64,000 nucleotides of DNA. Source: an uncultured SAR86 cluster bacterium (GTDB lineage: Bacteria > Pseudomonadota > Gammaproteobacteria > Magnimaribacterales > AG-339-G14). The position numbers and the translations under genes were made by a program. The notes under the pieces were generated by a model. It worked only from the letters and a program-made list of their open reading frames with translations. It searched no databases and was not told the origin of the DNA. The DNA lies in assembly GCA_902587545.1 (NCBI GenBank), contig CACILL010000001.1:186001-250000 (forward strand). Reading direction: 5' to 3'. Positions within the stretch are counted from its first letter, which is position 1. Every line of letters begins with the position of its first letter. This document shows positions 1-64,000 of this stretch, in pieces.

Positions 1-651
1 CAAAAAAAATATAAATGCTTTCTATTTGACCTAGATGGCACTCTTTTAGATACAGCACCAGAGTTCTTAACTTGTCTAAACAAATTATTAAAAAAAAATA
101 AAAAGGAGTCAGTTTCTTATGATTTTGTCAGAAACAGAGTTTCTGATGGTGTAGGAAGATTGATTCAAGATAGCTTCATTATTGATGAAAATCATTCTGA
201 ATTTGAAGGATTAAGAAATGATCTGTTGGCTGAATATCAAAAGAACTATCTTCTTTCTAAAACTTTTCCTGGCGTAGACGAATTTCTTTATAAATTATCC
301 AAAAATAAGATTGATTGGATGATCGTAACTAATAAGCCAAAAAGGTTCTTTGAAGAAATTTGTCAAAAATTTGAATGGCATAAATACGCAATGGCTATGG
401 TTTCCCCAGAAGATGTAAATGGTAGAAGAAAACCTGATCCTGCAAGCTTAGATGCAGCTTTGGCAAAAACATCTATAAAAAAAGAGCAATCTATTTACAT
501 TGGAGATAATTGGCGAGATATAGAAGCAGCAAATAATTCTGGAATAGACTCTGCACTTGCCTTATACGGTTACATAGATAAAAAAGGCGCTGCTCTTTTA
601 AAACCAACCTCTAAAATAAATCAAATAAAAGATTTAATTAATTATATTTAA
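1..651 (+). CDS. gph: Phosphoglycolate phosphatase-like HAD hydrolase (5' partial)
   Basis: HAD-superfamily phosphatase that probably hydrolyses 2-phosphoglycolate or a similar small phosphoester in the cytoplasm. The frame is open from the first base of the window, so the start lies outside. Motif I (FDLDGTLLD) begins at base 25, with the nucleophile Asp codon at 28-30. Motif II is the IVTNKP stretch near 325-340, followed by a conserved KPDP segment and motif III (YIGDNWRDIEAA) near 495-530. These are typical of the Gph/CbbY branch. It converges on rluB and overlaps it by 4 bases at the stop codons. Substrate specificity cannot be read from the sequence, so the symbol is by family resemblance. 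Confidence 0.8.
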   Translation, partial: QKKYKCFLFDLDGTLLDTAPEFLTCLNKLLKKNKKESVSYDFVRNRVSDGVGRLIQDSFIIDENHSEFEGLRNDLLAEYQKNYLLSKTFPGVDEFLYKLSKNKIDWMIVTNKPKRFFEEICQKFEWHKYAMAMVSPEDVNGRRKPDPASLDAALAKTSIKKEQSIYIGDNWRDIEAANNSGIDSALALYGYIDKKGAALLKPTSKINQIKDLINYI

Positions 652-1352
652 CCTAATATTTCATCAGGGCTAATTCTTTTGAACTTTCCTTCCTTGAGAT
701 CTTTTGGTAAAAATAATTTTCCTAGTCTTACTCTTTTTAGTCTAGATACCTCGTGGCCTATTGAATCCCATAACTTTCTTACAGATCTATTTTTGCCAGA
801 CATGATGACTAGAGCGAACCAAGTATGAGATGAAGTTTGCTTGCCTTTTACCAAGTCAGTAAAAAATACTTTTTCTTTGTCAACTTTAATGCCTGACATT
901 AACTTTTTGAGATTTGAATCAGAGGGCTTGCCTCGAATTCTGGCAATGTATTCTCTTTCAATTTCATTAGATGGATGAATTATGTCATTTGCTAATTTTC
1001 CATCATTTGTGATTAACAGTAGTCCGCTGGTATTAATATCCAACCTCCCTATGGATATCCATTTTCCTGATTTTGGTTTAGGTAAATTCTCAAATATGGT
1101 TCTCTTTAACGAAGCATGTGAGCATTCTTCTCCAACTGGTTTGTTATACATTAATAGTTCGGATGAAATTCTCTCCAGAATGTTTATTGCTTTGCCATCG
1201 ATATAAACTTTATCTTCACTAGAGATTTTATCTCCCAATTTGGCCGGTATATCATTGATAAATACCCTACCCTCCTTAATTAGACTTTCAACTTTTCTTC
1301 TTGATGAGTATCCGTTTTGAGCTAATATTTTTTGAATCCTTTCTTTAGACAA
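648..1352 (-). CDS. rluB: 23S rRNA pseudouridine synthase RluB
   Basis: RsuA/RluB/RluE/RluF-family pseudouridine synthase, 234 residues; RluB isomerises U2605 of 23S rRNA. An S4 RNA-binding domain covers about residues 1-60 (ERIQKILAQNGYSSRRK). The catalytic domain carries the family motif GRLDINTSGLLL, with catalytic Asp at residue 105. It is the last gene of a leftward scpA-scpB-rluB string, the classical gammaproteobacterial neighbourhood, which favours RluB over RsuA or RluE. It lacks the long basic C-terminal tail seen in E. coli RluB, as expected in a compact genome. Confidence 0.88.
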   Translation of the reverse strand: MSKERIQKILAQNGYSSRRKVESLIKEGRVFINDIPAKLGDKISSEDKVYIDGKAINILERISSELLMYNKPVGEECSHASLKRTIFENLPKPKSGKWISIGRLDINTSGLLLITNDGKLANDIIHPSNEIEREYIARIRGKPSDSNLKKLMSGIKVDKEKVFFTDLVKGKQTSSHTWFALVIMSGKNRSVRKLWDSIGHEVSRLKRVRLGKLFLPKDLKEGKFKRISPDEILG

Positions 1353-1357
1353 CGCTT

Positions 1358-1933
1358 CTATTCTGAATTGCTTGGAGGAGGTTCATTCAAAAGGGAAATT
1401 TGGGCTTCCTCAGGAATATTTTGAATTTCAGGTAACTCTGGTAAATCTGAAAGTTTAGAAAGATTTAAATCATCTAAAAAATCTTTTGTTGTTGAGAATA
1501 ATGCTGGTCTTCCAGGTACATCTCTATGTCCTACAACTTTGATCCAAGATCTATCCAAAAGAGTTCTGATGATTTGACTGCTTACAGAAACTCCTCTTAC
1601 CTCTTCAATCTCTCCCCTGGTAATAGGTTGTCTATAGGCGATCAAAGCTAAAGTTTCCAAAAGAGCTCGAGAATATTTTTGAGGTTTAGCTTCCCATAAT
1701 TTTGCCACCCAAGGAGAATACTCTTGTCTTATTCTAAGACGATAGCCACTAGCAACTTTTACTAATTCAATTGAATTTTCTGAATATTTTTCTTCAATGG
1801 ATTTCAGAGCTTCCTTTATTTCATTTGATGTTGGAGGGCTTCTTAAGTCAAAAGCAGACAATATTTCTTTTTCGTTCAAAGGTCTTGAAGAAGAAAAAAG
1901 TAAGGCTTCAATGATTAAAGATAAGTTGTCCAT
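1358..1933 (-). CDS. scpB: Segregation and condensation protein B
   Basis: ScpB, the kite subunit of the Smc-ScpAB condensin. It dimerises through winged-helix domains and binds ScpA to help condense and segregate chromosomes. Two winged-helix units can be seen: an N-terminal one starting SLIIEALLFSSSRPL, and a central one with the family signature ETLALIAYRQPITRGEIEEVRGV. I place the start at the ATG at 1933 (protein MDNLSLIIEAL...), not at the upstream ATG at 1978. The later start aligns with the family and leaves 4 bases after the scpA stop instead of a 41-base overlap. The acidic, proline-rich C-terminus is usual for the family. Confidence 0.92.
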   Translation of the reverse strand: MDNLSLIIEALLFSSSRPLNEKEILSAFDLRSPPTSNEIKEALKSIEEKYSENSIELVKVASGYRLRIRQEYSPWVAKLWEAKPQKYSRALLETLALIAYRQPITRGEIEEVRGVSVSSQIIRTLLDRSWIKVVGHRDVPGRPALFSTTKDFLDDLNLSKLSDLPELPEIQNIPEEAQISLLNEPPPSNSE

Positions 1934-1937
1934 ACTC

Positions 1938-2753
1938 TTAATGCACCTTATCCTTCGCTTTGACGTGTATTGGACCAAAAGAATCAGATTGAACTAATTG
2001 AATCATTGAGTCTTTTACTAACTCTAAAACGGCTAAAAAAGTTACGATTAAGCCAAGCTTTCCATCTGCCTTCTTGTAAAGATCGTAAAATTCCAAAAAG
2101 TTCTCACTTACCAACAGTTCCAAGACATTGGACATTTTTTCTCTAGTAGAAAGTTTTTCAAACTCAATAATATGACTACCTCTAAGTTTTTGTTTTTCTA
2201 ATAGTTCATAAAAAATATTTGATAACTTCTCTAGTTCTAAAGATGGCAGAGCCTCTTTAGATTCAAACTCAGGAAGAGCTGTACTTGCTGGGAAAAAATC
2301 TCTGTTTATTCTTGGCATGGACTCAATTTTCATGGATGCAGTTTTGAAACGCTCATATTCTTGAAGTCTTTTAATGAGTTCTGCTCTTGGGTCATCTTCC
2401 AATTCATCTTCAGCCGTTTCAACTGGCAACATCATTCTGGACTTTATTTCAGTTAAATATGCTGCCATCAGGAGATATTCTCCAGCCAGATCGAACTGTA
2501 ATTTTTCCATTAATTCAATGTACTCAACATACTGGTTTGTGATTTCAGCGACATTAATATCAAGGATATCCAAATTTTGTTTTCTAATAAAATAAAGAAG
2601 GAGATCCAAAGGACCTTCAAATGATTCAAGAAAAATTTTAAGGGCATTTGGTGGGATATAAAGGTCGTCGTGAGGAAGTAATATTTGCTCACCATTAACC
2701 GTAGCTAGATTAAACTCCGATTGCCTCGGGTTTTTTTCCTGCTCTTTTTTCAT
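1938..2753 (-). CDS. scpA: Segregation and condensation protein A
   Basis: ScpA, the kleisin that bridges the Smc heads and binds the ScpB dimer; 271 residues. The N-terminal Smc-neck-binding region contains the signature FEGPLDLLLYFIRKQNLDILDI (about residues 44-65), followed by YLLMAAYLTEIKSRMMLP. The middle is acidic and the C-terminus forms a winged helix. It is first in the leftward scpA-scpB-rluB string. The 71 bases between it and the upstream nadE (2754-2824) are AT-rich with no convincing terminator, so some read-through from nadE is possible. Confidence 0.93.
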   Translation of the reverse strand: MKKEQEKNPRQSEFNLATVNGEQILLPHDDLYIPPNALKIFLESFEGPLDLLLYFIRKQNLDILDINVAEITNQYVEYIELMEKLQFDLAGEYLLMAAYLTEIKSRMMLPVETAEDELEDDPRAELIKRLQEYERFKTASMKIESMPRINRDFFPASTALPEFESKEALPSLELEKLSNIFYELLEKQKLRGSHIIEFEKLSTREKMSNVLELLVSENFLEFYDLYKKADGKLGLIVTFLAVLELVKDSMIQLVQSDSFGPIHVKAKDKVH

Positions 2754-2824
2754 AATATAAAAGGCAATTATAGTTTAAAAAGCCTAAATTACACAAAATA
2801 TTGTGTTTTTGGGCAAGAAAATGT

Positions 2825-4438
2825 CTATATATTGTTTTTCCAGAAATTAGTAATTGGATATCTTCTGTCTTTGCCAAAATTTCTAGCGGAAATCTTGATT
2901 CCAAGTGGTACTTGCCTTCTTTTGTACTCATTGAAATTGATTAAATCTATAACCTTTTTTACGTCTTCTGAGTTAAAACCTGAGTCAATAATTTCTTTTT
3001 TAGTTTTGTCGTCCTCAACATATGCTTCAATAATTGGATCAAGTAAATCGTAAGGTGGCAGTGAATCACTGTCTTTCTGATCCTCTGATAACTCAGCGCT
3101 AGGCTCTCTATCAATTATTCTCTGAGGGATCGCTTTGCTAAGAGAATTTCTGTATCTGGCTAAATCATATACGGTTGTTTTGTAAACATCTCTTAGTACA
3201 GAAAACCCTCCAGCAGTATCACCGTATAAAGTTGAATAACCTACAGCTGCCTCGCTTTTATTTCCTGTTGTGAGAACAAGATAGCCCAAATTATTGGAAA
3301 GAGCCATTAGCGTAACTCCTCTACATCTTGATTGAAGATTTTCTTCAGTTTTATCAAATTCTCTTGGCTCTAATTTTCCATCCAAAGAATTTTTAAATGC
3401 AGAAAACATCTCGGATATGGGAATTACCTCATGGGTGAAACCAAGATTCTCTGCTAGCTGTTGAGCATCTTCAACACTTATGTTTGCGGTGTATTTAAAA
3501 GGCATCATAACTGTATTGACCTTGTCGGGCCCTAATGCATCAGATGCTATTGCGGCAGTTAGAGCTGAATCAATGCCTCCGGATGAGCCAATTAATATTC
3601 CTTTAAAATTATTTTTTTGAACATAGTCTCGAGTTCCTAAAACCAAAGCTTTGTAAATATCAGATATATCTCCTACCTTGCTTAATTGGTCTCCTTTTAA
3701 GCTTGATGAAATATTTTTGTCCTCTATTTCAATAACAGCCTGATCTGTTTCAAAACTTTTCAAACGCTTCACAGTATCCTTCGAATCGACTATCAAAGAA
3801 CTTCCATCAAATACTAGCTCGTCTTGTCCGCCCACTTGATTCACATAAATTATTGGTTTTTTAAATTTAGCAAAATAATTGCAAAGCATTTCTTCCCTAA
3901 GATTTTTCTTATCTAAAGTAAAAGGCGATGCACTTAAATTTATCAGTAAATCTATGTCTTGATTGCATACTTCTTTTGTAAAATCTGCATTCCAAATATC
4001 CTCACAAATAGAAATGCCAAACTTAAGACCTCCATCTTCAAAAACTTCATGAGCTTCTCCTTTCAAAAAGTATCTTTTTTCATCGAATTCTTTGTAATTA
4101 GGAAGGATTTGCTTTTTGTAATTTTTAACAATTTTTCCATTTTGATAAAAAAGTGCCGAGTTAAAAATATTTTCTCCTTCACGAGAAGGACATCCAATAA
4201 TTATAGAAATTTCTTTTGATAACCCTTCAAGCTCTTTGCAACACCTCTCGCTTTCATCCAAAAAATCTTGCCTTAAAAGTAAATCTTCAGGCGGATAGCC
4301 TGTTAAAAACATTTCAGAGAATATGATCAGATCTAAACCATTCTCTTTAGCTTCAGTAATGTGTGACTTGGCAAGGTCTAAATTACCTTGAATATCACCA
4401 ACTTTTGGGTTTTCTTGAATTAATTTTATTTTGTACAT
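2825..4438 (-). CDS. nadE: Glutamine-dependent NAD+ synthetase
   Basis: Final enzyme of NAD biosynthesis, amidating deamido-NAD+ with ammonia channelled from glutamine; 537 residues. The N-terminal nitrilase-type glutaminase domain (about 1-245) shows the Glu-Lys-Cys triad: E42 in FSEMFLTGYPPED, a Lys in YKKQILPNY (about 108-109), and C145 in SICEDIW. The C-terminal synthetase domain carries the PP-loop SGGIDS at 286-291 and the conserved TTGNKSEAAVGYSTLYGD segment. This is the long two-domain form that uses glutamine directly. It is divergent from the DAHP synthase gene across 52 bases. Confidence 0.93.
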   Translation of the reverse strand: MYKIKLIQENPKVGDIQGNLDLAKSHITEAKENGLDLIIFSEMFLTGYPPEDLLLRQDFLDESERCCKELEGLSKEISIIIGCPSREGENIFNSALFYQNGKIVKNYKKQILPNYKEFDEKRYFLKGEAHEVFEDGGLKFGISICEDIWNADFTKEVCNQDIDLLINLSASPFTLDKKNLREEMLCNYFAKFKKPIIYVNQVGGQDELVFDGSSLIVDSKDTVKRLKSFETDQAVIEIEDKNISSSLKGDQLSKVGDISDIYKALVLGTRDYVQKNNFKGILIGSSGGIDSALTAAIASDALGPDKVNTVMMPFKYTANISVEDAQQLAENLGFTHEVIPISEMFSAFKNSLDGKLEPREFDKTEENLQSRCRGVTLMALSNNLGYLVLTTGNKSEAAVGYSTLYGDTAGGFSVLRDVYKTTVYDLARYRNSLSKAIPQRIIDREPSAELSEDQKDSDSLPPYDLLDPIIEAYVEDDKTKKEIIDSGFNSEDVKKVIDLINFNEYKRRQVPLGIKISARNFGKDRRYPITNFWKNNI

Positions 4439-4474
4439 TGCTTAATTTAAGCTTTAATTTAAATTTAGAAGAGA

Positions 4475-4480
4475 TAAAAT
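4475..4480 (+). promoter_or_regulatory. Candidate -10 element for DAHP synthase gene
   Basis: TAAAAT lies ten bases before the ATG at 4491. No Shine-Dalgarno sequence is visible between it and the start, so transcription beginning near 4487 would leave a leader of only a few bases. The -35 side is AT-rich and matches the consensus poorly. Confidence 0.35.
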
Positions 4481-4490
4481 CAACGGTCAA

Positions 4491-5561
4491 ATGAAATATT
4501 TAACGGATAATACCAGAATAACAGGTTTGATGGAGGTGTCTCCACCTGTAGAAGTTATTGAAAAACTTCCAATTTCAGAAAAGGTTTCGGAGCTAGTGTT
4601 CAACTCCAGAAATGAAATTTCAGACATCCTTCATGGGAATGAGGATAGATTGGTTGTAGTTGTTGGCCCTTGCTCTATTCACGATCCCAAAGCTGCAATC
4701 GAGTATGCTAAAAAACTTAAAACTCTCGAAAAAGATCTTAAAGACAAACTCAAAATTGTCATGAGAGTATATTTTGAAAAACCAAGAACGACTGTGGGTT
4801 GGAAAGGTCTTATCAACGATCCTGATTTAAATAATAGTTACGATGTTAATAAAGGTCTTAAGGTGGCTAGAAAGTTATTATTAAAGATTAATGAATTGGG
4901 TTTGCCTGCAGGTACTGAGTTTTTGGATATGATAACTCCACAATATATTTCAGACTTGATTTCGTGGGGTGCAATTGGCGCTAGAACCACTGAAAGCCAA
5001 ATACATAGAGAGTTAGCCTCAGGGTTATCTTGTCCGGTTGGATTTAAAAATTCTACCAACGGCTCTATTCAGGTTGCCTTAGATGCTATTGGCTCATCTT
5101 CAAATAGCCATATTTTTCTTTCCATCACAAAAGAAGGAAAATCTGCTATTTTCAATTCCTCTGGAAATAGAGATTGTCATGTCATATTAAGAGGTGGAGA
5201 GACCCCAAATTATTCAAAAAAAGATATACAAAAAGTTAATGAGGATTTGAAAAACTCAAATTTAACTCAAAAAATTATGGTTGATATGTCTCATGGAAAC
5301 AGTCAAAAACAGTTCAAAAAACAACTCATTGTGAATAAAGATATCTCCGATCAAATTGCATCAGGAGATCAAAGTATTTTTGGAGTCATGATTGAGAGTA
5401 ACCTTGAGGAAGGAAACCAAAAAATAGATTCTCTTAAAAACCTTAAATACGGTCAAAGTGTTACTGATGCTTGCGTCAGTTGGAAAGATACTGAAGTAAT
5501 GCTAAAACTTTTAGCTAAAGCAGTTGATGCAAGGAGAGAAAAACTTAAGCGTTCTGCCTAA
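4491..5561 (+). CDS. 3-deoxy-7-phosphoheptulonate (DAHP) synthase, class I
   Basis: First enzyme of the shikimate pathway, condensing phosphoenolpyruvate with erythrose 4-phosphate; 356 residues, the usual length of the AroF/AroG/AroH type. The metal ligand Cys is C61 in VVGPCSIHDP. Further landmarks are the KPRTTVGWKG substrate loop, GARTTESQIHRELASGLSCPVGFKN, and the C-terminal DMSHGNSQKQ metal-binding segment. The N-terminal extension before the barrel is where feedback inhibitors bind in E. coli, but which amino acid regulates this copy cannot be read from the sequence. The next gene starts 4 bases after the stop, so the replication pair downstream is probably co-transcribed. aroK and aroB lie at 48.3-49.9 kb. 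Confidence 0.93.
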   Translation: MKYLTDNTRITGLMEVSPPVEVIEKLPISEKVSELVFNSRNEISDILHGNEDRLVVVVGPCSIHDPKAAIEYAKKLKTLEKDLKDKLKIVMRVYFEKPRTTVGWKGLINDPDLNNSYDVNKGLKVARKLLLKINELGLPAGTEFLDMITPQYISDLISWGAIGARTTESQIHRELASGLSCPVGFKNSTNGSIQVALDAIGSSSNSHIFLSITKEGKSAIFNSSGNRDCHVILRGGETPNYSKKDIQKVNEDLKNSNLTQKIMVDMSHGNSQKQFKKQLIVNKDISDQIASGDQSIFGVMIESNLEEGNQKIDSLKNLKYGQSVTDACVSWKDTEVMLKLLAKAVDARREKLKRSA

Positions 5562-5565
5562 GTTA

Positions 5566-6522
5566 ATGTCAAAAAGAACAAATTTATTAAATTTTGATAA
5601 AGAAATTGCATCTACCATTGGTTTATATGAAGCAATTGTTCTTCAAATATTCAAGTCTGAAAATAAACAAAACTTAACTCAGCTTTTTGACAAGCTTTCT
5701 TTTATCGAAAATAAGGAAGTTCGTAAAGTCTTAAAGAAACTTCTGAAGCTTAAACTGATCGAAAAAACATCGAGAGAAACTTTTTGTTTGAAATCCAAAA
5801 TCAAAGAAACTATCCCAGAAAGAAAGCAAAATATTTCCAAGGGATATCTTCCTTCAAACAATATTTTGAAAGAAGCCAAAAGCCTCGGTATTTCTGAGGA
5901 CTTCATTGGAAATAAACTACCTGAATTTAGAGCTTATTGGTCTGATCGAAAGGATAAAAGCTTTTCTTGGGACTACAAGTTTCTTAAGTATATTTTAAAA
6001 GAATGGAGAGCAGAAGAAGAAAGCTTAAATAAAGCATCAAAAATGAAACCAATTCAAAAAAATTGGAAACCCTCCAAAGAAGCATTACAAATTTTAAAAC
6101 ATGCTGAAATTGACGAAAAATTTATTGTTGATGCCTTGCCAGAATTTATTTTATATTGGAGCGAAAGGAATACTGCCTCTGATTCCTGGAATACTAAATT
6201 TCTTAATCACGTAAAAAATCAATGGGTCAGGTATCAAAATTTGATCTCTATGGTGAAGAAACCAACCAGGATGAATAAAGATTGGAAACCTTCAGAAGAT
6301 TGTTTTGATGTTTTGAGTTTAGCCAAAATAAATAAGAGTTTTGCCGTATCTCAAATTCCAGAATTTAAATTATATTGGTTGGAGACAAAAGAAATGCGAA
6401 ATTGCTGGAACTCAAAGTTTATTCAACACGTAAAATTCAAATGGAAAGCTAAACATGGGAATACAAAAAATGTATTATCAAGATTAAAAGATCATGAGTG
6501 GGCAGTTAACTTCAAAAATTAA
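5566..6522 (+). CDS. Primosomal DnaT-like protein with three DnaT-type domains
   Basis: Predicted 318-residue DNA-replication protein. After an N-terminal helical, winged-helix-like region (about 1-80) there are three copies of a roughly 55-residue unit, at about 94-148, 167-223 and 240-295. Each reads as a WKPS-type opening (YLPS in the first), a helix, LPEF..YW.., then W..KFL.HVK..W. This is the pattern of the C-terminal DnaT single-stranded-DNA-binding domain, which E. coli DnaT has once. I chose the ATG at 5566 because an upstream in-frame start would overlap the DAHP synthase end by 38 bases. The next gene overlaps by 29 bases and resembles a helicase loader, so a role in DnaB loading or restart is likely. 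Domain assignment is by pattern and function is inferred. Confidence 0.7.
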   Translation: MSKRTNLLNFDKEIASTIGLYEAIVLQIFKSENKQNLTQLFDKLSFIENKEVRKVLKKLLKLKLIEKTSRETFCLKSKIKETIPERKQNISKGYLPSNNILKEAKSLGISEDFIGNKLPEFRAYWSDRKDKSFSWDYKFLKYILKEWRAEEESLNKASKMKPIQKNWKPSKEALQILKHAEIDEKFIVDALPEFILYWSERNTASDSWNTKFLNHVKNQWVRYQNLISMVKKPTRMNKDWKPSEDCFDVLSLAKINKSFAVSQIPEFKLYWLETKEMRNCWNSKFIQHVKFKWKAKHGNTKNVLSRLKDHEWAVNFKN

Positions 6523-7093
6523 AATACCTAAAAGCCAAGTAGAGCTCATTAACCTGATTTTTGCTGAATTAGAAATTACTTTTCACAATCAATTTCATAA
6601 AGCATTTCCTGATGAGGAAACACTAACCTTGGCTAAACAACTTTGGCTAGCAAAGCTAGAAAAATATCAAAATGAGATAGTATTCCGAGCGATAGATAAA
6701 ATCATAGAAACTTCAAAATACTTACCATCTCTAAGTGCAGTTTTAAATCAAATTAAGGAATTAAGACTTCTCGAACAAAATATCCCTTCGTCAAATAATG
6801 CTTATATTGAAGCCAGTTCTTTGGGAGAGACAAATCCATTGGATTTTAATTGGTCTCATCCATTTGTTTATCATGCTGGTGCAAAATTAGGTTGGTACAG
6901 GCTAAAAACAGAGCCTGAGTTTGATATCAAAAAGGAATTTTTAGAGGTATATGAAGAAATATTAGAAGAGAGTGAACTCAAAGAAAGCCTATTCCTTTTA
7001 CCTGAAACTAAGGAAGAATTTACTGAAGAAAAACCTCTTTCCAGTGATTTGCAAAAATTAAGATTGGAAAAGATAAAAAAGAAATATTTATAG
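6494..7093 (+). CDS. Putative replicative helicase loader, phage lambda P-like
   Basis: A 199-residue protein overlapping the triple-DnaT gene by 29 bases. Residues about 14-85 match the pattern of the lambda replication protein P family: INLIFAELEITF, a W-containing helix (KQLWLAKLEKY), then IIETSKYLPSLSAVLNQI, where the LPS turn is characteristic. Lambda P loads DnaB helicase at the origin. Chromosomal P-like proteins beside DnaT-like proteins would supply the loader role in bacteria without DnaC. The charged C-terminus (about 145-199) has no recognisable domain. Identity rests on motif resemblance and context. The only ATG near the 5' end is at 6494. No phage genes surround it. Confidence 0.5.
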   Translation: MSGQLTSKIKIPKSQVELINLIFAELEITFHNQFHKAFPDEETLTLAKQLWLAKLEKYQNEIVFRAIDKIIETSKYLPSLSAVLNQIKELRLLEQNIPSSNNAYIEASSLGETNPLDFNWSHPFVYHAGAKLGWYRLKTEPEFDIKKEFLEVYEEILEESELKESLFLLPETKEEFTEEKPLSSDLQKLRLEKIKKKYL

Positions 7094-7104
7094 GTTTTCC
7101 TTGA

Positions 7105-7110
7105 TATAAT
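7105..7110 (+). promoter_or_regulatory. Extended -10 promoter for the efflux/isoprenoid operon
   Basis: TATAAT preceded by TGA gives a textbook extended -10 element (TGnTATAAT) 38 bases before the ATG at 7149. A purine-rich ribosome binding site (GGGAAGGA) lies between them. There is no good -35, which extended -10 promoters do not need. It would drive the RND genes and, through overlaps, xseB-ispA-dxs. Confidence 0.5.
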
Positions 7111-7148
7111 CGCCGCTCGCCTCCATATAAAGGGAAGGAAAACAATTA

Positions 7149-8204
7149 ATGAATATCGCTTCAAGGCTTCTTACCAGATCCAACTTAGAATGGGCATCCA
7201 TCTTTATTGGTTTCGCAATTATATGGATGGTATCAGGATTATTTGTGGAAGAACCAGCTCCTCCAGCATTGATTGAAAAAAAAGACGCTGTAGTAAGGGT
7301 CATAGATCAAAAAGCAGAAAATTTTTCTAAAGAAATTGTAGTAAAGGGTTTCACCAAAGCTGATAAAAAAGTATTAGTTAAATCAGAAACTTCGGGAAAA
7401 ATCATTGATTTACCGATTGAGCAAGGTACTTTCGTAAAAAAAGGTGAAGTTATTTGCTCTTTATTTGTAGCCGAAAGACAGGCTAATTTTGATAAAGCTT
7501 TACTTGATTTTAATTCAGCAAAAAAACTTTATGACGAAGAGCTCTACTCATCAAAACAACTTCAGAATGCAAAATCGAATTTTCAAAGAGCCAAATTGGA
7601 GTTGGATTATGCAAGCATCAAAGCACCATTTGATGGCGTAGTAGATAAAATTGATCTAGATGTTGGAGATTTTCTAAGTCGCGGCTCGACTTGCGCTACT
7701 CTCTTAGATCTTGATCCAATGATGATTACAGGAGATATTTCTGAAACCGAACTTTTAGATTTGACAAAAGAAAGTGATGTGAGAGTGATTACAAATGATG
7801 GCCAGGAGTTTCAAGGTCAAATTACATTTATATCCTCTTCCGCAGATGAAATGATGCATACTTTTGATATTGAAATTTCAATTCCCAATCCACTTGGAAA
7901 AATCAAAGACGGTCAAACAGCAAAAGTTATTGTGTCTGCTACCCCGGAGCCTGCTCACATAGTTCCTTTGTCAATTCTTAGATTAGATGAAGCAGGTAAC
8001 ATTGGTGTTAGAGTTGTTAATAAAGATAACCTTGTTGAATTTTATACAGTTGAAATCATTCAAGATACGGATAAAGGAGTCTGGGTAACTGGCCTTCCTT
8101 TCAACTCAAGAATCATTACTGTTGGTCAGGACTATGTAAACAATAATGAAAAAGTTGATATCGCAATTGACTATAGAATGAACAAGGATGAAAACGTTAA
8201 TTGA
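7149..8204 (+). CDS. RND efflux periplasmic adaptor subunit (membrane fusion protein)
   Basis: Periplasmic adaptor of a tripartite RND pump, 351 residues. One N-terminal hydrophobic segment (about 16-34) anchors it to the inner membrane, with no lipobox. A split biotinyl-lipoyl domain is visible (KVLVKSETSGKIIDLPIEQGTFVKKGEVIC, then YASIKAPFDGVVDKIDLDVGDFL). A short coiled-coil hairpin lies between the halves, followed by beta-barrel and membrane-proximal domains. The short hairpin and overall length resemble the MFP family paired with HAE/CzcA-type pumps in marine proteobacteria. It overlaps the permease by 17 bases. No outer membrane factor gene is in the window. Substrate unknown. Confidence 0.85.
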   Translation: MNIASRLLTRSNLEWASIFIGFAIIWMVSGLFVEEPAPPALIEKKDAVVRVIDQKAENFSKEIVVKGFTKADKKVLVKSETSGKIIDLPIEQGTFVKKGEVICSLFVAERQANFDKALLDFNSAKKLYDEELYSSKQLQNAKSNFQRAKLELDYASIKAPFDGVVDKIDLDVGDFLSRGSTCATLLDLDPMMITGDISETELLDLTKESDVRVITNDGQEFQGQITFISSSADEMMHTFDIEISIPNPLGKIKDGQTAKVIVSATPEPAHIVPLSILRLDEAGNIGVRVVNKDNLVEFYTVEIIQDTDKGVWVTGLPFNSRIITVGQDYVNNNEKVDIAIDYRMNKDENVN

Positions 8205-11200
8205 TTTTTTTGTAGATCGTTACAAAGCTACATTCACATTTTTGACTTTCATATTAGTTTGGGGGTTTACCTCCGTTATACAAATTCCAGCTTCAGCATA
8301 TTCGGACATAAATATTCCTTATGTATTTGTTTCAACTTATTACGACGGCGTTTCTGCTCAGGATGCGGAAAGACTTGTTACCAGGCCATTAGAGCAAAAA
8401 TTAAAAACTGTCGACGAATTAGTTGATATTCAGTCTTACAGTAGACAAAACATGTCTTATATAATTTTAGAATTTCCAGTTGAATATTCTAAAGATGACG
8501 CTGTTCAAGACGTAAAAGACCTTCTAGATGAAGCTAAGCAGGAGTTACCATCCGAATCTGAAGAGCCAATAGTAAAAGAATTCACTTTGGATGAATTTCC
8601 AATATTGGATATAAACTTAATTTCTAGTTCTTCAAACCAAAGAGAGCTTTTAGCTTTTGCTAGAGAACTTCAAACCGCAGTAGAAACCATTCCAGATGTT
8701 CTAGAAGCTAATTTAAGAGGAGTGCCTGATGATTTGTTAGAAGCTTCTATCGATAAAACTAAGTTAGAAAGTTATAACGTCTCTCCAAGAGATTTATACA
8801 ATGCTATTGGAGATGCAAACAGAGCAATACCTGCAGGAGATTTAAGATCTTCTACCGGAAAGTTTTCTGTTTTAGTGCCTTCTGTTTTTGAGAATGTTTC
8901 AGACGTTGAAAATATTCCAATAATAGAAAATGATGGAAAGGTAATTACTCTTAAAGACTTAGTTACCCTGAGGAGAACTTTCAAAGATAGAGATTCCTTT
9001 TCAAGAGTAAATGGCAAAGATGCCGTAACTTTATCCATCATGAAAAGACAAGATGCTAAAGAAGTAGTTGCCGCAAAAAAAGTAAACTATGTTCTAGACG
9101 AATTTCGTCCAAATCTTCCTAATGGGGTGGAAATAATTATTACTCAAGATAGAACTGGTTGGTCCTCTATGATGGTTGGTGAGTTGGGAGGAAATATTCT
9201 TACAGCTCTAATTTTAGTCATGACGATTGTCGTTGGAACTATGGGCCTCAGATCTTCGACAATGGTTGCGGCAGCAATCCCTACTTGTTTTCTCTTTGCT
9301 TCAATTTTTTTAGCCTCGATAGATTACAGTTTCAATTTCATGGTTTGTTTTGGACTGTTAATATCTCTAGGGATGTTAATCGATGGCTGTGTGGTGGTTG
9401 TTGAGTATGCTGATAGAAAAATGGCTGAGGGATTTGACAGAATTGAAGCTTATAAGTTTTCTGCAAAAAGAATGTTTTGGCCTGTGACAATTTCTATTGG
9501 AACGACGCTATCAATTTTTGTACCAATGTTCTTTATGCCGGGAGTTTCTGGACAATTTTTAAGGCCAATGATTACAACCTTGTTTATTGTTTTACTAGGA
9601 TCGATACTTTATGCACTAGTATTTACACCGGCAATAGGTTCTAGGTTTGGTAATTTAGGAATAAGAAAATCCAAAACCTTACAGAATGCGGGTATTCTTG
9701 AAAATGGAGACCCAACTGAAATAGACGGACTTACGGGGTTATATGCTAGAGCGTTAAGTAAAATCATCAAGTCTCCTGGAAAGTTTATAGTCTTTGTTCT
9801 TTTAACTGTTGTAACGATCTTTCTATTATTTAGTCAGTTTGCACCAGGAAGTAGATTTTTTATTGAAGAAGAGCCCATGGAAATGGAAGTAAAAATTGAG
9901 GGCAGAGGAAGTTTTGGTGAGATGGAAAAACTTGGTTTCTTAAAAGAGATAGAAGACATTGTTCTGAGTATTCCAGGTCCAAGTTCAATATCTTTAAATA
10001 TGAATGGAGTAGCAGATCCAAGAGACAGAGGCAATTCTGATGAAATAGGAACTATTTTTATCGAAATGCCTTTTGAGAAAGATTTACGTCGTTCTGGCTG
10101 GGACGTTTACGATGAGCTTTTGGAGAAAACGCAGGATATTCCGGGCCTGGTTGTGAATGCAAAACTTCGAGAAAATGGACCGCCAACAGACTCCCCTATT
10201 GAGATAGATGTATTCGGGAAAGATTTTGATATGGTAACTGCTGCGACAGTAGCTTTGACAAATTATATGAAAGACTTTGTGCCGGGTGCCAAAAATGTCT
10301 ACAACACTATTCCAACTAATCTTCTCAAGTGGACAATAAAAATTGATAAAGAAAAAGCTAAACAATTTGGAGTGACAACACAAGACATTGGAGCGGCAAT
10401 ACAATTCATGACTGCTGGAGTGAAAGTAGGAGAATATAGACCTGAAGATTTAGACGAAGAAGTTGACATTAGGGTAAGATTTCCTGCTGACCAAAGAAGG
10501 CTAGATCAATTCAACGATTTGACTGTAAACACAAGATTTGGACAGGCCCCGCTAAGTAGCTTTGTGGAAATTGTGCCAGCCTATATTCCACCTTCAATAA
10601 GAAGAGTTTCAGGTGAAAGAGCTTTTACGGTTGCGGCTGAATATCAAAAAGGTGCATTAGTCGAAGATGTCATTCCAAAAATTCAGCAATGGATTGCTGA
10701 TAATAATGAATATAAGAAATTACAATTTAGATTTGGGGGACAACAGGCTGAGTCTGATGCAAATTCTGCTTTCTTTTTATTTGCCTTTATAGTTGGAATA
10801 TTTTTAATGTCTATTTTGTTGATGGTTCAGCTAAATAGCTTCTATCAAGTTTTTATAATTGTCTCTGCAGTTCTATTGTCTACTGCTGGTGTTCAACTTG
10901 GTTATTTAGTCACGCAACAAATATCAAGTGCTTTATTTACCAGTCTGGGGGTAATTGCCCTGGCTGGAATTGTTGTAAACAATAATATCGTTCTGGTTGA
11001 TACCTACAATGTTATCTCAAAGGAAAATCCGAATTTATCTAGAGACCAAATTGTAGTTCGTACTGCTGCGCAAAGACTAAGACCTATCATTCTAACAACA
11101 TCAACCACTGTTATTGGTTTATTGCCCTTAGCGTCAGGAATTGGAGTAGATTTTTATCAAAGGAATATTGAGATTGGCGGGAGAGTTTCTGAGTGGTGGC

Positions 11201-11352
11201 AACCTATGTCCTTTGCCGTTGTTTGTGGCTTGACCTTTGCTTCAGCTATAACCTTGTTCTTAACTCCTTGTTGGCTTATGCTACCAGTAGCTATTAGAAA
11301 TACTTTTAATAACTTAAAGAATACATTTTTAAAGACAGCAAGTGAACGATAA
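8188..11352 (+). CDS. RND efflux permease (AcrB/CzcA superfamily)
   Basis: Inner-membrane proton-driven RND transporter, 1054 residues, the full family length. It has TM1 at about 13-31, a first large periplasmic loop, a block of transmembrane helices near 330-480, a helix near 535, a second periplasmic loop, and a final helix block near 860-1040. In the TM4 proton-relay region it reads GMLIDGCVVVVEY, with a single Asp (D399) followed by Gly400. AcrB-type pumps have two adjacent Asp here, whereas several heavy-metal and other RND families have only one. The product may be a drug, lipid or ion exporter; specificity is unresolved. The stop overlaps the xseB start by 11 bases, suggesting translational coupling. 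Confidence 0.9.
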   Translation: MKTLIDFFVDRYKATFTFLTFILVWGFTSVIQIPASAYSDINIPYVFVSTYYDGVSAQDAERLVTRPLEQKLKTVDELVDIQSYSRQNMSYIILEFPVEYSKDDAVQDVKDLLDEAKQELPSESEEPIVKEFTLDEFPILDINLISSSSNQRELLAFARELQTAVETIPDVLEANLRGVPDDLLEASIDKTKLESYNVSPRDLYNAIGDANRAIPAGDLRSSTGKFSVLVPSVFENVSDVENIPIIENDGKVITLKDLVTLRRTFKDRDSFSRVNGKDAVTLSIMKRQDAKEVVAAKKVNYVLDEFRPNLPNGVEIIITQDRTGWSSMMVGELGGNILTALILVMTIVVGTMGLRSSTMVAAAIPTCFLFASIFLASIDYSFNFMVCFGLLISLGMLIDGCVVVVEYADRKMAEGFDRIEAYKFSAKRMFWPVTISIGTTLSIFVPMFFMPGVSGQFLRPMITTLFIVLLGSILYALVFTPAIGSRFGNLGIRKSKTLQNAGILENGDPTEIDGLTGLYARALSKIIKSPGKFIVFVLLTVVTIFLLFSQFAPGSRFFIEEEPMEMEVKIEGRGSFGEMEKLGFLKEIEDIVLSIPGPSSISLNMNGVADPRDRGNSDEIGTIFIEMPFEKDLRRSGWDVYDELLEKTQDIPGLVVNAKLRENGPPTDSPIEIDVFGKDFDMVTAATVALTNYMKDFVPGAKNVYNTIPTNLLKWTIKIDKEKAKQFGVTTQDIGAAIQFMTAGVKVGEYRPEDLDEEVDIRVRFPADQRRLDQFNDLTVNTRFGQAPLSSFVEIVPAYIPPSIRRVSGERAFTVAAEYQKGALVEDVIPKIQQWIADNNEYKKLQFRFGGQQAESDANSAFFLFAFIVGIFLMSILLMVQLNSFYQVFIIVSAVLLSTAGVQLGYLVTQQISSALFTSLGVIALAGIVVNNNIVLVDTYNVISKENPNLSRDQIVVRTAAQRLRPIILTTSTTVIGLLPLASGIGVDFYQRNIEIGGRVSEWWQPMSFAVVCGLTFASAITLFLTPCWLMLPVAIRNTFNNLKNTFLKTASER

Positions 11353-11584
11353 GTCAAAAGAAAAAAGTCTAGATTTTGAAAAATCTTTAGCAAAACTTGA
11401 AAATATCATCGAAGCACTGGAAGACGGTGATTTACCCTTAAATGAATCAATAAAAACTTTTGAAGAGGGAGTAAAGTTAACAAAACATTGTCAAGACCTT
11501 CTCACCAAAGCTGAATTAAAAATTCAAAAGCTTTTAGAAAAAGATGATGGCACGCTTGATCTAGAAGACTTTGATGACAAATAA
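11342..11584 (+). CDS. xseB: Exodeoxyribonuclease VII small subunit
   Basis: Small subunit of exonuclease VII, which degrades single-stranded DNA with several XseB chains per XseA; 80 residues, the usual size. The family signature is present: FEKSLAKLENIIEALEDGDLPLNESIKTFEEG. The start is a GTG at 11342, inside the last codons of the RND permease. It overlaps ispA by a few bases. xseB-ispA-dxs is the conserved gammaproteobacterial order; the upstream fusion to an efflux operon is unusual. xseA is not in the window. Confidence 0.92.
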   Translation: MNDKSKEKSLDFEKSLAKLENIIEALEDGDLPLNESIKTFEEGVKLTKHCQDLLTKAELKIQKLLEKDDGTLDLEDFDDK

Positions 11585-12491
11585 TTTCGAAGATTTTAAA
11601 ATTAAAGATCTTCCTTTTTTAAATAAAAATTTGAAAAGGATAGATAAAGCAATTATTGAATCTTTGCCTCCAAAAAACTTTTCAAAAATTTCTAAGGCTA
11701 TCCACTATTCTGTTCTTAACGGAGGGAAAAGAATTAGGCCTCAACTAGTTTTATTAATGGCAGAGGCTTTGAAAGTTGATGTGAATCCAAAAACCATTGC
11801 TTTAATGGCTGCTTCAGGAGAATTAATTCACAGTTATTCTTTAATTCACGACGATTTACCTTCAATGGACGATGATGATTACAGAAGAGGTAAGCTCTCT
11901 TGCCATAAAAAATTCGATGAAGCTACAGCTATCTTAGCTGGAGATGCAATTCAACCTCTTGCTTTAGAAATTTTGACGACAATTAAAGATAAAAAACTCA
12001 AACCTGAACAAAAGCTTAAAATTATTAATCTTTTTGCAAAAGCATGCGGACCAAGAGGAATGGTTGAGGGACAAAGTAGAGATCTTGCAGCAGAAGGTAA
12101 AAAAATTAAGCTTAAAGATTTAGACAAAATCCATCATTTGAAGACCGGAAAACTTATTGAGGCTTGTGTTGAATCGATTTGTGTTCTTAGAGAGGGATTG
12201 TCTAAAAAAGATATGGAAGCTTTTTTGATTTTTGCAAGAAAGTTTGGGTTAGCATTTCAGATTAAGGATGATATTTTAGACGTAATTGGGGTAGAGAAAA
12301 AAATTGGCAAACCTTTAAACTCAGATGCACAAAAAAATAAAGCCACTTACCCTGCTATTATCGGCCTTAAAGCATCTCAAGAAAGAGCTGAAAAATTATG
12401 CCTAGATGCTTTAAAAATTCTGTCAACGTTACCTTATAATACTGAGAATTTAGCCAAATTATCAAAATTTATAATTTTGAGAGATAAATAA
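11574..12491 (+). CDS. ispA: Farnesyl/geranyl diphosphate synthase
   Basis: Short-chain E-polyprenyl diphosphate synthase that condenses IPP with DMAPP/GPP to make farnesyl diphosphate for quinones and undecaprenyl phosphate; 305 residues. The first aspartate-rich motif is HDDLPSMDDDD (about 98-108) and the second is KDDILD (about 238-243); both bind Mg-diphosphate. GGKRIRPQLVLL and the GQSRDL segment are also conserved. A TTG at 11571 precedes the ATG directly; I take the ATG at 11574. Its stop shares one base with the dxs start (TAATG), so the two are translationally coupled within the same pathway. Confidence 0.92.
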   Translation: MTNNFEDFKIKDLPFLNKNLKRIDKAIIESLPPKNFSKISKAIHYSVLNGGKRIRPQLVLLMAEALKVDVNPKTIALMAASGELIHSYSLIHDDLPSMDDDDYRRGKLSCHKKFDEATAILAGDAIQPLALEILTTIKDKKLKPEQKLKIINLFAKACGPRGMVEGQSRDLAAEGKKIKLKDLDKIHHLKTGKLIEACVESICVLREGLSKKDMEAFLIFARKFGLAFQIKDDILDVIGVEKKIGKPLNSDAQKNKATYPAIIGLKASQERAEKLCLDALKILSTLPYNTENLAKLSKFIILRDK

Positions 12492-14380
12492 TGAAAACTT
12501 TTTCTGAAATTCCATCTTCTTTTCCCTCAACTCCATTGCTTGACAAAGTAAATTATCCATCTGATTTGAGAAAATTATCAAAGAATGAACTCCGTCAATT
12601 TTCAGATGAGTTAAGAGAGTATTTAATTTATTCAGTTTCCAAAAGCGGTGGTCATTTTGGAGCTGGACTTGGTGTAATAGAATTAACCGTTGCCTTACAT
12701 TACATTTTTAACACTCCTGAAGATAATATTATTTGGGATGTAGGCCATCAAAGCTATCCTCATAAAATTATTACTGGAAGAAAAAAGGAAATTTCTTCTA
12801 TCAGATCTAAAGATGGTTTGCATCCATTTACAAATATTGAAGAGAGTGTCTATGATTCTTTTGGTGCAGGTCACTCTAGTACTTCAATAAGTGCTGCGCT
12901 GGGCATGGCGGTTGCTAAACCCGAGAAAAATCATGTTGCAGTAATCGGAGATGGTGCTATGACAGCTGGTATGGCTTACGAGGCTTTAGCTCATGCTGGG
13001 TCACTGGATTCAAATATTCTCGTAATTCTCAACGACAACAGTATGTCAATCTCCAAAAATATTGGCGGTTTTTCAAATTATTTAGCGAAAATCTGGTCAA
13101 GCAAACTTTATACCTCTGTTAGAGAAGGAGGTAAAACAGCTCTAAGGTTTATCCCATCTGCCAAAAATTTTGCAAAAAGAGCAGAAACTCATTTCAAAGG
13201 TATGCTTGCACCTGGAACTTTGTTTGAGGAGCTTGGTTTAAATTATATCGGTCCAATGAATGGTCACAATTTAAATGAAATGTTGAGGACCTTAAAGAAT
13301 TTGAGAGATCTCAAGGGTCCAAAGCTTTTGCATTTAATAACTCAAAAAGGAAAAGGGTTTTCTCCTGCAGAAAAAAATCCAATTGGATTTCATGCTTTAA
13401 ATAAGATTGAAACTAAAAAAAATATATCAAATGGTAAAAAATATTCTGCAGTATTTGGTGATTGGCTTTCAAAAAAAGTTGAGGACGGTGATGATAACTT
13501 AGTAGCCATTACCCCTGCTATGTCAGAGGGATCAGGAATGAATGATTTTGCTGAAAAAAATCCAGATAAATTTTACGATGTCGCTATAGCTGAGCAACAT
13601 AGTATGACTTTTGCCGCAGGATTGGCTAAAGAAGGAAAAAAACCTGTTCTTGCTATCTATTCCACATTTTTACAAAGAGCTTATGATCAATTAATTCACG
13701 ATGTAGCTTTGCAAAAATTAGACGTAACTTTGGCTATAGATAGAGCTGGTTTTGTAGGTGGTGATGGAGCAACTCATGCAGGTATCTTTGATGTTTCTTT
13801 TTTGAGGTGTATTCCTAACATGATCATTATGAGTCCATCTGATGAAAATGAGTGCTGGAAGATGCTCTCGACTGGGTACAATTATCCTGGTCCTGCAGCA
13901 ATACGTTATCCTAGAGGTGAAGGTCCAGGTGCTGAAATTTCAGAAAGCTTTAGCCCTTTAAAAATTGGTAAGGCAAGATTTATCAATGAGGCGGTATCAG
14001 AGTTTGTTATTTTCTCTTTTGGCAACATGCTAAGTTTATCAATGGAAATTGCGGATACATTAAATTGTTCTTTGGTAGATATGAGGTTTATAAAACCTCT
14101 TGATGAAGAGTTAATAGAAAAATGCGCAAAAACTTACAAACATATTATTTCAATTGAAGAAAATGTAATGACAGGCGGAGCAGGTTCAGCAGTGAATGAG
14201 TTTTTGTCAAAAATTGGGTATTCTGAAAAACTTAAGATTTTTGGAATCCCTGATGAATTTCCTATAGTAGGCAGTCAAGAAGATCAAAGAGAAGCTGCAG
14301 GCTTATCAAAAAATAAAATTATAGAAAAACTTTCAGAAGAATTAAATTTAAAAGATTTGGATAAAAAAGTTTCCGCCTAA
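12491..14380 (+). CDS. dxs: 1-deoxy-D-xylulose-5-phosphate synthase
   Basis: Thiamine-diphosphate enzyme that condenses pyruvate and glyceraldehyde 3-phosphate, the entry step of the MEP isoprenoid pathway; 629 residues, full length. The ThDP-binding motif is GDGAMTAGMAYEAL...LNDNSMSIS (about 154-188). The catalytic Glu lies in AEQHSMTFAAGLA, and the transketolase C-domain includes GAGSAVNEF. The N-terminal HxxSxGGHFGAGLG is conserved. Last gene of xseB-ispA-dxs. Its 3' end overlaps the convergent pgpA by 33 bases, so there is no room for a separate terminator. Confidence 0.95.
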   Translation: MKTFSEIPSSFPSTPLLDKVNYPSDLRKLSKNELRQFSDELREYLIYSVSKSGGHFGAGLGVIELTVALHYIFNTPEDNIIWDVGHQSYPHKIITGRKKEISSIRSKDGLHPFTNIEESVYDSFGAGHSSTSISAALGMAVAKPEKNHVAVIGDGAMTAGMAYEALAHAGSLDSNILVILNDNSMSISKNIGGFSNYLAKIWSSKLYTSVREGGKTALRFIPSAKNFAKRAETHFKGMLAPGTLFEELGLNYIGPMNGHNLNEMLRTLKNLRDLKGPKLLHLITQKGKGFSPAEKNPIGFHALNKIETKKNISNGKKYSAVFGDWLSKKVEDGDDNLVAITPAMSEGSGMNDFAEKNPDKFYDVAIAEQHSMTFAAGLAKEGKKPVLAIYSTFLQRAYDQLIHDVALQKLDVTLAIDRAGFVGGDGATHAGIFDVSFLRCIPNMIIMSPSDENECWKMLSTGYNYPGPAAIRYPRGEGPGAEISESFSPLKIGKARFINEAVSEFVIFSFGNMLSLSMEIADTLNCSLVDMRFIKPLDEELIEKCAKTYKHIISIEENVMTGGAGSAVNEFLSKIGYSEKLKIFGIPDEFPIVGSQEDQREAAGLSKNKIIEKLSEELNLKDLDKKVSA

Positions 14381-14875
14381 CAAAGTTAAGCCAGCAAATA
14401 TACCTGCCACTAAATCGTCTAAAACAACCCCAAAACCTGAATTAAATTTTCTATCAATAAATGAAATAGGATGAGGTTTAAAAATATCAAAAAAACGAAA
14501 AAGGATAAATAGAAAGCAAGCAGCGAGATAAGAATCTTTCTGCCATTCTGAAGATGAAAAGTCATAAATTCCCAGAATAGGTATAAACAAGAAAGAAAGC
14601 CAAGCTCCTGCTACTTCATCAATAACAATTGCCTTATTATCTTTTTCCACTAAGTCTTTCGAAGCAATTGAGCAAACAACTATTGCAAGAATAACAAAGC
14701 AAAGAAATAGTGAAACTAATAGAAAATAGTTTAACTGGAAATAAATAAAAGAAAAAAATAATAAAAGCCCTGCCAAAGATCCCCATGTTCCGGGAGCAAT
14801 AGGTAAAAGTCCAATTCCAAAGAAAGAAGCCAAAAGGTGAGAAAACTTGGATAGCTTTGGAAATTTATTCATCAA
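14348..14875 (-). CDS. pgpA: Phosphatidylglycerophosphatase A
   Basis: Inner-membrane phosphatase that dephosphorylates phosphatidylglycerophosphate to phosphatidylglycerol; 175 residues. PgpA landmarks are GIGLLPIAPGTWGSLAG near residue 20-36, VIDEVAGAW with its acidic residues (about 84-92), and LFRFFDIFKPHPISFIDR. Four hydrophobic segments are visible. It overlaps thiL by 4 bases; thiL-pgpA is a conserved pair that usually follows nusB. Here the pair sits apart from nusB (26.1 kb), pointing to a rearrangement of the ancestral rib-nusB-thiL-pgpA string. Confidence 0.92.
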   Translation of the reverse strand: MMNKFPKLSKFSHLLASFFGIGLLPIAPGTWGSLAGLLLFFSFIYFQLNYFLLVSLFLCFVILAIVVCSIASKDLVEKDNKAIVIDEVAGAWLSFLFIPILGIYDFSSSEWQKDSYLAACFLFILFRFFDIFKPHPISFIDRKFNSGFGVVLDDLVAGIFAGLTLLGGNFFIQIF

Positions 14876-15819
14876 CTTAAGTGGTTGTAGCTTTTGCCTT
14901 TTATAAATATTTCTTTTTTACCTTTAAAAATCCTAATACCTTTACCTAAAGTTATTTCGCCAATTTTAAATTTTTTAATTTTTTGTTTTTTGCAGATTTG
15001 AGACAATCTAAGCTCTTTACTTTTAGGAACTGTAAAACAAAGTTCATAATCATCTCCCCAAGTTAAGGCCTCTTTGAAAGGACCTTTATGTGGAATTGAA
15101 TCAATGTTTATTACCGCACCAAGATTACTTTCTTTGCAGATGTGACCTAAATCTCCCAATAATCCATCGGAGATATCTATACAGCTACTAGCAACATTTC
15201 TTAAATTTTTACCTAAATTAGTATGTACCTTAGGCTGAAGAAACTTCTTTATATATTTTTTTTCTTCAGTGGAGAGAGTTTTTTTCTTTGACTGAATCGT
15301 TTTTAAGCCTAACTTGGCAATACCTAAAACTCCGCTAACATAAATTGAATCACCAACTTTTGCTCCGTTTCTAGAGATGAACTCTTTACGATCAACTTCG
15401 CCACAAACGCCCACTGACACAGAACATTCTTTTCCTTTCACTAAGTCCCCACCTATAACTGGTACTTGATAGGTTTTGGTAAATAGCTTTAGGCCCCGAG
15501 CAAAATCTTTTAACCAGCCTAATTCTTTGCTTGGCGTTACAAGGCTAATTGATAGCCATTTTAGAGTCCCTCCACAAGCAGGAATATCGCTAGCAGCAAC
15601 ACAACAAGCTCTGTATGCAATTAAATCCGGGGATAAGGTCTTTGGAAAATGAATATCAGAATTAGAAACGTCCGTAGAAAAAATCAGATCTGAATTATTA
15701 GTAAAAAAAAGAGCTGCGTCGTCGCCAGGTCCAATAATGATACCTGAGGAGTCATTAAATTGACTCCCCAAGTCTTTAAAGTATTTTTGAAGAACTAAAA
15801 ATTCATCCGATTCTTTCAT
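14872..15819 (-). CDS. thiL: Thiamine-monophosphate kinase
   Basis: ATP-dependent kinase that converts thiamine monophosphate to thiamine diphosphate, the cofactor used by the neighbouring Dxs; 315 residues. It shows the PurM/ThiL ATP-binding fold: GPGDDAALF near residues 31-39, STDVSNSDIHFP, ASDIPACGG, GGDLVKGK, CIDISDGLLGDLGHI and WGDDYELCF. It overlaps pgpA by 4 bases and lies 18 bases after the thiolase stop, so it is probably transcribed from the thiolase side. No TPP riboswitch is visible upstream. Confidence 0.94.
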   Translation of the reverse strand: MKESDEFLVLQKYFKDLGSQFNDSSGIIIGPGDDAALFFTNNSDLIFSTDVSNSDIHFPKTLSPDLIAYRACCVAASDIPACGGTLKWLSISLVTPSKELGWLKDFARGLKLFTKTYQVPVIGGDLVKGKECSVSVGVCGEVDRKEFISRNGAKVGDSIYVSGVLGIAKLGLKTIQSKKKTLSTEEKKYIKKFLQPKVHTNLGKNLRNVASSCIDISDGLLGDLGHICKESNLGAVINIDSIPHKGPFKEALTWGDDYELCFTVPKSKELRLSQICKKQKIKKFKIGEITLGKGIRIFKGKKEIFIKGKSYNHLS

Positions 15820-15837
15820 TGAGAATCGGATAAATGA

Positions 15838-17031
15838 TTAAGAATTGTAAGCTTCAAATAGACCAGTAGCGCCCATACCGCCACCAACACACATTGTGAC
15901 GATGCCGTATTTTCCACCTCTCCTATTGAGTTCTCTTGCGACGTGACCAACCTGACGTGAACCAGTCATACCAAATGGGTGACCTATAGAAATTGAACCG
16001 CCATTGACATTTAATTTGTCACTTGGAAGACCGAGTTTATCTCTTATGTAAACCACTTGAGATGCGAAAGCTTCATTAAGCTCCCATAAGTCAATATCTT
16101 CTAGTTTTAAATCAGCAGATTTTAAAAGCTTAGGGATAGAGTAAACTGGACCAATACCCATTTCATCAGGTTGACAACCGACTACTGTAAAACCTCTAAA
16201 ATAAAGCTTTGGAGTTAAACCAAGTTCTAAAGCTTTTTCTTCGCTCATGACCAAAGTAACTGAGGCACCATCAGATAATTGAGATGAGTTACCCGCTGTC
16301 ACTGAACCATTTTCCGGATCGAATACAGGTTTTAAAGAAGAGAGTCCCTCTATGGTTGTTTCAGGACGATTGCAGTCGTCACGATCAACAGTCACCTCAA
16401 CGTCTTTCTCTTCGCCAGACTCTTTGTTAACCAATTTCATCACTGTATCCATTGGTACAATTTCGTCGTCATAGTATCCAGCTTCTTGAGCAGCTGCAGT
16501 CCTTTGTTGACTTGAAAGAGCATATTCATCTTGAGCCTCTCTGGTTACATTGTAACGTTTTGCCACGCATTCAGCTGTTTGACCCATAGCGTGGTAGATG
16601 CCAGGAACATCGGCAGCCAGTTTTTCATTTACATACATATGCATGTTGGTATTTCCTTGAGTAGTAGAGATAGATTCTACGCCTCCAGCGATTATGCAAT
16701 CTGTGAACCCACTTTGGACTTGGGTTGCTGCCATAGCGACTGTCTGCAAACCAGAAGAACAATACCTGTTCACTGTGGTGCCGCCTACTTCAATTGGTAA
16801 TTTGGATAATACCGCAACATTTCTTGCAATATTATGACCTTGTGCACCCTCAGGCGCTCCACAACCCAAAATCATGTCTTCCACCATTGTCGGATCTAAT
16901 CCTGGATTTCTTTCTAGCAAGGCATTTACTAAATGTGCTGTCATATTGTCTGCACGAGTTTGGTTAAATCCCCCTCGGAAAGATTTAGCGAGTCCTGTAC
17001 GGACGCTGTCAACGATTACTACGTTTCTCAT
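15838..17031 (-). CDS. Acetyl-CoA acetyltransferase / thiolase family protein
   Basis: Thiolase of 397 residues that cleaves 3-ketoacyl-CoA or condenses acetyl-CoA units. The acyl-accepting Cys is C91 in NRYCSSGLQT. The other catalytic elements are NEAFASQ, the GHPFGMTGSR His, and the C-terminal CVGGGMGATGLFE Cys. The start is the ATG at 17031, which has a good ribosome binding site (GGAG) and begins MRNVVIVDSVRTG as the family does. An upstream in-frame ATG at 17106 would add 25 unrelated residues over the promoter and terminator. Whether it serves fatty acid oxidation or biosynthetic condensation is not clear; no FadB-type partner adjoins it. Confidence 0.9.
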   Translation of the reverse strand: MRNVVIVDSVRTGLAKSFRGGFNQTRADNMTAHLVNALLERNPGLDPTMVEDMILGCGAPEGAQGHNIARNVAVLSKLPIEVGGTTVNRYCSSGLQTVAMAATQVQSGFTDCIIAGGVESISTTQGNTNMHMYVNEKLAADVPGIYHAMGQTAECVAKRYNVTREAQDEYALSSQQRTAAAQEAGYYDDEIVPMDTVMKLVNKESGEEKDVEVTVDRDDCNRPETTIEGLSSLKPVFDPENGSVTAGNSSQLSDGASVTLVMSEEKALELGLTPKLYFRGFTVVGCQPDEMGIGPVYSIPKLLKSADLKLEDIDLWELNEAFASQVVYIRDKLGLPSDKLNVNGGSISIGHPFGMTGSRQVGHVARELNRRGGKYGIVTMCVGGGMGATGLFEAYNS

Positions 17032-17058
17032 AAAATCTCCTATTTTTTTTGAACATTG

Positions 17059-17064
17059 ATTATA
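17059..17064 (-). promoter_or_regulatory. Candidate -10 element for thiolase-thiL-pgpA
   Basis: On the minus strand this reads TATAAT, 27 bases upstream of the thiolase ATG at 17031, with the ribosome binding site in between. The -35 match is poor. It lies just downstream, in the direction of transcription, of the receptor terminator, as expected for a new transcription unit. Confidence 0.45.
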
Positions 17065-17090
17065 AAGACTATTCCTTACGATTACTAACA

Positions 17091-17122
17091 AAAAAACCCT
17101 TGCCAAGGCAAGGGTTTTTTTT
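17091..17122 (-). terminator. Rho-independent terminator after the TonB receptor gene
   Basis: A perfect 7-base-pair stem (CCCTTGC at 17097-17103 with GCAAGGG at 17108-17114) and a 4-base loop are flanked by a run of A on the left and eight T on the right. On the minus strand this gives a GC-rich hairpin followed by a U run, starting 14 bases after the receptor stop codon. The symmetry would let it work in both directions. It is the clearest intrinsic terminator in the window. Confidence 0.9.
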
Positions 17123-17135
17123 GCTTAAGATTTGA

Positions 17136-20100
17136 TTAAAAATCTAAACCAAAAGCCATACCAAAGGATCTACCTTCCCTAACAAACACAGATTGAGTGT
17201 GTCCTACAGAAGAGTTACCGATGCCAGCAGCGGTTACGTTTCTGTCGTCGGTTAAGTTTTGACCCCAGAATCTAATATTCCAATCTCCGTTGGTAGGTAC
17301 AATAATTAATGAGAAATTGTACTCATCCCAAGCTTTAATTTTATTAGCAGGAATATTTGCAATGCTGTTGAATGTATCAGACTGGTAGTAATAATCCAAT
17401 CTAGGAGTAACTTCAACATTGTCGGTTTGGAAAGTGTATGCAATACCAAATCCTAATGTAAGTTCAGGGAATGGCATTTCGTTTCCAGTGTAATCCATTT
17501 CTAGACCACCTCTTAAAAACTTACCTTCTACAACTTTTCCATCCACTACAGTTGAAGCACAACGTTCGTTAGCAGCTAAAGAAAGCTCATTTGCTCGAGT
17601 TACCTTATCTGCATACGTTGCCATCATTAAGAAGGCTTTACACGCACCACCTGTTTGAAGTGAAGCACCAGTTCCTCTGCTTATGATTGAAGGAAGCAGA
17701 GTTCCAGTTGGAATTGCAGATCCAGAACCATTAGCTGTTGGGCCACCATAGATCTGAGTTGTAGTTGGAGCTAAGCCAGCTGTTCCACCAAGAGCTGCTG
17801 GATGACAAGTATTAATAACGCCTGGAATGTTTATACACATTGTTCCAAGGTTACCGTAACCAACCGCATGTGCACTGGATTCAAATGGTAAGAAAGTTCC
17901 AGCTAAATTACCTGAGGTAAACGAAATATCTTCGCCTGCAGCATCTTTAGCACAATCGTTAAAAGGTGCCGAACCACATGTCATAGCAAAAGCAATTTCA
18001 TTGACTCCTCTTTGACCTGCTAGATAAGTAGCTACATCAGATGGCGATGCACTGGCACCCAACCCGGCTATTCCAAGTTGAAGATCTAAGATTCTACCGT
18101 AAGTAGTACCCAGAGCATCTTTAGCAACTAAGAAAGAGTTTGCTGTGAAGTTCTTAGCAACGTGCCAGTCTTCATAACCATCCATGTTTCCAGTTGATTT
18201 TTGTTGACGATAATGACCACCTAAATCGTGAGCATTAATCATTTTGAAATTACCAATCTCAGAAGTTGCGTAGTTCAACATCATGTTGAAAGCCAAACCT
18301 GGAACAGTTGGTGGCGTTAAATATAGTTCAAGCTCCGCACCCATGTTCTCAAGAGGCATACCTACGTTGATGGCCGTTTCGTTTCTGATAGCTCCGATGT
18401 GGAAGTTATCAAAGTCGTTGTAATAAATCGATGCGTTTGCAACTAAACCAACTTCAGGCACAGTTGCTTTAACACCAAATTCTATTGCGTCCACTCCTGT
18501 GCTCTCGAAAGTGTAAGGCGTGTCAGGGAATTGATCCGCATTAAATGGCGGGTTAAATCCACCACCTTTGAAACCTTTTGAGTAACTTGCGTAGAAAAGA
18601 GTATTCTCATCGATTTGGAAATCCCACACAAACCTTCCAGTAGTTTCTGAAAAGTCTTTAATTGGAGATATGCCATAAGTAGTGTAGTCAGTATTGAAAG
18701 CAGGCAGTGGCGCTAGTGGTTGTGAACCATTAGCAGCTCCTGAACCAGGCACTGAACCAATTGCTTGACCTACGGTGTCGACTGCTGGGTTATCCGCGTC
18801 AATCCCACTATTAAAACAAGCTGCGTTGTCTGTTCCACCGGTTTCATATGAAAGGTCTTTACCTGTGACTACACTGATTCCACAAGTTCCTCCAAGCCCC
18901 GCTGCTGCAAGTTGACCTGCACCAAGTCTAGCCGGATCCCAATTTGAAATTAAAGGCACTTTGTAGAACATATTTTGAACAGAAACACTTTTAGTATCTT
19001 CGTTGTATCGAAGACCTAGAGTCAATCTGTTTCTTTCGTTCACATCAAAGTAAAACTCTGTAAAGATCGAAGCAGAATCCAATTTAAAAGAATCTGTTAC
19101 GTTTTTATAAAACTCAGTATACAAACCATCAATCCTAGAAACCATGTTTTGGGCAAGAGACAAAGCAGAAACAGTCGCAGAACCACCGTTTGCTGCAATT
19201 ACACTTGTCAAGGTTTCAGCACCACTTACAATCTCAGGATTAGCAAGAATGGCTTTTCCTGTTGCAATGGCACCAGCTGTACATGGTCCTGCAGGAGCAC
19301 TTAAACCTGAACAAGCAAGCGCGCCTCGATAACCTTCTCTATATTGACCGGCAAGAAGTTCTGGCAGCATCAAACCATTTAGCGTGATACCCGAAGCGTA
19401 TACATCGTAGTAAGAGTGCGTATTGTTTGAAATGTCTATTGCACCAATTAAGAAGTTGAACATACCATCAAGGTCAGAAACAAACTTAACTTCGTGCGTA
19501 GTAGAATTGTATTTACCGTGAAATGCTGTTCCTGAGGCAGGCATGACATGGTAGCCATTTATACCAGCACCACCAGGACAAAATACCCCAGCTTTAAACT
19601 GACGGTAATCACAAGTAGGAGTTTTTTGAGAATTACTGTATCCCAAAGGCAAACCGTCGTTGTAAACCGGTAAAGCCTGAACCGCTGCAGACCATCTCAA
19701 ACCACTTCCTTCGGAAGAAAGAGATGTATCGTCACGATAAAATTGTCTTAAATTCTGATTGTAAGAATAAGTCAAAGCTCCATTGTCAAAGTCTTTATCA
19801 ATAATGAATTGAGACGTGGATTCTTGCACATCGTGCGTAGGGGAGCCCCAAACATTGCTTTGGAAAAAGTCTTGAGGAACCGTTCCTGTATCTTGCGGCA
19901 ATCCAGCAGGAGCATATAGCTTACCTTCATCGACACTACCGTTGGTTAGATTTCCTGGAACATAGTAACCAAGAGTTTTACCCAATAAACCAGGAAGCGT
20001 TGAACCATTGGACATTGGATGAACTGGTTGGAAAACTTGCTCTCCACCCATGACACAACCTTGCACCAAGTTTCCTCCAGTCTGACACCAAACACCACTG

Positions 20101-20858
20101 GTTTGAGTTCTTGAAGATTCTTCATCATATGCGTTGTGAATTAGAGTAAGAGTTAAATCGTCTGCAGGTTCCCATTGAAGAGTAGCACGCCATTGGTAGC
20201 TGTCTCTGCTGTCAAATGGATCGACCGACTTTGAATAAAGGTTTTTATTGACTCCATCTTTTTCAAAATTATTGTAAGCAAGTCTTAACCCGAGCTCATC
20301 ACTGATCGGAACGTTCAACATTACATCTACTTGCTTTTCATTATCTTGACCGTATTGAAGCCTAGCCCTGCCGTAGAATTCGTCCAAATCAACTCTTGCA
20401 GTAATCAAGTTGATTACACCACCAGTTGCGTTTCTTCCGAAAAGCGTACCCTGAGGACCACGCAAAACCTCAATTCGAGCCATATCCATAAAGCCAAGCT
20501 CGTTTGTAGATGTCGTGCCCAAAGGCAAGCCATTTAAATGAACTTCAACCCCAGCATCCGCACTTGACGCAGTTGCTAAGTTAGTAATACCTCTTATTGA
20601 GAAACCACCAGTACCGAAAGTATTTGACGAATATCCAACACCTGGAACTTGCAACTGAATATCACTTGCAACTTCAATTTGACGGTCAGATAACATTTCA
20701 TCTGTAAAAGCCGATACCGCAATTGGAACGTCTTGAAGACTTTGTTCCGTTCTTTGTGCTGTAACAACTACTTCCTCAATTGTGGCTTGAGCATACATAG
20801 AACTTACAACGGTAAGTGAGGCTATGAATGCCAAACATATTTTAAAGAAATTACTCAT
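17136..20858 (-). CDS. Large TonB-dependent outer membrane receptor
   Basis: TonB-dependent receptor of 1240 residues that imports an unknown substrate across the outer membrane. A signal peptide (about 1-25, ending MYAQA) precedes a TonB-box-like IEEVVVTAQR at 28-36. The plug domain follows (about 40-155; VLRGPQGTLFGRNATGGVINL), then the beta-barrel ending in GLDF with a terminal Phe. Most relatives are 700-900 residues; the excess is in long loops, especially about 640-730 and 880-1110. Apart from one Cys in the signal peptide, all 14 cysteines form seven close pairs. The first residues of the plug resemble receptors of the sphingomonad/SAR86 type. A strong ribosome binding site lies at 20866-20870. 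It is monocistronic, with its own terminator. Confidence 0.92.
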   Translation of the reverse strand: MSNFFKICLAFIASLTVVSSMYAQATIEEVVVTAQRTEQSLQDVPIAVSAFTDEMLSDRQIEVASDIQLQVPGVGYSSNTFGTGGFSIRGITNLATASSADAGVEVHLNGLPLGTTSTNELGFMDMARIEVLRGPQGTLFGRNATGGVINLITARVDLDEFYGRARLQYGQDNEKQVDVMLNVPISDELGLRLAYNNFEKDGVNKNLYSKSVDPFDSRDSYQWRATLQWEPADDLTLTLIHNAYDEESSRTQTSGVWCQTGGNLVQGCVMGGEQVFQPVHPMSNGSTLPGLLGKTLGYYVPGNLTNGSVDEGKLYAPAGLPQDTGTVPQDFFQSNVWGSPTHDVQESTSQFIIDKDFDNGALTYSYNQNLRQFYRDDTSLSSEGSGLRWSAAVQALPVYNDGLPLGYSNSQKTPTCDYRQFKAGVFCPGGAGINGYHVMPASGTAFHGKYNSTTHEVKFVSDLDGMFNFLIGAIDISNNTHSYYDVYASGITLNGLMLPELLAGQYREGYRGALACSGLSAPAGPCTAGAIATGKAILANPEIVSGAETLTSVIAANGGSATVSALSLAQNMVSRIDGLYTEFYKNVTDSFKLDSASIFTEFYFDVNERNRLTLGLRYNEDTKSVSVQNMFYKVPLISNWDPARLGAGQLAAAGLGGTCGISVVTGKDLSYETGGTDNAACFNSGIDADNPAVDTVGQAIGSVPGSGAANGSQPLAPLPAFNTDYTTYGISPIKDFSETTGRFVWDFQIDENTLFYASYSKGFKGGGFNPPFNADQFPDTPYTFESTGVDAIEFGVKATVPEVGLVANASIYYNDFDNFHIGAIRNETAINVGMPLENMGAELELYLTPPTVPGLAFNMMLNYATSEIGNFKMINAHDLGGHYRQQKSTGNMDGYEDWHVAKNFTANSFLVAKDALGTTYGRILDLQLGIAGLGASASPSDVATYLAGQRGVNEIAFAMTCGSAPFNDCAKDAAGEDISFTSGNLAGTFLPFESSAHAVGYGNLGTMCINIPGVINTCHPAALGGTAGLAPTTTQIYGGPTANGSGSAIPTGTLLPSIISRGTGASLQTGGACKAFLMMATYADKVTRANELSLAANERCASTVVDGKVVEGKFLRGGLEMDYTGNEMPFPELTLGFGIAYTFQTDNVEVTPRLDYYYQSDTFNSIANIPANKIKAWDEYNFSLIIVPTNGDWNIRFWGQNLTDDRNVTAAGIGNSSVGHTQSVFVREGRSFGMAFGLDF

Positions 20859-20880
20859 TTAGAATCCTCCCCTAATGAGT
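20853..20880 (-). promoter_or_regulatory. Possible start-codon hairpin of the TonB receptor mRNA
   Basis: A perfect 7-base inverted repeat (20853-20859 and 20874-20880; ACTCATT/AATGAGT) flanks a 14-base loop holding the Shine-Dalgarno GGAGG. The AUG is inside the 3' arm. Folding would occlude the start codon and display the ribosome binding site in the loop. The stem is AT-rich, so its stability is uncertain. Confidence 0.35.
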
Positions 20881-21068
20881 TAAATAATTAATTTGTGAAG
20901 AACTCAAGCAAGAAAAATATAACTTTTACTTATAAGCTTAAGGATTCTCCCCCTATAGCAATCGATAATACCTAATTTTGCAAGTACTGCAACCTTTTCA
21001 GAACAAAAAAAACTTCTTTTGAGAAAACCGTTTAAAATGAACTTTTAGCCTCAGAGGCCAACGTAATT
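20881..21068. promoter_or_regulatory. Divergent intergenic region, TonB receptor / nth
   Basis: The longest protein-gene spacer in the window. It should hold promoters for both directions, but I find no strong -35/-10 pair. Two features stand out: a second CTCCCCCTA-type run at about 20946-20954 resembling the receptor's ribosome-binding region, and an 11-base perfect palindrome (GCCTCAGAGGC, 21048-21058) ten bases before the nth ATG that could be a small operator or part of the ribosome binding site. Confidence 0.35.
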
Positions 21069-21722
21069 ATGAATAAAAAAGAGAGGGCTTTGTTTGTAGA
21101 AAAAAAGCTTGCTGAACTTTTTCCAAACCCCAAAGCACCCCTTAAACATAAAAACGCTTTTACATTATTAATTGCAGTTCTTTTAAGCGCTCAAACAACC
21201 GATAAAAGAGTAAACATTGTAACCAAAGACCTTTTTAAGGTTGCTTCAACCCCAGAAGCAATGCTCAAACTTGGGGAAACGAAAGTTTACGAACACATCA
21301 AAACTTGTGGATTGGCTCCAAAAAAAGCAAAAGCGATAATAGAGACCTCAAAGATACTAATCGACAAACATAGTGGCAAAGTGCCTAAAGATTTATCTTT
21401 ACTAGAGGAACTTCCTGGGGTCGGTCACAAAACTGCTTCAGTAGTGGTAAGTGAATTTTTTAAAAAACCTGCTTTTCCGGTAGATACTCATATCCATCGA
21501 TTGGCTCAACGTTGGGGCTTAACAAGCGGTAAATCTGTCAATCAAACCGAAAAAGATTTAAAAGAATTATTTGACGAAATGAATTGGCGTAATTTGCATT
21601 TGCAAATTATTTTTTACGGAAGAGCATTTTGCACAGCAAGAGGCTGTGATGGAACGGTTTGTTACATGTGTAAAAGTTTATATCCTAATAGAAAAAACAA
21701 AATTAAGACTTTAAAAGCTTAA
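21069..21722 (+). CDS. nth: Endonuclease III
   Basis: DNA glycosylase/AP lyase that removes oxidised pyrimidines in base excision repair; 217 residues. The helix-hairpin-helix is LPGVGHKTA (115-123) with catalytic Lys121, and the catalytic Asp is D139 in FPVDTHIHR. The C-terminal cluster cysteines are C188, C193, C198 and C201, spaced C-x4-C-x4-C-x2-C. The E. coli [4Fe-4S] motif is C-x6-C-x2-C-x5-C, so the loop is rearranged and its cluster content is uncertain. It stands alone between the receptor and glyA. Confidence 0.92.
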   Translation: MNKKERALFVEKKLAELFPNPKAPLKHKNAFTLLIAVLLSAQTTDKRVNIVTKDLFKVASTPEAMLKLGETKVYEHIKTCGLAPKKAKAIIETSKILIDKHSGKVPKDLSLLEELPGVGHKTASVVVSEFFKKPAFPVDTHIHRLAQRWGLTSGKSVNQTEKDLKELFDEMNWRNLHLQIIFYGRAFCTARGCDGTVCYMCKSLYPNRKNKIKTLKA

Positions 21723-21740
21723 AATAATTTCTATCAGGAG

Positions 21741-21746
21741 TATAAT
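21741..21746 (+). promoter_or_regulatory. Candidate -10 element for glyA
   Basis: TATAAT, 22 bases before the glyA ATG at 21769. No Shine-Dalgarno sequence lies between them; the only AGGAG is directly upstream of the -10 and would not be in the message. This implies a short leader of roughly 16 bases. No glycine riboswitch fits in the 46-base spacer. Confidence 0.4.
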
Positions 21747-21768
21747 TTAATTTTTGTAAACTTATCTT

Positions 21769-23025
21769 ATGTACGGAAATAATCTTTCTATTAAATCCTT
21801 CGATGATGACCTTTGGCAAGCACTAGAAAAGGAGCGTGTCAGGCAAGAGCAACACATCGAACTAATTGCATCGGAAAATTATGCTTCTCCGAGAATCTTA
21901 GAGGCTCAAGGATCAATACTTACTAATAAGTATGCCGAAGGCTATCCGGGTAAGAGATATTACGGTGGTTGCGAGTTTGTGGACATTGCAGAACAATTGG
22001 CCATAGATAGGGCAAAAGAATTATTCAAAGCAGATTACGCGAATGTACAGCCTCACTCGGGAGCTAGTGCAAATGCTGCCGTTTTTCTAGCATTGTTAAA
22101 TGCTGGCGATAAAATTCTTGGGATGAGTCTTGATCATGGCGGTCACTTAACTCATGGCTCCAAAGTAAATTTCTCTGGAAAAATTTATGAATCTTACAGT
22201 TATGGTATTGACCCTGAAACTGGGGACATAGACTATTCCCAAGTTGAAGCTTTAGCGAAAGAACATAAACCGAAACTTATTATTTGTGGTTTTTCAGCTT
22301 TCTCTGGAATTTTGGATTGGGCGAAATTTAAAGAAATTGCCAGCTCCGTTGACGCCCTTTTATTAGCAGATATTTCTCATGTTTCTGGTCTTGTTGCTGC
22401 CGGTCTTTATCCAAACCCCTTTCCCCATGCTGATGTCGTTACAACAACGACTCACAAAACCTTAGTTGGTCCAAGAGGAGGATTGATCCTAGCAGGTCCT
22501 GACGAAGAATTACAAAAGAAACTCAATTCGGCACTATTTCCTGGATCACAAGGAGGGCCTTTAATGCATGTCATAGCTGCCAAAGCGGTTTGTTTCAAAG
22601 AAGCTATGGAAGATGATTTTAAAATATACCAACAACAAATACTTTCAAATGCAAAAACCATGAGTGAACAGTTCATGTCAAACAACATTGATATTGTCTC
22701 TAATGGAACCTCAAATCATATGTTCCTTGTAAATCTCATTAAGAATGAAGTTACAGGTAAAGATCTTGAAGCTGCCCTTGGTAAGGCTTTCATCACTGTA
22801 AACAAAAATTCAGTACCAAATGACCCAAAATCTCCTTTTGTAACTTCGGGTATTCGTATTGGAACTCCAGCAGTGACTCGACGTGGATTTAAAGAAAAAG
22901 AAGTTTCCCAAATTGCAGATTGGATTTCGCAAATCATTCATAATATTGAGGATCAAAGTTTACTTAGAGATATCAAGGAAGAAGTGAAAAATCTTTGCAG
23001 TAATTATCCTGTTTATTCTCAATAA
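21769..23025 (+). CDS. glyA: Serine hydroxymethyltransferase
   Basis: PLP enzyme that interconverts serine and glycine, charging tetrahydrofolate with a one-carbon unit; 418 residues, standard length. The PLP lysine is K230 in [14 protein letters not shown]. The N-terminal [10 protein letters not shown] and the [15 protein letters not shown] tetrahydrofolate region are intact. It lies upstream of nrdR with a 3-base gap, the common glyA-nrdR-ribD order of gammaproteobacteria. Confidence 0.96.
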
Positions 23026-23028
23026 ATT

Positions 23029-23481
23029 ATGCACTGCCCTTTTTGTTCCTTCGAAGAAAGTAAGGTAATTGACTCCCGCCTGGTAACAGAAGGAAGTGAA
23101 ATCAGAAGAAGACGGGAATGTCTTAAATGCGGTGAAAGATGGACTACCTTTGAAGTTGGTGAACTGGTGATGCCTAAAATAATTAAGCAAGACAAATCCA
23201 GGGTGCCTTTTGATGAAACTAAAATTAGAGAAGGAATAGCTAGATCTTTGGAAAAGCGTCCTGTAAGCGATGCACAATTTCAAACACTCATTGATTCCAT
23301 TAAAAAAGAGATTAGAGGTTTTGGTGAAAGAGAAATTGAATCAAAACAAGTTGGTGAATCGGTTATGCGGCATTTGCGGAAATTAGATGAGGTAGCTTTT
23401 GTAAGGTTTGCATCAGTTTACAGAAGTTTTCAAGATCCTAATGAATTTAGCGAAGAAGTAAAAAAATTGAGCGATGAATGA
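23029..23481 (+). CDS. nrdR: Transcriptional repressor NrdR
   Basis: Nucleotide-sensing repressor of ribonucleotide reductase genes; 150 residues. The N-terminal zinc ribbon has C3, C6, C31 and C34 (CPFC...CLKC), followed by the conserved [20 protein letters not shown]-binding segment. The ATP-cone spans about 49-139 and binds ATP/dATP. The start at 23029 follows glyA by 3 bases, and its 3' end overlaps ribD by 8 bases. Its targets (nrdAB) are not in the window. Confidence 0.95.
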
Positions 23482-24571
23482 TACTCATTTCATTTCAAAA
23501 GCAGTTGCTCTTGCTCTCAAAGGAAAATTTAATACAAAACCTGGTGTTAACGTAGGTTGCGTAATTGTCAAAAATAAAAAAATAATTGGTCAAGGCTTTT
23601 ACGAAAAGTATGGTGGTCTTCATGCTGAAATCAATGCCATTAATGACGTTAAGAAAAGATATAAAACAACTTATCTTTCAAAGCTTGCTGGAAGCGACAT
23701 TTATATCTCACTTGAGCCTTGCAGTAAGAAGGGCAAGACAGGTGCATGCGTTAATGAAATTAAAAAATATGATTTTAAGAGAATTGTAATTGGCGCAAAA
23801 GATCCTACACAGAATGGCATTACAAATCTTCGACGTGCCGGTTATGAAGTAATAAATTTGGAAAATCAGCAATGTATAGCGCTGAATGTATCTTTTTTTC
23901 ATAAAGCAAAGTTCAAAAAACCTTTCATAAGAGCAAAAGTCGCAATGTCAAGTGATCATAAATCTGTTTTTACTTCGAAACAGAGAAAATGGATTACTGG
24001 AATTCCTGCTCGAAACGACGTACAAAAACTAAGAGCAGAAGCAGATATTATTCTTACCGGTTCTGGAACAATAAATGAAGACAGTCCTTCAATGAATGTG
24101 AGAGCTAAAAAAATTGTTGCAAATAAAAATTTTGTCCAGCCTGCAAGGTACGTATTCTCAAGCGATCTAAAGTTAGACTGGACTGCGCCCTTTTTTAAAC
24201 TTCCAGGACACAAAGTAGTAGTAACTTCAAAAAAAAATCTTCCAAAACTTCCTCAAGGAATAAATAATATTTCAGTAATGAACCTAGGAAATAAAAATTC
24301 TATTAGTCCAAAAGACTTTTTAAAAAAGATATCTAATCTAAACATAAATAATATTTTGCTTGAAGCAGGACCAAAGCTTTTAGGGAGTTTTGGTGACTGT
24401 AACTTGATTGATGAATATGTTTTTTATATTTCACGAGAAAAACTTGAAGATAAAGCCTTGTATTTTTATGGAGGAAGTAAACAATTAAACTTTTTTGATA
24501 ATAAGCTATTCGATATAGTTGAAGAAAAAATTATTGGAAAAGATAAAAAAATAATTTTAAGGAAAAAATAA
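23474..24571 (+). CDS. ribD: Riboflavin biosynthesis deaminase/reductase RibD
   Basis: Bifunctional enzyme for steps two and three of riboflavin synthesis; 365 residues. The N-terminal deaminase domain (about 1-145) has the zinc site H50-A-E52 and P-C83...C92. The C-terminal reductase domain (about 148-365) shows [11 protein letters not shown]-like and [19 protein letters not shown] segments and a late [11 protein letters not shown] substrate motif. It overlaps nrdR by 8 bases and is followed by ribBA after 2 bases. The riboflavin synthase gene (ribE) that normally comes next is absent here. Confidence 0.93.
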
Positions 24572-24573
24572 AA

Positions 24574-25665
24574 ATGGATTTGAACAATACGAAAGAGCTT
24601 ATTTCTGAAATTAAAAAAGGAAATATGGTTCTTTTAATGGATGACGAAGATCGAGAAAATGAGGGAGATCTTATTCTAGCTGGTGAAAAAGTTAGTGCAG
24701 AAAAAATAAATTTTATGGCAAAACACGCCAGAGGATTGATTTGTTTAGCAATGAGTCAAAGCAAATGTGAGGCTTTAAACTTGAATCAGATGGTCAACGA
24801 TAACAAAAGCGGTCATGGCACAGGCTTTACAGTTTCAATTGAAGCCGCTACTGGGATAACAACTGGTATTTCGGCAGCAGATCGAGCTAGAACCATTTCA
24901 GTAGCTTCAAAAGCAAAAGCTAAAGCTGATGATATCGTCTCCCCTGGCCATATCTTTCCAGTTAGAGCAGTTCCGGGAGGAGTTTTGTCTCGTACTGGTC
25001 ATACTGAAGGAAGCACTGATTTATGCAGATTAGCAGGACTGACAGAATCGGCTGTAATTTGTGAAGTCATGAATGAAGACGGAACTATGGCTAGAAAAAA
25101 TGCCCTACTGGATTTTAGCCAAAAACATAACATTAAGATTGGGACCATTGCTGATCTGATTAACTATCGAATTTTAAATGAAAAAACTGTTGAGAAAATT
25201 GAACAAAAATCAGTAAAGACGGAACATGGTAAATTTAACCTTATCCTTTATAAGGACTTAATTTTTGATGAAACTCATTTAGTACTGCAAAAAGGAAAAA
25301 TTTCAAAAAACAGTCCGACTTTGGTAAGAGTCCAACAAAGTAATTTCTTTCATGATTTACTGAACATCAATGAATTTGGTGCCAGATGGTCTGTATCAGA
25401 TTCAATGAAGAGAATAAACGAAGCAGGCAAAGGAATTATCTTGTTGATTGATGGGGAAAATCAAAAGCAAGATGAATTTAACGAAATAAATGCTTCTAAG
25501 AAAAAAAGAATAACTGCGCCCAATAATGATCCCAGAAGAATTGGTATCGGATCGCAAATTTTAAGAGATCTGGGAGTAAAAAAAATTAAGTTAATGGGTT
25601 CAGAAGTTAGGTATCCTTCTTTGTCAGGGTTTGATTTAGAAGTTACGGAATATGTAAAAAAATGA
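24574..25665 (+). CDS. ribBA: 3,4-dihydroxy-2-butanone 4-phosphate synthase with degenerate GTP cyclohydrolase II domain
   Basis: The N-terminal domain (about 1-205) is a complete DHBP synthase that makes the four-carbon riboflavin precursor from ribulose 5-phosphate. It shows [11 protein letters not shown] (23-33) and [11 protein letters not shown] (140-150). The C-terminal half (about 210-363) has the length and ending of a RibA domain but lacks the GCHII zinc-binding Cys-x10-Cys-x-Cys segment, so GTP cyclohydrolase activity is unlikely. Such RibB proteins with dead RibA-like domains are known in gammaproteobacteria, with a separate RibA elsewhere. It overlaps ribH by 4 bases. The symbol follows domain layout, not activity. 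Confidence 0.88.
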
Positions 25666-26114
25666 AAACTTCAAAAACAAATATAAACAAGCCTTCTTCT
25701 GATTTAAGCAATGTCAAGGTAGCAGTGGTTAGTACTAACTGGAATGAAGAAATTATCAAACCAATGCTTGAAGATTGTCTCTCTACCCTTAAAGAATATA
25801 ATTTAGAAAAGAAATCTTATGTTGTTCCTGGAGCTTATGAGTTGCCTTTTTTGGCTCAAGTTCTCAGTAAAAACTATGATGCGGTGATTTTGCTTGGCTG
25901 CATTATCAAAGGAGAAACTCCGCATTTTGAAATAATTTCACAAAGTATCAGCGATAAAGTACTAGAAGCTTCTTTAAATAAAAATGTACCTATTATTTTT
26001 GGTGTCCTAACAACCAATAATGAAAGTGAAGCAAAGGAAAGAGCAGCTTACAAAGGATCTGAGTTTGCAATGTCTGCGCTGAGTATTTTAGACACACTAA
26101 ATAAAATAAAGTGA
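25662..26114 (+). CDS. ribH: 6,7-dimethyl-8-ribityllumazine synthase
   Basis: Penultimate riboflavin enzyme, condensing DHBP with the pyrimidine intermediate; 150 residues. The catalytic His is H88 in GETPHFE, and VPGAYELP and GVLTT are conserved. The phosphate-binding loop after ERA is shortened: the usual RAGTKAGNKG-type stretch reads RAAYKGS, losing several residues including the usual loop lysine. The rest of the fold looks intact. It overlaps ribBA by 4 bases; the nusB GTG start overlaps its stop. Confidence 0.9.
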   Translation: MKTSKTNINKPSSDLSNVKVAVVSTNWNEEIIKPMLEDCLSTLKEYNLEKKSYVVPGAYELPFLAQVLSKNYDAVILLGCIIKGETPHFEIISQSISDKVLEASLNKNVPIIFGVLTTNNESEAKERAAYKGSEFAMSALSILDTLNKIK

Positions 26115-26509
26115 GAGATAGTCCGTCTCCTACCAAAACAAGAGAGTTGGTTATTCAGGCTCTCTATCAGAAAACTATCTCTGGAGATTCCAACACAAAA
26201 GTTTTGAAAGATCTTAAACAAAGTCAAAAAAAATTAAATACCGATAAAGTTGCTGAAATCGTTAAAGATATTAAAAGCCTTGAACAAAAGTTCAAAGAAA
26301 TCATAAGTAAATTTTCAAATATTCCTACTTCAAGAATAGGAGAGATTGAACTGTCTATTTTATATTTGGCTTTGTATGAAATTTCACAATCTAAATTGGA
26401 TAAGCCAATCATCATCAATGAAGCAATAAAGCTTGCAAAAAAATTTGGGCAAAATTCAAGTCATAAGTTTGTAAATGCTGTTCTAGATAAGGCAATCAAG
26501 AATATCTAA
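26111..26509 (+). CDS. nusB: Transcription antitermination protein NusB
   Basis: NusB binds boxA RNA together with NusE (ribosomal protein S10) in rRNA antitermination; 132 residues. Recognisable features are TKTRELVIQALYQ near the N-terminus, the ELSILYLALYEI helix and PIIINEAIKLAKKFG...HKFVNAVLDK at the C-terminus. The start is a GTG at 26111 overlapping the ribH stop (GTGA). In most gammaproteobacteria thiL and pgpA follow; here the gene ends 1 base from the convergent purA. Confidence 0.92.
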   Translation: MRDSPSPTKTRELVIQALYQKTISGDSNTKVLKDLKQSQKKLNTDKVAEIVKDIKSLEQKFKEIISKFSNIPTSRIGEIELSILYLALYEISQSKLDKPIIINEAIKLAKKFGQNSSHKFVNAVLDKAIKNI

Positions 26510-26510
26510 G

Positions 26511-27785
26511 TTACCTAACAATAGTGCTTTGATCGTCAGGTCCAGTGGAAATTATTTTTACAGGCACTTCGCAATTCTCTTCAATATAAGAGACGAAATC
26601 TTTTGCTTCATTTGGAAGTTCTTCATACTTGGTTATATTTTTTGTGGGAGATTCCCATCCTGGTAGAAAATCATAAATAGGATTTATATCTTCTAGATTC
26701 ATACATTCACCAAAAATAGAATCAATGCTCTCATTGTCGTAAGCCTTACATACTTTTATTTCCTCAAGGCCATCCAGTACATCTATTTTTGTAAGACAAA
26801 GTCCTGAAATGCTATTTGTTTGAATAATCCTTTTCATTAAGACGGCATCAAACCAACCACATCTTCTTGGTCTGCCTGTAGTTGCACCAATCTCTCCTCC
26901 AGTTTTAGCAATATATTCTCCTAGCTCATCGTTAATTTCAGTTGGCATTGGTCCTTCTCCGACACGAGTCACATAAGCTTTAACTACGCCTAAAATATTA
27001 CCTACATCCAATGGCCCACAGCCTGCTCCAGCAGCAATACCAGAGGGAGAACAATTGCTTGAGGTCACAAATGGATAAGTACCCTGATCAACATCTAATA
27101 AAGCTCCTTGAGCACCTTCAAATAAAACCGACTTTTCTTCTGAGTTGATTTTTTTAATCAGCATAGATACATCAGCTAACATTGGTTTTATTTTTTCTCC
27201 GTAAGCTAAGTTTTCATCTATGAGTCTATTTAAAGACAAAGCTTCTTTGCCAAAAAACTTCTCGATCGTAAAATTATAAAAGTCCAAAGTTTCTTCCAAT
27301 AAGGGCTTAAGATGATTTTCATTAAGGGTATCAATAACTCTTATCGCTCTTCTAGCAACTTTGTCTTCATATGCTGGACCTATGCCTCTTAAAGTAGTGC
27401 CAATGGTTTTTTGACTATTAGATTTTTCTTTATAAAGGTCTATTAGTTGATGGTATGGCTGAATCAAAACACATGCAGGACTGATCTTTAATCTATCGGT
27501 TATGCCAGAAGTAAAATTGCTAATTTCCTCAATTTCGGAAAAAAGTGCTTCATATGAAATAACCACTCCTTTTCCGATCAGGGATAACGAATCTTTATGA
27601 CAAATTGAAGAGGGCAGTAAATGAAGAACAATTTTTTTTCCATCTACTATTAGAGTGTGTCCAGCATTGTGGCCACCTTGATATCTACAAGCAGCACCAA
27701 AATTGCTTGCTAAATAATTTACAATTTTTCCTTTCCCTTCATCACCCCATTGCAGTCCTAAAATAGCTGTGTTCGAAAAAGTCAT
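26511..27785 (-). CDS. purA: Adenylosuccinate synthetase
   Basis: GTP-dependent enzyme that joins IMP and aspartate in AMP synthesis; 424 residues, standard length. The N-terminal glycine-rich loop LQWGDEGKGK contains the catalytic Asp (D15). QGGHNAGHT with the catalytic His, GTTLRGIGPAYEDK, FEGAQGALLDVDQGTYPFVTSSN and TTGRPRRCGWFD are all intact. It is the last gene of hflK-hflC-hisZ-purA and lies 2 bases after hisZ. Confidence 0.96.
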   Translation of the reverse strand: MTFSNTAILGLQWGDEGKGKIVNYLASNFGAACRYQGGHNAGHTLIVDGKKIVLHLLPSSICHKDSLSLIGKGVVISYEALFSEIEEISNFTSGITDRLKISPACVLIQPYHQLIDLYKEKSNSQKTIGTTLRGIGPAYEDKVARRAIRVIDTLNENHLKPLLEETLDFYNFTIEKFFGKEALSLNRLIDENLAYGEKIKPMLADVSMLIKKINSEEKSVLFEGAQGALLDVDQGTYPFVTSSNCSPSGIAAGAGCGPLDVGNILGVVKAYVTRVGEGPMPTEINDELGEYIAKTGGEIGATTGRPRRCGWFDAVLMKRIIQTNSISGLCLTKIDVLDGLEEIKVCKAYDNESIDSIFGECMNLEDINPIYDFLPGWESPTKNITKYEELPNEAKDFVSYIEENCEVPVKIISTGPDDQSTIVR

Positions 27786-27787
27786 CT

Positions 27788-28741
27788 TTATTTATTCAAC
27801 TTGGTAAGAGAAGAAACATTAACATCGAAACCAATTGCCTCTCGAACAATATGATTTTGAATACTTTTATATTGTCCACCTTTTGCAATGGAAAAGCCAA
27901 ATCCTACTACGTGTACTGAAAATACTAGACCGGAATGATAATCAAATCCTGGAAAATCAGAAAAATCTAAATGGTAATCAATTGAGGCTGGTAAATTTTT
28001 AATAATTTTTTCTATATTCCTTGCAGAAGCCTGAAAAACTTTATTTTTATGCTTCTTTAGATACTTGAGACATTCAATTTTACCGTTGACTTCCATAAGG
28101 TTTTTTATCTCAATTAAGCTTCTAGTACTCAAACCTTTCAAATTGAAAAATTCTTCAAGATCAGTTTTTGACTTGGATGCAATGATTTTCTTTAATCTTC
28201 TATTTTCATTAAAGGGCAAGTCCAGACCATTCAAGATTTCTGATAAAGGTTCTGTTCTACCCAATGAAATTGTCATTTTATGTTTCCCGGCTTTTTTTAA
28301 GCTGAGTAACATAAGTTTTATAAGATCTATTTCGTCTGTTATTGAAATTTTTCCAAAGATTTCTACGCCACTTTTGAAAGCAATTTTTGATTTTGTTAAT
28401 GAGTCTTTGGTTTTTCTAAGAGTTTCGCCAAAGTAACAGTATTTCTTTTTGTCTTTGCTGCCATATTGAAGATCTATCCTTGCTATTTGCTGAGAGATGT
28501 CAGGTCTAATTGAAATATTTTTTAGATTTTCATCTGAAAAGCTATAAGCGTAATCCCTTAGAGATTCATTAAAATTTCCGCCTATAATCTCAGAAAATTC
28601 AATGAGAGAAGGAACAACAAGTTCACAGTTGTTTTTGTAAAAAAAATTCAGAAAAAGTGAGCGAAGCTTTTCAAGCTCTTTGGCTTTAACGCCTACAAAA
28701 TCTTCCGTTCCATCTGGAAGACCTGAATTGGATGAAGACAT
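27788..28741 (-). CDS. hisZ: ATP phosphoribosyltransferase regulatory subunit HisZ
   Basis: Histidyl-tRNA-synthetase-like protein that forms the first histidine-pathway enzyme with the short form of HisG; 317 residues. It starts SGLPDGTEDF, has the class II synthetase-like SIRPDISQQIARID and YYCYFGETLR-type strand, and lacks an anticodon-binding domain and a complete tRNA synthetase active site. Its place between hflC and purA is the canonical gammaproteobacterial HisZ position and separates it from HisS. It implies a short HisG elsewhere in the genome. Confidence 0.88.
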   Translation of the reverse strand: MSSSNSGLPDGTEDFVGVKAKELEKLRSLFLNFFYKNNCELVVPSLIEFSEIIGGNFNESLRDYAYSFSDENLKNISIRPDISQQIARIDLQYGSKDKKKYCYFGETLRKTKDSLTKSKIAFKSGVEIFGKISITDEIDLIKLMLLSLKKAGKHKMTISLGRTEPLSEILNGLDLPFNENRRLKKIIASKSKTDLEEFFNLKGLSTRSLIEIKNLMEVNGKIECLKYLKKHKNKVFQASARNIEKIIKNLPASIDYHLDFSDFPGFDYHSGLVFSVHVVGFGFSIAKGGQYKSIQNHIVREAIGFDVNVSSLTKLNK

Positions 28742-28747
28742 TATTTA

Positions 28748-29632
28748 CTATTCAGATTTTTTTCCTTTAGAACTATCCAGGTACTTAAAGAAATCACTGT
28801 CTGGATCAATAAGAAGTACATCAGATTTATTTTCAAAAGTAGATTGATAGGCTTTTAAACTTCTAGTGAATTCATAAAATTCTGGATCTTTGTTGTAGGC
28901 ATCAGCATAAATACCAGTAGCTTTGGCATCACCATTTCCTCTGAGTTCTTCTGCTTCCTTATAAGCTTCGGCGAGAATAATTGTTCTTTCACGATCTGCG
29001 TTTGCTCTAATACCTTCTGCAATTTCTGTGCCTTGTGCGCGAAGCTCTTGAGCTAGCCTCTCTCTTTCAGTTCTCATTCGGTTGTAAACGGATTCATTAA
29101 CTTCTGTTGGTAATTCAATTTTTTTAACTCTTACGTCTAAAACTTCAATTCCGAGTTCACCGGCAGCTACTGTGTTTAGATCGGTTGTTAAAATATTCAT
29201 CAATTCGTCTCGTTCGCCAGAAACTACTTCTTGGACAGTTCTAGTACCAAATTGGTTCCTGAGACCTTCATCCACCCTTTGGGTTAATAAGGTTCTCATT
29301 GCACTTAATTGCCCTCCCGATGAAGTTATATAGAACTGCTCATTATTTGTAATGCGCCATTTAACAAAAGCATCAACAATAAGTCTCTTTTTTTCAGCAG
29401 TAAAATAAGGTTGAGGGAGAGCATCAAGTGTTAAAACTCTTGAGTCAAATTTTTTAACTGTGTGATAGATGGGCACTTTAAAGTGCAGACCTGGATTAAT
29501 TTCAGGTTCAACAATTTCACCAAATCTCAGCAAAATTGCAGTTTGTTTGTCATTTACTATATAAATGGCATTGCTAAGAACTACAATAATAATTAAAGCA
29601 ATAATTCCTATATTTAGATTCAATGACTTCAT
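28748..29632 (-). CDS. hflC: Protease modulator HflC
   Basis: SPFH/prohibitin-family inner-membrane protein that pairs with HflK to form a cage around the FtsH protease; 294 residues. One N-terminal membrane segment (about 7-25) is followed by the SPFH core (VNDKQTAILLRFGEIVEPEINPGLHFKVP) and a long charged coiled-coil ending near AYKEAEELRGNGDAKATGIYADAY. It follows hflK by 1 base and precedes hisZ by 6 bases. Confidence 0.93.
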   Translation of the reverse strand: MKSLNLNIGIIALIIIVVLSNAIYIVNDKQTAILLRFGEIVEPEINPGLHFKVPIYHTVKKFDSRVLTLDALPQPYFTAEKKRLIVDAFVKWRITNNEQFYITSSGGQLSAMRTLLTQRVDEGLRNQFGTRTVQEVVSGERDELMNILTTDLNTVAAGELGIEVLDVRVKKIELPTEVNESVYNRMRTERERLAQELRAQGTEIAEGIRANADRERTIILAEAYKEAEELRGNGDAKATGIYADAYNKDPEFYEFTRSLKAYQSTFENKSDVLLIDPDSDFFKYLDSSKGKKSE

Positions 29633-29633
29633 G

Positions 29634-30776
29634 TTACCTTCGATCCTGTCTTCTTCTTAATTCTTCTATAACTCGGTCTGTGATCGCTTGAATGTCTGAC
29701 CCAAGGGTAGTTGATGTTGTGGATGATGGATTTTCATCTCTAGATCTTCTGTTGGGATCTAATGAAGCGGCTGCGATTTGGTCTAAGGGTAAATACAAAA
29801 TATTGTTGCCCTCTTTGACATCAATCATTACTTTGGTACTACTATTCATGACAGACTGGACTGCATCTAAATATAATCTTTGCCTAGTAACTTCAGGTGA
29901 TTTTGAATATTCAACAAGCAATTGATCAAACCTAGATGCTTCACCTTCGGCTTCAGATATGACTTTTTGTTTGTAACCTTCAGCATCTTCGATGGTTCTT
30001 TTGGCTTCACCTCTCGCTATCGGTACAACCTCATTTGCATAAGTTTCAGCTTCGTTTCTAAGCCTGACTTCGTCTTCCCTTGCTTTAACCACATCATCAA
30101 AAGCTTCTTTTACTGCATCGGGAGGTCTTGATTCTCTGATTGATACTGCAACGACTTCTATACCAGTTCTGTAAGTATCCAATCTGGTTTGTAATCTAGA
30201 CTTAACGTCCATGGCTATTTGCTCCCTACCAACTGTCAAGGTGCTATCCATAGTGGTACTTCCCACTACATGTCTTAATTCTGCTTCGGAAGCTTGAGCT
30301 AAACTGTCTTCAGGAGCTGATGCTTCAAGAAGAAAAAATACTGGGTTGGAGCGTTTGTATTGAACTGCGACCTCAACGTTAACAATATTCTCATCTTTTG
30401 TAAGCATTGAAGAATTCGTTGTGTGTGTAAATAGTTTCTCGGTATTTACAATAAATCTGTTATCGATAAAGGGTGGATTCCAGTGAATCCCGGGTCCCTT
30501 GGTAGTTGAATATTTTCCAAATCTCAAAATTACAGCCTCTTCTTGAGCATCAACTGTGTAGATTCCAAAGGCTGAATATAAGAGTACTACAGCAATTAAA
30601 ATCGAAGGTAGGAATTTTTTAATACCGCCGCCTCCACTTCCAGAGCCGCCTCCAAAAATAGAATTAATTTGAGCTCTGAATTTTTTGATTAGTTCATCAA
30701 TATCAGGGGGAGGATTATTATTTCTACCCCATGGGTCTCTTGAGTCATTATTATTTCCTTGATCATTCCATGACAT
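29634..30776 (-). CDS. hflK: FtsH protease activity modulator HflK
   Basis: Partner of HflC in the FtsH-HflKC supercomplex; 380 residues. A Gly/Asn/Pro-rich cytoplasmic N-terminus (MSWNDQGNNNDSRDPWG) and a glycine-rich run near 41-50 come before one membrane segment (about 54-72). The SPFH domain starts VDAQEEAVILRFGKY, and a coiled coil follows. The start MSWN is typical of HflK. The upstream gene is miaA, only 36 bases away; hfq and hflX, which normally lie between, are missing. Confidence 0.93.
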   Translation of the reverse strand: MSWNDQGNNNDSRDPWGRNNNPPPDIDELIKKFRAQINSIFGGGSGSGGGGIKKFLPSILIAVVLLYSAFGIYTVDAQEEAVILRFGKYSTTKGPGIHWNPPFIDNRFIVNTEKLFTHTTNSSMLTKDENIVNVEVAVQYKRSNPVFFLLEASAPEDSLAQASEAELRHVVGSTTMDSTLTVGREQIAMDVKSRLQTRLDTYRTGIEVVAVSIRESRPPDAVKEAFDDVVKAREDEVRLRNEAETYANEVVPIARGEAKRTIEDAEGYKQKVISEAEGEASRFDQLLVEYSKSPEVTRQRLYLDAVQSVMNSSTKVMIDVKEGNNILYLPLDQIAAASLDPNRRSRDENPSSTTSTTLGSDIQAITDRVIEELRRRQDRR

Positions 30777-30812
30777 GTGGCCATTCTAAGTTGTTAATTG
30801 CAATAATGGAAT

Positions 30813-31721
30813 TCAATTTTTGATAATAGATAGAATCTTCATAACCTTATCATCATCATCTGAAAAAAATGTTTCATTAAGATCGAATTTTTTGAGCCAA
30901 GTAATTTGTCTTTTTGCAAGTTGATAGCTAGCGTTGGTCGCTAATTCGATCATTTCTTCAAAAGAAATCTTTTCTTTCAAGAAATCTACCACTTGTTTGT
31001 AACCTACCGTCTCAAGGACTTTTATCTTTTTCCCACTAGTGCGTTCCAATATAGTTTTCGTTTCTTCGATGAGGCCTAATTCAAGCATTTTTCTAAATCT
31101 TTCATTTAATTGATTTTTAAACGTTTTTTTGTTTTTTGGAATTATCGCAAAAGTGAATTTTTGATAATCCTCAATCACACTTTTTTCTTTCATTGTTTTA
31201 AGCTTACTAAAAGTATTTTTGGATAAATGATTAACTTCCAATGCTCTAAGTATTCTTTGTGAGTCGCTATCTTTTATTAGCCTTGCTGCATTAGGATCTA
31301 TTACTTCAAGTCTTTCGTGCATATATTTCCATCCTTTATTTTTGGCTTCTTCTTCAAGTTTTTCTCTGAATTGAGTATTTTTTTCTGGCAATTTTGATAT
31401 GCCATTGAATAGAGAATAAAAGTACATCATGGTTCCTCCAACAAATAAAAGATCTTCTTTGCGATCGCAAAACTCATTTGAAATTTCATTGAGAAAATCT
31501 TTTACCGAGAAGTCATCCTCTGGGTCTAAATAATCTATTAAGCCATGATGAATGCTATCTAAAATCTTTTGATTAGGTTTATTACTTCCAATATTCGCCC
31601 CTTTGTATACCTGAACAGAATCTACACTTATTATTTTTGTTGGAAAGTGTTTATTAATTTCTATTGCAAGTTCGGTTTTTCCACAATGCGTGGGTCCTAA
31701 AATAGAAATTGCTTTCTTCAT
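30813..31721 (-). CDS. miaA: tRNA dimethylallyltransferase
   Basis: Transfers a dimethylallyl group to A37 of tRNAs reading codons that start with U; 302 residues. The P-loop is GPTHCGKTELA (about 9-19). VDSVQVYKGANIGSNKP, the DDFSVKDF segment, FVGGTMMYF and a C-terminal QLAKRQITWLKKF are all family marks. Divergent from the acyl-CoA synthetase gene across 49 bases. Its substrate, dimethylallyl diphosphate, comes from the pathway that Dxs starts. Confidence 0.94.
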   Translation of the reverse strand: MKKAISILGPTHCGKTELAIEINKHFPTKIISVDSVQVYKGANIGSNKPNQKILDSIHHGLIDYLDPEDDFSVKDFLNEISNEFCDRKEDLLFVGGTMMYFYSLFNGISKLPEKNTQFREKLEEEAKNKGWKYMHERLEVIDPNAARLIKDSDSQRILRALEVNHLSKNTFSKLKTMKEKSVIEDYQKFTFAIIPKNKKTFKNQLNERFRKMLELGLIEETKTILERTSGKKIKVLETVGYKQVVDFLKEKISFEEMIELATNASYQLAKRQITWLKKFDLNETFFSDDDDKVMKILSIIKN

Positions 31722-31770
31722 GTTTTTTTGGTTTTATTTTAGGATAATTAGCACTTAAAGGGAGATAAAG

Positions 31771-33746
<1,976 letters not shown>

Positions 33747-33817
33747 TCATACACCCTTCTAATGAAAAAAAATAATTACTTTTAATTTGGTAATTAATAT
33801 TTAAACCTAAATATAAG

Positions 33818-35044
33818 TTATAAAGAGAGATGTTTAAAAGCCCTTTGAGATGCTCCCATTCTTTGTTTGAGATAATTATTCGTTTTTTCATAAATTTGAT
33901 TTGGAACTGAATTTAATTGTTTTTCCCAGATCAACTTTAGCTTCTCTGCTGAATTACCTACTTTAAGAATATCCATTTCGATAAGGTCTTCTGCAATTTC
34001 TTGAAAATTGTAAAAACTTTCACCAGAAGAGATTGGGAGTGAAAACTTCAATGCCTCTAAAAAGTTTTGACCTCCTCGAGGAATCAAGCTTCCACCAATA
34101 AATGCAATGCTAGCTTGAGAAAATAAGGTTTCAAGATATCCAATTTCATCAATTAAATTTATTGTATTTGAAAAATCTATTTTTAAATTATTTCTGGAAA
34201 ACAAAGAAGGATTTATGCCCGATTTTTTTATATCTTTGATGATTTTAGATGCTCGCTCAGGATGTCTTGGAACTAAAACTAAAATAGCATTTTCGTTACT
34301 TAACATTGAAAAAGCTTTGACCAAAATTTTTTCTTCAGGATCATGAGTGCTTGCACAAATTATTAACTTTTTTCCTTTATTTCCAAAATTATCTCTTTCG
34401 TTTGGTATAGATAAAGAATCAAACTTGAAAGAATAGTCTTTTATTACTCTGTCTTTATTTACGCCAAGTTCAATAAATCTTTTTAAGTCTTTAGTTCCTT
34501 GGCAAATAGTAAAATCTAGTTTAGAAAAAACATTACCAAGAATTGGTAGAACTAATTTGTATCTATTGAAAGATTTTTCCGACATTCTGCCATTGACCAG
34601 AAAAACTTTTCTTTTTTCTACATGCAAAAGGTTTATTAGGTTAGGCCATATTTCCGTCTCTAAAATGAAGGTAATTTCTGGCTTCCAGGTTTTAAGAAAT
34701 CTTTTGATGCAGAATTTCAAATCAAAAGGCATGTATTGATGTAATACCGAATCACCATAGAGCCTTTTGATTGTCTGGGAACCGGTTTGTGTAGTACAAG
34801 TAATTAACATTTGATGATGTGGAAATCTTTTTTTTATTTCCTCAACAAATTTTCTACTTGCAAGAACTTCTCCAACTGAAACCGCATGAATTAAAATGAT
34901 TGGTTTAGAACTTTTTTTCCCTCCATAGATAGAAAATTTTTCCATTATCCTTTTTGGGTTTTCGCCAAACTTGAGAGATTTATATACGCTCCTAAAGAAA
35001 ATAAGAGGAAAGAGTATGATCAAGAAAAAATTATAAATTCTCAT
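33818..35044 (-). CDS. waaA: 3-deoxy-D-manno-octulosonic acid (Kdo) transferase
   Basis: Inner-membrane glycosyltransferase that adds Kdo to lipid IVA in LPS synthesis; 408 residues from the start chosen here. An N-terminal membrane segment (MRIYNFFLIILFPLIFF) is followed by the GT30 N-domain with HAVSVGEVLASRKFVE, holding the catalytic Glu, and TCTTQTGSQ. The C-domain has ICASTHDPEEKILVKAF and FIGGSLIPRGGQNFLEAL. The upstream ATG at 35152 would add 36 residues overlapping the divergent acyltransferase, so I prefer 35044. Pairs functionally with the LpxL-type gene next door. Confidence 0.92.
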   Translation of the reverse strand: MRIYNFFLIILFPLIFFRSVYKSLKFGENPKRIMEKFSIYGGKKSSKPIILIHAVSVGEVLASRKFVEEIKKRFPHHQMLITCTTQTGSQTIKRLYGDSVLHQYMPFDLKFCIKRFLKTWKPEITFILETEIWPNLINLLHVEKRKVFLVNGRMSEKSFNRYKLVLPILGNVFSKLDFTICQGTKDLKRFIELGVNKDRVIKDYSFKFDSLSIPNERDNFGNKGKKLIICASTHDPEEKILVKAFSMLSNENAILVLVPRHPERASKIIKDIKKSGINPSLFSRNNLKIDFSNTINLIDEIGYLETLFSQASIAFIGGSLIPRGGQNFLEALKFSLPISSGESFYNFQEIAEDLIEMDILKVGNSAEKLKLIWEKQLNSVPNQIYEKTNNYLKQRMGASQRAFKHLSL

Positions 35045-35092
35045 TATTAGTGATTTTCTTATTTGTGCTATGAATAAGCAAATCGTTGAAAG

Positions 35093-35098
35093 TATAAT
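35093..35098 (+). promoter_or_regulatory. Candidate -10 element for the lipid A acyltransferase gene
   Basis: TATAAT ten bases before the ATG at 35109. It falls inside the longer reading frame that could begin at 35070, supporting the later start. No -35 of quality and no Shine-Dalgarno are visible. Confidence 0.4.
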
Positions 35099-35108
35099 CA
35101 TTCTTAAA

Positions 35109-35993
35109 ATGGTACTCCTTTTAAAAATTTTCCTTTGGCTTCTCAGCCTCATCCCTTTTAGAGTTCAAATGTTCCTGGGAAAAATTCTCGGGAAACTTTT
35201 GTACAAACTCTTAATCAAAAGAAGAAAAGTTGTAACCTGGAATATCCACAAATGTTTCCCAGATTTAAATAAAAATGATATCGCCAGTCTCGCTAAAGAG
35301 AATTTTGCCAGGCTTGGTCAAGGTATTTTTGAGATCTGTAACTCTTATTTCTGGTCTGATAAAAAATATATGAAAAGACTCAAAAATATTGAGGAATTTA
35401 AAAAGAAGATTGACGCAATCAAAAATTCTAAAAATCTTCTGTTAGTTCCACATACTGGAAATATTGATTTTGTGGTGAGAGCACCCTCTTTATTTATGAA
35501 AGTGAATGGTATGCAAAGGTCAGCTGAAAATAAAGTTTGGGATAAGATCATGACCGAGGGTAGAAAGAAATTTGTAAATGAAATTTTTTTACCAAACGAG
35601 GGAAGGAAACTTCTTAAAACTTTAAATAAAGGAGATTCAGTTTTATATTTACCAGATCAAGATTATGGCTATAAAAAATCAATTTTTATAGATTTTTTTA
35701 ATCATAAAGCTTTGACTGTTATTTTTCCTTCACTGTTAGTTAAGAGAACTAATTGCAAGGTATTTTTATTAACTCTTGTAAAGGAAGGTAACTCCTATTT
35801 GGCAGATATAGAAGAACTAGTTCTCAAGGGAGAGAGTGTTGAAGAGGATCTTAAGGTTATTAACTCATCTATAGAAAATTTTGCTCAAAGTCATAAGTCA
35901 GAATACTTTTGGATACATAGAAGGTTTAAAAATCGTCCAGAAGGTGAAGATAAATTCTACCCAGATGATGCTCTAAGAGAGTATTGGTTATAA
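35109..35993 (+). CDS. Lipid A biosynthesis acyltransferase (LpxL/LpxM family)
   Basis: Inner-membrane enzyme that adds a secondary acyl chain to Kdo-lipid A; 294 residues from the start chosen here. An N-terminal hydrophobic helix (about 1-18) anchors it. The H-x4-D catalytic motif is HTGNID (H115, D120). LGKILGKLLYKLL and the LPDQDYGYKKSIFIDFF region are typical of LpxL-type proteins. I prefer the ATG at 35109 over 35070 because a TATAAT lies between them and family members start near here. LpxL versus LpxM cannot be decided. Divergent from waaA. Confidence 0.88.
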   Translation: MVLLLKIFLWLLSLIPFRVQMFLGKILGKLLYKLLIKRRKVVTWNIHKCFPDLNKNDIASLAKENFARLGQGIFEICNSYFWSDKKYMKRLKNIEEFKKKIDAIKNSKNLLLVPHTGNIDFVVRAPSLFMKVNGMQRSAENKVWDKIMTEGRKKFVNEIFLPNEGRKLLKTLNKGDSVLYLPDQDYGYKKSIFIDFFNHKALTVIFPSLLVKRTNCKVFLLTLVKEGNSYLADIEELVLKGESVEEDLKVINSSIENFAQSHKSEYFWIHRRFKNRPEGEDKFYPDDALREYWL

Positions 35994-36797
35994 GGAGACT
36001 ATAATATTATCTATCAATCTAACTTTCTTATAAATCACTGCAACCGCAATTAAAATTTTATTTGTTTTTTTTGTAATAAGAGATAGATTATTTGCATCTA
36101 TAACTTCTAAATAGTCAATTTCAAAGCCAGCGTTTTCTAAAAAATCAGTAGCTTTTTCTATTACAATTTTTACAGGAGAAGTTTTTAAAGATTCTGCTGC
36201 ATTTTGAATGCAAGAATATATAATTCCGCAATGCTCCCTGTCATCTTTAGACAGATAATTATTTCTTGATGACATTGCTAATCCTGAATTTTCTCTAACG
36301 ATCGGAAGGGAAATGATTTCTGTTCTGAGTTTTTTCTTATTCACGTAGTCTTTAATAATTAATTGTTGTTGATAATCCTTTAGCCCAAATAAACATGCAT
36401 TGGGTTTTATTAATCTCAGGAACTTATCAATTATGGTCAACACTCCATCAAAATGTGTTGGTCTAGATAAACCACACAAAACATCTGAGAAATTGGGCTT
36501 AATGACTTCAAGATTTTCTGCAAAATTAGGCTCTGGCAGAAACAAATAATTACAATCCAAATCCTCCAAGAGTTGAATATCTTTATCGAGTGTTTTTGGA
36601 TAGCTAGCAAAATCTTCATTTTTTCCAAATTGCAAAGGATTTACAAAAATTGAGGTGATAACTTCAGAATAATTTTCTTTTGCAAATTTAACCAGAGATA
36701 AGTGGCCTTCATGAAGATTGCCCATAGTAGGAACAAAAGCAAAAGGTTTTTGAAAATTAATAGAATTTAGGGCGCTGCAAGACTTTATTATTTGCAT
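35988..36797 (-). CDS. panC: Pantothenate synthetase
   Basis: Condenses pantoate and beta-alanine using ATP; 269 residues, slightly short of the usual 280 or so. The family marks are FVPTMGNLHEGHLSLV (about 22-37, nucleotide-binding HxGH), SIFVNPLQFG, GLKDYQQQLIIKDY and the MSSRNNYL segment. It lies 9 bases downstream of panB. The neighbouring acyltransferase overlaps its end by 6 bases in the opposite direction. No panD is visible in the window. Confidence 0.94.
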   Translation of the reverse strand: MQIIKSCSALNSINFQKPFAFVPTMGNLHEGHLSLVKFAKENYSEVITSIFVNPLQFGKNEDFASYPKTLDKDIQLLEDLDCNYLFLPEPNFAENLEVIKPNFSDVLCGLSRPTHFDGVLTIIDKFLRLIKPNACLFGLKDYQQQLIIKDYVNKKKLRTEIISLPIVRENSGLAMSSRNNYLSKDDREHCGIIYSCIQNAAESLKTSPVKIVIEKATDFLENAGFEIDYLEVIDANNLSLITKKTNKILIAVAVIYKKVRLIDNIIVSL

Positions 36798-36806
36798 TTA
36801 AATTTT

Positions 36807-37610
36807 TTAAAAAGAATTATCTGCAGATGGGAATTTCAAACTTTTGACTTCCGAAACATATTTTTCAAACGCTTCGAAAATTGAATTAGATTCGTGCATG
36901 AAGTTTTTTACAAATTTAGGTTGAGGCTGGTCATCCCAAGAATAAGCCCCAATTGCATCATAGCAAACCATTATTTGACCATCCGTAGCTGAGCCTGCCC
37001 CAATTCCTATTGTTGGAATTTTAAGATTATCCGATATCTCTTCTGCTAGACTTGCAGGAACGCATTCCAACAAAATAATTTCTGCTCCTGCATTTTCAAG
37101 TTGCTTAGCTTCAGACAAAATCCTATTTTTGTCTTCAAGATCTCTGCCCTGCACATAATATCCCCCAAGCCTGTTGATTGACTGAGGAGTGAGGCCCAAA
37201 TGAGCACACACTGGAATACCTCTTTGAGACAAAAGTTCAGTTGTTTTGAGAATCCATTCGCCACCTTCAACTTTTACAGAATTTGCTCCGGCTTGCATTA
37301 AGCGCATTGCATTGTCATAAGCAAGGTTTTCTGTTGCATAACTCATAAATGGCATGTCTGCCATTATGTGACTTCCTATATTTCCTCTCTTAACACATCT
37401 AAGATGATATAAAAGATCCTCCATAGAAACGGGTATTGTGGAATCATGACCTTGTACAACCATCCCTAGAGAGTCTCCAACTAAAATCAACTCTACCCCT
37501 GCTTTGGACATTAATTCAGATAAAGAAGCATCATATGCAGTTAAACAAGCAAATTTAGTTTTTTTCTTTTTATGATTTCTAAAATCTTCTATGGTGATAC
37601 TCTTAATCAT
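36807..37610 (-). CDS. panB: 3-methyl-2-oxobutanoate hydroxymethyltransferase
   Basis: First committed pantothenate step, transferring a hydroxymethyl group to ketoisovalerate; 267 residues. It shows LTAYDASLSELMSKAGVELILVGDSLGMVVQGHDSTIPVS with its metal-binding Asp residues, KVEGG and AHLGLTPQS. Overlaps the upstream hydrolase gene by 8 bases. The substrate is also the product or precursor of valine transamination (ilvE at 42-43 kb). Confidence 0.95.
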   Translation of the reverse strand: MIKSITIEDFRNHKKKKTKFACLTAYDASLSELMSKAGVELILVGDSLGMVVQGHDSTIPVSMEDLLYHLRCVKRGNIGSHIMADMPFMSYATENLAYDNAMRLMQAGANSVKVEGGEWILKTTELLSQRGIPVCAHLGLTPQSINRLGGYYVQGRDLEDKNRILSEAKQLENAGAEIILLECVPASLAEEISDNLKIPTIGIGAGSATDGQIMVCYDAIGAYSWDDQPQPKFVKNFMHESNSIFEAFEKYVSEVKSLKFPSADNSF

Positions 37611-38523
37611 CTTGTCTTATAAAAGTTGAAATTTTGCTACATATTAAATCCTTTTCTTCCATTGGAAAAAAGTGGCTGCCATCTATTTTTTCAAAAAGAA
37701 AATTAGCGTTGCTTGAAAGAAAATCTCTTACTTCTGGTGAAAGCGTTGATGCTGCGGAAGCGTATGGAACATATATTTGTTTGCTTAAATTTTTTATGAA
37801 ATTTGTTCTTGCAACATATGAAACTGCAAAAGTTTTTGCCTCCCACTCCGGTGCACAGCTGAGGTTTATTTTGTTCTCCTCTTCTATTACACCTCCATTT
37901 ATATATGCCTTTAAAGATTCTTCTGGCCAATTTGTAAAGGCGCCTCTCCCTTGATAATGCTTAAAAATCTCTTCTTTATCAGAAAAAACCGATCTTCTTT
38001 TTTTCGCATTATTAATCATTTCACTTGCACGGTTTTTTTTAAAAAAATTTAATAGTGAGATAAAAGATTTATTTGAGATATTAAAGAAAGGGATTTGGAA
38101 TTTTAAACTCTGTGGTTGAAGAACAGGATCAATAAGAATGCTTTTCTGAATTTTGTCTTCAAAATCATAGGCTAATCTTGCAGCGACAACTCCTCCCATT
38201 GAATGACCCATTAAAATATTTTCTGATGATAAAAATTGCCTTATGAAATTTTTCCCGTCTTCAAAATAGGTTTGCCATGAGGTTAGATCTGACGGAATTG
38301 CAGTTGCTTTGGAAAGTCCATGACCTCTTTGATCTAAGGCATATATAGAATATTGATTTTCAAGAAGTTCACCAAGTTTTAAAAAGAAAGGTACGTAAGT
38401 TTCAGCATTAAAACCTGTCGCATGAAAAAAAAATATATTTTTGTCTTGTTTTTTACCTGCAACGTAGACGTAAGAAAAACTGTCTTTAGAAATTTCAACT
38501 TCTTTTCTTTTTGCTTTATCCAT
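37603..38523 (-). CDS. Alpha/beta hydrolase, unknown substrate
   Basis: Serine hydrolase of 306 residues with an alpha/beta fold. The oxyanion segment is FFFHATGFNAETY (about 31-43), the strand-loop YALDQRGHGLS follows, and the nucleophile is S108 in GHSMGG. A C-terminal His in DGSHFFPMEE is the likely triad His. No signal peptide, so cytoplasmic. It is first in a leftward unit with panB (8-base overlap) and panC, which may mean a link to pantothenate or CoA metabolism or only co-transcription. Substrate cannot be inferred. Confidence 0.8.
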   Translation of the reverse strand: MDKAKRKEVEISKDSFSYVYVAGKKQDKNIFFFHATGFNAETYVPFFLKLGELLENQYSIYALDQRGHGLSKATAIPSDLTSWQTYFEDGKNFIRQFLSSENILMGHSMGGVVAARLAYDFEDKIQKSILIDPVLQPQSLKFQIPFFNISNKSFISLLNFFKKNRASEMINNAKKRRSVFSDKEEIFKHYQGRGAFTNWPEESLKAYINGGVIEEENKINLSCAPEWEAKTFAVSYVARTNFIKNLSKQIYVPYASAASTLSPEVRDFLSSNANFLFEKIDGSHFFPMEEKDLICSKISTFIRQDD

Positions 38524-38538
38524 TGATATTATTGATGA

Positions 38539-39132
38539 GTGTTAGATGTAAAAGGTTTTTTAAGTGATAAAGAGGCTAAAAAACTACAAGAATTGTTTCT
38601 AAATGTCCACCACCTTGGGGCAGTTTTAGAAATTGGAACATATTGTGGCAAATCAACTTTAAATTTTGCACATGTTGCCAAAAAAATAAATGGACTTGTT
38701 TATACCGTTGATCACCATATGGGTTCAGAAGAACACCAGCTTGGAGAAGAATATCATGATGAAGATCTTTACGACGAAAGAATGGAAAAGTTCAATACTT
38801 TGCCAGAGTTTTTGAAAAATATTAGATCTTCGAATTTGTTTAAATATGTAATTCCTGTAATAAATAGTTCTAATGAGGCGTCTAAAATATTTTCCGAATC
38901 AATTGCTCTACTATTTATAGATGGCGGCCATTCTCATGAAGCTGCTTTGGGTGATTATAATTCTTGGAAAGATAAAATAAGTTCAGGTGGGTTGCTGGTA
39001 ATTCATGATGTTTTTCCAAATCCGAAAGAAGGAGGCAGACCGCCTTTTGAAATTTACTCTACCGCTCAAAAATCAAAAGATTTTGTCGATCTTGGTATTT
39101 ATGAAACTCTAGGAATCTTAAAAAAGGTTTGA
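38539..39132 (+). CDS. Class I SAM-dependent methyltransferase (Methyltransf_24 type)
   Basis: Predicted methyltransferase of 197 residues. The SAM-binding motif I is LEIGTYCGKST, with acidic motif II near VYTVDHH. LLFIDGGHSHEAALGDYNSWKDKISSGGLLVIHDV matches the Methyltransf_24 signature common in glycan- and polyketide-type clusters. The start is a GTG at 38539, directly after an in-frame stop, so nothing longer is possible. Divergent from the hydrolase across 15 bases and convergent with the toroid protein. The acceptor is unknown; neighbours suggest a cell-surface glycan. Confidence 0.72.
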   Translation: MLDVKGFLSDKEAKKLQELFLNVHHLGAVLEIGTYCGKSTLNFAHVAKKINGLVYTVDHHMGSEEHQLGEEYHDEDLYDERMEKFNTLPEFLKNIRSSNLFKYVIPVINSSNEASKIFSESIALLFIDGGHSHEAALGDYNSWKDKISSGGLLVIHDVFPNPKEGGRPPFEIYSTAQKSKDFVDLGIYETLGILKKV

Positions 39133-39133
39133 T

Positions 39134-40159
39134 TTATAGTGCAAAAAAATCACTTGAAGGACTAAATTTATTTATTGCATTTCCTGCTAGAATGGCTGCT
39201 CCCATTGTCCAACTCGGTTTTTCGATAGGCCAGAATTTTTTATCTTTAAAAACGTATCCTGTCCATAGGAGACCATCATCGTCAATTAGGTTAAAGGTGT
39301 CTTGAAGTATTTTTTCTGCTTCGTTTTTTAAGCCAATTTTAGTTAAAGCCAAAGCCAATTCTGCTGATTCAGCTGCAGTTACCCATGGCTCTTCTTTAAC
39401 GCACTTGCATCCCAAATCTTCAACAACGAACTCGTTCCATTTATCTCTAATTAATTCTATTGAATCTGATTTAGAAAAAGCACCAGATAAAATTGGATAA
39501 TACCAGTCCATGCTATATCGCTCTTTACTTTCCCAATTTCTATCAAATCTAAAGGGTTTATTTTTTAAACAATCTCTTAAATTATTTAATTGAGAATCTG
39601 AGACTCTATCCCGCTTATTTATTTCTTTTGCAATTTTTTTGTAACAGAGGAGACTCATATATATTGATGAACATCCAGTTTTGAGGGAATCGTCTAACCA
39701 ATTCTTGTTGTCTTTTGCCCAAAAAAAATCACCATGTTCTGATTGTGCCGAGAGAGTGAATTCAATCGCTGAATCCAGAACTGGCCAAAATTCATCTAGA
39801 AAATTCTTATTTTTAAAGTTTTTGTAGTGATGCCACATTCCTACAGCTATGTAAGAGCTGAAATTGGTTTCTTTTAAACTATTTTTTTCAGAAGAATAAA
39901 ACAGTGATAACCAGGAACCATCGCTTTCTTGATAAGCCCTTAACCAGTTATATGCATTTTTAGATTCAGCTTCAAATCCAAGAACATCTAAACCCATTGC
40001 TGATTCAATATGATCCCAAGGGTCAAGCTTTGAATTTGGCTCCCAGCGAATACCACCTTCTGAATCCTGACAAGACAAAATATATTTAGCAAAATTAAAA
40101 TAAATCTTTTTATCAAATATACTTTTAGGATTATTTTTTTTTGAAATATGCAACGACAC
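39134..40159 (-). CDS. Alpha/alpha-toroid protein (prenyltransferase/cyclase-like repeats)
   Basis: A 341-residue soluble protein with repeating helical units containing QDSEGGIRW, YQESDGSWLSL, QSEHGDFFW and DDDGLLWTGY. These recur like the QW-type turns of the (alpha/alpha)6 toroid fold of prenyltransferases, cyclases and some glycoside hydrolases. I cannot assign an activity. It overlaps the upstream methyltransferase by 29 bases and belongs to a leftward GT4-methyltransferase-toroid group, consistent with modification of a surface polymer. No signal peptide is evident. Confidence 0.55.
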   Translation of the reverse strand: MSLHISKKNNPKSIFDKKIYFNFAKYILSCQDSEGGIRWEPNSKLDPWDHIESAMGLDVLGFEAESKNAYNWLRAYQESDGSWLSLFYSSEKNSLKETNFSSYIAVGMWHHYKNFKNKNFLDEFWPVLDSAIEFTLSAQSEHGDFFWAKDNKNWLDDSLKTGCSSIYMSLLCYKKIAKEINKRDRVSDSQLNNLRDCLKNKPFRFDRNWESKERYSMDWYYPILSGAFSKSDSIELIRDKWNEFVVEDLGCKCVKEEPWVTAAESAELALALTKIGLKNEAEKILQDTFNLIDDDGLLWTGYVFKDKKFWPIEKPSWTMGAAILAGNAINKFSPSSDFFAL

Positions 40160-40835
40160 TTTTAGCTATTATTGGTTGAAGGACGAATTCTAGCACCTTT
40201 GTCAAAAAAGGTTTCTTCATCATGTCCCACACTAAAAAGTCATGATATTTTTTTATGATCCAAGAGGATTCTTTGGTTTCCCAAAACAAACATTGCAACC
40301 ACCAGTAAGGAGAATGAAGTGCATGGTTCCAATGTCTCTTTAAAAAAGAAAACCCTCTTTTTTCGATTGATTTTTTGAAATGCTTGTATCTAAAAATTCT
40401 GACATGCCCTCCTGGCATTTCTTGGTAAGCCTTACTTAACTTCCAACAGATCCACTCCGGAAGATATTTGGGAACACTTGCAGCAAACATACCGCCTGGT
40501 TTTAAAATTCTTTCAATTTCTTTAATAACTGATTCAAAATCAATGATGTGTTCCAAAACTTCAGAGCAAATAACATAATCAAAAGAATTGTCTTCAAAAG
40601 GAAGTTCTCTTCCGTCAGTTACACCAAATGAACAGCTCTTATTAGAAGATGATTCATCAAATTCTTTAAAATTTTCTTTTGCTTTAATTACATCCTCATG
40701 ACTCATATCAAAACCAAAAACGTCAGCATCTACAAACATATATGCTCCAAAACAGTGTCTTCCTTGACCACAGCCCAAATCTAAAATTTTTGAACCTTTT
40801 TTTGGATTTAAATACTCTATATCAATTGTTTGCAT
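40131..40835 (-). CDS. Class I SAM-dependent methyltransferase (Methyltransf_11 type)
   Basis: Predicted methyltransferase of 234 residues. Motif I is LDLGCGQGRHC (about 19-29), motif II follows at VFGFDMS, and FDYVICSEVLEHI and LKPGGMFAASVP are the later motifs. The C-terminal part is rich in aromatic and hydrophobic residues (LHSPYWWLQCLFW), suggesting membrane association. It overlaps the GT4 gene by 14 bases and the toroid gene by 29 bases, so the three are very probably translated together. Acceptor unknown. Confidence 0.8.
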   Translation of the reverse strand: MQTIDIEYLNPKKGSKILDLGCGQGRHCFGAYMFVDADVFGFDMSHEDVIKAKENFKEFDESSSNKSCSFGVTDGRELPFEDNSFDYVICSEVLEHIIDFESVIKEIERILKPGGMFAASVPKYLPEWICWKLSKAYQEMPGGHVRIFRYKHFKKSIEKRGFSFLKRHWNHALHSPYWWLQCLFWETKESSWIIKKYHDFLVWDMMKKPFLTKVLEFVLQPIIAKSVVAYFKKK

Positions 40836-42069
40836 GCTTATGGATTTCTATTTCTTTGTAATAAACCTTTTCTAATTGTTTTGCTATCGCTGTCCAAGAA
40901 AATTTTGAATTTGCTCTTTGGAGTCCTTTTTCAGCTAATTCTTTGGCAATATGAGGAGAAGACAAAAGATAATTTACTGAATTATAAATCTCTTTAACAT
41001 TTTTTGGTGGAATAATAATTCCGGTATCTTTGATTACTTCAGGAAGCGCACCTCCAGAAGACGAGATTAAGGGAACTCCGCAAGCCATTGCCTCTATTGC
41101 TGCGAATCCAAAGCCTTCATACAAAGAAGGAATGATTGCTAGTTCTGCTTCACAATAAGTTTTTCTTAATTCTTCTTGAGTTAGATTTGAAAAAAAATTA
41201 ACTCTTTTTTCTAAATTAAGTTTTTTTATCAATCTTTCAGTATGTCCGCCTTTCTTTTGTTCTCCAATAATAGATAAAGAAATATCTGAGTAAACTTCTG
41301 CCAAGTCAGAAAGAGCTTTTAAAAGATAATCCAAGCCCTTTAGGGGAACATCTGCACTAGCTACAGTTACAAGTTTGAAGGGAATTTTTTGTATTTTTGA
41401 ATCTGGATAAAAGACATTAAGATCTATTCCATTCATTACTCTTTCCATTTTCTTCTTGTCCACGCGAAACTCGTCTTTTATATCGTCCATTGATGAGTTG
41501 GAAGGGACCACAATTTTTTTTAGTCTTTTTGCAACAAACTTTTGCATAACAAGAAAAGAATGCCAACGTCTCATGAGAAGTTTTAAGAAAATATCATTTG
41601 TACTTTGCAACTGATAATCGAGATCCAATGATATGGGATGATGAATTGTTGTAACTAAGGGCTTTTTCTTCTGAAAAAAAAGTAACTCATAAGCAAGACT
41701 TTGGTTATCGTGAATAACATCGTAGGTATGTAAATTTTTCTTGAGAATTTTTTTTATTCTCTTTCCAAAGGTATATGGCTCAGGAAAACCACCAGAATTT
41801 ACACTTAACCATTCAAATAAATTGATAGGATTAAGCAATTCCATTGGATTAACATCATAAAACTTACTCTTTTTTTCATAGAGGCCCAAACTTGGAATTT
41901 TCACCAACTTAATTTTTGAATCCAAATCAGGATATGGCGGTCCTGAAAAAACATCTATCTCATGCCCAAGATCATTAAGTGCTTTAGAAAGATATTTAAC
42001 ATAAATACCCTGACCGCCTGAAAAAGGTTTGCTTCTATAGCTCAAAAGAGCAATCTTCAATTTTTTCAA
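40822..42069 (-). CDS. Glycosyltransferase family 4
   Basis: GT-B retaining glycosyltransferase of 415 residues. The N-domain begins KIALLSYRSKPFSGGQGIYVKYLSKAL, the C-domain has VASADVPLKGLDYLLKAL, and the nucleotide-sugar motif SLYEGFGFAAIEAMACGVPLI holds the conserved E-x7-E pair. It heads a leftward group with a methyltransferase and a toroid protein. In pseudomonads, LPS-core genes sit near ilvE, as here (ilvE is 9 bases upstream), which fits a role in LPS or another surface glycan. Donor and acceptor unknown. Confidence 0.85.
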   Translation of the reverse strand: MKKLKIALLSYRSKPFSGGQGIYVKYLSKALNDLGHEIDVFSGPPYPDLDSKIKLVKIPSLGLYEKKSKFYDVNPMELLNPINLFEWLSVNSGGFPEPYTFGKRIKKILKKNLHTYDVIHDNQSLAYELLFFQKKKPLVTTIHHPISLDLDYQLQSTNDIFLKLLMRRWHSFLVMQKFVAKRLKKIVVPSNSSMDDIKDEFRVDKKKMERVMNGIDLNVFYPDSKIQKIPFKLVTVASADVPLKGLDYLLKALSDLAEVYSDISLSIIGEQKKGGHTERLIKKLNLEKRVNFFSNLTQEELRKTYCEAELAIIPSLYEGFGFAAIEAMACGVPLISSSGGALPEVIKDTGIIIPPKNVKEIYNSVNYLLSSPHIAKELAEKGLQRANSKFSWTAIAKQLEKVYYKEIEIHKHANN

Positions 42070-42078
42070 GTTTGTCCT

Positions 42079-43002
42079 TTAGCTAACTGGTGTATGCCAT
42101 TCTGGAAAAGAAGACCTTTTTCCTCTAACTTGGTCAAAATAATTTTTCTGAAGGATCTCAGTTACTTCACCTCTTTTTCCAGAACCAATCTTTTGGTCGT
42201 TGACTTGAGTAATTGGAACAACTTCAGCTGCTGTTCCTGTAAAAAAAAGTTCCTGAGCGGATAAAATATCTTTTTCAGTAAGGTCAGATACAGTCACTTT
42301 CAGGCCTATTTCTTCTGCGAGAGAGATGATTGCCTTCCTTGTTATTCCATCTAAAGAAGCTTCCAAATTTGGTGTATGAAGCTCATTATTTTTTATGGCA
42401 AAAAGATTTTCTCCGGATCCTTCTGATATAAAATTTTCAGTATCTAGCAATAGCGCTTCATCATAGCCTTCTTTCAGAGCTTCTTTAAGTGCCATCATGG
42501 ATTTTACGTAGTTACCATTAACTTTAGATCTTGAAACTAAATTACCTCGCTCTCTTTTGTAAGAGGATATCTTTACTTTGATTCCTTGCTCAAAAACCTC
42601 TGGGGCCATGTAACTTGGCCACTTCCATGCTGCAACTATTGTATGAACTTTTAAATCATCTGCCCTTAAGCCTAAACTACCTGAGCCGTAAAAACACATC
42701 GGTCTGATGTAAGCCTCTTTTAAGTTATTTAACTTAACAATTTCTATTTGAGCTTGATTAATTTCTTCTTTGGAAAAAGGAATTTCCAAGTCAACTGCTT
42801 GAGCAGATGAAAATAATCTTTCAGTATGATCGTTCAGCCGAAATATCTTTGTACCTTCTGGTGTTTCGTATGCTCTGACTCCTTCGAAAACTCCAAGACC
42901 ATAATGCAAGGTATGAGTTAAAACATGTACATTGGCTTCCTCAGAATTTACAATCTTTCCGTCAAACCAGATAAACCCTTTTTTTTCTGTCAAAGTTGTC
43001 AT
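42079..43002 (-). CDS. ilvE: Branched-chain amino acid aminotransferase
   Basis: Class IV PLP aminotransferase for the last step of valine, leucine and isoleucine synthesis; 307 residues. The PLP lysine is K160 in RSKVNGNYVKS; LHYGLGVFEGVRAY, EALLLDTENFISEGSGENLFAIK and FFTGTAAEVVPI are conserved. It lies 9 bases upstream of the glycosyltransferase and is divergent from algC across a 37-base spacer that appears to hold overlapping promoters. Confidence 0.95.
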   Translation of the reverse strand: MTTLTEKKGFIWFDGKIVNSEEANVHVLTHTLHYGLGVFEGVRAYETPEGTKIFRLNDHTERLFSSAQAVDLEIPFSKEEINQAQIEIVKLNNLKEAYIRPMCFYGSGSLGLRADDLKVHTIVAAWKWPSYMAPEVFEQGIKVKISSYKRERGNLVSRSKVNGNYVKSMMALKEALKEGYDEALLLDTENFISEGSGENLFAIKNNELHTPNLEASLDGITRKAIISLAEEIGLKVTVSDLTEKDILSAQELFFTGTAAEVVPITQVNDQKIGSGKRGEVTEILQKNYFDQVRGKRSSFPEWHTPVS

Positions 43003-43017
43003 AATAAAAAAAAATTC

Positions 43018-43025
43018 ATTATAAA
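43018..43025. promoter_or_regulatory. Overlapping divergent -10 elements, ilvE / algC
   Basis: On the minus strand bases 43023-43018 read TATAAT (toward ilvE, whose ATG begins at 43002). On the plus strand 43020-43025 read TATAAA (toward the ATG at 43040). They share four bases, so one AT-rich core may serve both directions within a 37-base spacer. -35 matches are weak on both sides. Confidence 0.45.
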
Positions 43026-43039
43026 GTGGATAAACTAAT

Positions 43040-44413
43040 ATGAAAGTTAATTCTGAAATTTTCCGAGCATACGATATCAGGGGAATAGTAGATGAAGCGC
43101 TTACTGAAGAAGGAATATTTCAGATTGGAAAAGCCATAGGATCACTTATTCTTTCCGAGGGAAGAACATCTGTTCTAACTGCGAGAGACGGAAGAATTTC
43201 TGGGCCTAGGCTTTTAGATCAATTTCAAAATGGCGTGATGTCTTCAGGATGTAATGTTGTTGACATTGGTGAAGTTCCAACCCCACTTCTCTATTTTTCT
43301 ACTTTTAAAACAAATATCTCTGATGGTGTGATGCTTACCGGAAGTCATAATCCGAAAAACTACAACGGATTAAAAATTGTCATTAATAAGAAATCTATGA
43401 CGAGTGAAAAAATAAAACAAATAAAGTTAATGATTGAAGACGAAAGTTTTATTGATGGTGTAGGTCAATTAACTTTTCTTGATGTGAAAGATGATTATCT
43501 AAAAGAACTCAAAGAAAAGATAAACATAAATTCAAAGATAAAGGTTTGTCTAGATTGCGGAAATGGCGTTGGGGGAGTAATTGCTCCTCAAGCTTTTAAA
43601 CTTTTAGGATTAGATGTTATTGAACTTTATTCTGAAGTTGATGGAAATTTTCCCAACCATCATCCTGACCCCAGTAATCCAAAAAACTTAAAAGATTTAC
43701 AAAAAAAAGTTTTGGAAACAAATTCTGATTTAGGAATTGCTCTTGATGGTGATGGGGATAGAGTCGGTTTAATAGACAACAAGGGGAACATAATTTTTCC
43801 AGATACTTATATGATGCTTCTAGCCGAAGACTTATTAGAAAAAAAATCAAAAGGGACTATTGTCTTTGACGTTAAGTGCTCAACTAATCTAGAGAAAGTA
43901 ATAAAAAATTTACGCGGTACTCCAGTAATGTCACGAACTGGACATTCATACATAAAATCAAAAATTATCGAAACGAATGCTCTTCTAGGTGGAGAGATGA
44001 GTGGGCATATTTTTTTCAATGATGACTGGTATGGGTTTGACGATGCCATATATTCTGCGTTGAGAATGATAGAAGTTTTATCTAAGAACAAATTAACATC
44101 TCATGAAGTCTTTGAATCTTATCCAAAGCATTTCTCTACGCCTGAGATAAATTTAAAAGTTTCTGAAGAAGATAAATTTAGAGTTATTGATGAAGTAAAG
44201 AATTTAATAGATTTTTCCTTATATTCACTAATAGACATAGACGGGATTAGACTTGAAAACGAAAATTCGTGGGGGCTCGTTAGAGCTTCGAATACTTCGC
44301 CTAATCTTGTTTTGAGATTTGAAGGTAAAACGGAAAGAGACTTATTGGAAATAAAAAATTATTTCAAAGAGATTTTGTCTAAAATAGAAATTGACTTGAA
44401 ATTAGATTTCTAA
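43040..44413 (+). CDS. algC: Phosphomannomutase/phosphoglucomutase
   Basis: Alpha-D-phosphohexomutase that interconverts hexose 6- and 1-phosphates for LPS and exopolysaccharide; 457 residues. The phosphoserine is S102 in TGSHNPKNYNG, the Mg loop is DGDGDR (236-241), GGEMSGHIFF is the sugar-recognition loop and RASNTSPNLVLRFE the phosphate site. The N-terminus IFRAYDIRGIV is typical of AlgC. Its stop shares a base with argB (TAATG). algC-argB-slmA is a gammaproteobacterial string. Confidence 0.93.
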   Translation: MKVNSEIFRAYDIRGIVDEALTEEGIFQIGKAIGSLILSEGRTSVLTARDGRISGPRLLDQFQNGVMSSGCNVVDIGEVPTPLLYFSTFKTNISDGVMLTGSHNPKNYNGLKIVINKKSMTSEKIKQIKLMIEDESFIDGVGQLTFLDVKDDYLKELKEKININSKIKVCLDCGNGVGGVIAPQAFKLLGLDVIELYSEVDGNFPNHHPDPSNPKNLKDLQKKVLETNSDLGIALDGDGDRVGLIDNKGNIIFPDTYMMLLAEDLLEKKSKGTIVFDVKCSTNLEKVIKNLRGTPVMSRTGHSYIKSKIIETNALLGGEMSGHIFFNDDWYGFDDAIYSALRMIEVLSKNKLTSHEVFESYPKHFSTPEINLKVSEEDKFRVIDEVKNLIDFSLYSLIDIDGIRLENENSWGLVRASNTSPNLVLRFEGKTERDLLEIKNYFKEILSKIEIDLKLDF

Positions 44414-45273
44414 TGAGTATCTCTGAAAAAAACGCTATAAACATCTCAAAAGTTTTAACTGAAGCACTTCCATATATAAGAAAATTTAATAACAAAGTTG
44501 TCGTCATAAAATATGGTGGAAATGCTATGGAAAACAAAGTTTTGAAAAAAAACTTTGCAAGAGATTTAGTGCTTATGAAAACGGTAGGTATTCATCCAAT
44601 TTTAGTTCATGGAGGAGGACCTCAAATAGATTTTGAGCTGAAAAAAAATAACATTAAGTTTGAATTCAAAGATGGTATAAGAAAAACCACTTTAGAAATG
44701 ATCAACATTGTACAAAAGGTTCTAGATAATAAAATCAATAGGGATATTTCAGACCTTATTCAGTTCTGGGGAGGCAAAACAAGTAGGCTCGTAGGAAGAA
44801 AAAATTCTCCAATCAAGGCAAAAAAAGACACTAAAAAAAATCTTGGAGAAGTTGGTTTTGTAAAAAGTATTGACAAGAAAAAAATAATGGCAACAATCGA
44901 GGCAGGAAAAATTCCCGTAATTTCTCCTGTGGGGTGGACTTCGAAAGCAGAGCCAATGAATATTAATGGAGATTTTGCAGCCTGTTCTGTTGCAGCATCT
45001 TTAAAAGCGGAAAAAATAATTTTGCTTACAGATATCTCAGGTGTAAGAGATCTAGATGGAAAAAAAATATCTACAATGAGTCTTAAAGAAGCAAAAAGAA
45101 TCTTAAAAAATAAAAAAAATATCAAAGGAGGAATGTATCCTAAATTGACGGGAGCGATTGATTGTCTTGAAAAAGGGGTTAAAAATGCTCATATCGTCGA
45201 TGGTCGAGTTCCTCACTCTGTTTTAATTGAGCTCTTAACCGACAAAGGAGTTGGTACTTGGATTAGTAAGTAA
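44413..45273 (+). CDS. argB: Acetylglutamate kinase
   Basis: Second enzyme of arginine biosynthesis, phosphorylating N-acetylglutamate; 286 residues. KYGGNAM near the start, LVHGGGPQI, INGDFAACSVAASLKAEKIILLTD and a C-terminal GGMYPKLTGAIDCLEKGVKNAHIVDGR are the family marks. An N-terminal helix of about 20 residues precedes the kinase core, as in arginine-inhibited hexameric forms, so feedback inhibition is plausible. Translationally coupled to algC; slmA starts directly after its stop. Confidence 0.95.
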   Translation: MSISEKNAINISKVLTEALPYIRKFNNKVVVIKYGGNAMENKVLKKNFARDLVLMKTVGIHPILVHGGGPQIDFELKKNNIKFEFKDGIRKTTLEMINIVQKVLDNKINRDISDLIQFWGGKTSRLVGRKNSPIKAKKDTKKNLGEVGFVKSIDKKKIMATIEAGKIPVISPVGWTSKAEPMNINGDFAACSVAASLKAEKIILLTDISGVRDLDGKKISTMSLKEAKRILKNKKNIKGGMYPKLTGAIDCLEKGVKNAHIVDGRVPHSVLIELLTDKGVGTWISK

Positions 45274-45858
45274 ATGGAAAAGAAAAAACAAAGAAAATTA
45301 ATAATAATGCAATCCCTTGCAACAATGCTCGAAGAAAGAGATTTATTGAAAATAACCACTGCAGAATTGGCAAAAAGATCAGAAATAACTGAAGCAGCAA
45401 TTTATAAACACTTTCCCAGCAAGAGAAAAATCTTTGAAGAATTAGTGGTATTTTTTGAGGAAAGTATCTTCACTAGAATTAAAGTTATGAAAGAGGAATC
45501 AAAACCAGAAGATTTCCCAGGACAATTGATTGCGCTAGTTTTGAAGTTTTGCGAGACAAATAAGGGTTTTTCGAGGATTCTTACTCGAGAAGTTTTCACG
45601 GCAGATGAAGTAAAAATAATAGATAAAGTTTTTAACTGTTTTGAGAAAATAAATATAGAAATACGTCAATCACTTCAGGAATATGAGAGAGTAACTAAAA
45701 GAAAGCTGAATTTAAACCTAGCTGCCTCATGCGATCTACTGCTGTCCTGTTTGGAAGGACAGATTCAATCCTTTGTGAGAAGCAAGTTCAAAAAAGATTT
45801 AAGTGGTTCTTGGGAAGATCAGTGGAGTTTCTTAAAAAAAGCTATCTTCGCTAATTAA
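45274..45858 (+). CDS. slmA: Nucleoid occlusion factor SlmA
   Basis: TetR-family DNA-binding protein that blocks FtsZ assembly over the chromosome; 194 residues. The helix-turn-helix is ITTAELAKRSEITEAAIYKHFPSKRKIFEEL (about 27-57). SlmA rather than an ordinary TetR regulator is supported by the argB neighbourhood and length. SlmA is restricted to gamma- and some betaproteobacteria, helping to place the organism. It overlaps the convergent PBP1A gene by 8 bases. Confidence 0.88.
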   Translation: MEKKKQRKLIIMQSLATMLEERDLLKITTAELAKRSEITEAAIYKHFPSKRKIFEELVVFFEESIFTRIKVMKEESKPEDFPGQLIALVLKFCETNKGFSRILTREVFTADEVKIIDKVFNCFEKINIEIRQSLQEYERVTKRKLNLNLAASCDLLLSCLEGQIQSFVRSKFKKDLSGSWEDQWSFLKKAIFAN

Positions 45859-48247
45859 GAAAAAGCTCAAACTTTACTCTTTCGTCTTCAGGTTTCGCAA
45901 GTTCTCCCGTTTCTAAATTTATCTTTCTTGCTATTAAACCTGATGGTTTTTTAAATTTCCCTTTTGGAATCGTATCGATTATTTGTTTTTTAAAGTTAAG
46001 CCAAATCGGTAATGAAGTAGTGCTACCAAATTCATTATTACCCAAACTTGATGGATTATCGTATCCGAACCATACAGTGGTCAAAATGTTTTCATTAAAT
46101 CCAGTGAACCAAGTGCTTTCGGCGTCATTAGATGTGCCTGTCTTTGCCGCAAAATCTTTTCTTCCTAGCTCATTGATTTTTCTCCCCGTGCCCCTTTGTG
46201 CGGCCTCTTTCAAAATATCATTTATCATGAAAGCAATCCTAGGATCCATGCTCAATTCATTATCTTCTCTTTCGTCAGTTCCAAACCATTGAGATAAATA
46301 ATCTCCAGTTTTAGATTTCTTTTCTTCTGAAAAATTAATTTCATTTCCATCTGGAAAAAGAATTCTATCAATGTAATAAGGAACAACTTTTTTTCCTCCA
46401 TTTGCAAAGATAGAAAACATCTCTGCATTTTTAATTGGGCTTGCTCCATACGAGCCAAGAGCTAGAGACAAATCGTCAGGCAACTCTTCTTTAAGGAAAC
46501 CAAATTTTTCCAAAGATTCCTTAGCATCACTAATTGAAACTTCTTGAAGAAGTTTTACGCTCACTACATTTCTTGACTGAACTAGAGCCTCTCTAAGCCT
46601 CGTAGGTCCATAAAATTTGCCACTTGCATTTCGTGGTCTCCATATTTCTTCTAAATTCTGATCATCAAATACGAGGGGAGAATCAACTATTATTGAAGCT
46701 GGACTAAATCCATTTTCAAATGCAGCTGCATATAAAAATGGCTTAAAATTTGATCCAAGCTGAGGTTTGGCCTGAAAAGCACGATTGAATTGGCTATTAC
46801 GAAAATTGTAGCCTCCAACTAGAGCTAAAATTTCGCCCGAGGATGGGTTTAAGCTTACCAGAGCAGATTGAACCTTAGGATGAATAGATAAGGTAATGGA
46901 ATTATTTTGATTGCTATCTTTCGAGAGCCAAACAAGATCCCCGCTTTCAAAAAAATCGGAAAAATTAGTCAATTTTTTATCTTTTCTATTTTCGTTTATC
47001 CTGGGTCTGATTGATTTTTTTAGATCTGTGAGAAGAATATTTTCTATTTTTCCTTCCTTATTCAAAGTCAACAATCTTTTGTCTTCAACAGAAATCAAAA
47101 TCGCTGGTTTAAAATTTTTGAACTCTGCCTGTCCCTCTAGAAATTCCATAGCTTTATAAAAGGGATTCTTGGCTTCAAGCTCGATTCCAAATTTATCTAA
47201 ATAAGAAAATGGGTCGTACGCAAAAGCATAAAAAAATTCAGATCTATTTTTAAAACTTTTGGGTAGCAAATACTCATGATTTTCAGGTTTTTCAAATCCA
47301 TGTCTTTCTTCATAATCTTCAATTCCCTCTTCTACAGCTTCTCTTGCAGCTGCCTGATAGCTTGAATCAATTGTAGAAAAGACCTGATAACCATCCTTAT
47401 AAGCGGAAAGACCATAATTCTGGATTATGTATTTTCTTATTTCTTCTGCTAGATAATCAGCCTCAACTTCGGGGGAGATTCCAGAAAAAGAAGCTGTAAC
47501 AGGAGCACTGGATGCAATATCAAATTGAGCTTGATCAATAAACTCCAAGGCAAACATTCTCCTCAAAACATAGTTTCTTCTATTTACTGCCTTTCTTGGG
47601 TTTATGAGAGGATTAATTCTTGATGGCGCTTTTGGAAGAGCAGCTATCATTGCATATTGTGCAAGATTGAGATCTTCTAAATCTTTATCATAATAAATTT
47701 CTGCCGCTGCCTTAATACCATAAGCTCTATTTCCTAAAAAAATTTGATTTACATAAAGCTCAAATATTTCTTCTTTGGTAAAAGAAAAGTCTATCTTCAA
47801 TGCCGTAAAGATTTCTTTTAATTTTCTCTCAAACGTTCTTTCTTTTGTAAGTACATAATTCCTCGCAACTTGCATGGTAATAGTGCCGCCACCACTTACA
47901 ATTTCACCTTCTCTCAAAAATTGATAAGCAGCTCTTACCAAGCTAAGGATATCTACGCCTGTATGATTGAAATAATCGCTGTCTTCTGCAGCTAAAAATG
48001 CTTTAACAAAGGTATCTGGGATTTCTTCAAACTTTAATTTTGTTCGATGAATTTCTCCAAATTCACCGATAAGCTTTCCATCTTTTGTAAAAATTTTTAG
48101 GGGAACTTGCAACTCAACAGACGCTACCTCAGATGAAGAAGGAATTTCTGAAGCAAAATATAGATAAATTCCTAAAGTAATTTGTATTGGCAGCAATATT
48201 AATACCAAAAGAAAATAAAAGAATTTTGATTTAAATAGATCAATCAT
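45851..48247 (-). CDS. mrcA: Penicillin-binding protein 1A
   Basis: Bifunctional class A PBP that polymerises and cross-links peptidoglycan; 798 residues. One N-terminal membrane helix (about 8-30). The GT51 glycosyltransferase has catalytic E88 in AAEDSDYFNHTGVD, plus GGGTITMQVARN and RKLKEI. An OB-like insert lies at about 315-450. The transpeptidase has S499-N-F-K502, an SRN motif and AKTGTSND near 697. The insert and order fit PBP1A, not PBP1B. Divergent from aroK across 47 bases, an arrangement common in gammaproteobacteria (pilus genes normally lie between). Confidence 0.94.
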   Translation of the reverse strand: MIDLFKSKFFYFLLVLILLPIQITLGIYLYFASEIPSSSEVASVELQVPLKIFTKDGKLIGEFGEIHRTKLKFEEIPDTFVKAFLAAEDSDYFNHTGVDILSLVRAAYQFLREGEIVSGGGTITMQVARNYVLTKERTFERKLKEIFTALKIDFSFTKEEIFELYVNQIFLGNRAYGIKAAAEIYYDKDLEDLNLAQYAMIAALPKAPSRINPLINPRKAVNRRNYVLRRMFALEFIDQAQFDIASSAPVTASFSGISPEVEADYLAEEIRKYIIQNYGLSAYKDGYQVFSTIDSSYQAAAREAVEEGIEDYEERHGFEKPENHEYLLPKSFKNRSEFFYAFAYDPFSYLDKFGIELEAKNPFYKAMEFLEGQAEFKNFKPAILISVEDKRLLTLNKEGKIENILLTDLKKSIRPRINENRKDKKLTNFSDFFESGDLVWLSKDSNQNNSITLSIHPKVQSALVSLNPSSGEILALVGGYNFRNSQFNRAFQAKPQLGSNFKPFLYAAAFENGFSPASIIVDSPLVFDDQNLEEIWRPRNASGKFYGPTRLREALVQSRNVVSVKLLQEVSISDAKESLEKFGFLKEELPDDLSLALGSYGASPIKNAEMFSIFANGGKKVVPYYIDRILFPDGNEINFSEEKKSKTGDYLSQWFGTDEREDNELSMDPRIAFMINDILKEAAQRGTGRKINELGRKDFAAKTGTSNDAESTWFTGFNENILTTVWFGYDNPSSLGNNEFGSTTSLPIWLNFKKQIIDTIPKGKFKKPSGLIARKINLETGELAKPEDERVKFELFLN

Positions 48248-48294
48248 GTTTTAAGGTAAACTTATCTCAATATTTTAGTCTAAGAGATTAGTTT

Positions 48295-48798
48295 ATGAAG
48301 GTTTTTTTAGTCGGGCCAATGGGTACAGGTAAGTCCACAACCGGAAGGAATTTATCTGAAAAATTGGATTATGATTTTTATGACACAGATAAATTGATTG
48401 AAAAAGCAGAAAGAAGAAAAATTAAAGACATTTTTGAACAAAATGGTGAAGATTATTTTCGTCAAAAAGAATCAAAAGTCTTGAGCGAAACTAAAACTCT
48501 CCAAAATGTGGTTATTGCTACTGGGGGAGGCATAGTAGAGAAGGAAGAAAACAGATTGTTTCTGGAGCATGAGGACAAAGTTATTTTTTTAGACTCCTCT
48601 CCCGAAAGACAATACGAAAGAACCAAAAACAGTAAAAAACGTCCTTTACTTAATGAGGGTGACGGTTTAGAAATATTAAAAAAGTTATACGAGAGGAGAA
48701 TAAATTTTTATGAAGCAGTATCAAAGAAAAAAATTTCTATGGATAATTTAAGTACAGAAGAAATTTTAAAAAAAATAATTAATTTTATAGATGAATGA
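48295..48798 (+). CDS. aroK: Shikimate kinase
   Basis: Phosphorylates shikimate at O3; 167 residues. The P-loop is GPMGTGKST (7-15). DTDKLIE binds shikimate and Mg, and ATGGGIV and RPLL are the other substrate contacts. It overlaps aroB by 4 bases, the conserved aroK-aroB pair. No clear Shine-Dalgarno precedes the ATG. Confidence 0.95.
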   Translation: MKVFLVGPMGTGKSTTGRNLSEKLDYDFYDTDKLIEKAERRKIKDIFEQNGEDYFRQKESKVLSETKTLQNVVIATGGGIVEKEENRLFLEHEDKVIFLDSSPERQYERTKNSKKRPLLNEGDGLEILKKLYERRINFYEAVSKKKISMDNLSTEEILKKIINFIDE

Positions 48799-49883
48799 AA
48801 ATCGTTAAGGTAAAAACAGATTCAAAAAACTATGACATTAGGGTTGGCCATGATTTGCTTGGGTCAACTCCTCTGAAGAAATTAGTTTCACAAAAAGATA
48901 TTTTATTAATAGTCGACAACAAAGTTCCTGAATTATTAATTAACAAATTAAAGAAAAATTTAAAAAAGTCTTCTTCAAAAAAAATCAATTCAATAAAAAT
49001 CAATGCCTCTGAAAATAATAAAAATATGCCATACCTTGCAAAGGTGTATGACTTTTTAATTAGAAATAATTACTCCAGAGATTGTGTTATTTTTGGCGTA
49101 GGTGGAGGTATTACCTGCGATATGACTGGTTTTATTGCCTCAACTTTTTTACGAGGTGTTGATTTTGTTTTGGTACCCACAACATTATTATCTCAGGTTG
49201 ATGCCAGCATAGGAGGCAAGACAGGAGTAAATCATAAAGGATTTAAGAATATGATTGGAACTTTTAATCAGCCAGTACAAGTTATTATCGATACTAAATT
49301 TCTTAAGTCTCTATCAAAGTTAGAAATTCAATGTGGATTGATGGAGGTGATAAAACATGGGCTTATCTCAGATAAAGGTTTTTTTGTCTGGCTTGAGAAA
49401 AACCTAAAACAAATTTTGTCTCTTAAGCCTCAATTTATAGAAAGGGCAATAAAAAGATCAATCGAAATTAAAGCTGATGTTGTATCAAAAGATGAAAAAG
49501 AAAACGGACTTCGGGCAATTTTAAATTTTGGACATACTTTCGGGCATGCGTTAGAAACCATCGGTAATAATAAGCTTTATACTCATGGCGAGGCAGTGGC
49601 TCTAGGGATGCTCGCAGCGACAAAACTTTCAGAAAATATCTCAGATTTAGATCCTAAGGTTTTTGATAGAGTTCAATCCACCATAAAAAATACTGGTATA
49701 AAAGTGAAACTCAAGAAAAAAATCTTTCCAAAAAAATTAATTAAATTGATGCAATCTGACAAAAAAAAGAATAATAATCAGCTTAAGTTTATTTTGCTCG
49801 AAAAAATTGGAAAGGCAAAAATTAAAAGCATTAGCAATGAAGAGACAATAGAAAATGCTATAAAAAATAGCTTATTTTATTAG
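48795..49883 (+). CDS. aroB: 3-dehydroquinate synthase
   Basis: NAD- and metal-dependent cyclisation of DAHP to dehydroquinate; 362 residues. FGVGGGITCDMTGFIASTFLRG is the NAD region, PTTLLSQVDASIGGKTGVNHKGFKNMIGTF the substrate region, and the metal ligands lie in GLMEVIKHGLI and NFGHTFGHALE. Pathway order with the DAHP synthase (4.5 kb) and aroK is consistent. The damX and gltB spacing of E. coli is reduced: gltB follows after a 153-base leader. Confidence 0.95.
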   Translation: MKIVKVKTDSKNYDIRVGHDLLGSTPLKKLVSQKDILLIVDNKVPELLINKLKKNLKKSSSKKINSIKINASENNKNMPYLAKVYDFLIRNNYSRDCVIFGVGGGITCDMTGFIASTFLRGVDFVLVPTTLLSQVDASIGGKTGVNHKGFKNMIGTFNQPVQVIIDTKFLKSLSKLEIQCGLMEVIKHGLISDKGFFVWLEKNLKQILSLKPQFIERAIKRSIEIKADVVSKDEKENGLRAILNFGHTFGHALETIGNNKLYTHGEAVALGMLAATKLSENISDLDPKVFDRVQSTIKNTGIKVKLKKKIFPKKLIKLMQSDKKKNNNQLKFILLEKIGKAKIKSISNEETIENAIKNSLFY

Positions 49884-50036
49884 TAAAAGTTATATGCACT
49901 ACTTTGGTGCAAAATAAAAATATATATTCTGATAAATTAAAACTCCTTTTGAATGGGGGGCATATCACATGCCTTAAAAGTGACGCATTGTCCATGCGTT
50001 AAAAGGGCATGTTACTAAAAGAGATGAAGGTAATGT
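49884..50036 (+). promoter_or_regulatory. gltB upstream region with hairpins and repeats
   Basis: This 153-base spacer contains three short hairpins: TGCAC/GTGCA at 49895-49911, GGCAT/ATGCC at 49959-49973 and ACGCAT/ATGCGT at 49983-49999. A CATGCCTTAAAAG-like unit occurs at 49968, 49993 and, more divergently, 50008. The first two contain the minimal reading frames ATG-CCT-TAA and ATG-CGT-TAA. None of the hairpins is followed by a U run, so they are not terminators. Purine-rich GAAGG at 50026-50030 is the gltB ribosome binding site. It does not match a riboswitch class I can recall. Confidence 0.4.
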
Positions 50037-53000
50037 GTGCTGAAAAAAAATATTAAAAATATAGAAACTAGGCCAAATAAAAAAGGTCTTTATGATCCAG
50101 AATTTGAGAGAGATTCTTGCGGAGTTGGCCTTGTTGCAAATATTAAAGGCGTCCCCTCTAGAGAAATTATGGACGACGCTTATATCATTAATTCTAGAAT
50201 GGATCACAGGGGCGGTTGTGGTTTCGAAGAAAACACTGGAGATGGTGCTGGAATTCTATTAGCTCTTCCTCATGACTTTTTTAAAGAAGAGGCAAAAAAA
50301 CTCAAGATAAACCTTCCTGAAAAAGGAAATTATGCTGTAGGAAATATCTTCTTACCACAAAAAAAATCTGAGAAAAATTTCTGCAAAAAAACTATTGAAG
50401 ATGTTTTAAAACAAGAAAAACTAGAATTATTAGGCTGGCGTAAAGTTCCAATTGATTCAAAAAAAGCTGACGTGGGTCCAGCAGCTTTAGATTGCAAGCC
50501 TGGCATTGAGCAAATTTTTATCAAGGCTCCAAAGAATATCGACCAAAATGACTTTGAGAGAAAACTGTATCTTGTAAGAAAAATATTTACTAAAAAATTA
50601 AGACAAGAAAGCAATCTTTCTCAAGCTTTGATGTTTTATGCGTGTAGCTTATCTTCAAGACTAATCGTTTACAAAGGCATGCTAACACCATCTCAACTTT
50701 TCCCTTTTTTTCCAGATTTAGAGGATAAATCTTTTGAAACCCATCTTGCTATGGTGCACTCAAGATTCAGTACAAATACTTTTCCATCTTGGGATAGGGC
50801 TCAGCCATGCAGATACATGTGTCACAACGGGGAAATAAATACATTAAAAGGTAACATGAATCTAATGCAGTCCAGACAAGGGAAGGCATCTAGCGATTTA
50901 TACAAGAATAAAATAAGTAAACTTTTTCCAATAGCAGAACCGGATTGCTCAGATTCTGGAAGTTTCGATAATGTTTTAGAACTCCTGATCATGACTGGCA
51001 GAAAACTGCCTGAGGCTATCATGATGATGATTCCTGAAGCTTGGCAAAACGATAAGAATATGGCAAAAGCTAAAAAAGACTTTTATCAATATTCTTCCTC
51101 TTTAATGGAGCCATGGGACGGACCTGCTTCAATAGTTTTTACTGATGGCACACAAGTTGGAGCGGTCTTGGATAGAAATGGTCTCAGACCCAGTAGGTTT
51201 TATGTTACAGATAACGACAAAGTAATCATGGCTTCTGAAGTTGGCGTTCTGGAAGTAGAGTCTAAAACCGTTTTAAGAAAAGGTAGGCTGCAGCCAGGTA
51301 AAATGTTTTTAATCGACTTTGAAAAAGGAAGATTAATTTCTGACGAAGAAATAAAAAAAGAAGTCGCTAATCAGCATCCTTACGGAAATTGGAATAGCAG
51401 TCAAATCATTGAATTAGACGATCTACCCAATAGATCAAAAAAATATGTGGTTTCTGATTTGATTTCAAAAATGAAAGCTTTTGGCTATACAACTGAGACT
51501 TTGGAATTCATGTTGCTTCCTTTGGTAACGGAGTTAAGAGATCCCCTAGGGTCTATGGGAAACGATGCAGCGTTGGCTTGTTTATCTGATAAGCCGAGGA
51601 TGATTTACGATTACTTTAAACAACTATTCGCACAAATTACAAATCCGCCAATAGACTCAATCCGAGAAGAAATCATCATGTCTTTGGAATGCCTGATTGG
51701 TCCAGAAGGCAACCTTCTTTCTACTGATGAAAATAATGTTAAAAGATTAAGACTCGAGCACCCCATCCTTTCAAATCAAGAACTAGAAAAAATAAAGTCT
51801 ATTAAAACTAAAGGATACAAATCAAAAACCATAGATATAACTTACCAAAAGGGTCTAGGAAAAGAAGGACTTACAAAAGCTTTGGACAAAATTTGTAGAG
51901 AATCCTTAAAAGCTATCGATGAAGGATACTCATTTATTATTCTATCTGATAAAAACATTACCTCAGATAAATTGGCTTTAAGTACCCTTCTTGCCTGTTC
52001 AACAGTTCATAATTTTTTAGTTAAAAAAGAGAAAAGAACCCAGATAGGTATTGTTTTAGAATCCGGTGAAGCCAGAGAAGTTCACCATCATTGTTTATTG
52101 ATAGGTTACGGTGCTGACGCAATAAATCCATATCTGGCCTTTGCAGTTCTGGAAAAATCTTTAGAAGATGGGGCTATAGAGGACAAAAATTTAAATAACT
52201 CATCTGACCTTGTTAAAGCTTATAAAAAAGGAGTGGCCAAAGGAATGTTAAAGGTCATGGCAAAAATGGGAATTTCAACCTTACAATCCTATAAAGGAGC
52301 ACAAATTTTTGAGGCTGTTGGACTTTCAGATGAAATCATCGAAAAGTCTTTTCCTGGTACTCCAAGTAGGGTACAGGGCGTAACCTTCGATATCTTGTCC
52401 GAAGAAATGGAAAGACGTCATCTGATGGGTTTTCCTGAAAGTCTAGAAAACAATGTTGCTTCTTTACCAAACCCTGGTGATTTTCATTGGAGGAATGGAG
52501 GTGATTCTCATATGTGGGATCCTAAGTCTATTTCAGCCCTTCAAATTGCAGCAAGAAATAATGATGAATCTGCGTATTGGAACTTTTCAAATCACGCCAA
52601 TGAAGAAACTACAAAGAATAGTACTTTGAGAGGCCTGATGAAGTTTAAATATTCTAAGAATCCTTTACCTTTAGATAAAGTAGAACCTGAAAAAGAGATT
52701 GTAAAAAGATTTGCTACAGGAGCGATGTCACTCGGATCAATTTCAACCGAAGCTCACGAATCTCTTGCGCTTGCCATGAATAAATTAGGTGGAAAATCTA
52801 ATACTGGAGAAGGTGGCGAAGATCCAATTAGATTCAAACCTCTTGAAGACGGTAGTTCCAAAAGATCCGCAATCAAACAAGTAGCTTCTGGTAGGTTTGG
52901 TGTCACCATGTGGTATTTGACAAATGCCGACGAACTGCAAATCAAAATTGCCCAAGGTGCAAAGCCTGGAGAAGGTGGAGAACTTCCCGGTACAAAGGTT

Positions 53001-54596
53001 GATAAATACATCGCAAAAATTAGACATTCAACACCTGGAGTTGGGTTGATTAGCCCTCCTCCTCATCACGATATTTATTCAATAGAAGATATTGCTCAGC
53101 TTATACACGACTTAAAAAATGCCAATAGAAGCTCAAGAATAAGTGTAAAACTCGTTTCTGAAATTGGTGTAGGTACTATTGCCGCTGGCGTTGTAAAAGC
53201 AAAAACAGATCATCTGGTGATAGCTGGACATGACGGAGGGACAGGTGCTTCACCTCTAACATCCATCAAACATGCTGGTCTCCCTTGGGAGCTTGGAATT
53301 GCGGAAACTCACCAAACTCTGGTCATGAATAACTTAAGATCAAGAGTTGTTCTGCAAACCGATGGTCAGCTTAAAACCGGACGAGATGTCGCTATAGCTG
53401 CCATATTGGGCGCAGAAGAATTTGGTTTTTCGACTGCTCCGCTCGTAACTTTGGGATGCATTATGATGAGAAAGTGTCATCTCAATACCTGCCCAGTAGG
53501 AATTGCTACCCAAGATAAAGAACTGAGAAAGAAATTTAAAGGTAGCCCAGAGAATGTCGTGAATTACCTCTTTATGGTGGCAAAAGAGTTAAGAATGATT
53601 ATGGCAAATCTTGGCATCACTAAACTAGATGATTTGATTGGCAGAGTGGATCTACTCGAAATGGATAATGCTATAGATCACTGGAAAAGAGATGGATTGG
53701 ACCTGTCGAAAATTCTTTCTCCTGCCGAAATAATTTACAAAGATACGGAGGTCTTCAATACTCAAAAACAGAATCATAATTTAGAAAAATCTTTGGATAT
53801 AAAATTATTAAAGAAAATCAAGAATCACATCAAAACAAAAAAAAGAATTGTTATTGATTCTAAGATTGGAAATACCAACCGCGTATTTGGCACAATTATT
53901 TCCAACGAAGTAGCAAAATCTTGGGGAGCTGCTGGTCTGCCCAATGATACCTTGAGATTTAATCTCACTGGTTCTGCTGGGCAAAGCTTTGGAGCCTGGG
54001 CAACCAAAGGCATGACCCTTTCTTTGGAAGGCGATGCAAATGATTATGTTGGAAAAGGTTTATCAGGAGGTAAATTAATCATCTATCCTCCTGCTGATAG
54101 TAGTTTCATCCCAAATGAAAACATAATTTTAGGTAATGTCGCGCTATACGGGGCAACTGATGGCGAAGCATATTTTAGAGGAATAGCTGCAGAAAGATTC
54201 TGTGTAAGAAATAGTGGTGCAAAAGTGGTTGTTGAGGGAATTGGCGATCATGGCTGTGAGTATATGACAGGTGGAAGAGCCGTAATCTTGGGTCCTACTG
54301 GGAGAAATTTTGGCGCGGGAATGAGTGGTGGTATTGCTTACGTTTATGATCCAAAAGATAATTTTAAAAAGAATTGCAATATGAGTACTTTCGATTTGGA
54401 AAAAATTGTTATAAATGAAGACAAAGAAGAATTAAAAACCCTTATAACAAATCACCACAGATATACTAAGTCAGATGTTGCCAAGAAGATTTTGTCCAAC
54501 TGGAATTATGAATTGGCCAACTTTAAAAAAGTTATGCCAATAGACTTCAAAAGAGTATTGATGGAAACGAATAATCAGAAATTAAAAGCAAGCTGA
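50037..54596 (+). CDS. gltB: Glutamate synthase (NADPH) large subunit
   Basis: Large GOGAT subunit that transfers the glutamine amide to 2-oxoglutarate; 1519 residues, full length. After a 27-residue propeptide the catalytic Cys28 (RDSCGVG) becomes the N-terminal nucleophile of the class II amidotransferase domain. The central and FMN domains follow (GEGGEDPIRF, KPGEGGELPG). The [3Fe-4S] ligands are C1141, C1147 and C1152. A C-terminal GXGXG beta-helix ends the chain. The start is a GTG at 50037, spaced 6 bases from GAAGG; an ATG at 50033 is out of frame and ends after seven codons. It shares a base with gltD. Confidence 0.95.
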   Translation: MLKKNIKNIETRPNKKGLYDPEFERDSCGVGLVANIKGVPSREIMDDAYIINSRMDHRGGCGFEENTGDGAGILLALPHDFFKEEAKKLKINLPEKGNYAVGNIFLPQKKSEKNFCKKTIEDVLKQEKLELLGWRKVPIDSKKADVGPAALDCKPGIEQIFIKAPKNIDQNDFERKLYLVRKIFTKKLRQESNLSQALMFYACSLSSRLIVYKGMLTPSQLFPFFPDLEDKSFETHLAMVHSRFSTNTFPSWDRAQPCRYMCHNGEINTLKGNMNLMQSRQGKASSDLYKNKISKLFPIAEPDCSDSGSFDNVLELLIMTGRKLPEAIMMMIPEAWQNDKNMAKAKKDFYQYSSSLMEPWDGPASIVFTDGTQVGAVLDRNGLRPSRFYVTDNDKVIMASEVGVLEVESKTVLRKGRLQPGKMFLIDFEKGRLISDEEIKKEVANQHPYGNWNSSQIIELDDLPNRSKKYVVSDLISKMKAFGYTTETLEFMLLPLVTELRDPLGSMGNDAALACLSDKPRMIYDYFKQLFAQITNPPIDSIREEIIMSLECLIGPEGNLLSTDENNVKRLRLEHPILSNQELEKIKSIKTKGYKSKTIDITYQKGLGKEGLTKALDKICRESLKAIDEGYSFIILSDKNITSDKLALSTLLACSTVHNFLVKKEKRTQIGIVLESGEAREVHHHCLLIGYGADAINPYLAFAVLEKSLEDGAIEDKNLNNSSDLVKAYKKGVAKGMLKVMAKMGISTLQSYKGAQIFEAVGLSDEIIEKSFPGTPSRVQGVTFDILSEEMERRHLMGFPESLENNVASLPNPGDFHWRNGGDSHMWDPKSISALQIAARNNDESAYWNFSNHANEETTKNSTLRGLMKFKYSKNPLPLDKVEPEKEIVKRFATGAMSLGSISTEAHESLALAMNKLGGKSNTGEGGEDPIRFKPLEDGSSKRSAIKQVASGRFGVTMWYLTNADELQIKIAQGAKPGEGGELPGTKVDKYIAKIRHSTPGVGLISPPPHHDIYSIEDIAQLIHDLKNANRSSRISVKLVSEIGVGTIAAGVVKAKTDHLVIAGHDGGTGASPLTSIKHAGLPWELGIAETHQTLVMNNLRSRVVLQTDGQLKTGRDVAIAAILGAEEFGFSTAPLVTLGCIMMRKCHLNTCPVGIATQDKELRKKFKGSPENVVNYLFMVAKELRMIMANLGITKLDDLIGRVDLLEMDNAIDHWKRDGLDLSKILSPAEIIYKDTEVFNTQKQNHNLEKSLDIKLLKKIKNHIKTKKRIVIDSKIGNTNRVFGTIISNEVAKSWGAAGLPNDTLRFNLTGSAGQSFGAWATKGMTLSLEGDANDYVGKGLSGGKLIIYPPADSSFIPNENIILGNVALYGATDGEAYFRGIAAERFCVRNSGAKVVVEGIGDHGCEYMTGGRAVILGPTGRNFGAGMSGGIAYVYDPKDNFKKNCNMSTFDLEKIVINEDKEELKTLITNHHRYTKSDVAKKILSNWNYELANFKKVMPIDFKRVLMETNNQKLKAS

Positions 54597-56047
54597 TGGG
54601 TAAAGTAACAGGATTTAAAGAATTCAATAGAGAGGTTGAACCATACCGCAGTCCCAAGAAAAGAGTATTGGACTTCAAAGAAATTTATACCGATCACGAC
54701 GAATCATTATTAAACACTCAAGCATCAAGATGTATGAATTGCGGAGTCCCATTTTGCCAATCTGGAGAGGGATGTCCAGTTTACAACTTGATTCCTGAAT
54801 GGAACGATTTGGTTTATAACGAAAAGTGGGAAGAAGCTTTTGCACGACTCTTAAAAACTAATAACTTTCCAGAAGTTACTGGTAGAGTTTGTCCTGCGGT
54901 ATGTGAAGGTGCTTGTGTTTTAGGCATCACAGAAACTCCGGTTACCATTAAAAATCTAGAATTTGCAATTGCTGACAAAGGAATTGAATCAGGTTGGATA
55001 AAACCAGTCATTCCTAATAAAAGAACCAACAAAAAAATAGCCATCGTTGGATCAGGTCCTGCAGGTTTATCGGCCGCACAGCAGCTAAATAGCGTTGGTC
55101 ACTCCATAAACGTTTATGAAAGAGCAGATAGAATTGGTGGTCTCATGATGTATGGAATACCCAACATGAAACTTGATAAGTCCATCATTGATATGCGAGT
55201 GGACATCATGGAAGAAGAAGGCATAAGGTTCCACACCAATTGCGACGTAGGCGGCAAAGGAAAAAACTCTGTATCGATGGAAAAACTTATTAAAGAAAAC
55301 GATATTGTGTTACTTACCACAGGAGCAACCAAGCCAAGGGATTTACCTATTAAAAATAGAGATGGAGAAGGTGTTTATTTTGCTATGGAGTTTCTTGGTC
55401 AAAATACAAAAAGTCTTTTGGACAGTGATTTGAAAGACGACAGTTTTATCAATGCTAAAGACAAAGATGTGATTGTTATTGGTGGTGGAGACACTGGGAA
55501 CGACTGCTTAGGCACATCTCTAAGACATGGCTGCAAAAGTCTTACTAACTTTGAAATACTTCCAGAACTGCCGAAAGAAAGATTGGCAAATAATCCATGG
55601 CCTATCTTCCCAAGAGTATACAAAGTTGATTATGGACACGAAGAATCTAGAGAAGTATTTGGTAAAGATCCCAGAGAATATTCCGTTTCTGGAAAAGAGT
55701 TTTTACGAGACAAAAATGGAAAGCTCATCGGGATTAAAACTGTAAAAGTTGACAAGGACTTCAAAGAAATCAAAGGAACAGAGCAAACTTGGAAGGCTGA
55801 CTTAATCTTCTTGGCTATGGGTTTTCTTGGGCCTGAAGACTATCTTAATAAAAAATTAAAGCTGGAATTAGATGAAAGGTCTAACTTCAAGGCAGAACAT
55901 AATATCCACCAAACTTCCCATCCTAAAGTTTTTGCAGCTGGCGACTGTCGCAGAGGTCAGTCTTTAGTAGTGTGGGCTATAAACGAAGGACGCGCTGCAG
56001 CTCGAGAAATCGACAGAAAGATAATGGGTAAAACTACCCTAGACTAG
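54596..56047 (+). CDS. gltD: Glutamate synthase small subunit
   Basis: NADPH-oxidising FAD/[4Fe-4S] subunit of GOGAT; 483 residues. Two cysteine clusters lie at the N-terminus (CMNCGVPFCQSGEGCP, then TGRVCPAVCEGAC). The FAD-binding loop is GSGPAGLSAAQQL and the NADPH-binding loop IGGGDTGNDC, with the C-terminal FAAGDCRRGQSLVVWAI FAD contact. It shares one base with gltB (TGATG) and ends overlapping the convergent tesB by 4 bases. Confidence 0.96.
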   Translation: MGKVTGFKEFNREVEPYRSPKKRVLDFKEIYTDHDESLLNTQASRCMNCGVPFCQSGEGCPVYNLIPEWNDLVYNEKWEEAFARLLKTNNFPEVTGRVCPAVCEGACVLGITETPVTIKNLEFAIADKGIESGWIKPVIPNKRTNKKIAIVGSGPAGLSAAQQLNSVGHSINVYERADRIGGLMMYGIPNMKLDKSIIDMRVDIMEEEGIRFHTNCDVGGKGKNSVSMEKLIKENDIVLLTTGATKPRDLPIKNRDGEGVYFAMEFLGQNTKSLLDSDLKDDSFINAKDKDVIVIGGGDTGNDCLGTSLRHGCKSLTNFEILPELPKERLANNPWPIFPRVYKVDYGHEESREVFGKDPREYSVSGKEFLRDKNGKLIGIKTVKVDKDFKEIKGTEQTWKADLIFLAMGFLGPEDYLNKKLKLELDERSNFKAEHNIHQTSHPKVFAAGDCRRGQSLVVWAINEGRAAAREIDRKIMGKTTLD

Positions 56048-56928
56048 TCCTTCCTACTTTTTATTTGCCTCATCAGTCCTTCTTGAATGGCTGAGGCTAC
56101 CAGTTTTCCGTCTTCTGTATAGACGGTTCCCCTGTTAAATCCTTTCGCATTACTCGCGCTTGGGCTATCTGTAACATATAAGAGCCATTCATCAGCTCTG
56201 AAAGGTCTATGAAACCACATAGCATGATCTATGCTTGCTGACATAACTCTTCTATTCATACCTCCCCAGCTAATGCCGTGAGGAAGCTGAGCAGTACTCA
56301 ATAATCCAAAGTCCGAGGCATACGCCAAAATATTTTGATGGACCAATATATCATTCGGCAGCTTGCCGTTAGCTTTCATCCAAGTATGTTTGTAAGGCGG
56401 TTTCTTTTCTGAATTCATTGGGCTGTATTGTTCAACCGTTCTGAGCTCAACAGCTTTTTCTCTTAAAAAACCATCTCTAAACTCTTTTGGTATTTCATCA
56501 ATCATTGCTTCTCTTAATTCTCTTTCGCTCTGTAAATCATTTGGTCCAGGCACATCAGGCATATCAAATTGATGTTCGAAGCCTCCTTCGTCTATTTGAA
56601 AAGATACAATCATATTGAATATGACTTCGCCATTTTGGATCGCATCTACTGTTCTTGTGGTAAAGCTTCCACCATCTCGAATTCTGACTACGTTATAGAC
56701 TATTGGCATATCAATTCTGCCTGGCCTTAGAAAATATGCATGAAAGGAATGAGCATACCTCTTTTCATCTATGGTGTTGTAAGCAGCGCTAAGAGATTGC
56801 CCAAGAACTTGTCCACCGAAAACTCTTCCCCAAGCAGTTTTTTCACATTCACCACGATAAAGATTTTCCTCAAGCCTTTCGAGGTTTAAGGTTTCTACTA
56901 AGTCGTCTAAACTTTTTTGCGTTGACAT
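56044..56928 (-). CDS. tesB: Acyl-CoA thioesterase II
   Basis: Double-hotdog thioesterase that hydrolyses medium- and long-chain acyl-CoA; 294 residues. FGGQVLGQSLSAAY, HSFHAYFLRPG, RDGGSFTTRTVDAIQNGEVIF and the SIDHAMWFHRPF Asp are TesB marks; the late GKLVASAIQEGLMR contains the conserved Gln. It follows cysE by 3 bases and probably shares its promoter. Confidence 0.93.
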   Translation of the reverse strand: MSTQKSLDDLVETLNLERLEENLYRGECEKTAWGRVFGGQVLGQSLSAAYNTIDEKRYAHSFHAYFLRPGRIDMPIVYNVVRIRDGGSFTTRTVDAIQNGEVIFNMIVSFQIDEGGFEHQFDMPDVPGPNDLQSERELREAMIDEIPKEFRDGFLREKAVELRTVEQYSPMNSEKKPPYKHTWMKANGKLPNDILVHQNILAYASDFGLLSTAQLPHGISWGGMNRRVMSASIDHAMWFHRPFRADEWLLYVTDSPSASNAKGFNRGTVYTEDGKLVASAIQEGLMRQIKSRKD

Positions 56929-56931
56929 GAT

Positions 56932-57714
56932 TTAGGCCTCTTCTATGGTGTGATCAACATCCGTTGCTGGTTTTTCTGAAGAAGGTTTACCTACAACTAT
57001 TGCTGGCACTCCAGCAACTGTTGTATTTGCCTCTACATCTGAAAGTACTACACTGCCAGCAGCAACTTTAGCGCCCTTTCCAATTTCTACATTTCCTAAA
57101 ATTTGTGCTGCTGAGCTTATTAAAACTCCTTCACGAACTTTTGGATGTCTGTCACCAGTCTCTTTTCCTGTACCCCCAAGGGTAACGCCTTGAAATATTG
57201 ATACATCGTTTTCGACTACCGAAGTCTCTCCAATGACAATTCCAGTTGCATGATCCAACATCACCCCATGTCCTATTTCAGCTCTCGGATGGATATCTAC
57301 CTCATAAATAGCAGAACTTCTGCTCTGGATGAAATATGCAAAAACTTCTTGTTTTGCTTTCATAAAATAATTTGCAATTCTGTGAGCCTGTAATGCAGCA
57401 AATCCTTTTGAAAATAATAATGTAAAAACAAAACCACTTGATGCGGGATCTCTTTCCCTTACCGCTTTTAAGTCTATTACAGCTTTTTTTAAAAGATCGA
57501 TATTTGAAAAAACCTCATTAAACTTTTCTTTCAAAATTTCTGATGGATACTCTTTTGTAGCTAAATCGTCTGCAAGTTTTGCTGATAAAGAATTATCTAG
57601 GCCGTTGCATGATAAAATCTTTTCCTGAAAGAGAATTTCCGAATCTGGTTCTAAGGAAATTTTATTTTTGCTTTCTTTGAGAATCTCAGCCCAAATGTCT
57701 TCTACAATAACCAT
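56932..57714 (-). CDS. cysE: Serine O-acetyltransferase
   Basis: Acetylates serine to O-acetylserine, the first step of cysteine synthesis; 260 residues. The N-terminal helical domain (about 1-140) precedes a left-handed beta-helix of hexapeptide repeats (VDIHPRAEIGHGVMLDHATGIVIGETSVV). The catalytic His is in LDHATG, with a second His in GDRHPKV. The C-terminal tail binds O-acetylserine sulfhydrylase or cysteine in the family. Divergent from the cobS-like gene. Confidence 0.94.
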   Translation of the reverse strand: MVIVEDIWAEILKESKNKISLEPDSEILFQEKILSCNGLDNSLSAKLADDLATKEYPSEILKEKFNEVFSNIDLLKKAVIDLKAVRERDPASSGFVFTLLFSKGFAALQAHRIANYFMKAKQEVFAYFIQSRSSAIYEVDIHPRAEIGHGVMLDHATGIVIGETSVVENDVSIFQGVTLGGTGKETGDRHPKVREGVLISSAAQILGNVEIGKGAKVAAGSVVLSDVEANTTVAGVPAIVVGKPSSEKPATDVDHTIEEA

Positions 57715-57758
57715 AAGATAAATTTTTAAGTCGCAAGTCTAAGGCAAGTTAACTCAAA

Positions 57759-57764
57759 ATTATA
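57759..57764 (-). promoter_or_regulatory. Candidate -10 element for cysE-tesB
   Basis: Minus strand TATAAT, 44 bases upstream of the cysE ATG at 57714. The -35 region is an A/T run without a clear hexamer. GCAAGT occurs twice in the leader (plus-strand 57733 and 57744), of unknown meaning. Confidence 0.35.
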
Positions 57765-57828
57765 TATTTTCTTGCTGTTTTTTTTTAAAAAAGGATAATG
57801 TTGATTCACCTTTAGGACCAGTAAATAT

Positions 57829-58815
57829 ATGAAATTCGATAATTTTTCAATCCAAGAGCCTGATGCAAATGTTAAGGTCAAAGATACCTTTGAAATAGAT
57901 TCAAATTTAAAAGTAGATTCCTTTTCAGAAAGCAATGAATATGTTCCAAAGTTGGATGCTGACTACTGTTTTGATAAGGCTACTACTCTTTCTATTCTTG
58001 CAGGTTTCCAGAATAATCGGAGAGTGATGGTCCAAGGACTTCATGGTTCAGGAAAATCAACTCATATTGAACAGGTTGCTGCAAGATTAAATTGGCCTTG
58101 TATTCGAATCAATTTAGATAGTCATATCAGCAGAATAGATCTACTGGGTAAGGATGTGATTGCTATTGAAGATAGTAAACAAATAACAAAATTTCAAGAA
58201 GGCATTCTACCCTGGGCTATCCAAAACCCAGTTGCTTTAGTATTCGATGAATACGATGCCGGTAGACCAGATGTAATGTTTGTCATACAAAGAGTTTTAG
58301 AGGTCGAAGGTAAACTTACTCTTTTAGATCAAAACAGGGTTCTTACCCCTCATCCTTATTTTAGACTTTTTGCCACAGCAAACACTGTAGGCTTAGGAGA
58401 TAGCACTGGTCTGTATCATGGGACTCAACAAATTAATCAGGGTCAAATGGATAGATGGCACATCGTTTCGCCGCTAAATTATCTTTCTGAGGATTTGGAA
58501 CTCAAAGTAATTCTTTCAAAAGTTAAAGATCTAAATAACAAAAAAGGCCAGTCTACTGTAAAAGCAATGATTTCACTTGCTAATTTAACAAGAGAAGGTT
58601 TTAAAAATGGAGATATTTCTAATCTGATGTCACCAAGAACTGTTATTAGCTGGGCAGAGAACTTTTCAATTTTTAACGATATTGGGAATTCATTTGAATT
58701 AAGTTTCTTGAATAAATGTGATGAAACTGAAAAATCAATAATTGCAGAGTACTTTCAAAGATGCTTCGATTCAGAAACCAGCGATTCTATTTTAAATTTA
58801 GTTGAACAAGCTTGA
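57829..58815 (+). CDS. CobS-like AAA+ ATPase
   Basis: AAA+ ATPase of 328 residues that strongly resembles CobS, the ATPase of aerobic cobaltochelatase. Walker A is GLHGSGKS (70-77), Walker B VFDEYD (138-143), with a sensor-1-like [12 protein letters not shown] and a final Arg-rich segment ([12 protein letters not shown]). The N-terminus (to about 45) is the CobS-type extension. The next gene starts within its stop and is CobT-like, as in alphaproteobacteria. Neither CobN nor any B12 gene is in the window. CobS/CobT relatives of the MoxR/VWA kind also activate other metalloenzymes, so I give no symbol. Confidence 0.82.
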
Positions 58816-60563
58816 GCCAAAAATCTACTGAACAAAACGTCAAAGATGTAATAAATGCTTCCAGTAGAGCAATATCTAAAGATAAGGATCTTAATCTAGA
58901 AGTAAATTATCTCCAGCAAGTCGCTGAACCTGGACATAATCTTCAAGAAAATATTGAATCCATTCAACTTTCAAGAGGCGATGCAGACAGACAAGCTCTG
59001 TTACAAAAATATAAATTACTCGAGAAGCCATTAAAAAGAACTGGAATTTCTGAGTTGGATTTTCTCCTTAAAGATTTCGAAGCCGTAAGGTCAGAAATTT
59101 TAGGATCAAAAGAATTTTTGGGTGTAAAACAAAACCTTAGAAATTTATTTTTAAAAAATCTCTCTCAACAAACGATTGAAAGCAAGCAAGATGCCTTAAA
59201 AATAGCTGTTGAGATAAGTTTAAAAAATAAACTTTTAAAACAAAAGAATAATAAGCTGGAGGAGGTTTTCTTAAAACCTTGGGAAAAAGCTCTTTCTGAA
59301 GTGGAGTCAGATTTTAAGCTTGCAGAAAAGTATCTGACAGATAAAGAAAAATTTAATGAGTATTTAATTTCCTTATTTAAAAAATTAGGTTTTGAATTTG
59401 AAGAGCCTGAACAAGAAGAGCCTAAATCTGATGCCGAAGAAGAAAATGAAGATAATGAAGATGATGGTACTTCTGACCAAGAACAAGAAGATCAGCCTGA
59501 TAACGATGCCTCAGAAGTAGATGACGAGAGTGAGACTGAAATTGAAGATTTTGAGATTGAAGAAGGAGATGTTGATGACACAGAAGACTGGGTTGAAAAT
59601 AGGTCTAAACTAGAAGAATTAATTGCACTCAATCAAAATCAAGAATACAAGGTATTTTGTAGAGATTTTGATGAAGTGGTAGATGCGGATAACTTATGTT
59701 CTTCAGAAGAATTAAAAAGATTGAGAGATAGATTGGATCAATTAATTGATCCCTCAAAATCTGTAGTAGCAAAATTGGCAAATAGACTGCAAAGATTGCT
59801 TCTGGCTCAACAAAGACGTTCTTGGGAATTTGATAAGGAAGAAGGCATTTTGGATTCTTCTAAACTGCACAAAATCATTACGGATCCACTTACACCCCTT
59901 AGTTTTAAAACCGAAAAAGAGACATCCTTTAAAGATACTGTGTTAACAATGTTGGTTGATAGCTCTGGATCAATGCGAGGAAGATCAATGACCACTGCTG
60001 CGATTTCTGCTGATATTATCGGGTCAACTTTGGACAAATGTAATATCAAAACTGAAATCCTTGGTTTTACAACGAAGCATTGGAAAGGTGGAGACTCCAG
60101 AAAGCTTTGGGTTGAATGCGGTAAACCAAGTTCTCCTGGCAGGCTTAATGACTTGAGACATATTATATTCAAACCTGCTGACCTAGCTTGGAGAAGAGCT
60201 AAAAAAAATCTAGGCTTGATGCTTCGAGAAGGTCTACTTAAGGAAAATGTTGATGGAGAAGCTCTTTTATGGGCTTCTTCGAGATTGTTGAAAAGGCCAG
60301 AACAAAGAAAAATACTCATGGTTATTTCGGATGGAGCGCCCGTGGATGACAGTACTTTATCCACTAATTCAACCAGTTATTTAGACAATCACCTAAAACA
60401 AGTGATTTCTGAAATTGAAAATCGAACCGAACTAGAATTAATTGCGATAGGGATTGGGCATGACGTTACAAAATACTATAAAAAGGCTGTAACAATCCAT
60501 AGGGCTGAAGAACTTGGAAACGTAATGTTGGAACAATTAACAGACTTATTTCAAGAGAAATAA
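58812..60563 (+). CDS. CobT-like VWA protein
   Basis: CobT-type partner of the preceding ATPase; 583 residues. Residues 1-190 are the helical CobT N-domain. Residues 196-260 are extremely acidic (Glu/Asp-rich), as in CobT. The VWA domain (about 373-583) has an intact MIDAS: D-S-S-G-S at 383-387, a Thr/Asp pair later, and VISDGAP. The start is TTG at 58812, overlapping the cobS-like stop (TTGA); no better start lies nearby. Coupled translation implies a stoichiometric complex. The diiron gene begins 37 bases downstream. A cobalt-chelatase role is possible but unsupported by context. Confidence 0.82.
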
Positions 60564-60566
60564 GGT

Positions 60567-60594
60567 TTGGAATTCTAGAAAAGAGGCTTATAAT
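60567..60594 (+). promoter_or_regulatory. Sigma70-type promoter, probably giving a leaderless diiron-protein mRNA
   Basis: TTGGAA (60567-60572), a 16-base spacer and a perfect TATAAT (60589-60594). The ATG at 60601 is 6 bases after the -10, exactly where transcription should start, so the message would be leaderless. No Shine-Dalgarno lies between. It sits right after the cobT-like stop. Confidence 0.6.
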
Positions 60595-60600
60595 TTACTT

Positions 60601-61749
60601 ATGAAAATTACAAATGTAGACGGACCTCCTGGATTTAAGGAGTTCGATGATATTGAAGATCGTATGACTTCAGAGCATGTTGAAGATGTTAGAGAAATCT
60701 TCAACACCCCACTAACTGGATCTTATAACTGGGATTACACTGTAGCCGATAACAGAATCAAAAGGCTTTACGAATTAGGAAAAGAGCTTAATTGGAATGG
60801 ATCAATAGACCTTGATTGGTCTAATCACATAAAACGTGGCGATCTTCCGGTAAAACCTGAGTTTGATGATTTAGGTAATGTCTATCCTGAATATAATGAC
60901 ATGTCAGAGGATGAAAAAAGGGAAGTTAGTTGGCACGCTTCTGCTTGGGGTTTAAGCCAATTCTTACATGGAGAACAAGGGGCTCTTTTAGTTGCTTCTC
61001 AACTTGTATCTTGTGCACCTACATATCAAGCAAAACTATATGCCGCCTCTCAATGTTTCGATGAAGCCAGACATGTAGAAGTATTCAATAGGTATTTACA
61101 AGATGTAATGGGCATGTCTTACCCGATTTCCCCTAGCCTTAAAGCGCTTTTAGATAAGGGTCTAACAGATCCGAGATGGGATCTTAAATTCATTGCAATG
61201 CAAATAATCATTGAAGGTTTAGCTCTTGCAGCTTTTCAATCAACCAAGATGAGCACAAGTTGTCCGTTGCTTAGAGATTTAACTCATTATGTAATTCGTG
61301 ATGAGGCAAGACATGTAACCTTTGGTATAAATTACTTAGAAGATTTCAATAAGACTTTATCTGAAGATGAGATTGAAGATCGAGCTAGATTTGCCTATGA
61401 AGCGTGCGTAATCATGAGAGACAGAATTCAAAATTACGAATTAGGTAAGAAATTCTTTGGTTACTCAGAACAAGAAGCCAGGGAAGCAATCTTAAAATCT
61501 GGTGTTAATGATGACTTTAGAGGCTTGTTATTTAACAGAGTGATGCCTAATTTGAAGAAAATTGGACTCTTAACAGAATCTGTTCGTCCTCTTTATGATG
61601 AATTGGGCTTATTAGAATACGAAGTTGCTCCAAGTGATTTTGAAATAGATTGGGCTGAAATTTCCAAACCTTTAGAATCTTCTGACGAGATTGAAACTCA
61701 AGCAGAGGAACAAGCTGAAGTTATCAAGGAAATGTTCCACAACCATTAA
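60601..61749 (+). CDS. Ferritin-like non-heme diiron protein, unknown function
   Basis: A 382-residue protein with a ferritin-like four-helix diiron site. Candidate ligands in order are E125 (HGEQG), E155 and H158 (DEARH), E205 (IIEG), E235 and H238 (DEARH). This is the E/EXXH/E/EXXH layout of RNR-R2-like, AurF-like and related oxygenases. No radical Tyr assignment can be made and no signal peptide is present. It resembles uncharacterised marine ferritin-like proteins and, distantly, the arylamine N-oxygenase AurF. The acidic, Gln/Glu-rich C-terminal 30 residues end EMFHNH. It follows the CobS/CobT-like pair and precedes a 2OG oxygenase. Oxygenase, oxidase or desaturase activity is possible. 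Confidence 0.72.
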   Translation: MKITNVDGPPGFKEFDDIEDRMTSEHVEDVREIFNTPLTGSYNWDYTVADNRIKRLYELGKELNWNGSIDLDWSNHIKRGDLPVKPEFDDLGNVYPEYNDMSEDEKREVSWHASAWGLSQFLHGEQGALLVASQLVSCAPTYQAKLYAASQCFDEARHVEVFNRYLQDVMGMSYPISPSLKALLDKGLTDPRWDLKFIAMQIIIEGLALAAFQSTKMSTSCPLLRDLTHYVIRDEARHVTFGINYLEDFNKTLSEDEIEDRARFAYEACVIMRDRIQNYELGKKFFGYSEQEAREAILKSGVNDDFRGLLFNRVMPNLKKIGLLTESVRPLYDELGLLEYEVAPSDFEIDWAEISKPLESSDEIETQAEEQAEVIKEMFHNH

Positions 61750-61769
61750 TTTATCTAAACCTCTTCGCT

Positions 61770-62369
61770 TTGATAGATTTCAATAAACTTCAAAGTGCTG
61801 AGGTAGATAAAACTTATTACCCTTTCTTTTCTCTTGATAATTGCCTTTTAGATAATCCATCTTGTGTTGCTTTAGCTAAAGATTTTCCGGATATCAAAAG
61901 TGGTGGGAGTATTCCTCCATCTTCTATAAATCTTGAAGAAAGTATTAAAAAATTAATTTCCGATCTTGAAAGTGAAGAAATGAAAGCTATTCTTGAAGAA
62001 AAACTAAATGTTGATCTTTCTAATTCTGAAATAGTTACCACATTAAGAGGTTTTTCTAGAAAAAAGGATGGAAAGATTCATACCGATTCAAAATCTAAGA
62101 TCATTACACTTCTTTTATATCTAAACGAATCTTGGGAATACGAAACCGGAAAGTTGAGAATGTTAAAGAATGAAGAACACCTAGATGATTTCATAAAAGA
62201 AATTCCTGCCACTTTAGGTAGCATTGTTGCGTTTAAGGTGACTGAAAATTGTTTTCATGGATTCTTACCTTTTGAAGGCAAAAGACAGTCTATACAAATG
62301 AATTACGTGTATAGAAAAAATGTTAAAACTCACAAATTAAGGCATTTTCTAAGCTCTTTATTTAAATAG
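61770..62369 (+). CDS. 2-oxoglutarate/Fe(II)-dependent oxygenase family protein
   Basis: A 199-residue protein with a double-stranded beta-helix core. The iron facial triad is H104-x-D106 (KIHTDSK) and H163 (NCFHGF), and R172 (GKRQS) is placed to bind 2-oxoglutarate. LLLYLNESWEYETGKLRML is the usual strand between them. The probable start is TTG at 61770, 20 bases after the diiron gene. The substrate is not known; it could be a protein side chain or a small metabolite. Two different iron oxygenases side by side suggest one pathway. Confidence 0.72.
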   Translation: MIDFNKLQSAEVDKTYYPFFSLDNCLLDNPSCVALAKDFPDIKSGGSIPPSSINLEESIKKLISDLESEEMKAILEEKLNVDLSNSEIVTTLRGFSRKKDGKIHTDSKSKIITLLLYLNESWEYETGKLRMLKNEEHLDDFIKEIPATLGSIVAFKVTENCFHGFLPFEGKRQSIQMNYVYRKNVKTHKLRHFLSSLFK

Positions 62370-62382
62370 AAAACTTTTTCTT

Positions 62383-63186
62383 ATGAATGAAATTGATGTC
62401 GGCGTTGATTTCGGAATTACAAATTCTGATATCGCGATCAAATCAGATGAATCTGTTTCTTACAAAACTTTAAACAGTGAGAAAAATATCCATTTATCTT
62501 TTAATAATATAATTAAAGATCTTCAAAGAAATTCTATTCTAAAAAATATATGCGTTACAGGAGGAAAACATCTAGATCTTCCTGATAATTTTGATGGATT
62601 AAAAGTTTCAAAAAAGAATGAGATAAGTTGTATTGGTGCTGGGGCCAAATATTTGTCAGGACTAGATTCTGATTTCCTTGTTTTAAGTTGCGGTTCAGGA
62701 ACAGCATGTGTTGGATATAAAAATAAAATCTCAACTCATCTTGGGGGTAGCGGTTTAGGTGGAGGAACTATCAGAGGGCTTTGTAAATTAGCTGCGCAAG
62801 TTGATGATCCTGAAGAAATTGATGAGTTATCAAAAAAAGGAAGTCAAATTGGAGATTATGTTTTAAAAGATGTTGTTTCCGGTCCTATTGGTTTTCTTCC
62901 TGATGACAGTATTGCTGTGCATCTTGGAAACTTAGATATGATTAATAAATTAGAAAAAGAAGATATTTGTAAGTCTATAATTTATCTAGTCGCTACAAAC
63001 ATAGCTCGCTTAGCTGCAACAACGGCAATTTCCTTTAGCTTAGATAAAATAGTTGTTGTAGGCAGGTCTCCAAATTATTCCTTGTACACGGAAGTCCTGA
63101 AAAGATGGATAGAATATTCTGGTTTAGAAGTTATCTTTTTGAAAGATGGAGAATTTGCTACTGCAATTGGTGCTTTAGAAAGCTAA
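62383..63186 (+). CDS. Type II pantothenate kinase-like protein
   Basis: ASKHA-fold kinase of 267 residues that looks like type II pantothenate kinase (CoaW/eukaryotic type), which phosphorylates pantothenate in CoA synthesis. The N-terminal phosphate loop is GVDFGITNSD; then CVTGGKHLDLP, LSCGSGTACVGY, and HLGGSGLGGGTIRGL (about 124-138), followed by VVVGRSPNYSLY and a C-terminal FATAIGALE. The spacing follows Staphylococcus aureus CoaW closely. This type is rare in Gram-negative bacteria, where CoaA or CoaX is usual. panB and panC at 36-37.6 kb give the pathway context. No symbol is given because activity is inferred. Confidence 0.68.
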   Translation: MNEIDVGVDFGITNSDIAIKSDESVSYKTLNSEKNIHLSFNNIIKDLQRNSILKNICVTGGKHLDLPDNFDGLKVSKKNEISCIGAGAKYLSGLDSDFLVLSCGSGTACVGYKNKISTHLGGSGLGGGTIRGLCKLAAQVDDPEEIDELSKKGSQIGDYVLKDVVSGPIGFLPDDSIAVHLGNLDMINKLEKEDICKSIIYLVATNIARLAATTAISFSLDKIVVVGRSPNYSLYTEVLKRWIEYSGLEVIFLKDGEFATAIGALES

Positions 63187-63192
63187 CTAGAA

Positions 63193-63307
63193 GCCCGACG
63201 ATGTCCTACTCTCGCATGGACGCACCACACTACCATCGGCGCTAAGTGGTTTCACTTCTGAGTTCGGGATGGAATCAGGTGGGACACACTTGCTAATGTC
63301 ATCGGGC
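63193..63307 (-). rRNA. rrf: 5S ribosomal RNA
   Basis: About 115 bases whose reverse complement reads as a bacterial 5S rRNA. It contains CCATCCCGAACTCAGAAGTGAAAC, the GCGCCGATGGTAGTGTGG region and TGCGAGAGTAGG. The terminal stem pairs GCCCGATGAC with GTCATCGGGC-type ends. It follows the 23S gene on the minus strand. Exact ends are estimated from the terminal stem. Confidence 0.95.
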
Positions 63308-63381
63308 AAAATTCTAGTTTCGTATTGTAGATCCTTTGTTTAATTTCAGCGTTATTAAACTTTATTAATATAAAGTATTAA
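63308..63381 (-). other. 23S-5S spacer
   Basis: A 74-base AT-rich spacer between the two rRNAs. No tRNA gene or terminator is seen; it would be removed during rRNA processing. Confidence 0.8.

Positions 63382-64000
<619 letters not shown>

Follow-up and report, generated by a model that had tools for sequence, protein, structure and literature searches.

The window, a 64,000-nucleotide stretch of DNA from an uncultured, probably marine bacterium of the SAR86 cluster, contains a pair of overlapping genes on its forward strand, bounded upstream by aroG and downstream by genes for HlyD/RND efflux (Table 1). The first gene encodes a protein possessing an amino-terminal winged helix and three consecutive DnaT domains, and the second encodes a protein resembling the helicase loader P of phage lambda. 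Translation of the first begins at the ATG at 5566, and the second reading frame overlaps it by 29 nt and ends at 7093, in agreement with the boundaries given in the original prediction.

Table 1. Genes, domains and motifs at the locus
Feature	Position	Strand	Basis
aroG (DAHP synthase), conserved on the upstream side, shown for context	4491..5561	+	
DopC-like/O-like protein (318 aa) with a winged helix, three DnaT domains and a C-terminal tail that is disordered	5566..6522	+	
Winged-helix domain, N-terminal, residues 12-75	5599..5790	+	AlphaFold secondary structure H-H-E-H-H-E-E; top Foldseek matches are winged helices
DnaT domain 1, weakest of the three	5830..6024	+	PF17948, 57.3 bits
DnaT domain 2	6049..6240	+	PF17948, 87.3 bits
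DnaT domain 3	6268..6465	+	PF17948, 81.3 bits
C-terminal D-H-E-W-A motif, putative partner-binding peptide (role inferred)	6490..6504	+	
DopE-like/lambda P-like helicase loader, 199 aa	6494..7093	+	phrog_109 and Foldseek lambda P
Helical body of the P-like protein, residues 13-162	6530..6979	+	AlphaFold pLDDT mostly above 90
Putative DnaB-docking helix, isolated at the C terminus of the P-like protein (residues 184-198)	7043..7087	+	AlphaFold; conserved tail; lambda P analogue
Genes for HlyD/RND efflux, conserved on the downstream side, shown for context	7149..11352	+	

The presence of three DnaT-pattern units in a single protein, proposed from the sequence, is borne out by the Pfam DnaT profile (PF17948, cut-off 25 bits), which matches the genome exactly three times, each time within the 5566-6522 reading frame, and which matches the whole 318-residue protein with E=1.8e-62. 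All three repeats contain the core F-x-x-Y-W ... W-x-x-K. These cores align with F124, Y127 and W128 of Escherichia coli DnaT and, via W140, with K143; mutation has shown Y127, W128 and K143 to be important for the binding of single-stranded DNA (ssDNA) (PMC4132743). Because phmmer searches of the PDB sequences with each of the two proteins yielded no relevant match, a fold search was needed. The AlphaFold model of the first protein (33 relatives in the alignment, pLDDT 88) consists of the winged helix followed by three bundles of three helices each, and its tail is disordered. The winged-helix amino terminus and the three domains set this protein apart from E. coli-type DnaT; it is not a DnaT orthologue and is built like the O-like initiators of phages. 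The first repeat is decaying in some sister genera. At two loci of genus g4 in family f1 (L022 and L024) it has no Y-W pair and repeats 2 and 3 are intact, which, as judged from the residues, is decay of one putative ssDNA-binding unit.

The original prediction likened the second gene to the phage helicase loader P, and both profile and structure searches uphold this resemblance. The protein matches the 'P-like helicase loader' family phrog_109 with E=1.4e-13, and its match to Pfam Phage_lambda_P (PF06992; E=1e-4, 22.5 bits) falls below the gathering score of 26 bits, which an orthologue at locus L033 exceeds with 32.4 bits. In its AlphaFold model (pLDDT 90) a helical body is followed by a low-confidence linker and an isolated carboxy-terminal helix. 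When this model was compared with the PDB using Foldseek, the top three matches were chains Z, Y and V of 9oa1, lambda P in the DnaB-lambda P complex, with a probability of 1.00, modest E values of 3e-3 to 1e-2 and TM scores of 0.52-0.55; the next fold was that of SPP1 G39P. Cryo-EM of lambda P revealed a lasso-like segment that sets a helix, tentatively the carboxy terminus, against the DnaB linker helix (PMC6391071). The predicted architecture of the window protein, a body, a lasso and a carboxy-terminal helix, is the same, and this helix, the counterpart of the DnaB-docking one in lambda P, is conserved across relatives. Profile searches revealed no AAA+ match in either protein of the pair, and neither matches the DciA domain PF05258. 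Two shortened P-like proteins (L039:1291-1734 in G050 and L097:3985-4494 in G063) have retained the amino-terminal part and the tail and do not have the W-S-H-P region.

The two genes are widespread in the order to which the source genome belongs, whose members have AT-rich genomes of 0.9-1.8 Mb, features that together with the gene content point to SAR86. DnaT domains are present in 55 of the 61 genomes and the P gene in 42, in both cases as intact reading frames, and this conservation across dozens of species indicates that both are real genes rather than chance open frames. The order aroG, DnaT-repeat gene, P gene (in families f1 and f3 only), HlyD/RND genes is fixed in four families. Both genes are missing from one genome, G003, and in the single-contig genome G045 of family f4 (L222-L274), nearly the whole contig of which was read, there is no DnaT match and the aroG-dnaT-hlyD-RND block is missing as a unit, in a search whose positive controls gave matches; either an assembly gap or real loss accounts for these cases. 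The homology of the pair to phage replication genes could mean that it is a degraded prophage remnant with no housekeeping role, but a single aroG/RND locus shared by four families, the absence of phage genes flanking it, the intact reading frames and the conserved motifs all argue otherwise. We have rejected this reading on synteny and conservation; it is largely refuted and hardly credible.

The original prediction proposed a genome search for dciA and dnaC, and neither known loader was recovered. Profile searches detected DciA in 0 of the 61 genomes of the order, and since the identical search was positive for 298 of the 369 genomes surveyed across the class, it was sensitive enough. Matches of the IstB/DnaC type in the order were assigned by frame size and place. 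Some lie in frames of ~430-518 aa that, in single-contig genomes, are found at about position 500, fitting DnaA; others, mostly below the cut-off, lie in frames of ~800 aa (Lon-like size) or ~320 aa (RuvB-like size). Among these matches there is no DnaC-sized reading frame above the cut-off, and thus no recognisable DnaC. As no other known loader is present, the pair would be expected to act at oriC, and additional action in replication restart is possible. The P-like protein might instead be a DnaB inhibitor that holds the helicase off DNA, in the manner of SPP1 G39P or over-expressed lambda P, and the rank of the loader/inhibitor G39P directly after lambda P among the PDB folds is in its favour; the conservation of P alongside a partner of the ssDNA-binding type, in genomes where no other loader was found, makes this very improbable.

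Multi-DnaT proteins are not confined to the source's order. Outside this order, the survey of the class found them only in G063 and G105; every multi-DnaT genome, these two included, is without DciA. In both G063 and G105 a P-like gene adjoins the multi-DnaT gene, and in G105 aroG also lies upstream. A scan of named genomes revealed triple-DnaT proteins across families of the Cellvibrionales and in Thalassolituus, and in the tested set the gene that follows the Cellvibrionales triple-DnaT gene matches a P profile specific to the source's order with E values of 1e-42 to 1e-54. None of the 25 genomes of the Cellvibrionales set that were tested has DciA. One such locus, L126 (CAJIZO010000189.1, titled Flavobacteriaceae bacterium TMED48), is close to a Porticoccaceae locus (compare L128) and is probably a misbinned contig.

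A pair derived from lambda O and P reportedly was described by Brezellec et al. in 2017 (doi 10.1093/gbe/evx111) in Cellvibrionales, from genomes without dciA and dnaC, and named DopC/DopE. The 2017 paper is cited in PMC13326638. Cellvibrionales had been recognised in 2016 as the sole order consisting only of organisms lacking dnaC/I and dciA, and the replacement was then left open (PMC5109545). In the source's order, likewise, a resident P-derived gene lies beside an O-like gene in genomes without dciA and dnaC. With the Cellvibrionales orthologues standing in for the published sequences, we assign the window pair to the DopC/DopE kind, an O-like DNA-binding protein together with a P-like loader. 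The arrangement thus belongs to an already known kind, given that an O/P-derived pair is in the literature and Cellvibrionales have the orthologous pair. Homology, fold, fixed synteny and the absence of DciA and DnaC lend strong support to the core proposal of a chromosomal, phage-derived DnaB-loading pair that replaces DnaC, which must be amended in that the first protein is no DnaT orthologue. Very probably, in our view, the pair is an O/P-type system for loading DnaB that came from a phage, is now resident and belongs with DopC/DopE.

The helicase itself bears on this interpretation. The linker-helix/docking-helix (LH-DH) module of DnaB is the common target of DciA, DnaC and lambda P (PMC9912922). 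No DnaB turned up in the source genome, whose completeness is 85%, and the DnaB sequences were taken from its relatives. In an alignment from 22 genomes, a small sample, we measured retention as the residues invariant in six DciA-type genomes that are kept in 13 genomes of the order plus G063 and G105. Across the docking helix, which reads DDDWPRLTSA in DciA-type genomes, retention is 35% (0.30-0.36 over the segment), versus an average of 0.66 overall, and the lowest of the 332 DnaB windows all lie in or beside this segment. The loader-docking helix is the most diverged conserved segment of DnaB in these lineages, an observation that is new here. A DciA-type genome of only 0.9 Mb, G339, retains the docking helix, and genome reduction alone is thus not the cause of the change. 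The remodelled helix suggests that the main loader interface has changed. This bears on whether the pair serves replication restart only, as in the E. coli pathway from PriA, PriB and DnaT to DnaC, with an unrecognised loader or self-loading DnaB operating at oriC. E. coli DnaT does work in restart (PMC13377028), and the order of the DnaT-domain and loader genes parallels E. coli dnaT-dnaC; a restart-only role is nevertheless improbable, given both the putative change of the main loader interface and the fact that no DciA or DnaC to serve oriC was found in the genomes searched.

Two whole families of the order, f2 and f4, do not have P, which is therefore not universally needed. Profile searching across every genome of the two families, aimed also at a divergent copy hidden elsewhere, recovered no P. 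Their DnaT-repeat proteins finish with a P-like tail, such as KLENLKKKHHI or LRKKYKI, and those of f1, f3 and Cellvibrionales stop shortly past the W-A motif. We composed a strict pattern for the tail after the tails had been seen; it is present in 8/8 f2 and 5/5 f4 DnaT-repeat proteins and in 6/8 f3 P proteins, and in 0/34 f1/f3 DnaT-repeat proteins and 0/1026 other carboxy termini. When f2/f4 tails were compared with P tails by Smith-Waterman scoring with shuffles and 878 null carboxy termini, a measure independent of this pattern, each of the 12 that were tested exceeded the 99th percentile of the null set (37-53 versus 36; null maximum 42), although several individual tails are marginal by shuffling, with p up to 0.07; f1/f3 DnaT-repeat tails gave background scores. 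A score matrix built from Cellvibrionales P tails was discarded as too lineage-specific, for it recognised the order's own P tails poorly.

In trees of both DnaB and AroG, f1 groups with f2, and f3 with f4, so that the simplest history is one in which P was lost twice and a P-like tail was left on the partner each time. Most simply, these sequences would reflect independent loss of P in two sister families with a P-like tail borne by the DnaT-repeat protein, an arrangement that is new here; the alternative is that the f2/f4 tails represent convergence of a short basic helix. A bolder reading holds that the essence of a P-type loader is its short carboxy-terminal DnaB-docking helix and that, when P was lost on two independent occasions, this tail was kept or re-created on the DnaT-repeat protein, giving rise to a one-protein, ATPase-free loader that operates without DciA, DnaC or P; we hold the chances for and against it to be evenly balanced. 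The W-A motif is lost in f4 and kept in f2, and its persistence in a family without P renders its role as a P-binding peptide uncertain.

Both carboxy-terminal motifs occur among phages. Phage P proteins have similar L-x-x-[LM]-[RK] carboxy termini, and several phage O proteins that are paired with P end in D-x-[ST]-W-A, which is also the Cellvibrionales form of the motif, or in something similar. The pairing of the two motifs, found in phage O and P alike, probably predates domestication. On five viral contigs (L284, L287, L289, L291 and L301) the O proteins encoded upstream of P carry D-x-[ST]-W, or a comparable peptide with a tryptophan, at their carboxy termini, which suggests that such a peptide may be a general O-P contact motif. 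Stenotrophomonas phage StM171 encodes a DnaT-domain initiator (L053:2063-2929) without an adjacent P gene or a W-A motif; it ends in a basic/hydrophobic, helix-like tail (RKRFAEAFALLK) that recalls family f4.

We infer every binding and loading step of the mechanism that we propose for the pair. In E. coli, the carboxy-terminal domains of DnaT assemble into a filament along lagging-strand ssDNA, in which each interface takes up two nucleotides (PMC13377028; PMC4132743), and this filament may mark the site of helicase loading (PMC13377028). By analogy, the triple-DnaT protein would serve as a platform whose three linked domains constitute a short, pre-assembled filament on ssDNA, with the winged helix contributing contacts to double-stranded DNA or to protein. 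Its W-A peptide probably recruits the P-like protein, which, in the manner of lambda P, would bind DnaB with its helical body at the subunit interfaces and with its carboxy-terminal helix, carried on a flexible lasso, docked on the linker/docking-helix module. Through this docking helix the P-like partner would deliver the DnaB ring to ssDNA at oriC, and perhaps also at stalled forks, where the ring would probably be opened.

How DnaB is loaded in bacteria that have neither DciA nor DnaC is a long-standing gap, posed as an open question for Cellvibrionales in 2016 (PMC5109545), and the pair brings into it an entire order of uncultivated bacteria with small, streamlined genomes, probably the abundant SAR86 clade. 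The P-less sister families are a natural experiment on the minimal requirements of a loader, and the remodelled DnaB docking helix is both an independent signal of co-evolution and a source of mutations. Like E. coli DnaT-DnaC, the locus places a gene for a DnaT-domain ssDNA-binding protein before one for a helicase loader; unlike E. coli DnaT, which has one domain and an oligomerising amino-terminal domain (PMC13377028), the first protein has three linked domains and a winged helix, and its partner, unlike DnaC, is P-like rather than AAA+. The proposed job is the same as that of DciA, which shares the LH-DH target on DnaB with lambda P (PMC9912922), but no sequence match to DciA exists in the 61 genomes of the order or in the 25 of the Cellvibrionales set. 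As in phage lambda O/P, a DNA-binding initiator is encoded beside a P-like loader with the P fold and carboxy-terminal helix (PMC6391071); unlike lambda O/P, the pair is chromosomal and fixed, there are two or three DnaT domains in its O-like protein, and the P of the window lies below the Pfam threshold. Finally, the Cellvibrionales loci identified here bear the same triple-DnaT and P pair as the window, and the differences from DopC/DopE lie in the order itself, with its small, streamlined genomes, and in its sister families, where P is gone and a P-like tail is borne by the first protein.

Follow-up and report, generated by a model that had tools for sequence, protein, structure and literature searches.

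The CobS-CobT-diiron locus

The window, the whole 64,000-nucleotide stretch of DNA analysed here, comes from the genome of a SAR86-cluster gammaproteobacterium (1.13 Mb, 85% complete), a member of an abundant surface-ocean lineage, and carries three consecutive genes for a CobS-like AAA+ ATPase, a CobT-like VWA protein, and a ferritin-fold diiron protein (Table 1). The stop codon of cobS and the TTG start of cobT overlap by 4 nt (TTGA). The same overlap is found in three other loci that we read in the window's own family, f1 (f1 to f4 are arbitrary labels for families within the SAR86 order), and in the sponge symbiont AqS3, and the junction at the remaining loci read is a gap or a shorter overlap. 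The diiron gene starts 37 nt downstream of the cobT stop. A preliminary description of the sequence had listed a CobS-like ATPase with intact Walker motifs, a translationally coupled CobT-like protein with an acidic linker and a MIDAS, and a ferritin-like diiron protein 37 bases on, and all of these are borne out, with a ligand set in the diiron protein that is invariant among its homologues. In a comparison of the window with a congener, dN/dS comes to 0.014 (cobS), 0.026 (cobT), and 0.0075 (diiron gene), values low enough to indicate genes in use; all three are intact and under purifying selection.

Table 1. Features of the CobS-CobT-diiron module, in window coordinates.
Feature	Position	Strand	Evidence
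CobS-like AAA+ ATPase, 328 aa (CobS_N + AAA_5)	57829..58815	+	ORF, profile matches, structure alignment
Walker A GLHGSGKS (CobS residues 70-77)	58036..58059	+	sequence
Walker B ALVFDE (CobS residues 136-141; VFDE core)	58234..58251	+	sequence
CobT-like VWA protein, 583 aa, TTG start	58812..60563	+	ORF, profile matches, structure alignment
Acidic linker of CobT (about residues 196-262)	59397..59597	+	sequence
MIDAS DxSxS motif DSSGS (CobT residues 383-387)	59958..59972	+	sequence
Promoter-like TTGGAA-16-TATAAT in the cobT-diiron gap (37 nt); weak evidence	60567..60594	+	counts vs shuffles
AurF/R2-like ferritin-fold diiron protein ('type A'), 382 aa	60601..61749	+	profile, model, homologue alignment
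Six predicted metal ligands E125, E155, H158, E205, E235, H238	span 60973..61314	+	invariance in 47 homologues; model helices

Directly 3' of the diiron gene lies a 2OG-Fe(II) oxygenase-like gene (61770-62369), which has a weak match to the YhhC maturase model and which, among the loci read, stands beside the diiron gene only in the window and in genome G059. It is followed by a type II pantothenate kinase-like (PanK-like) gene (62383-63186) that is found near the module in most of the order.

Relationship to cobaltochelatase and B12 synthesis

The two proteins resemble their counterparts in the aerobic cobaltochelatase CobN-CobS-CobT: they belong to the CobS and CobT families, their alignments with the solved cobaltochelatase subunits CobS (9ujv, E = 1e-141) and CobT (9uka, E = 2e-142) cover almost the entire protein, their Walker and MIDAS motifs are intact, and their genes are adjacent. 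However, both fall below the equivalog cut-offs of the corresponding subunit models, although the matches are full length: CobS scores 518 bits against TIGR01650 (cut-off 559) and CobT 552 bits against TIGR01651 (cut-off 759). The N-terminal half of the SAR86 CobT is also far more divergent than its VWA domain; residues 374-582 alone account for 358 of the 479 bits scored by whole CobT, so that conservation resides mostly in the VWA half.

The pair also differs from cobaltochelatase in what accompanies it. No CobN (PF02514) was found in the window's own genome, in any of the 39 high-quality genomes of the order, or in 120 of all 121 genomes searched. The sole CobN-like match in the order is a partial gene on contig C55 (L061) of G080, an f4 genome that is 64% complete and in 70 contigs, and it is possibly contamination. 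The corrin pathway was searched by its CbiC (CobH) step, common to both corrin routes, and CbiC was found in none of the 121 genomes. B12-binding domains score above the cut-off in 19 of the 121, and none was found in the window's own genus, which retains CobST all the same. CobT itself is present in 89 of the 121 genomes. The absence of CobN and CbiC while CobT is kept indicates that CobST is decoupled from B12 in SAR86, and on CobN and corrin-pathway features the pair fails to qualify as a cobaltochelatase. The preliminary description had called this an orphan pair because no CobN was in view; the searches of the genome itself and of the order agree, and that the pair is an orphan CobST unconnected with B12 is well supported. 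We therefore reject a role in B12 synthesis. CobS and CobT are easily taken as markers of B12 synthesis, and their persistence in SAR86 without CobN or CbiC shows that such an annotation can mislead, as it does here.

Two explanations that would keep the pair within the B12 pathway, present or past, have to be weighed against these absences. CobST could still help to metallate corrins or tetrapyrroles if a CobN-like large subunit escaped the search or comes from outside, a reading encouraged by how close CobS and the VWA domain of CobT are to true cobaltochelatase subunits and by a proposal in the literature that CobST of viruses may take over the CobN of their hosts (PMC8651126), but the near-complete lack of PF02514, the complete lack of CbiC, and the failure to find a B12-binding domain in the window's own genus make it highly unlikely. 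Alternatively, the genes could be decaying relics of a B12 pathway that has been lost, as the disappearance of CobN and CbiC might suggest; this is barely credible for genes that have intact motifs, evolve with dN/dS of 0.01-0.12, and are retained in 89 of 121 small genomes, and on dN/dS and motif integrity we reject it.

Conservation of the gene order in SAR86

Among the matches listed, 86 of 89 CobT genes are followed by a same-strand diiron gene, with a median of 68 nt between the end of the CobT domain match and the diiron gene. Direct inspection of G057 found a diiron gene downstream of CobT there too, and G088 and G039, whose CobT matches are incomplete and seem to be truncated by the ends of their contigs, were left out of the evaluable set, in which the linkage holds for 87 of 87. 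The pair thus stands beside a putative metalloenzyme gene, a feature of NorQ/NorD-like systems, throughout the order. No inserted gene was found within cobS-cobT-diiron in the 21 neighbourhoods that we read gene by gene. On its left, cobS is bordered in these loci by cysE, tesB, an SDR gene, or a gene without a name, and on its right the diiron gene is bordered by a PanK-like, 2OG-oxygenase, subtilase, BaxI-like, NosD-like, or other gene; the flanks on both sides have been rearranged repeatedly while the three genes remained contiguous throughout.

This bears on an explanation in which CobST remodels proteins independently of B12 but acts on a client whose gene lies elsewhere, such as a different metalloenzyme or a respiratory complex, with its adjacency to the diiron gene reflecting an ancient gene order and slow rearrangement in streamlined genomes. 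The repeated reshuffling around an unbroken cobS-cobT-diiron core weighs against it, but tesB and PanK-like genes also stay close to the module in most of the order, so that adjacency alone is partly general synteny, as a client elsewhere would allow. Another possibility is that the pair is a conflict or stress module, anti-phage or of a chaperone-type MoxR/VWA kind, with the diiron gene as a mere neighbour. A survey of NTP-dependent conflict systems deals with MoxR and VWA proteins (PMC7159879), a weak NCBIfam match to an anti-phage ATPase is present, and CobST homologues are carried by phages; nevertheless, inheritance through the order is vertical, and a fixed locus with very low dN/dS is unlike typical defence islands, so we regard this explanation as improbable.

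Some loci depart from the simple arrangement. In family f2 (L066-L070, L081), cobT is followed by a tandem pair of divergent diiron paralogues, the first of which falls in a separate clade. In G030 (L075), there are two entries for the cobT-adjacent diiron gene, which looks either split or partly duplicated, and one of the matches is reported to contain two in-frame TAA codons. Two congeners, G031 and G051, were at first read as a joint loss of CobT and the adjacent diiron gene; because tesB is also missing from both, an assembly gap is equally likely, and we dropped this reading and counted neither genome.

The diiron protein and its distribution

The diiron protein has a weak match to PF11583 (AurF), 36 bits against a cut-off of 29.6. 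Its predicted ligands (E125, E155xxH158, E205, E235xxH238) sit on four long helices (103-138, 142-170, 193-218, and 222-250) of an AlphaFold2 model with a mean pLDDT of 86, which gives the four-helix bundle with E, ExxH, E, ExxH ligands that is characteristic of AurF/R2lox-type proteins. The best Foldseek matches are the R2 subunit of ribonucleotide reductase (RNR), R2-like ligand-binding oxidase (R2lox), and aldehyde-deformylating oxygenase (ADO). What AurF, R2lox, and ADO share with the SAR86 protein is the predicted ferritin-like four-helix diiron site; otherwise, the Foldseek matches listed are all distant, with identity of at most about 19% and a TM-score of about 0.4-0.5 by query length.

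The family extends well beyond CobST. It occurs in many Alcanivorax and Halieaceae genomes, and CobT is absent from 25 of the 28 sampled non-SAR86 genomes that encode a close homologue. Within the order, the listed genomes of family f4 contain no CobT, and this family keeps the type A diiron orthologue without CobST; in the f4 genome G076, the type A gene is still at the tesB/SDR locus from which CobST is missing. Strict co-occurrence of CobT and the diiron gene is thus rejected, and both the outside genomes and f4 lend weight to a client encoded elsewhere. If CobST does serve the type A protein, it must help without being indispensable, or else these genomes have other means in its place. We also considered whether the f4 diiron gene evolved faster after CobST was lost, which is suggestive at most, the excess over tesB being only mild. 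A second paralogue, type B, lies between dnaB or alr and pyrG with no CobST nearby; in three SAR86 families (L082-L092) the order is rplI-dnaB-alr-diiron-pyrG-DAHP synthase family-eno.

Control of the diiron gene

The preliminary description had given the diiron gene its own promoter. A promoter-like TTGGAA-16-TATAAT is indeed present in the gap after cobT, but such sites are as frequent in shuffled sequence (14 observed, 14.1 in shuffles) and the TATAAT -10 is only 6 nt upstream of the diiron ATG, so that the element stands and its function as a promoter is doubtful. Independent control of the diiron gene is better supported in f3 relatives, where the cobT-diiron gap holds a palindromic putative operator, AATGTTTACANTGTAAACATT (also given as TGTTTACANTGTAAACA). 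With one mismatch allowed, a search of 30 genomes found 21 copies of this palindrome, spread over 11 genomes of which 10 belong to f3, compared with 3 for the reversed control (L073, L076, L077, L080, L173, L194, L197, L204-L206, L209; L340-L349). Elsewhere it is found in the interval separating a TetR-type gene from an RND pump operon, and ahead of genes for a TolC homologue and for a 90-96-aa secreted-looking protein; none was seen upstream of cobS in f3 and none is present in the window's own genome. A site common to the diiron, TetR/RND, and TolC genes places the f3 diiron gene in a small efflux-type regulon, and the enzyme may therefore act on lipids or on compounds that are hydrophobic or toxic.

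Orphan CobST outside SAR86

In AqS3, CobST also lies beside a diiron gene, in divergent arrangement and with a 142-aa ORF between, and no CobN was found in this genome. A linkage outside the order counts against the idea that the client is encoded elsewhere. AqS3 CobT is the closest to the SAR86 clade among those compared, however, and AqS3 may be a near relative, so that its linkage amounts to one further observation whose independence is not proven. In the class sample, 10 genomes outside the order have strong CobT matches, of which eight lack CobN and two have it, and no diiron homologue was found beside orphan CobST in the neighbourhoods read there, AqS3 excepted. That orphan CobST is common in the class without a diiron neighbour is what a client elsewhere would predict, and there is precedent: AAA+/VWA chelatase subunits without a large subunit and with no known function have already been noted in bacteria (PMC9227772). 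Taken with the distribution of the diiron family, this makes a client elsewhere a real possibility, somewhat below an even chance and slightly behind the diiron enzyme. The neighbours of CobST in other gammaproteobacteria (L146, L149, L152, and L153, whose genomes the CobN search covered, and L237) include aldehyde dehydrogenase, NAD synthase, and phosphotransacetylase genes.

A possible client for CobST

Since the pair is kept without CobN or the B12 pathway, and always directly before the diiron gene, it probably serves a client other than B12 synthesis. The diiron enzyme is the leading candidate, and maturation of this enzyme by CobST is plausible but unproven; we would give it close to an even chance, though short of one. 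For it are the conserved and exclusive adjacency, the selection on all three genes, the absence of CobN and CbiC, and a canonical diiron ligand set. Against it are the 25 of 28 homologue-bearing genomes without CobT, the loss of CobST in f4, the paralogue encoded elsewhere without CobST, the f3 operator on the diiron gene and not on cobST, and an adjacency that is partly synteny. The earlier proposal that the pair matures the adjacent diiron protein therefore gains from the conserved linkage, which extends to AqS3, and from the missing CobN, and is weakened by the diiron genes that do without CobT. The two checks on which it could have fallen, for CobN and B12 genes in the genome and for the linkage in relatives, left it standing.

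In the model that we propose, CobS and CobT would together make up an AAA+/VWA remodelling machine that no longer takes part in B12 synthesis and acts on a protein client, most likely the diiron enzyme encoded next door. A CobS hexamer would hold the VWA domain of CobT, the MIDAS of CobT would bind the client, and ATP-driven remodelling would open the four-helix bundle and allow the metal pair to be inserted or replaced. Complex formation, client identity, and metal insertion are inferred, and the mechanism is drawn by analogy from NorQ/NorD and the non-haem iron of nitric oxide reductase.

NorQ/NorD insert non-haem iron (PMC13036017, PMC9976466), and their likeness to the SAR86 pair is one of design: a MoxR-type AAA+ protein with Walker A and B motifs and a VWA partner with a MIDAS, beside a non-haem iron enzyme. 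The subfamilies differ, however, CbbQ/NorQ-type matches are weak, and the candidate client in SAR86 is a soluble-looking ferritin-fold protein. CbbQ/CbbO and RavA/ViaA share the AAA+/VWA architecture for remodelling or activating other proteins, but the CbbQ sequence match is again weak and the clients are unrelated. A literature search for SAR86 together with CobS, CobT, or cobaltochelatase found no paper, and within the literature searched the conserved SAR86 CobST-diiron module and its regulation appear to be undescribed. Should the diiron protein prove to be what CobST acts on, this would be a chelatase motor that metallates a soluble diiron protein, a new class of client for chelatase-type AAA+/VWA motors, and the role of orphan CobST, cellular and viral, would become directly testable with three small genes. 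In a broader version, which is speculative and rather unlikely, SAR86 has converted CobST into a machine dedicated to loading metal into a soluble diiron oxygenase or to repairing it, and the widespread orphan CobST of other gammaproteobacteria and of tailed phages could be explained along the same lines.

Diiron genes of tailed phages

At least 134 marine viral contigs in IMG/VR encode a relative of the diiron protein, and the best 80 of these (L242-L321), which are 54-61% identical to the AqS3 query, were examined. Sixteen viral representatives fall together in a single clade, with full support, that nests with type B sequences of SAR86 and with those of AqS3 and Halieaceae. Genes around the viral diiron gene include a SbcC/SbcD-like nuclease, a late sigma factor, a major head protein, a tail sheath, and a terminase; the head, tail sheath, and terminase genes identify the carriers as tailed phages, and gene context separates several phage groups. 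The diiron gene was not found in isolate phages in INPHARED, no family for it was found in PHROGs, and it is a candidate for an undescribed auxiliary metabolic gene. In one phage group, CobS and a CobT-like protein (annotated 'peptidase') are encoded within about 8 kb downstream of the diiron gene, and CobS was seen in 8 of the best 80 loci. CobST is a common gene in tailed viruses (PMC8651126), so its proximity to the diiron gene in phages is by itself weak evidence of a connection. In one phage group, a sequence that differs from the f3 operator by two mismatches also lies 32 nt upstream of the diiron start codon (position 7945 in L244, L248, and L249, and 7888 in L250), as if the phage diiron gene answered to a host repressor.
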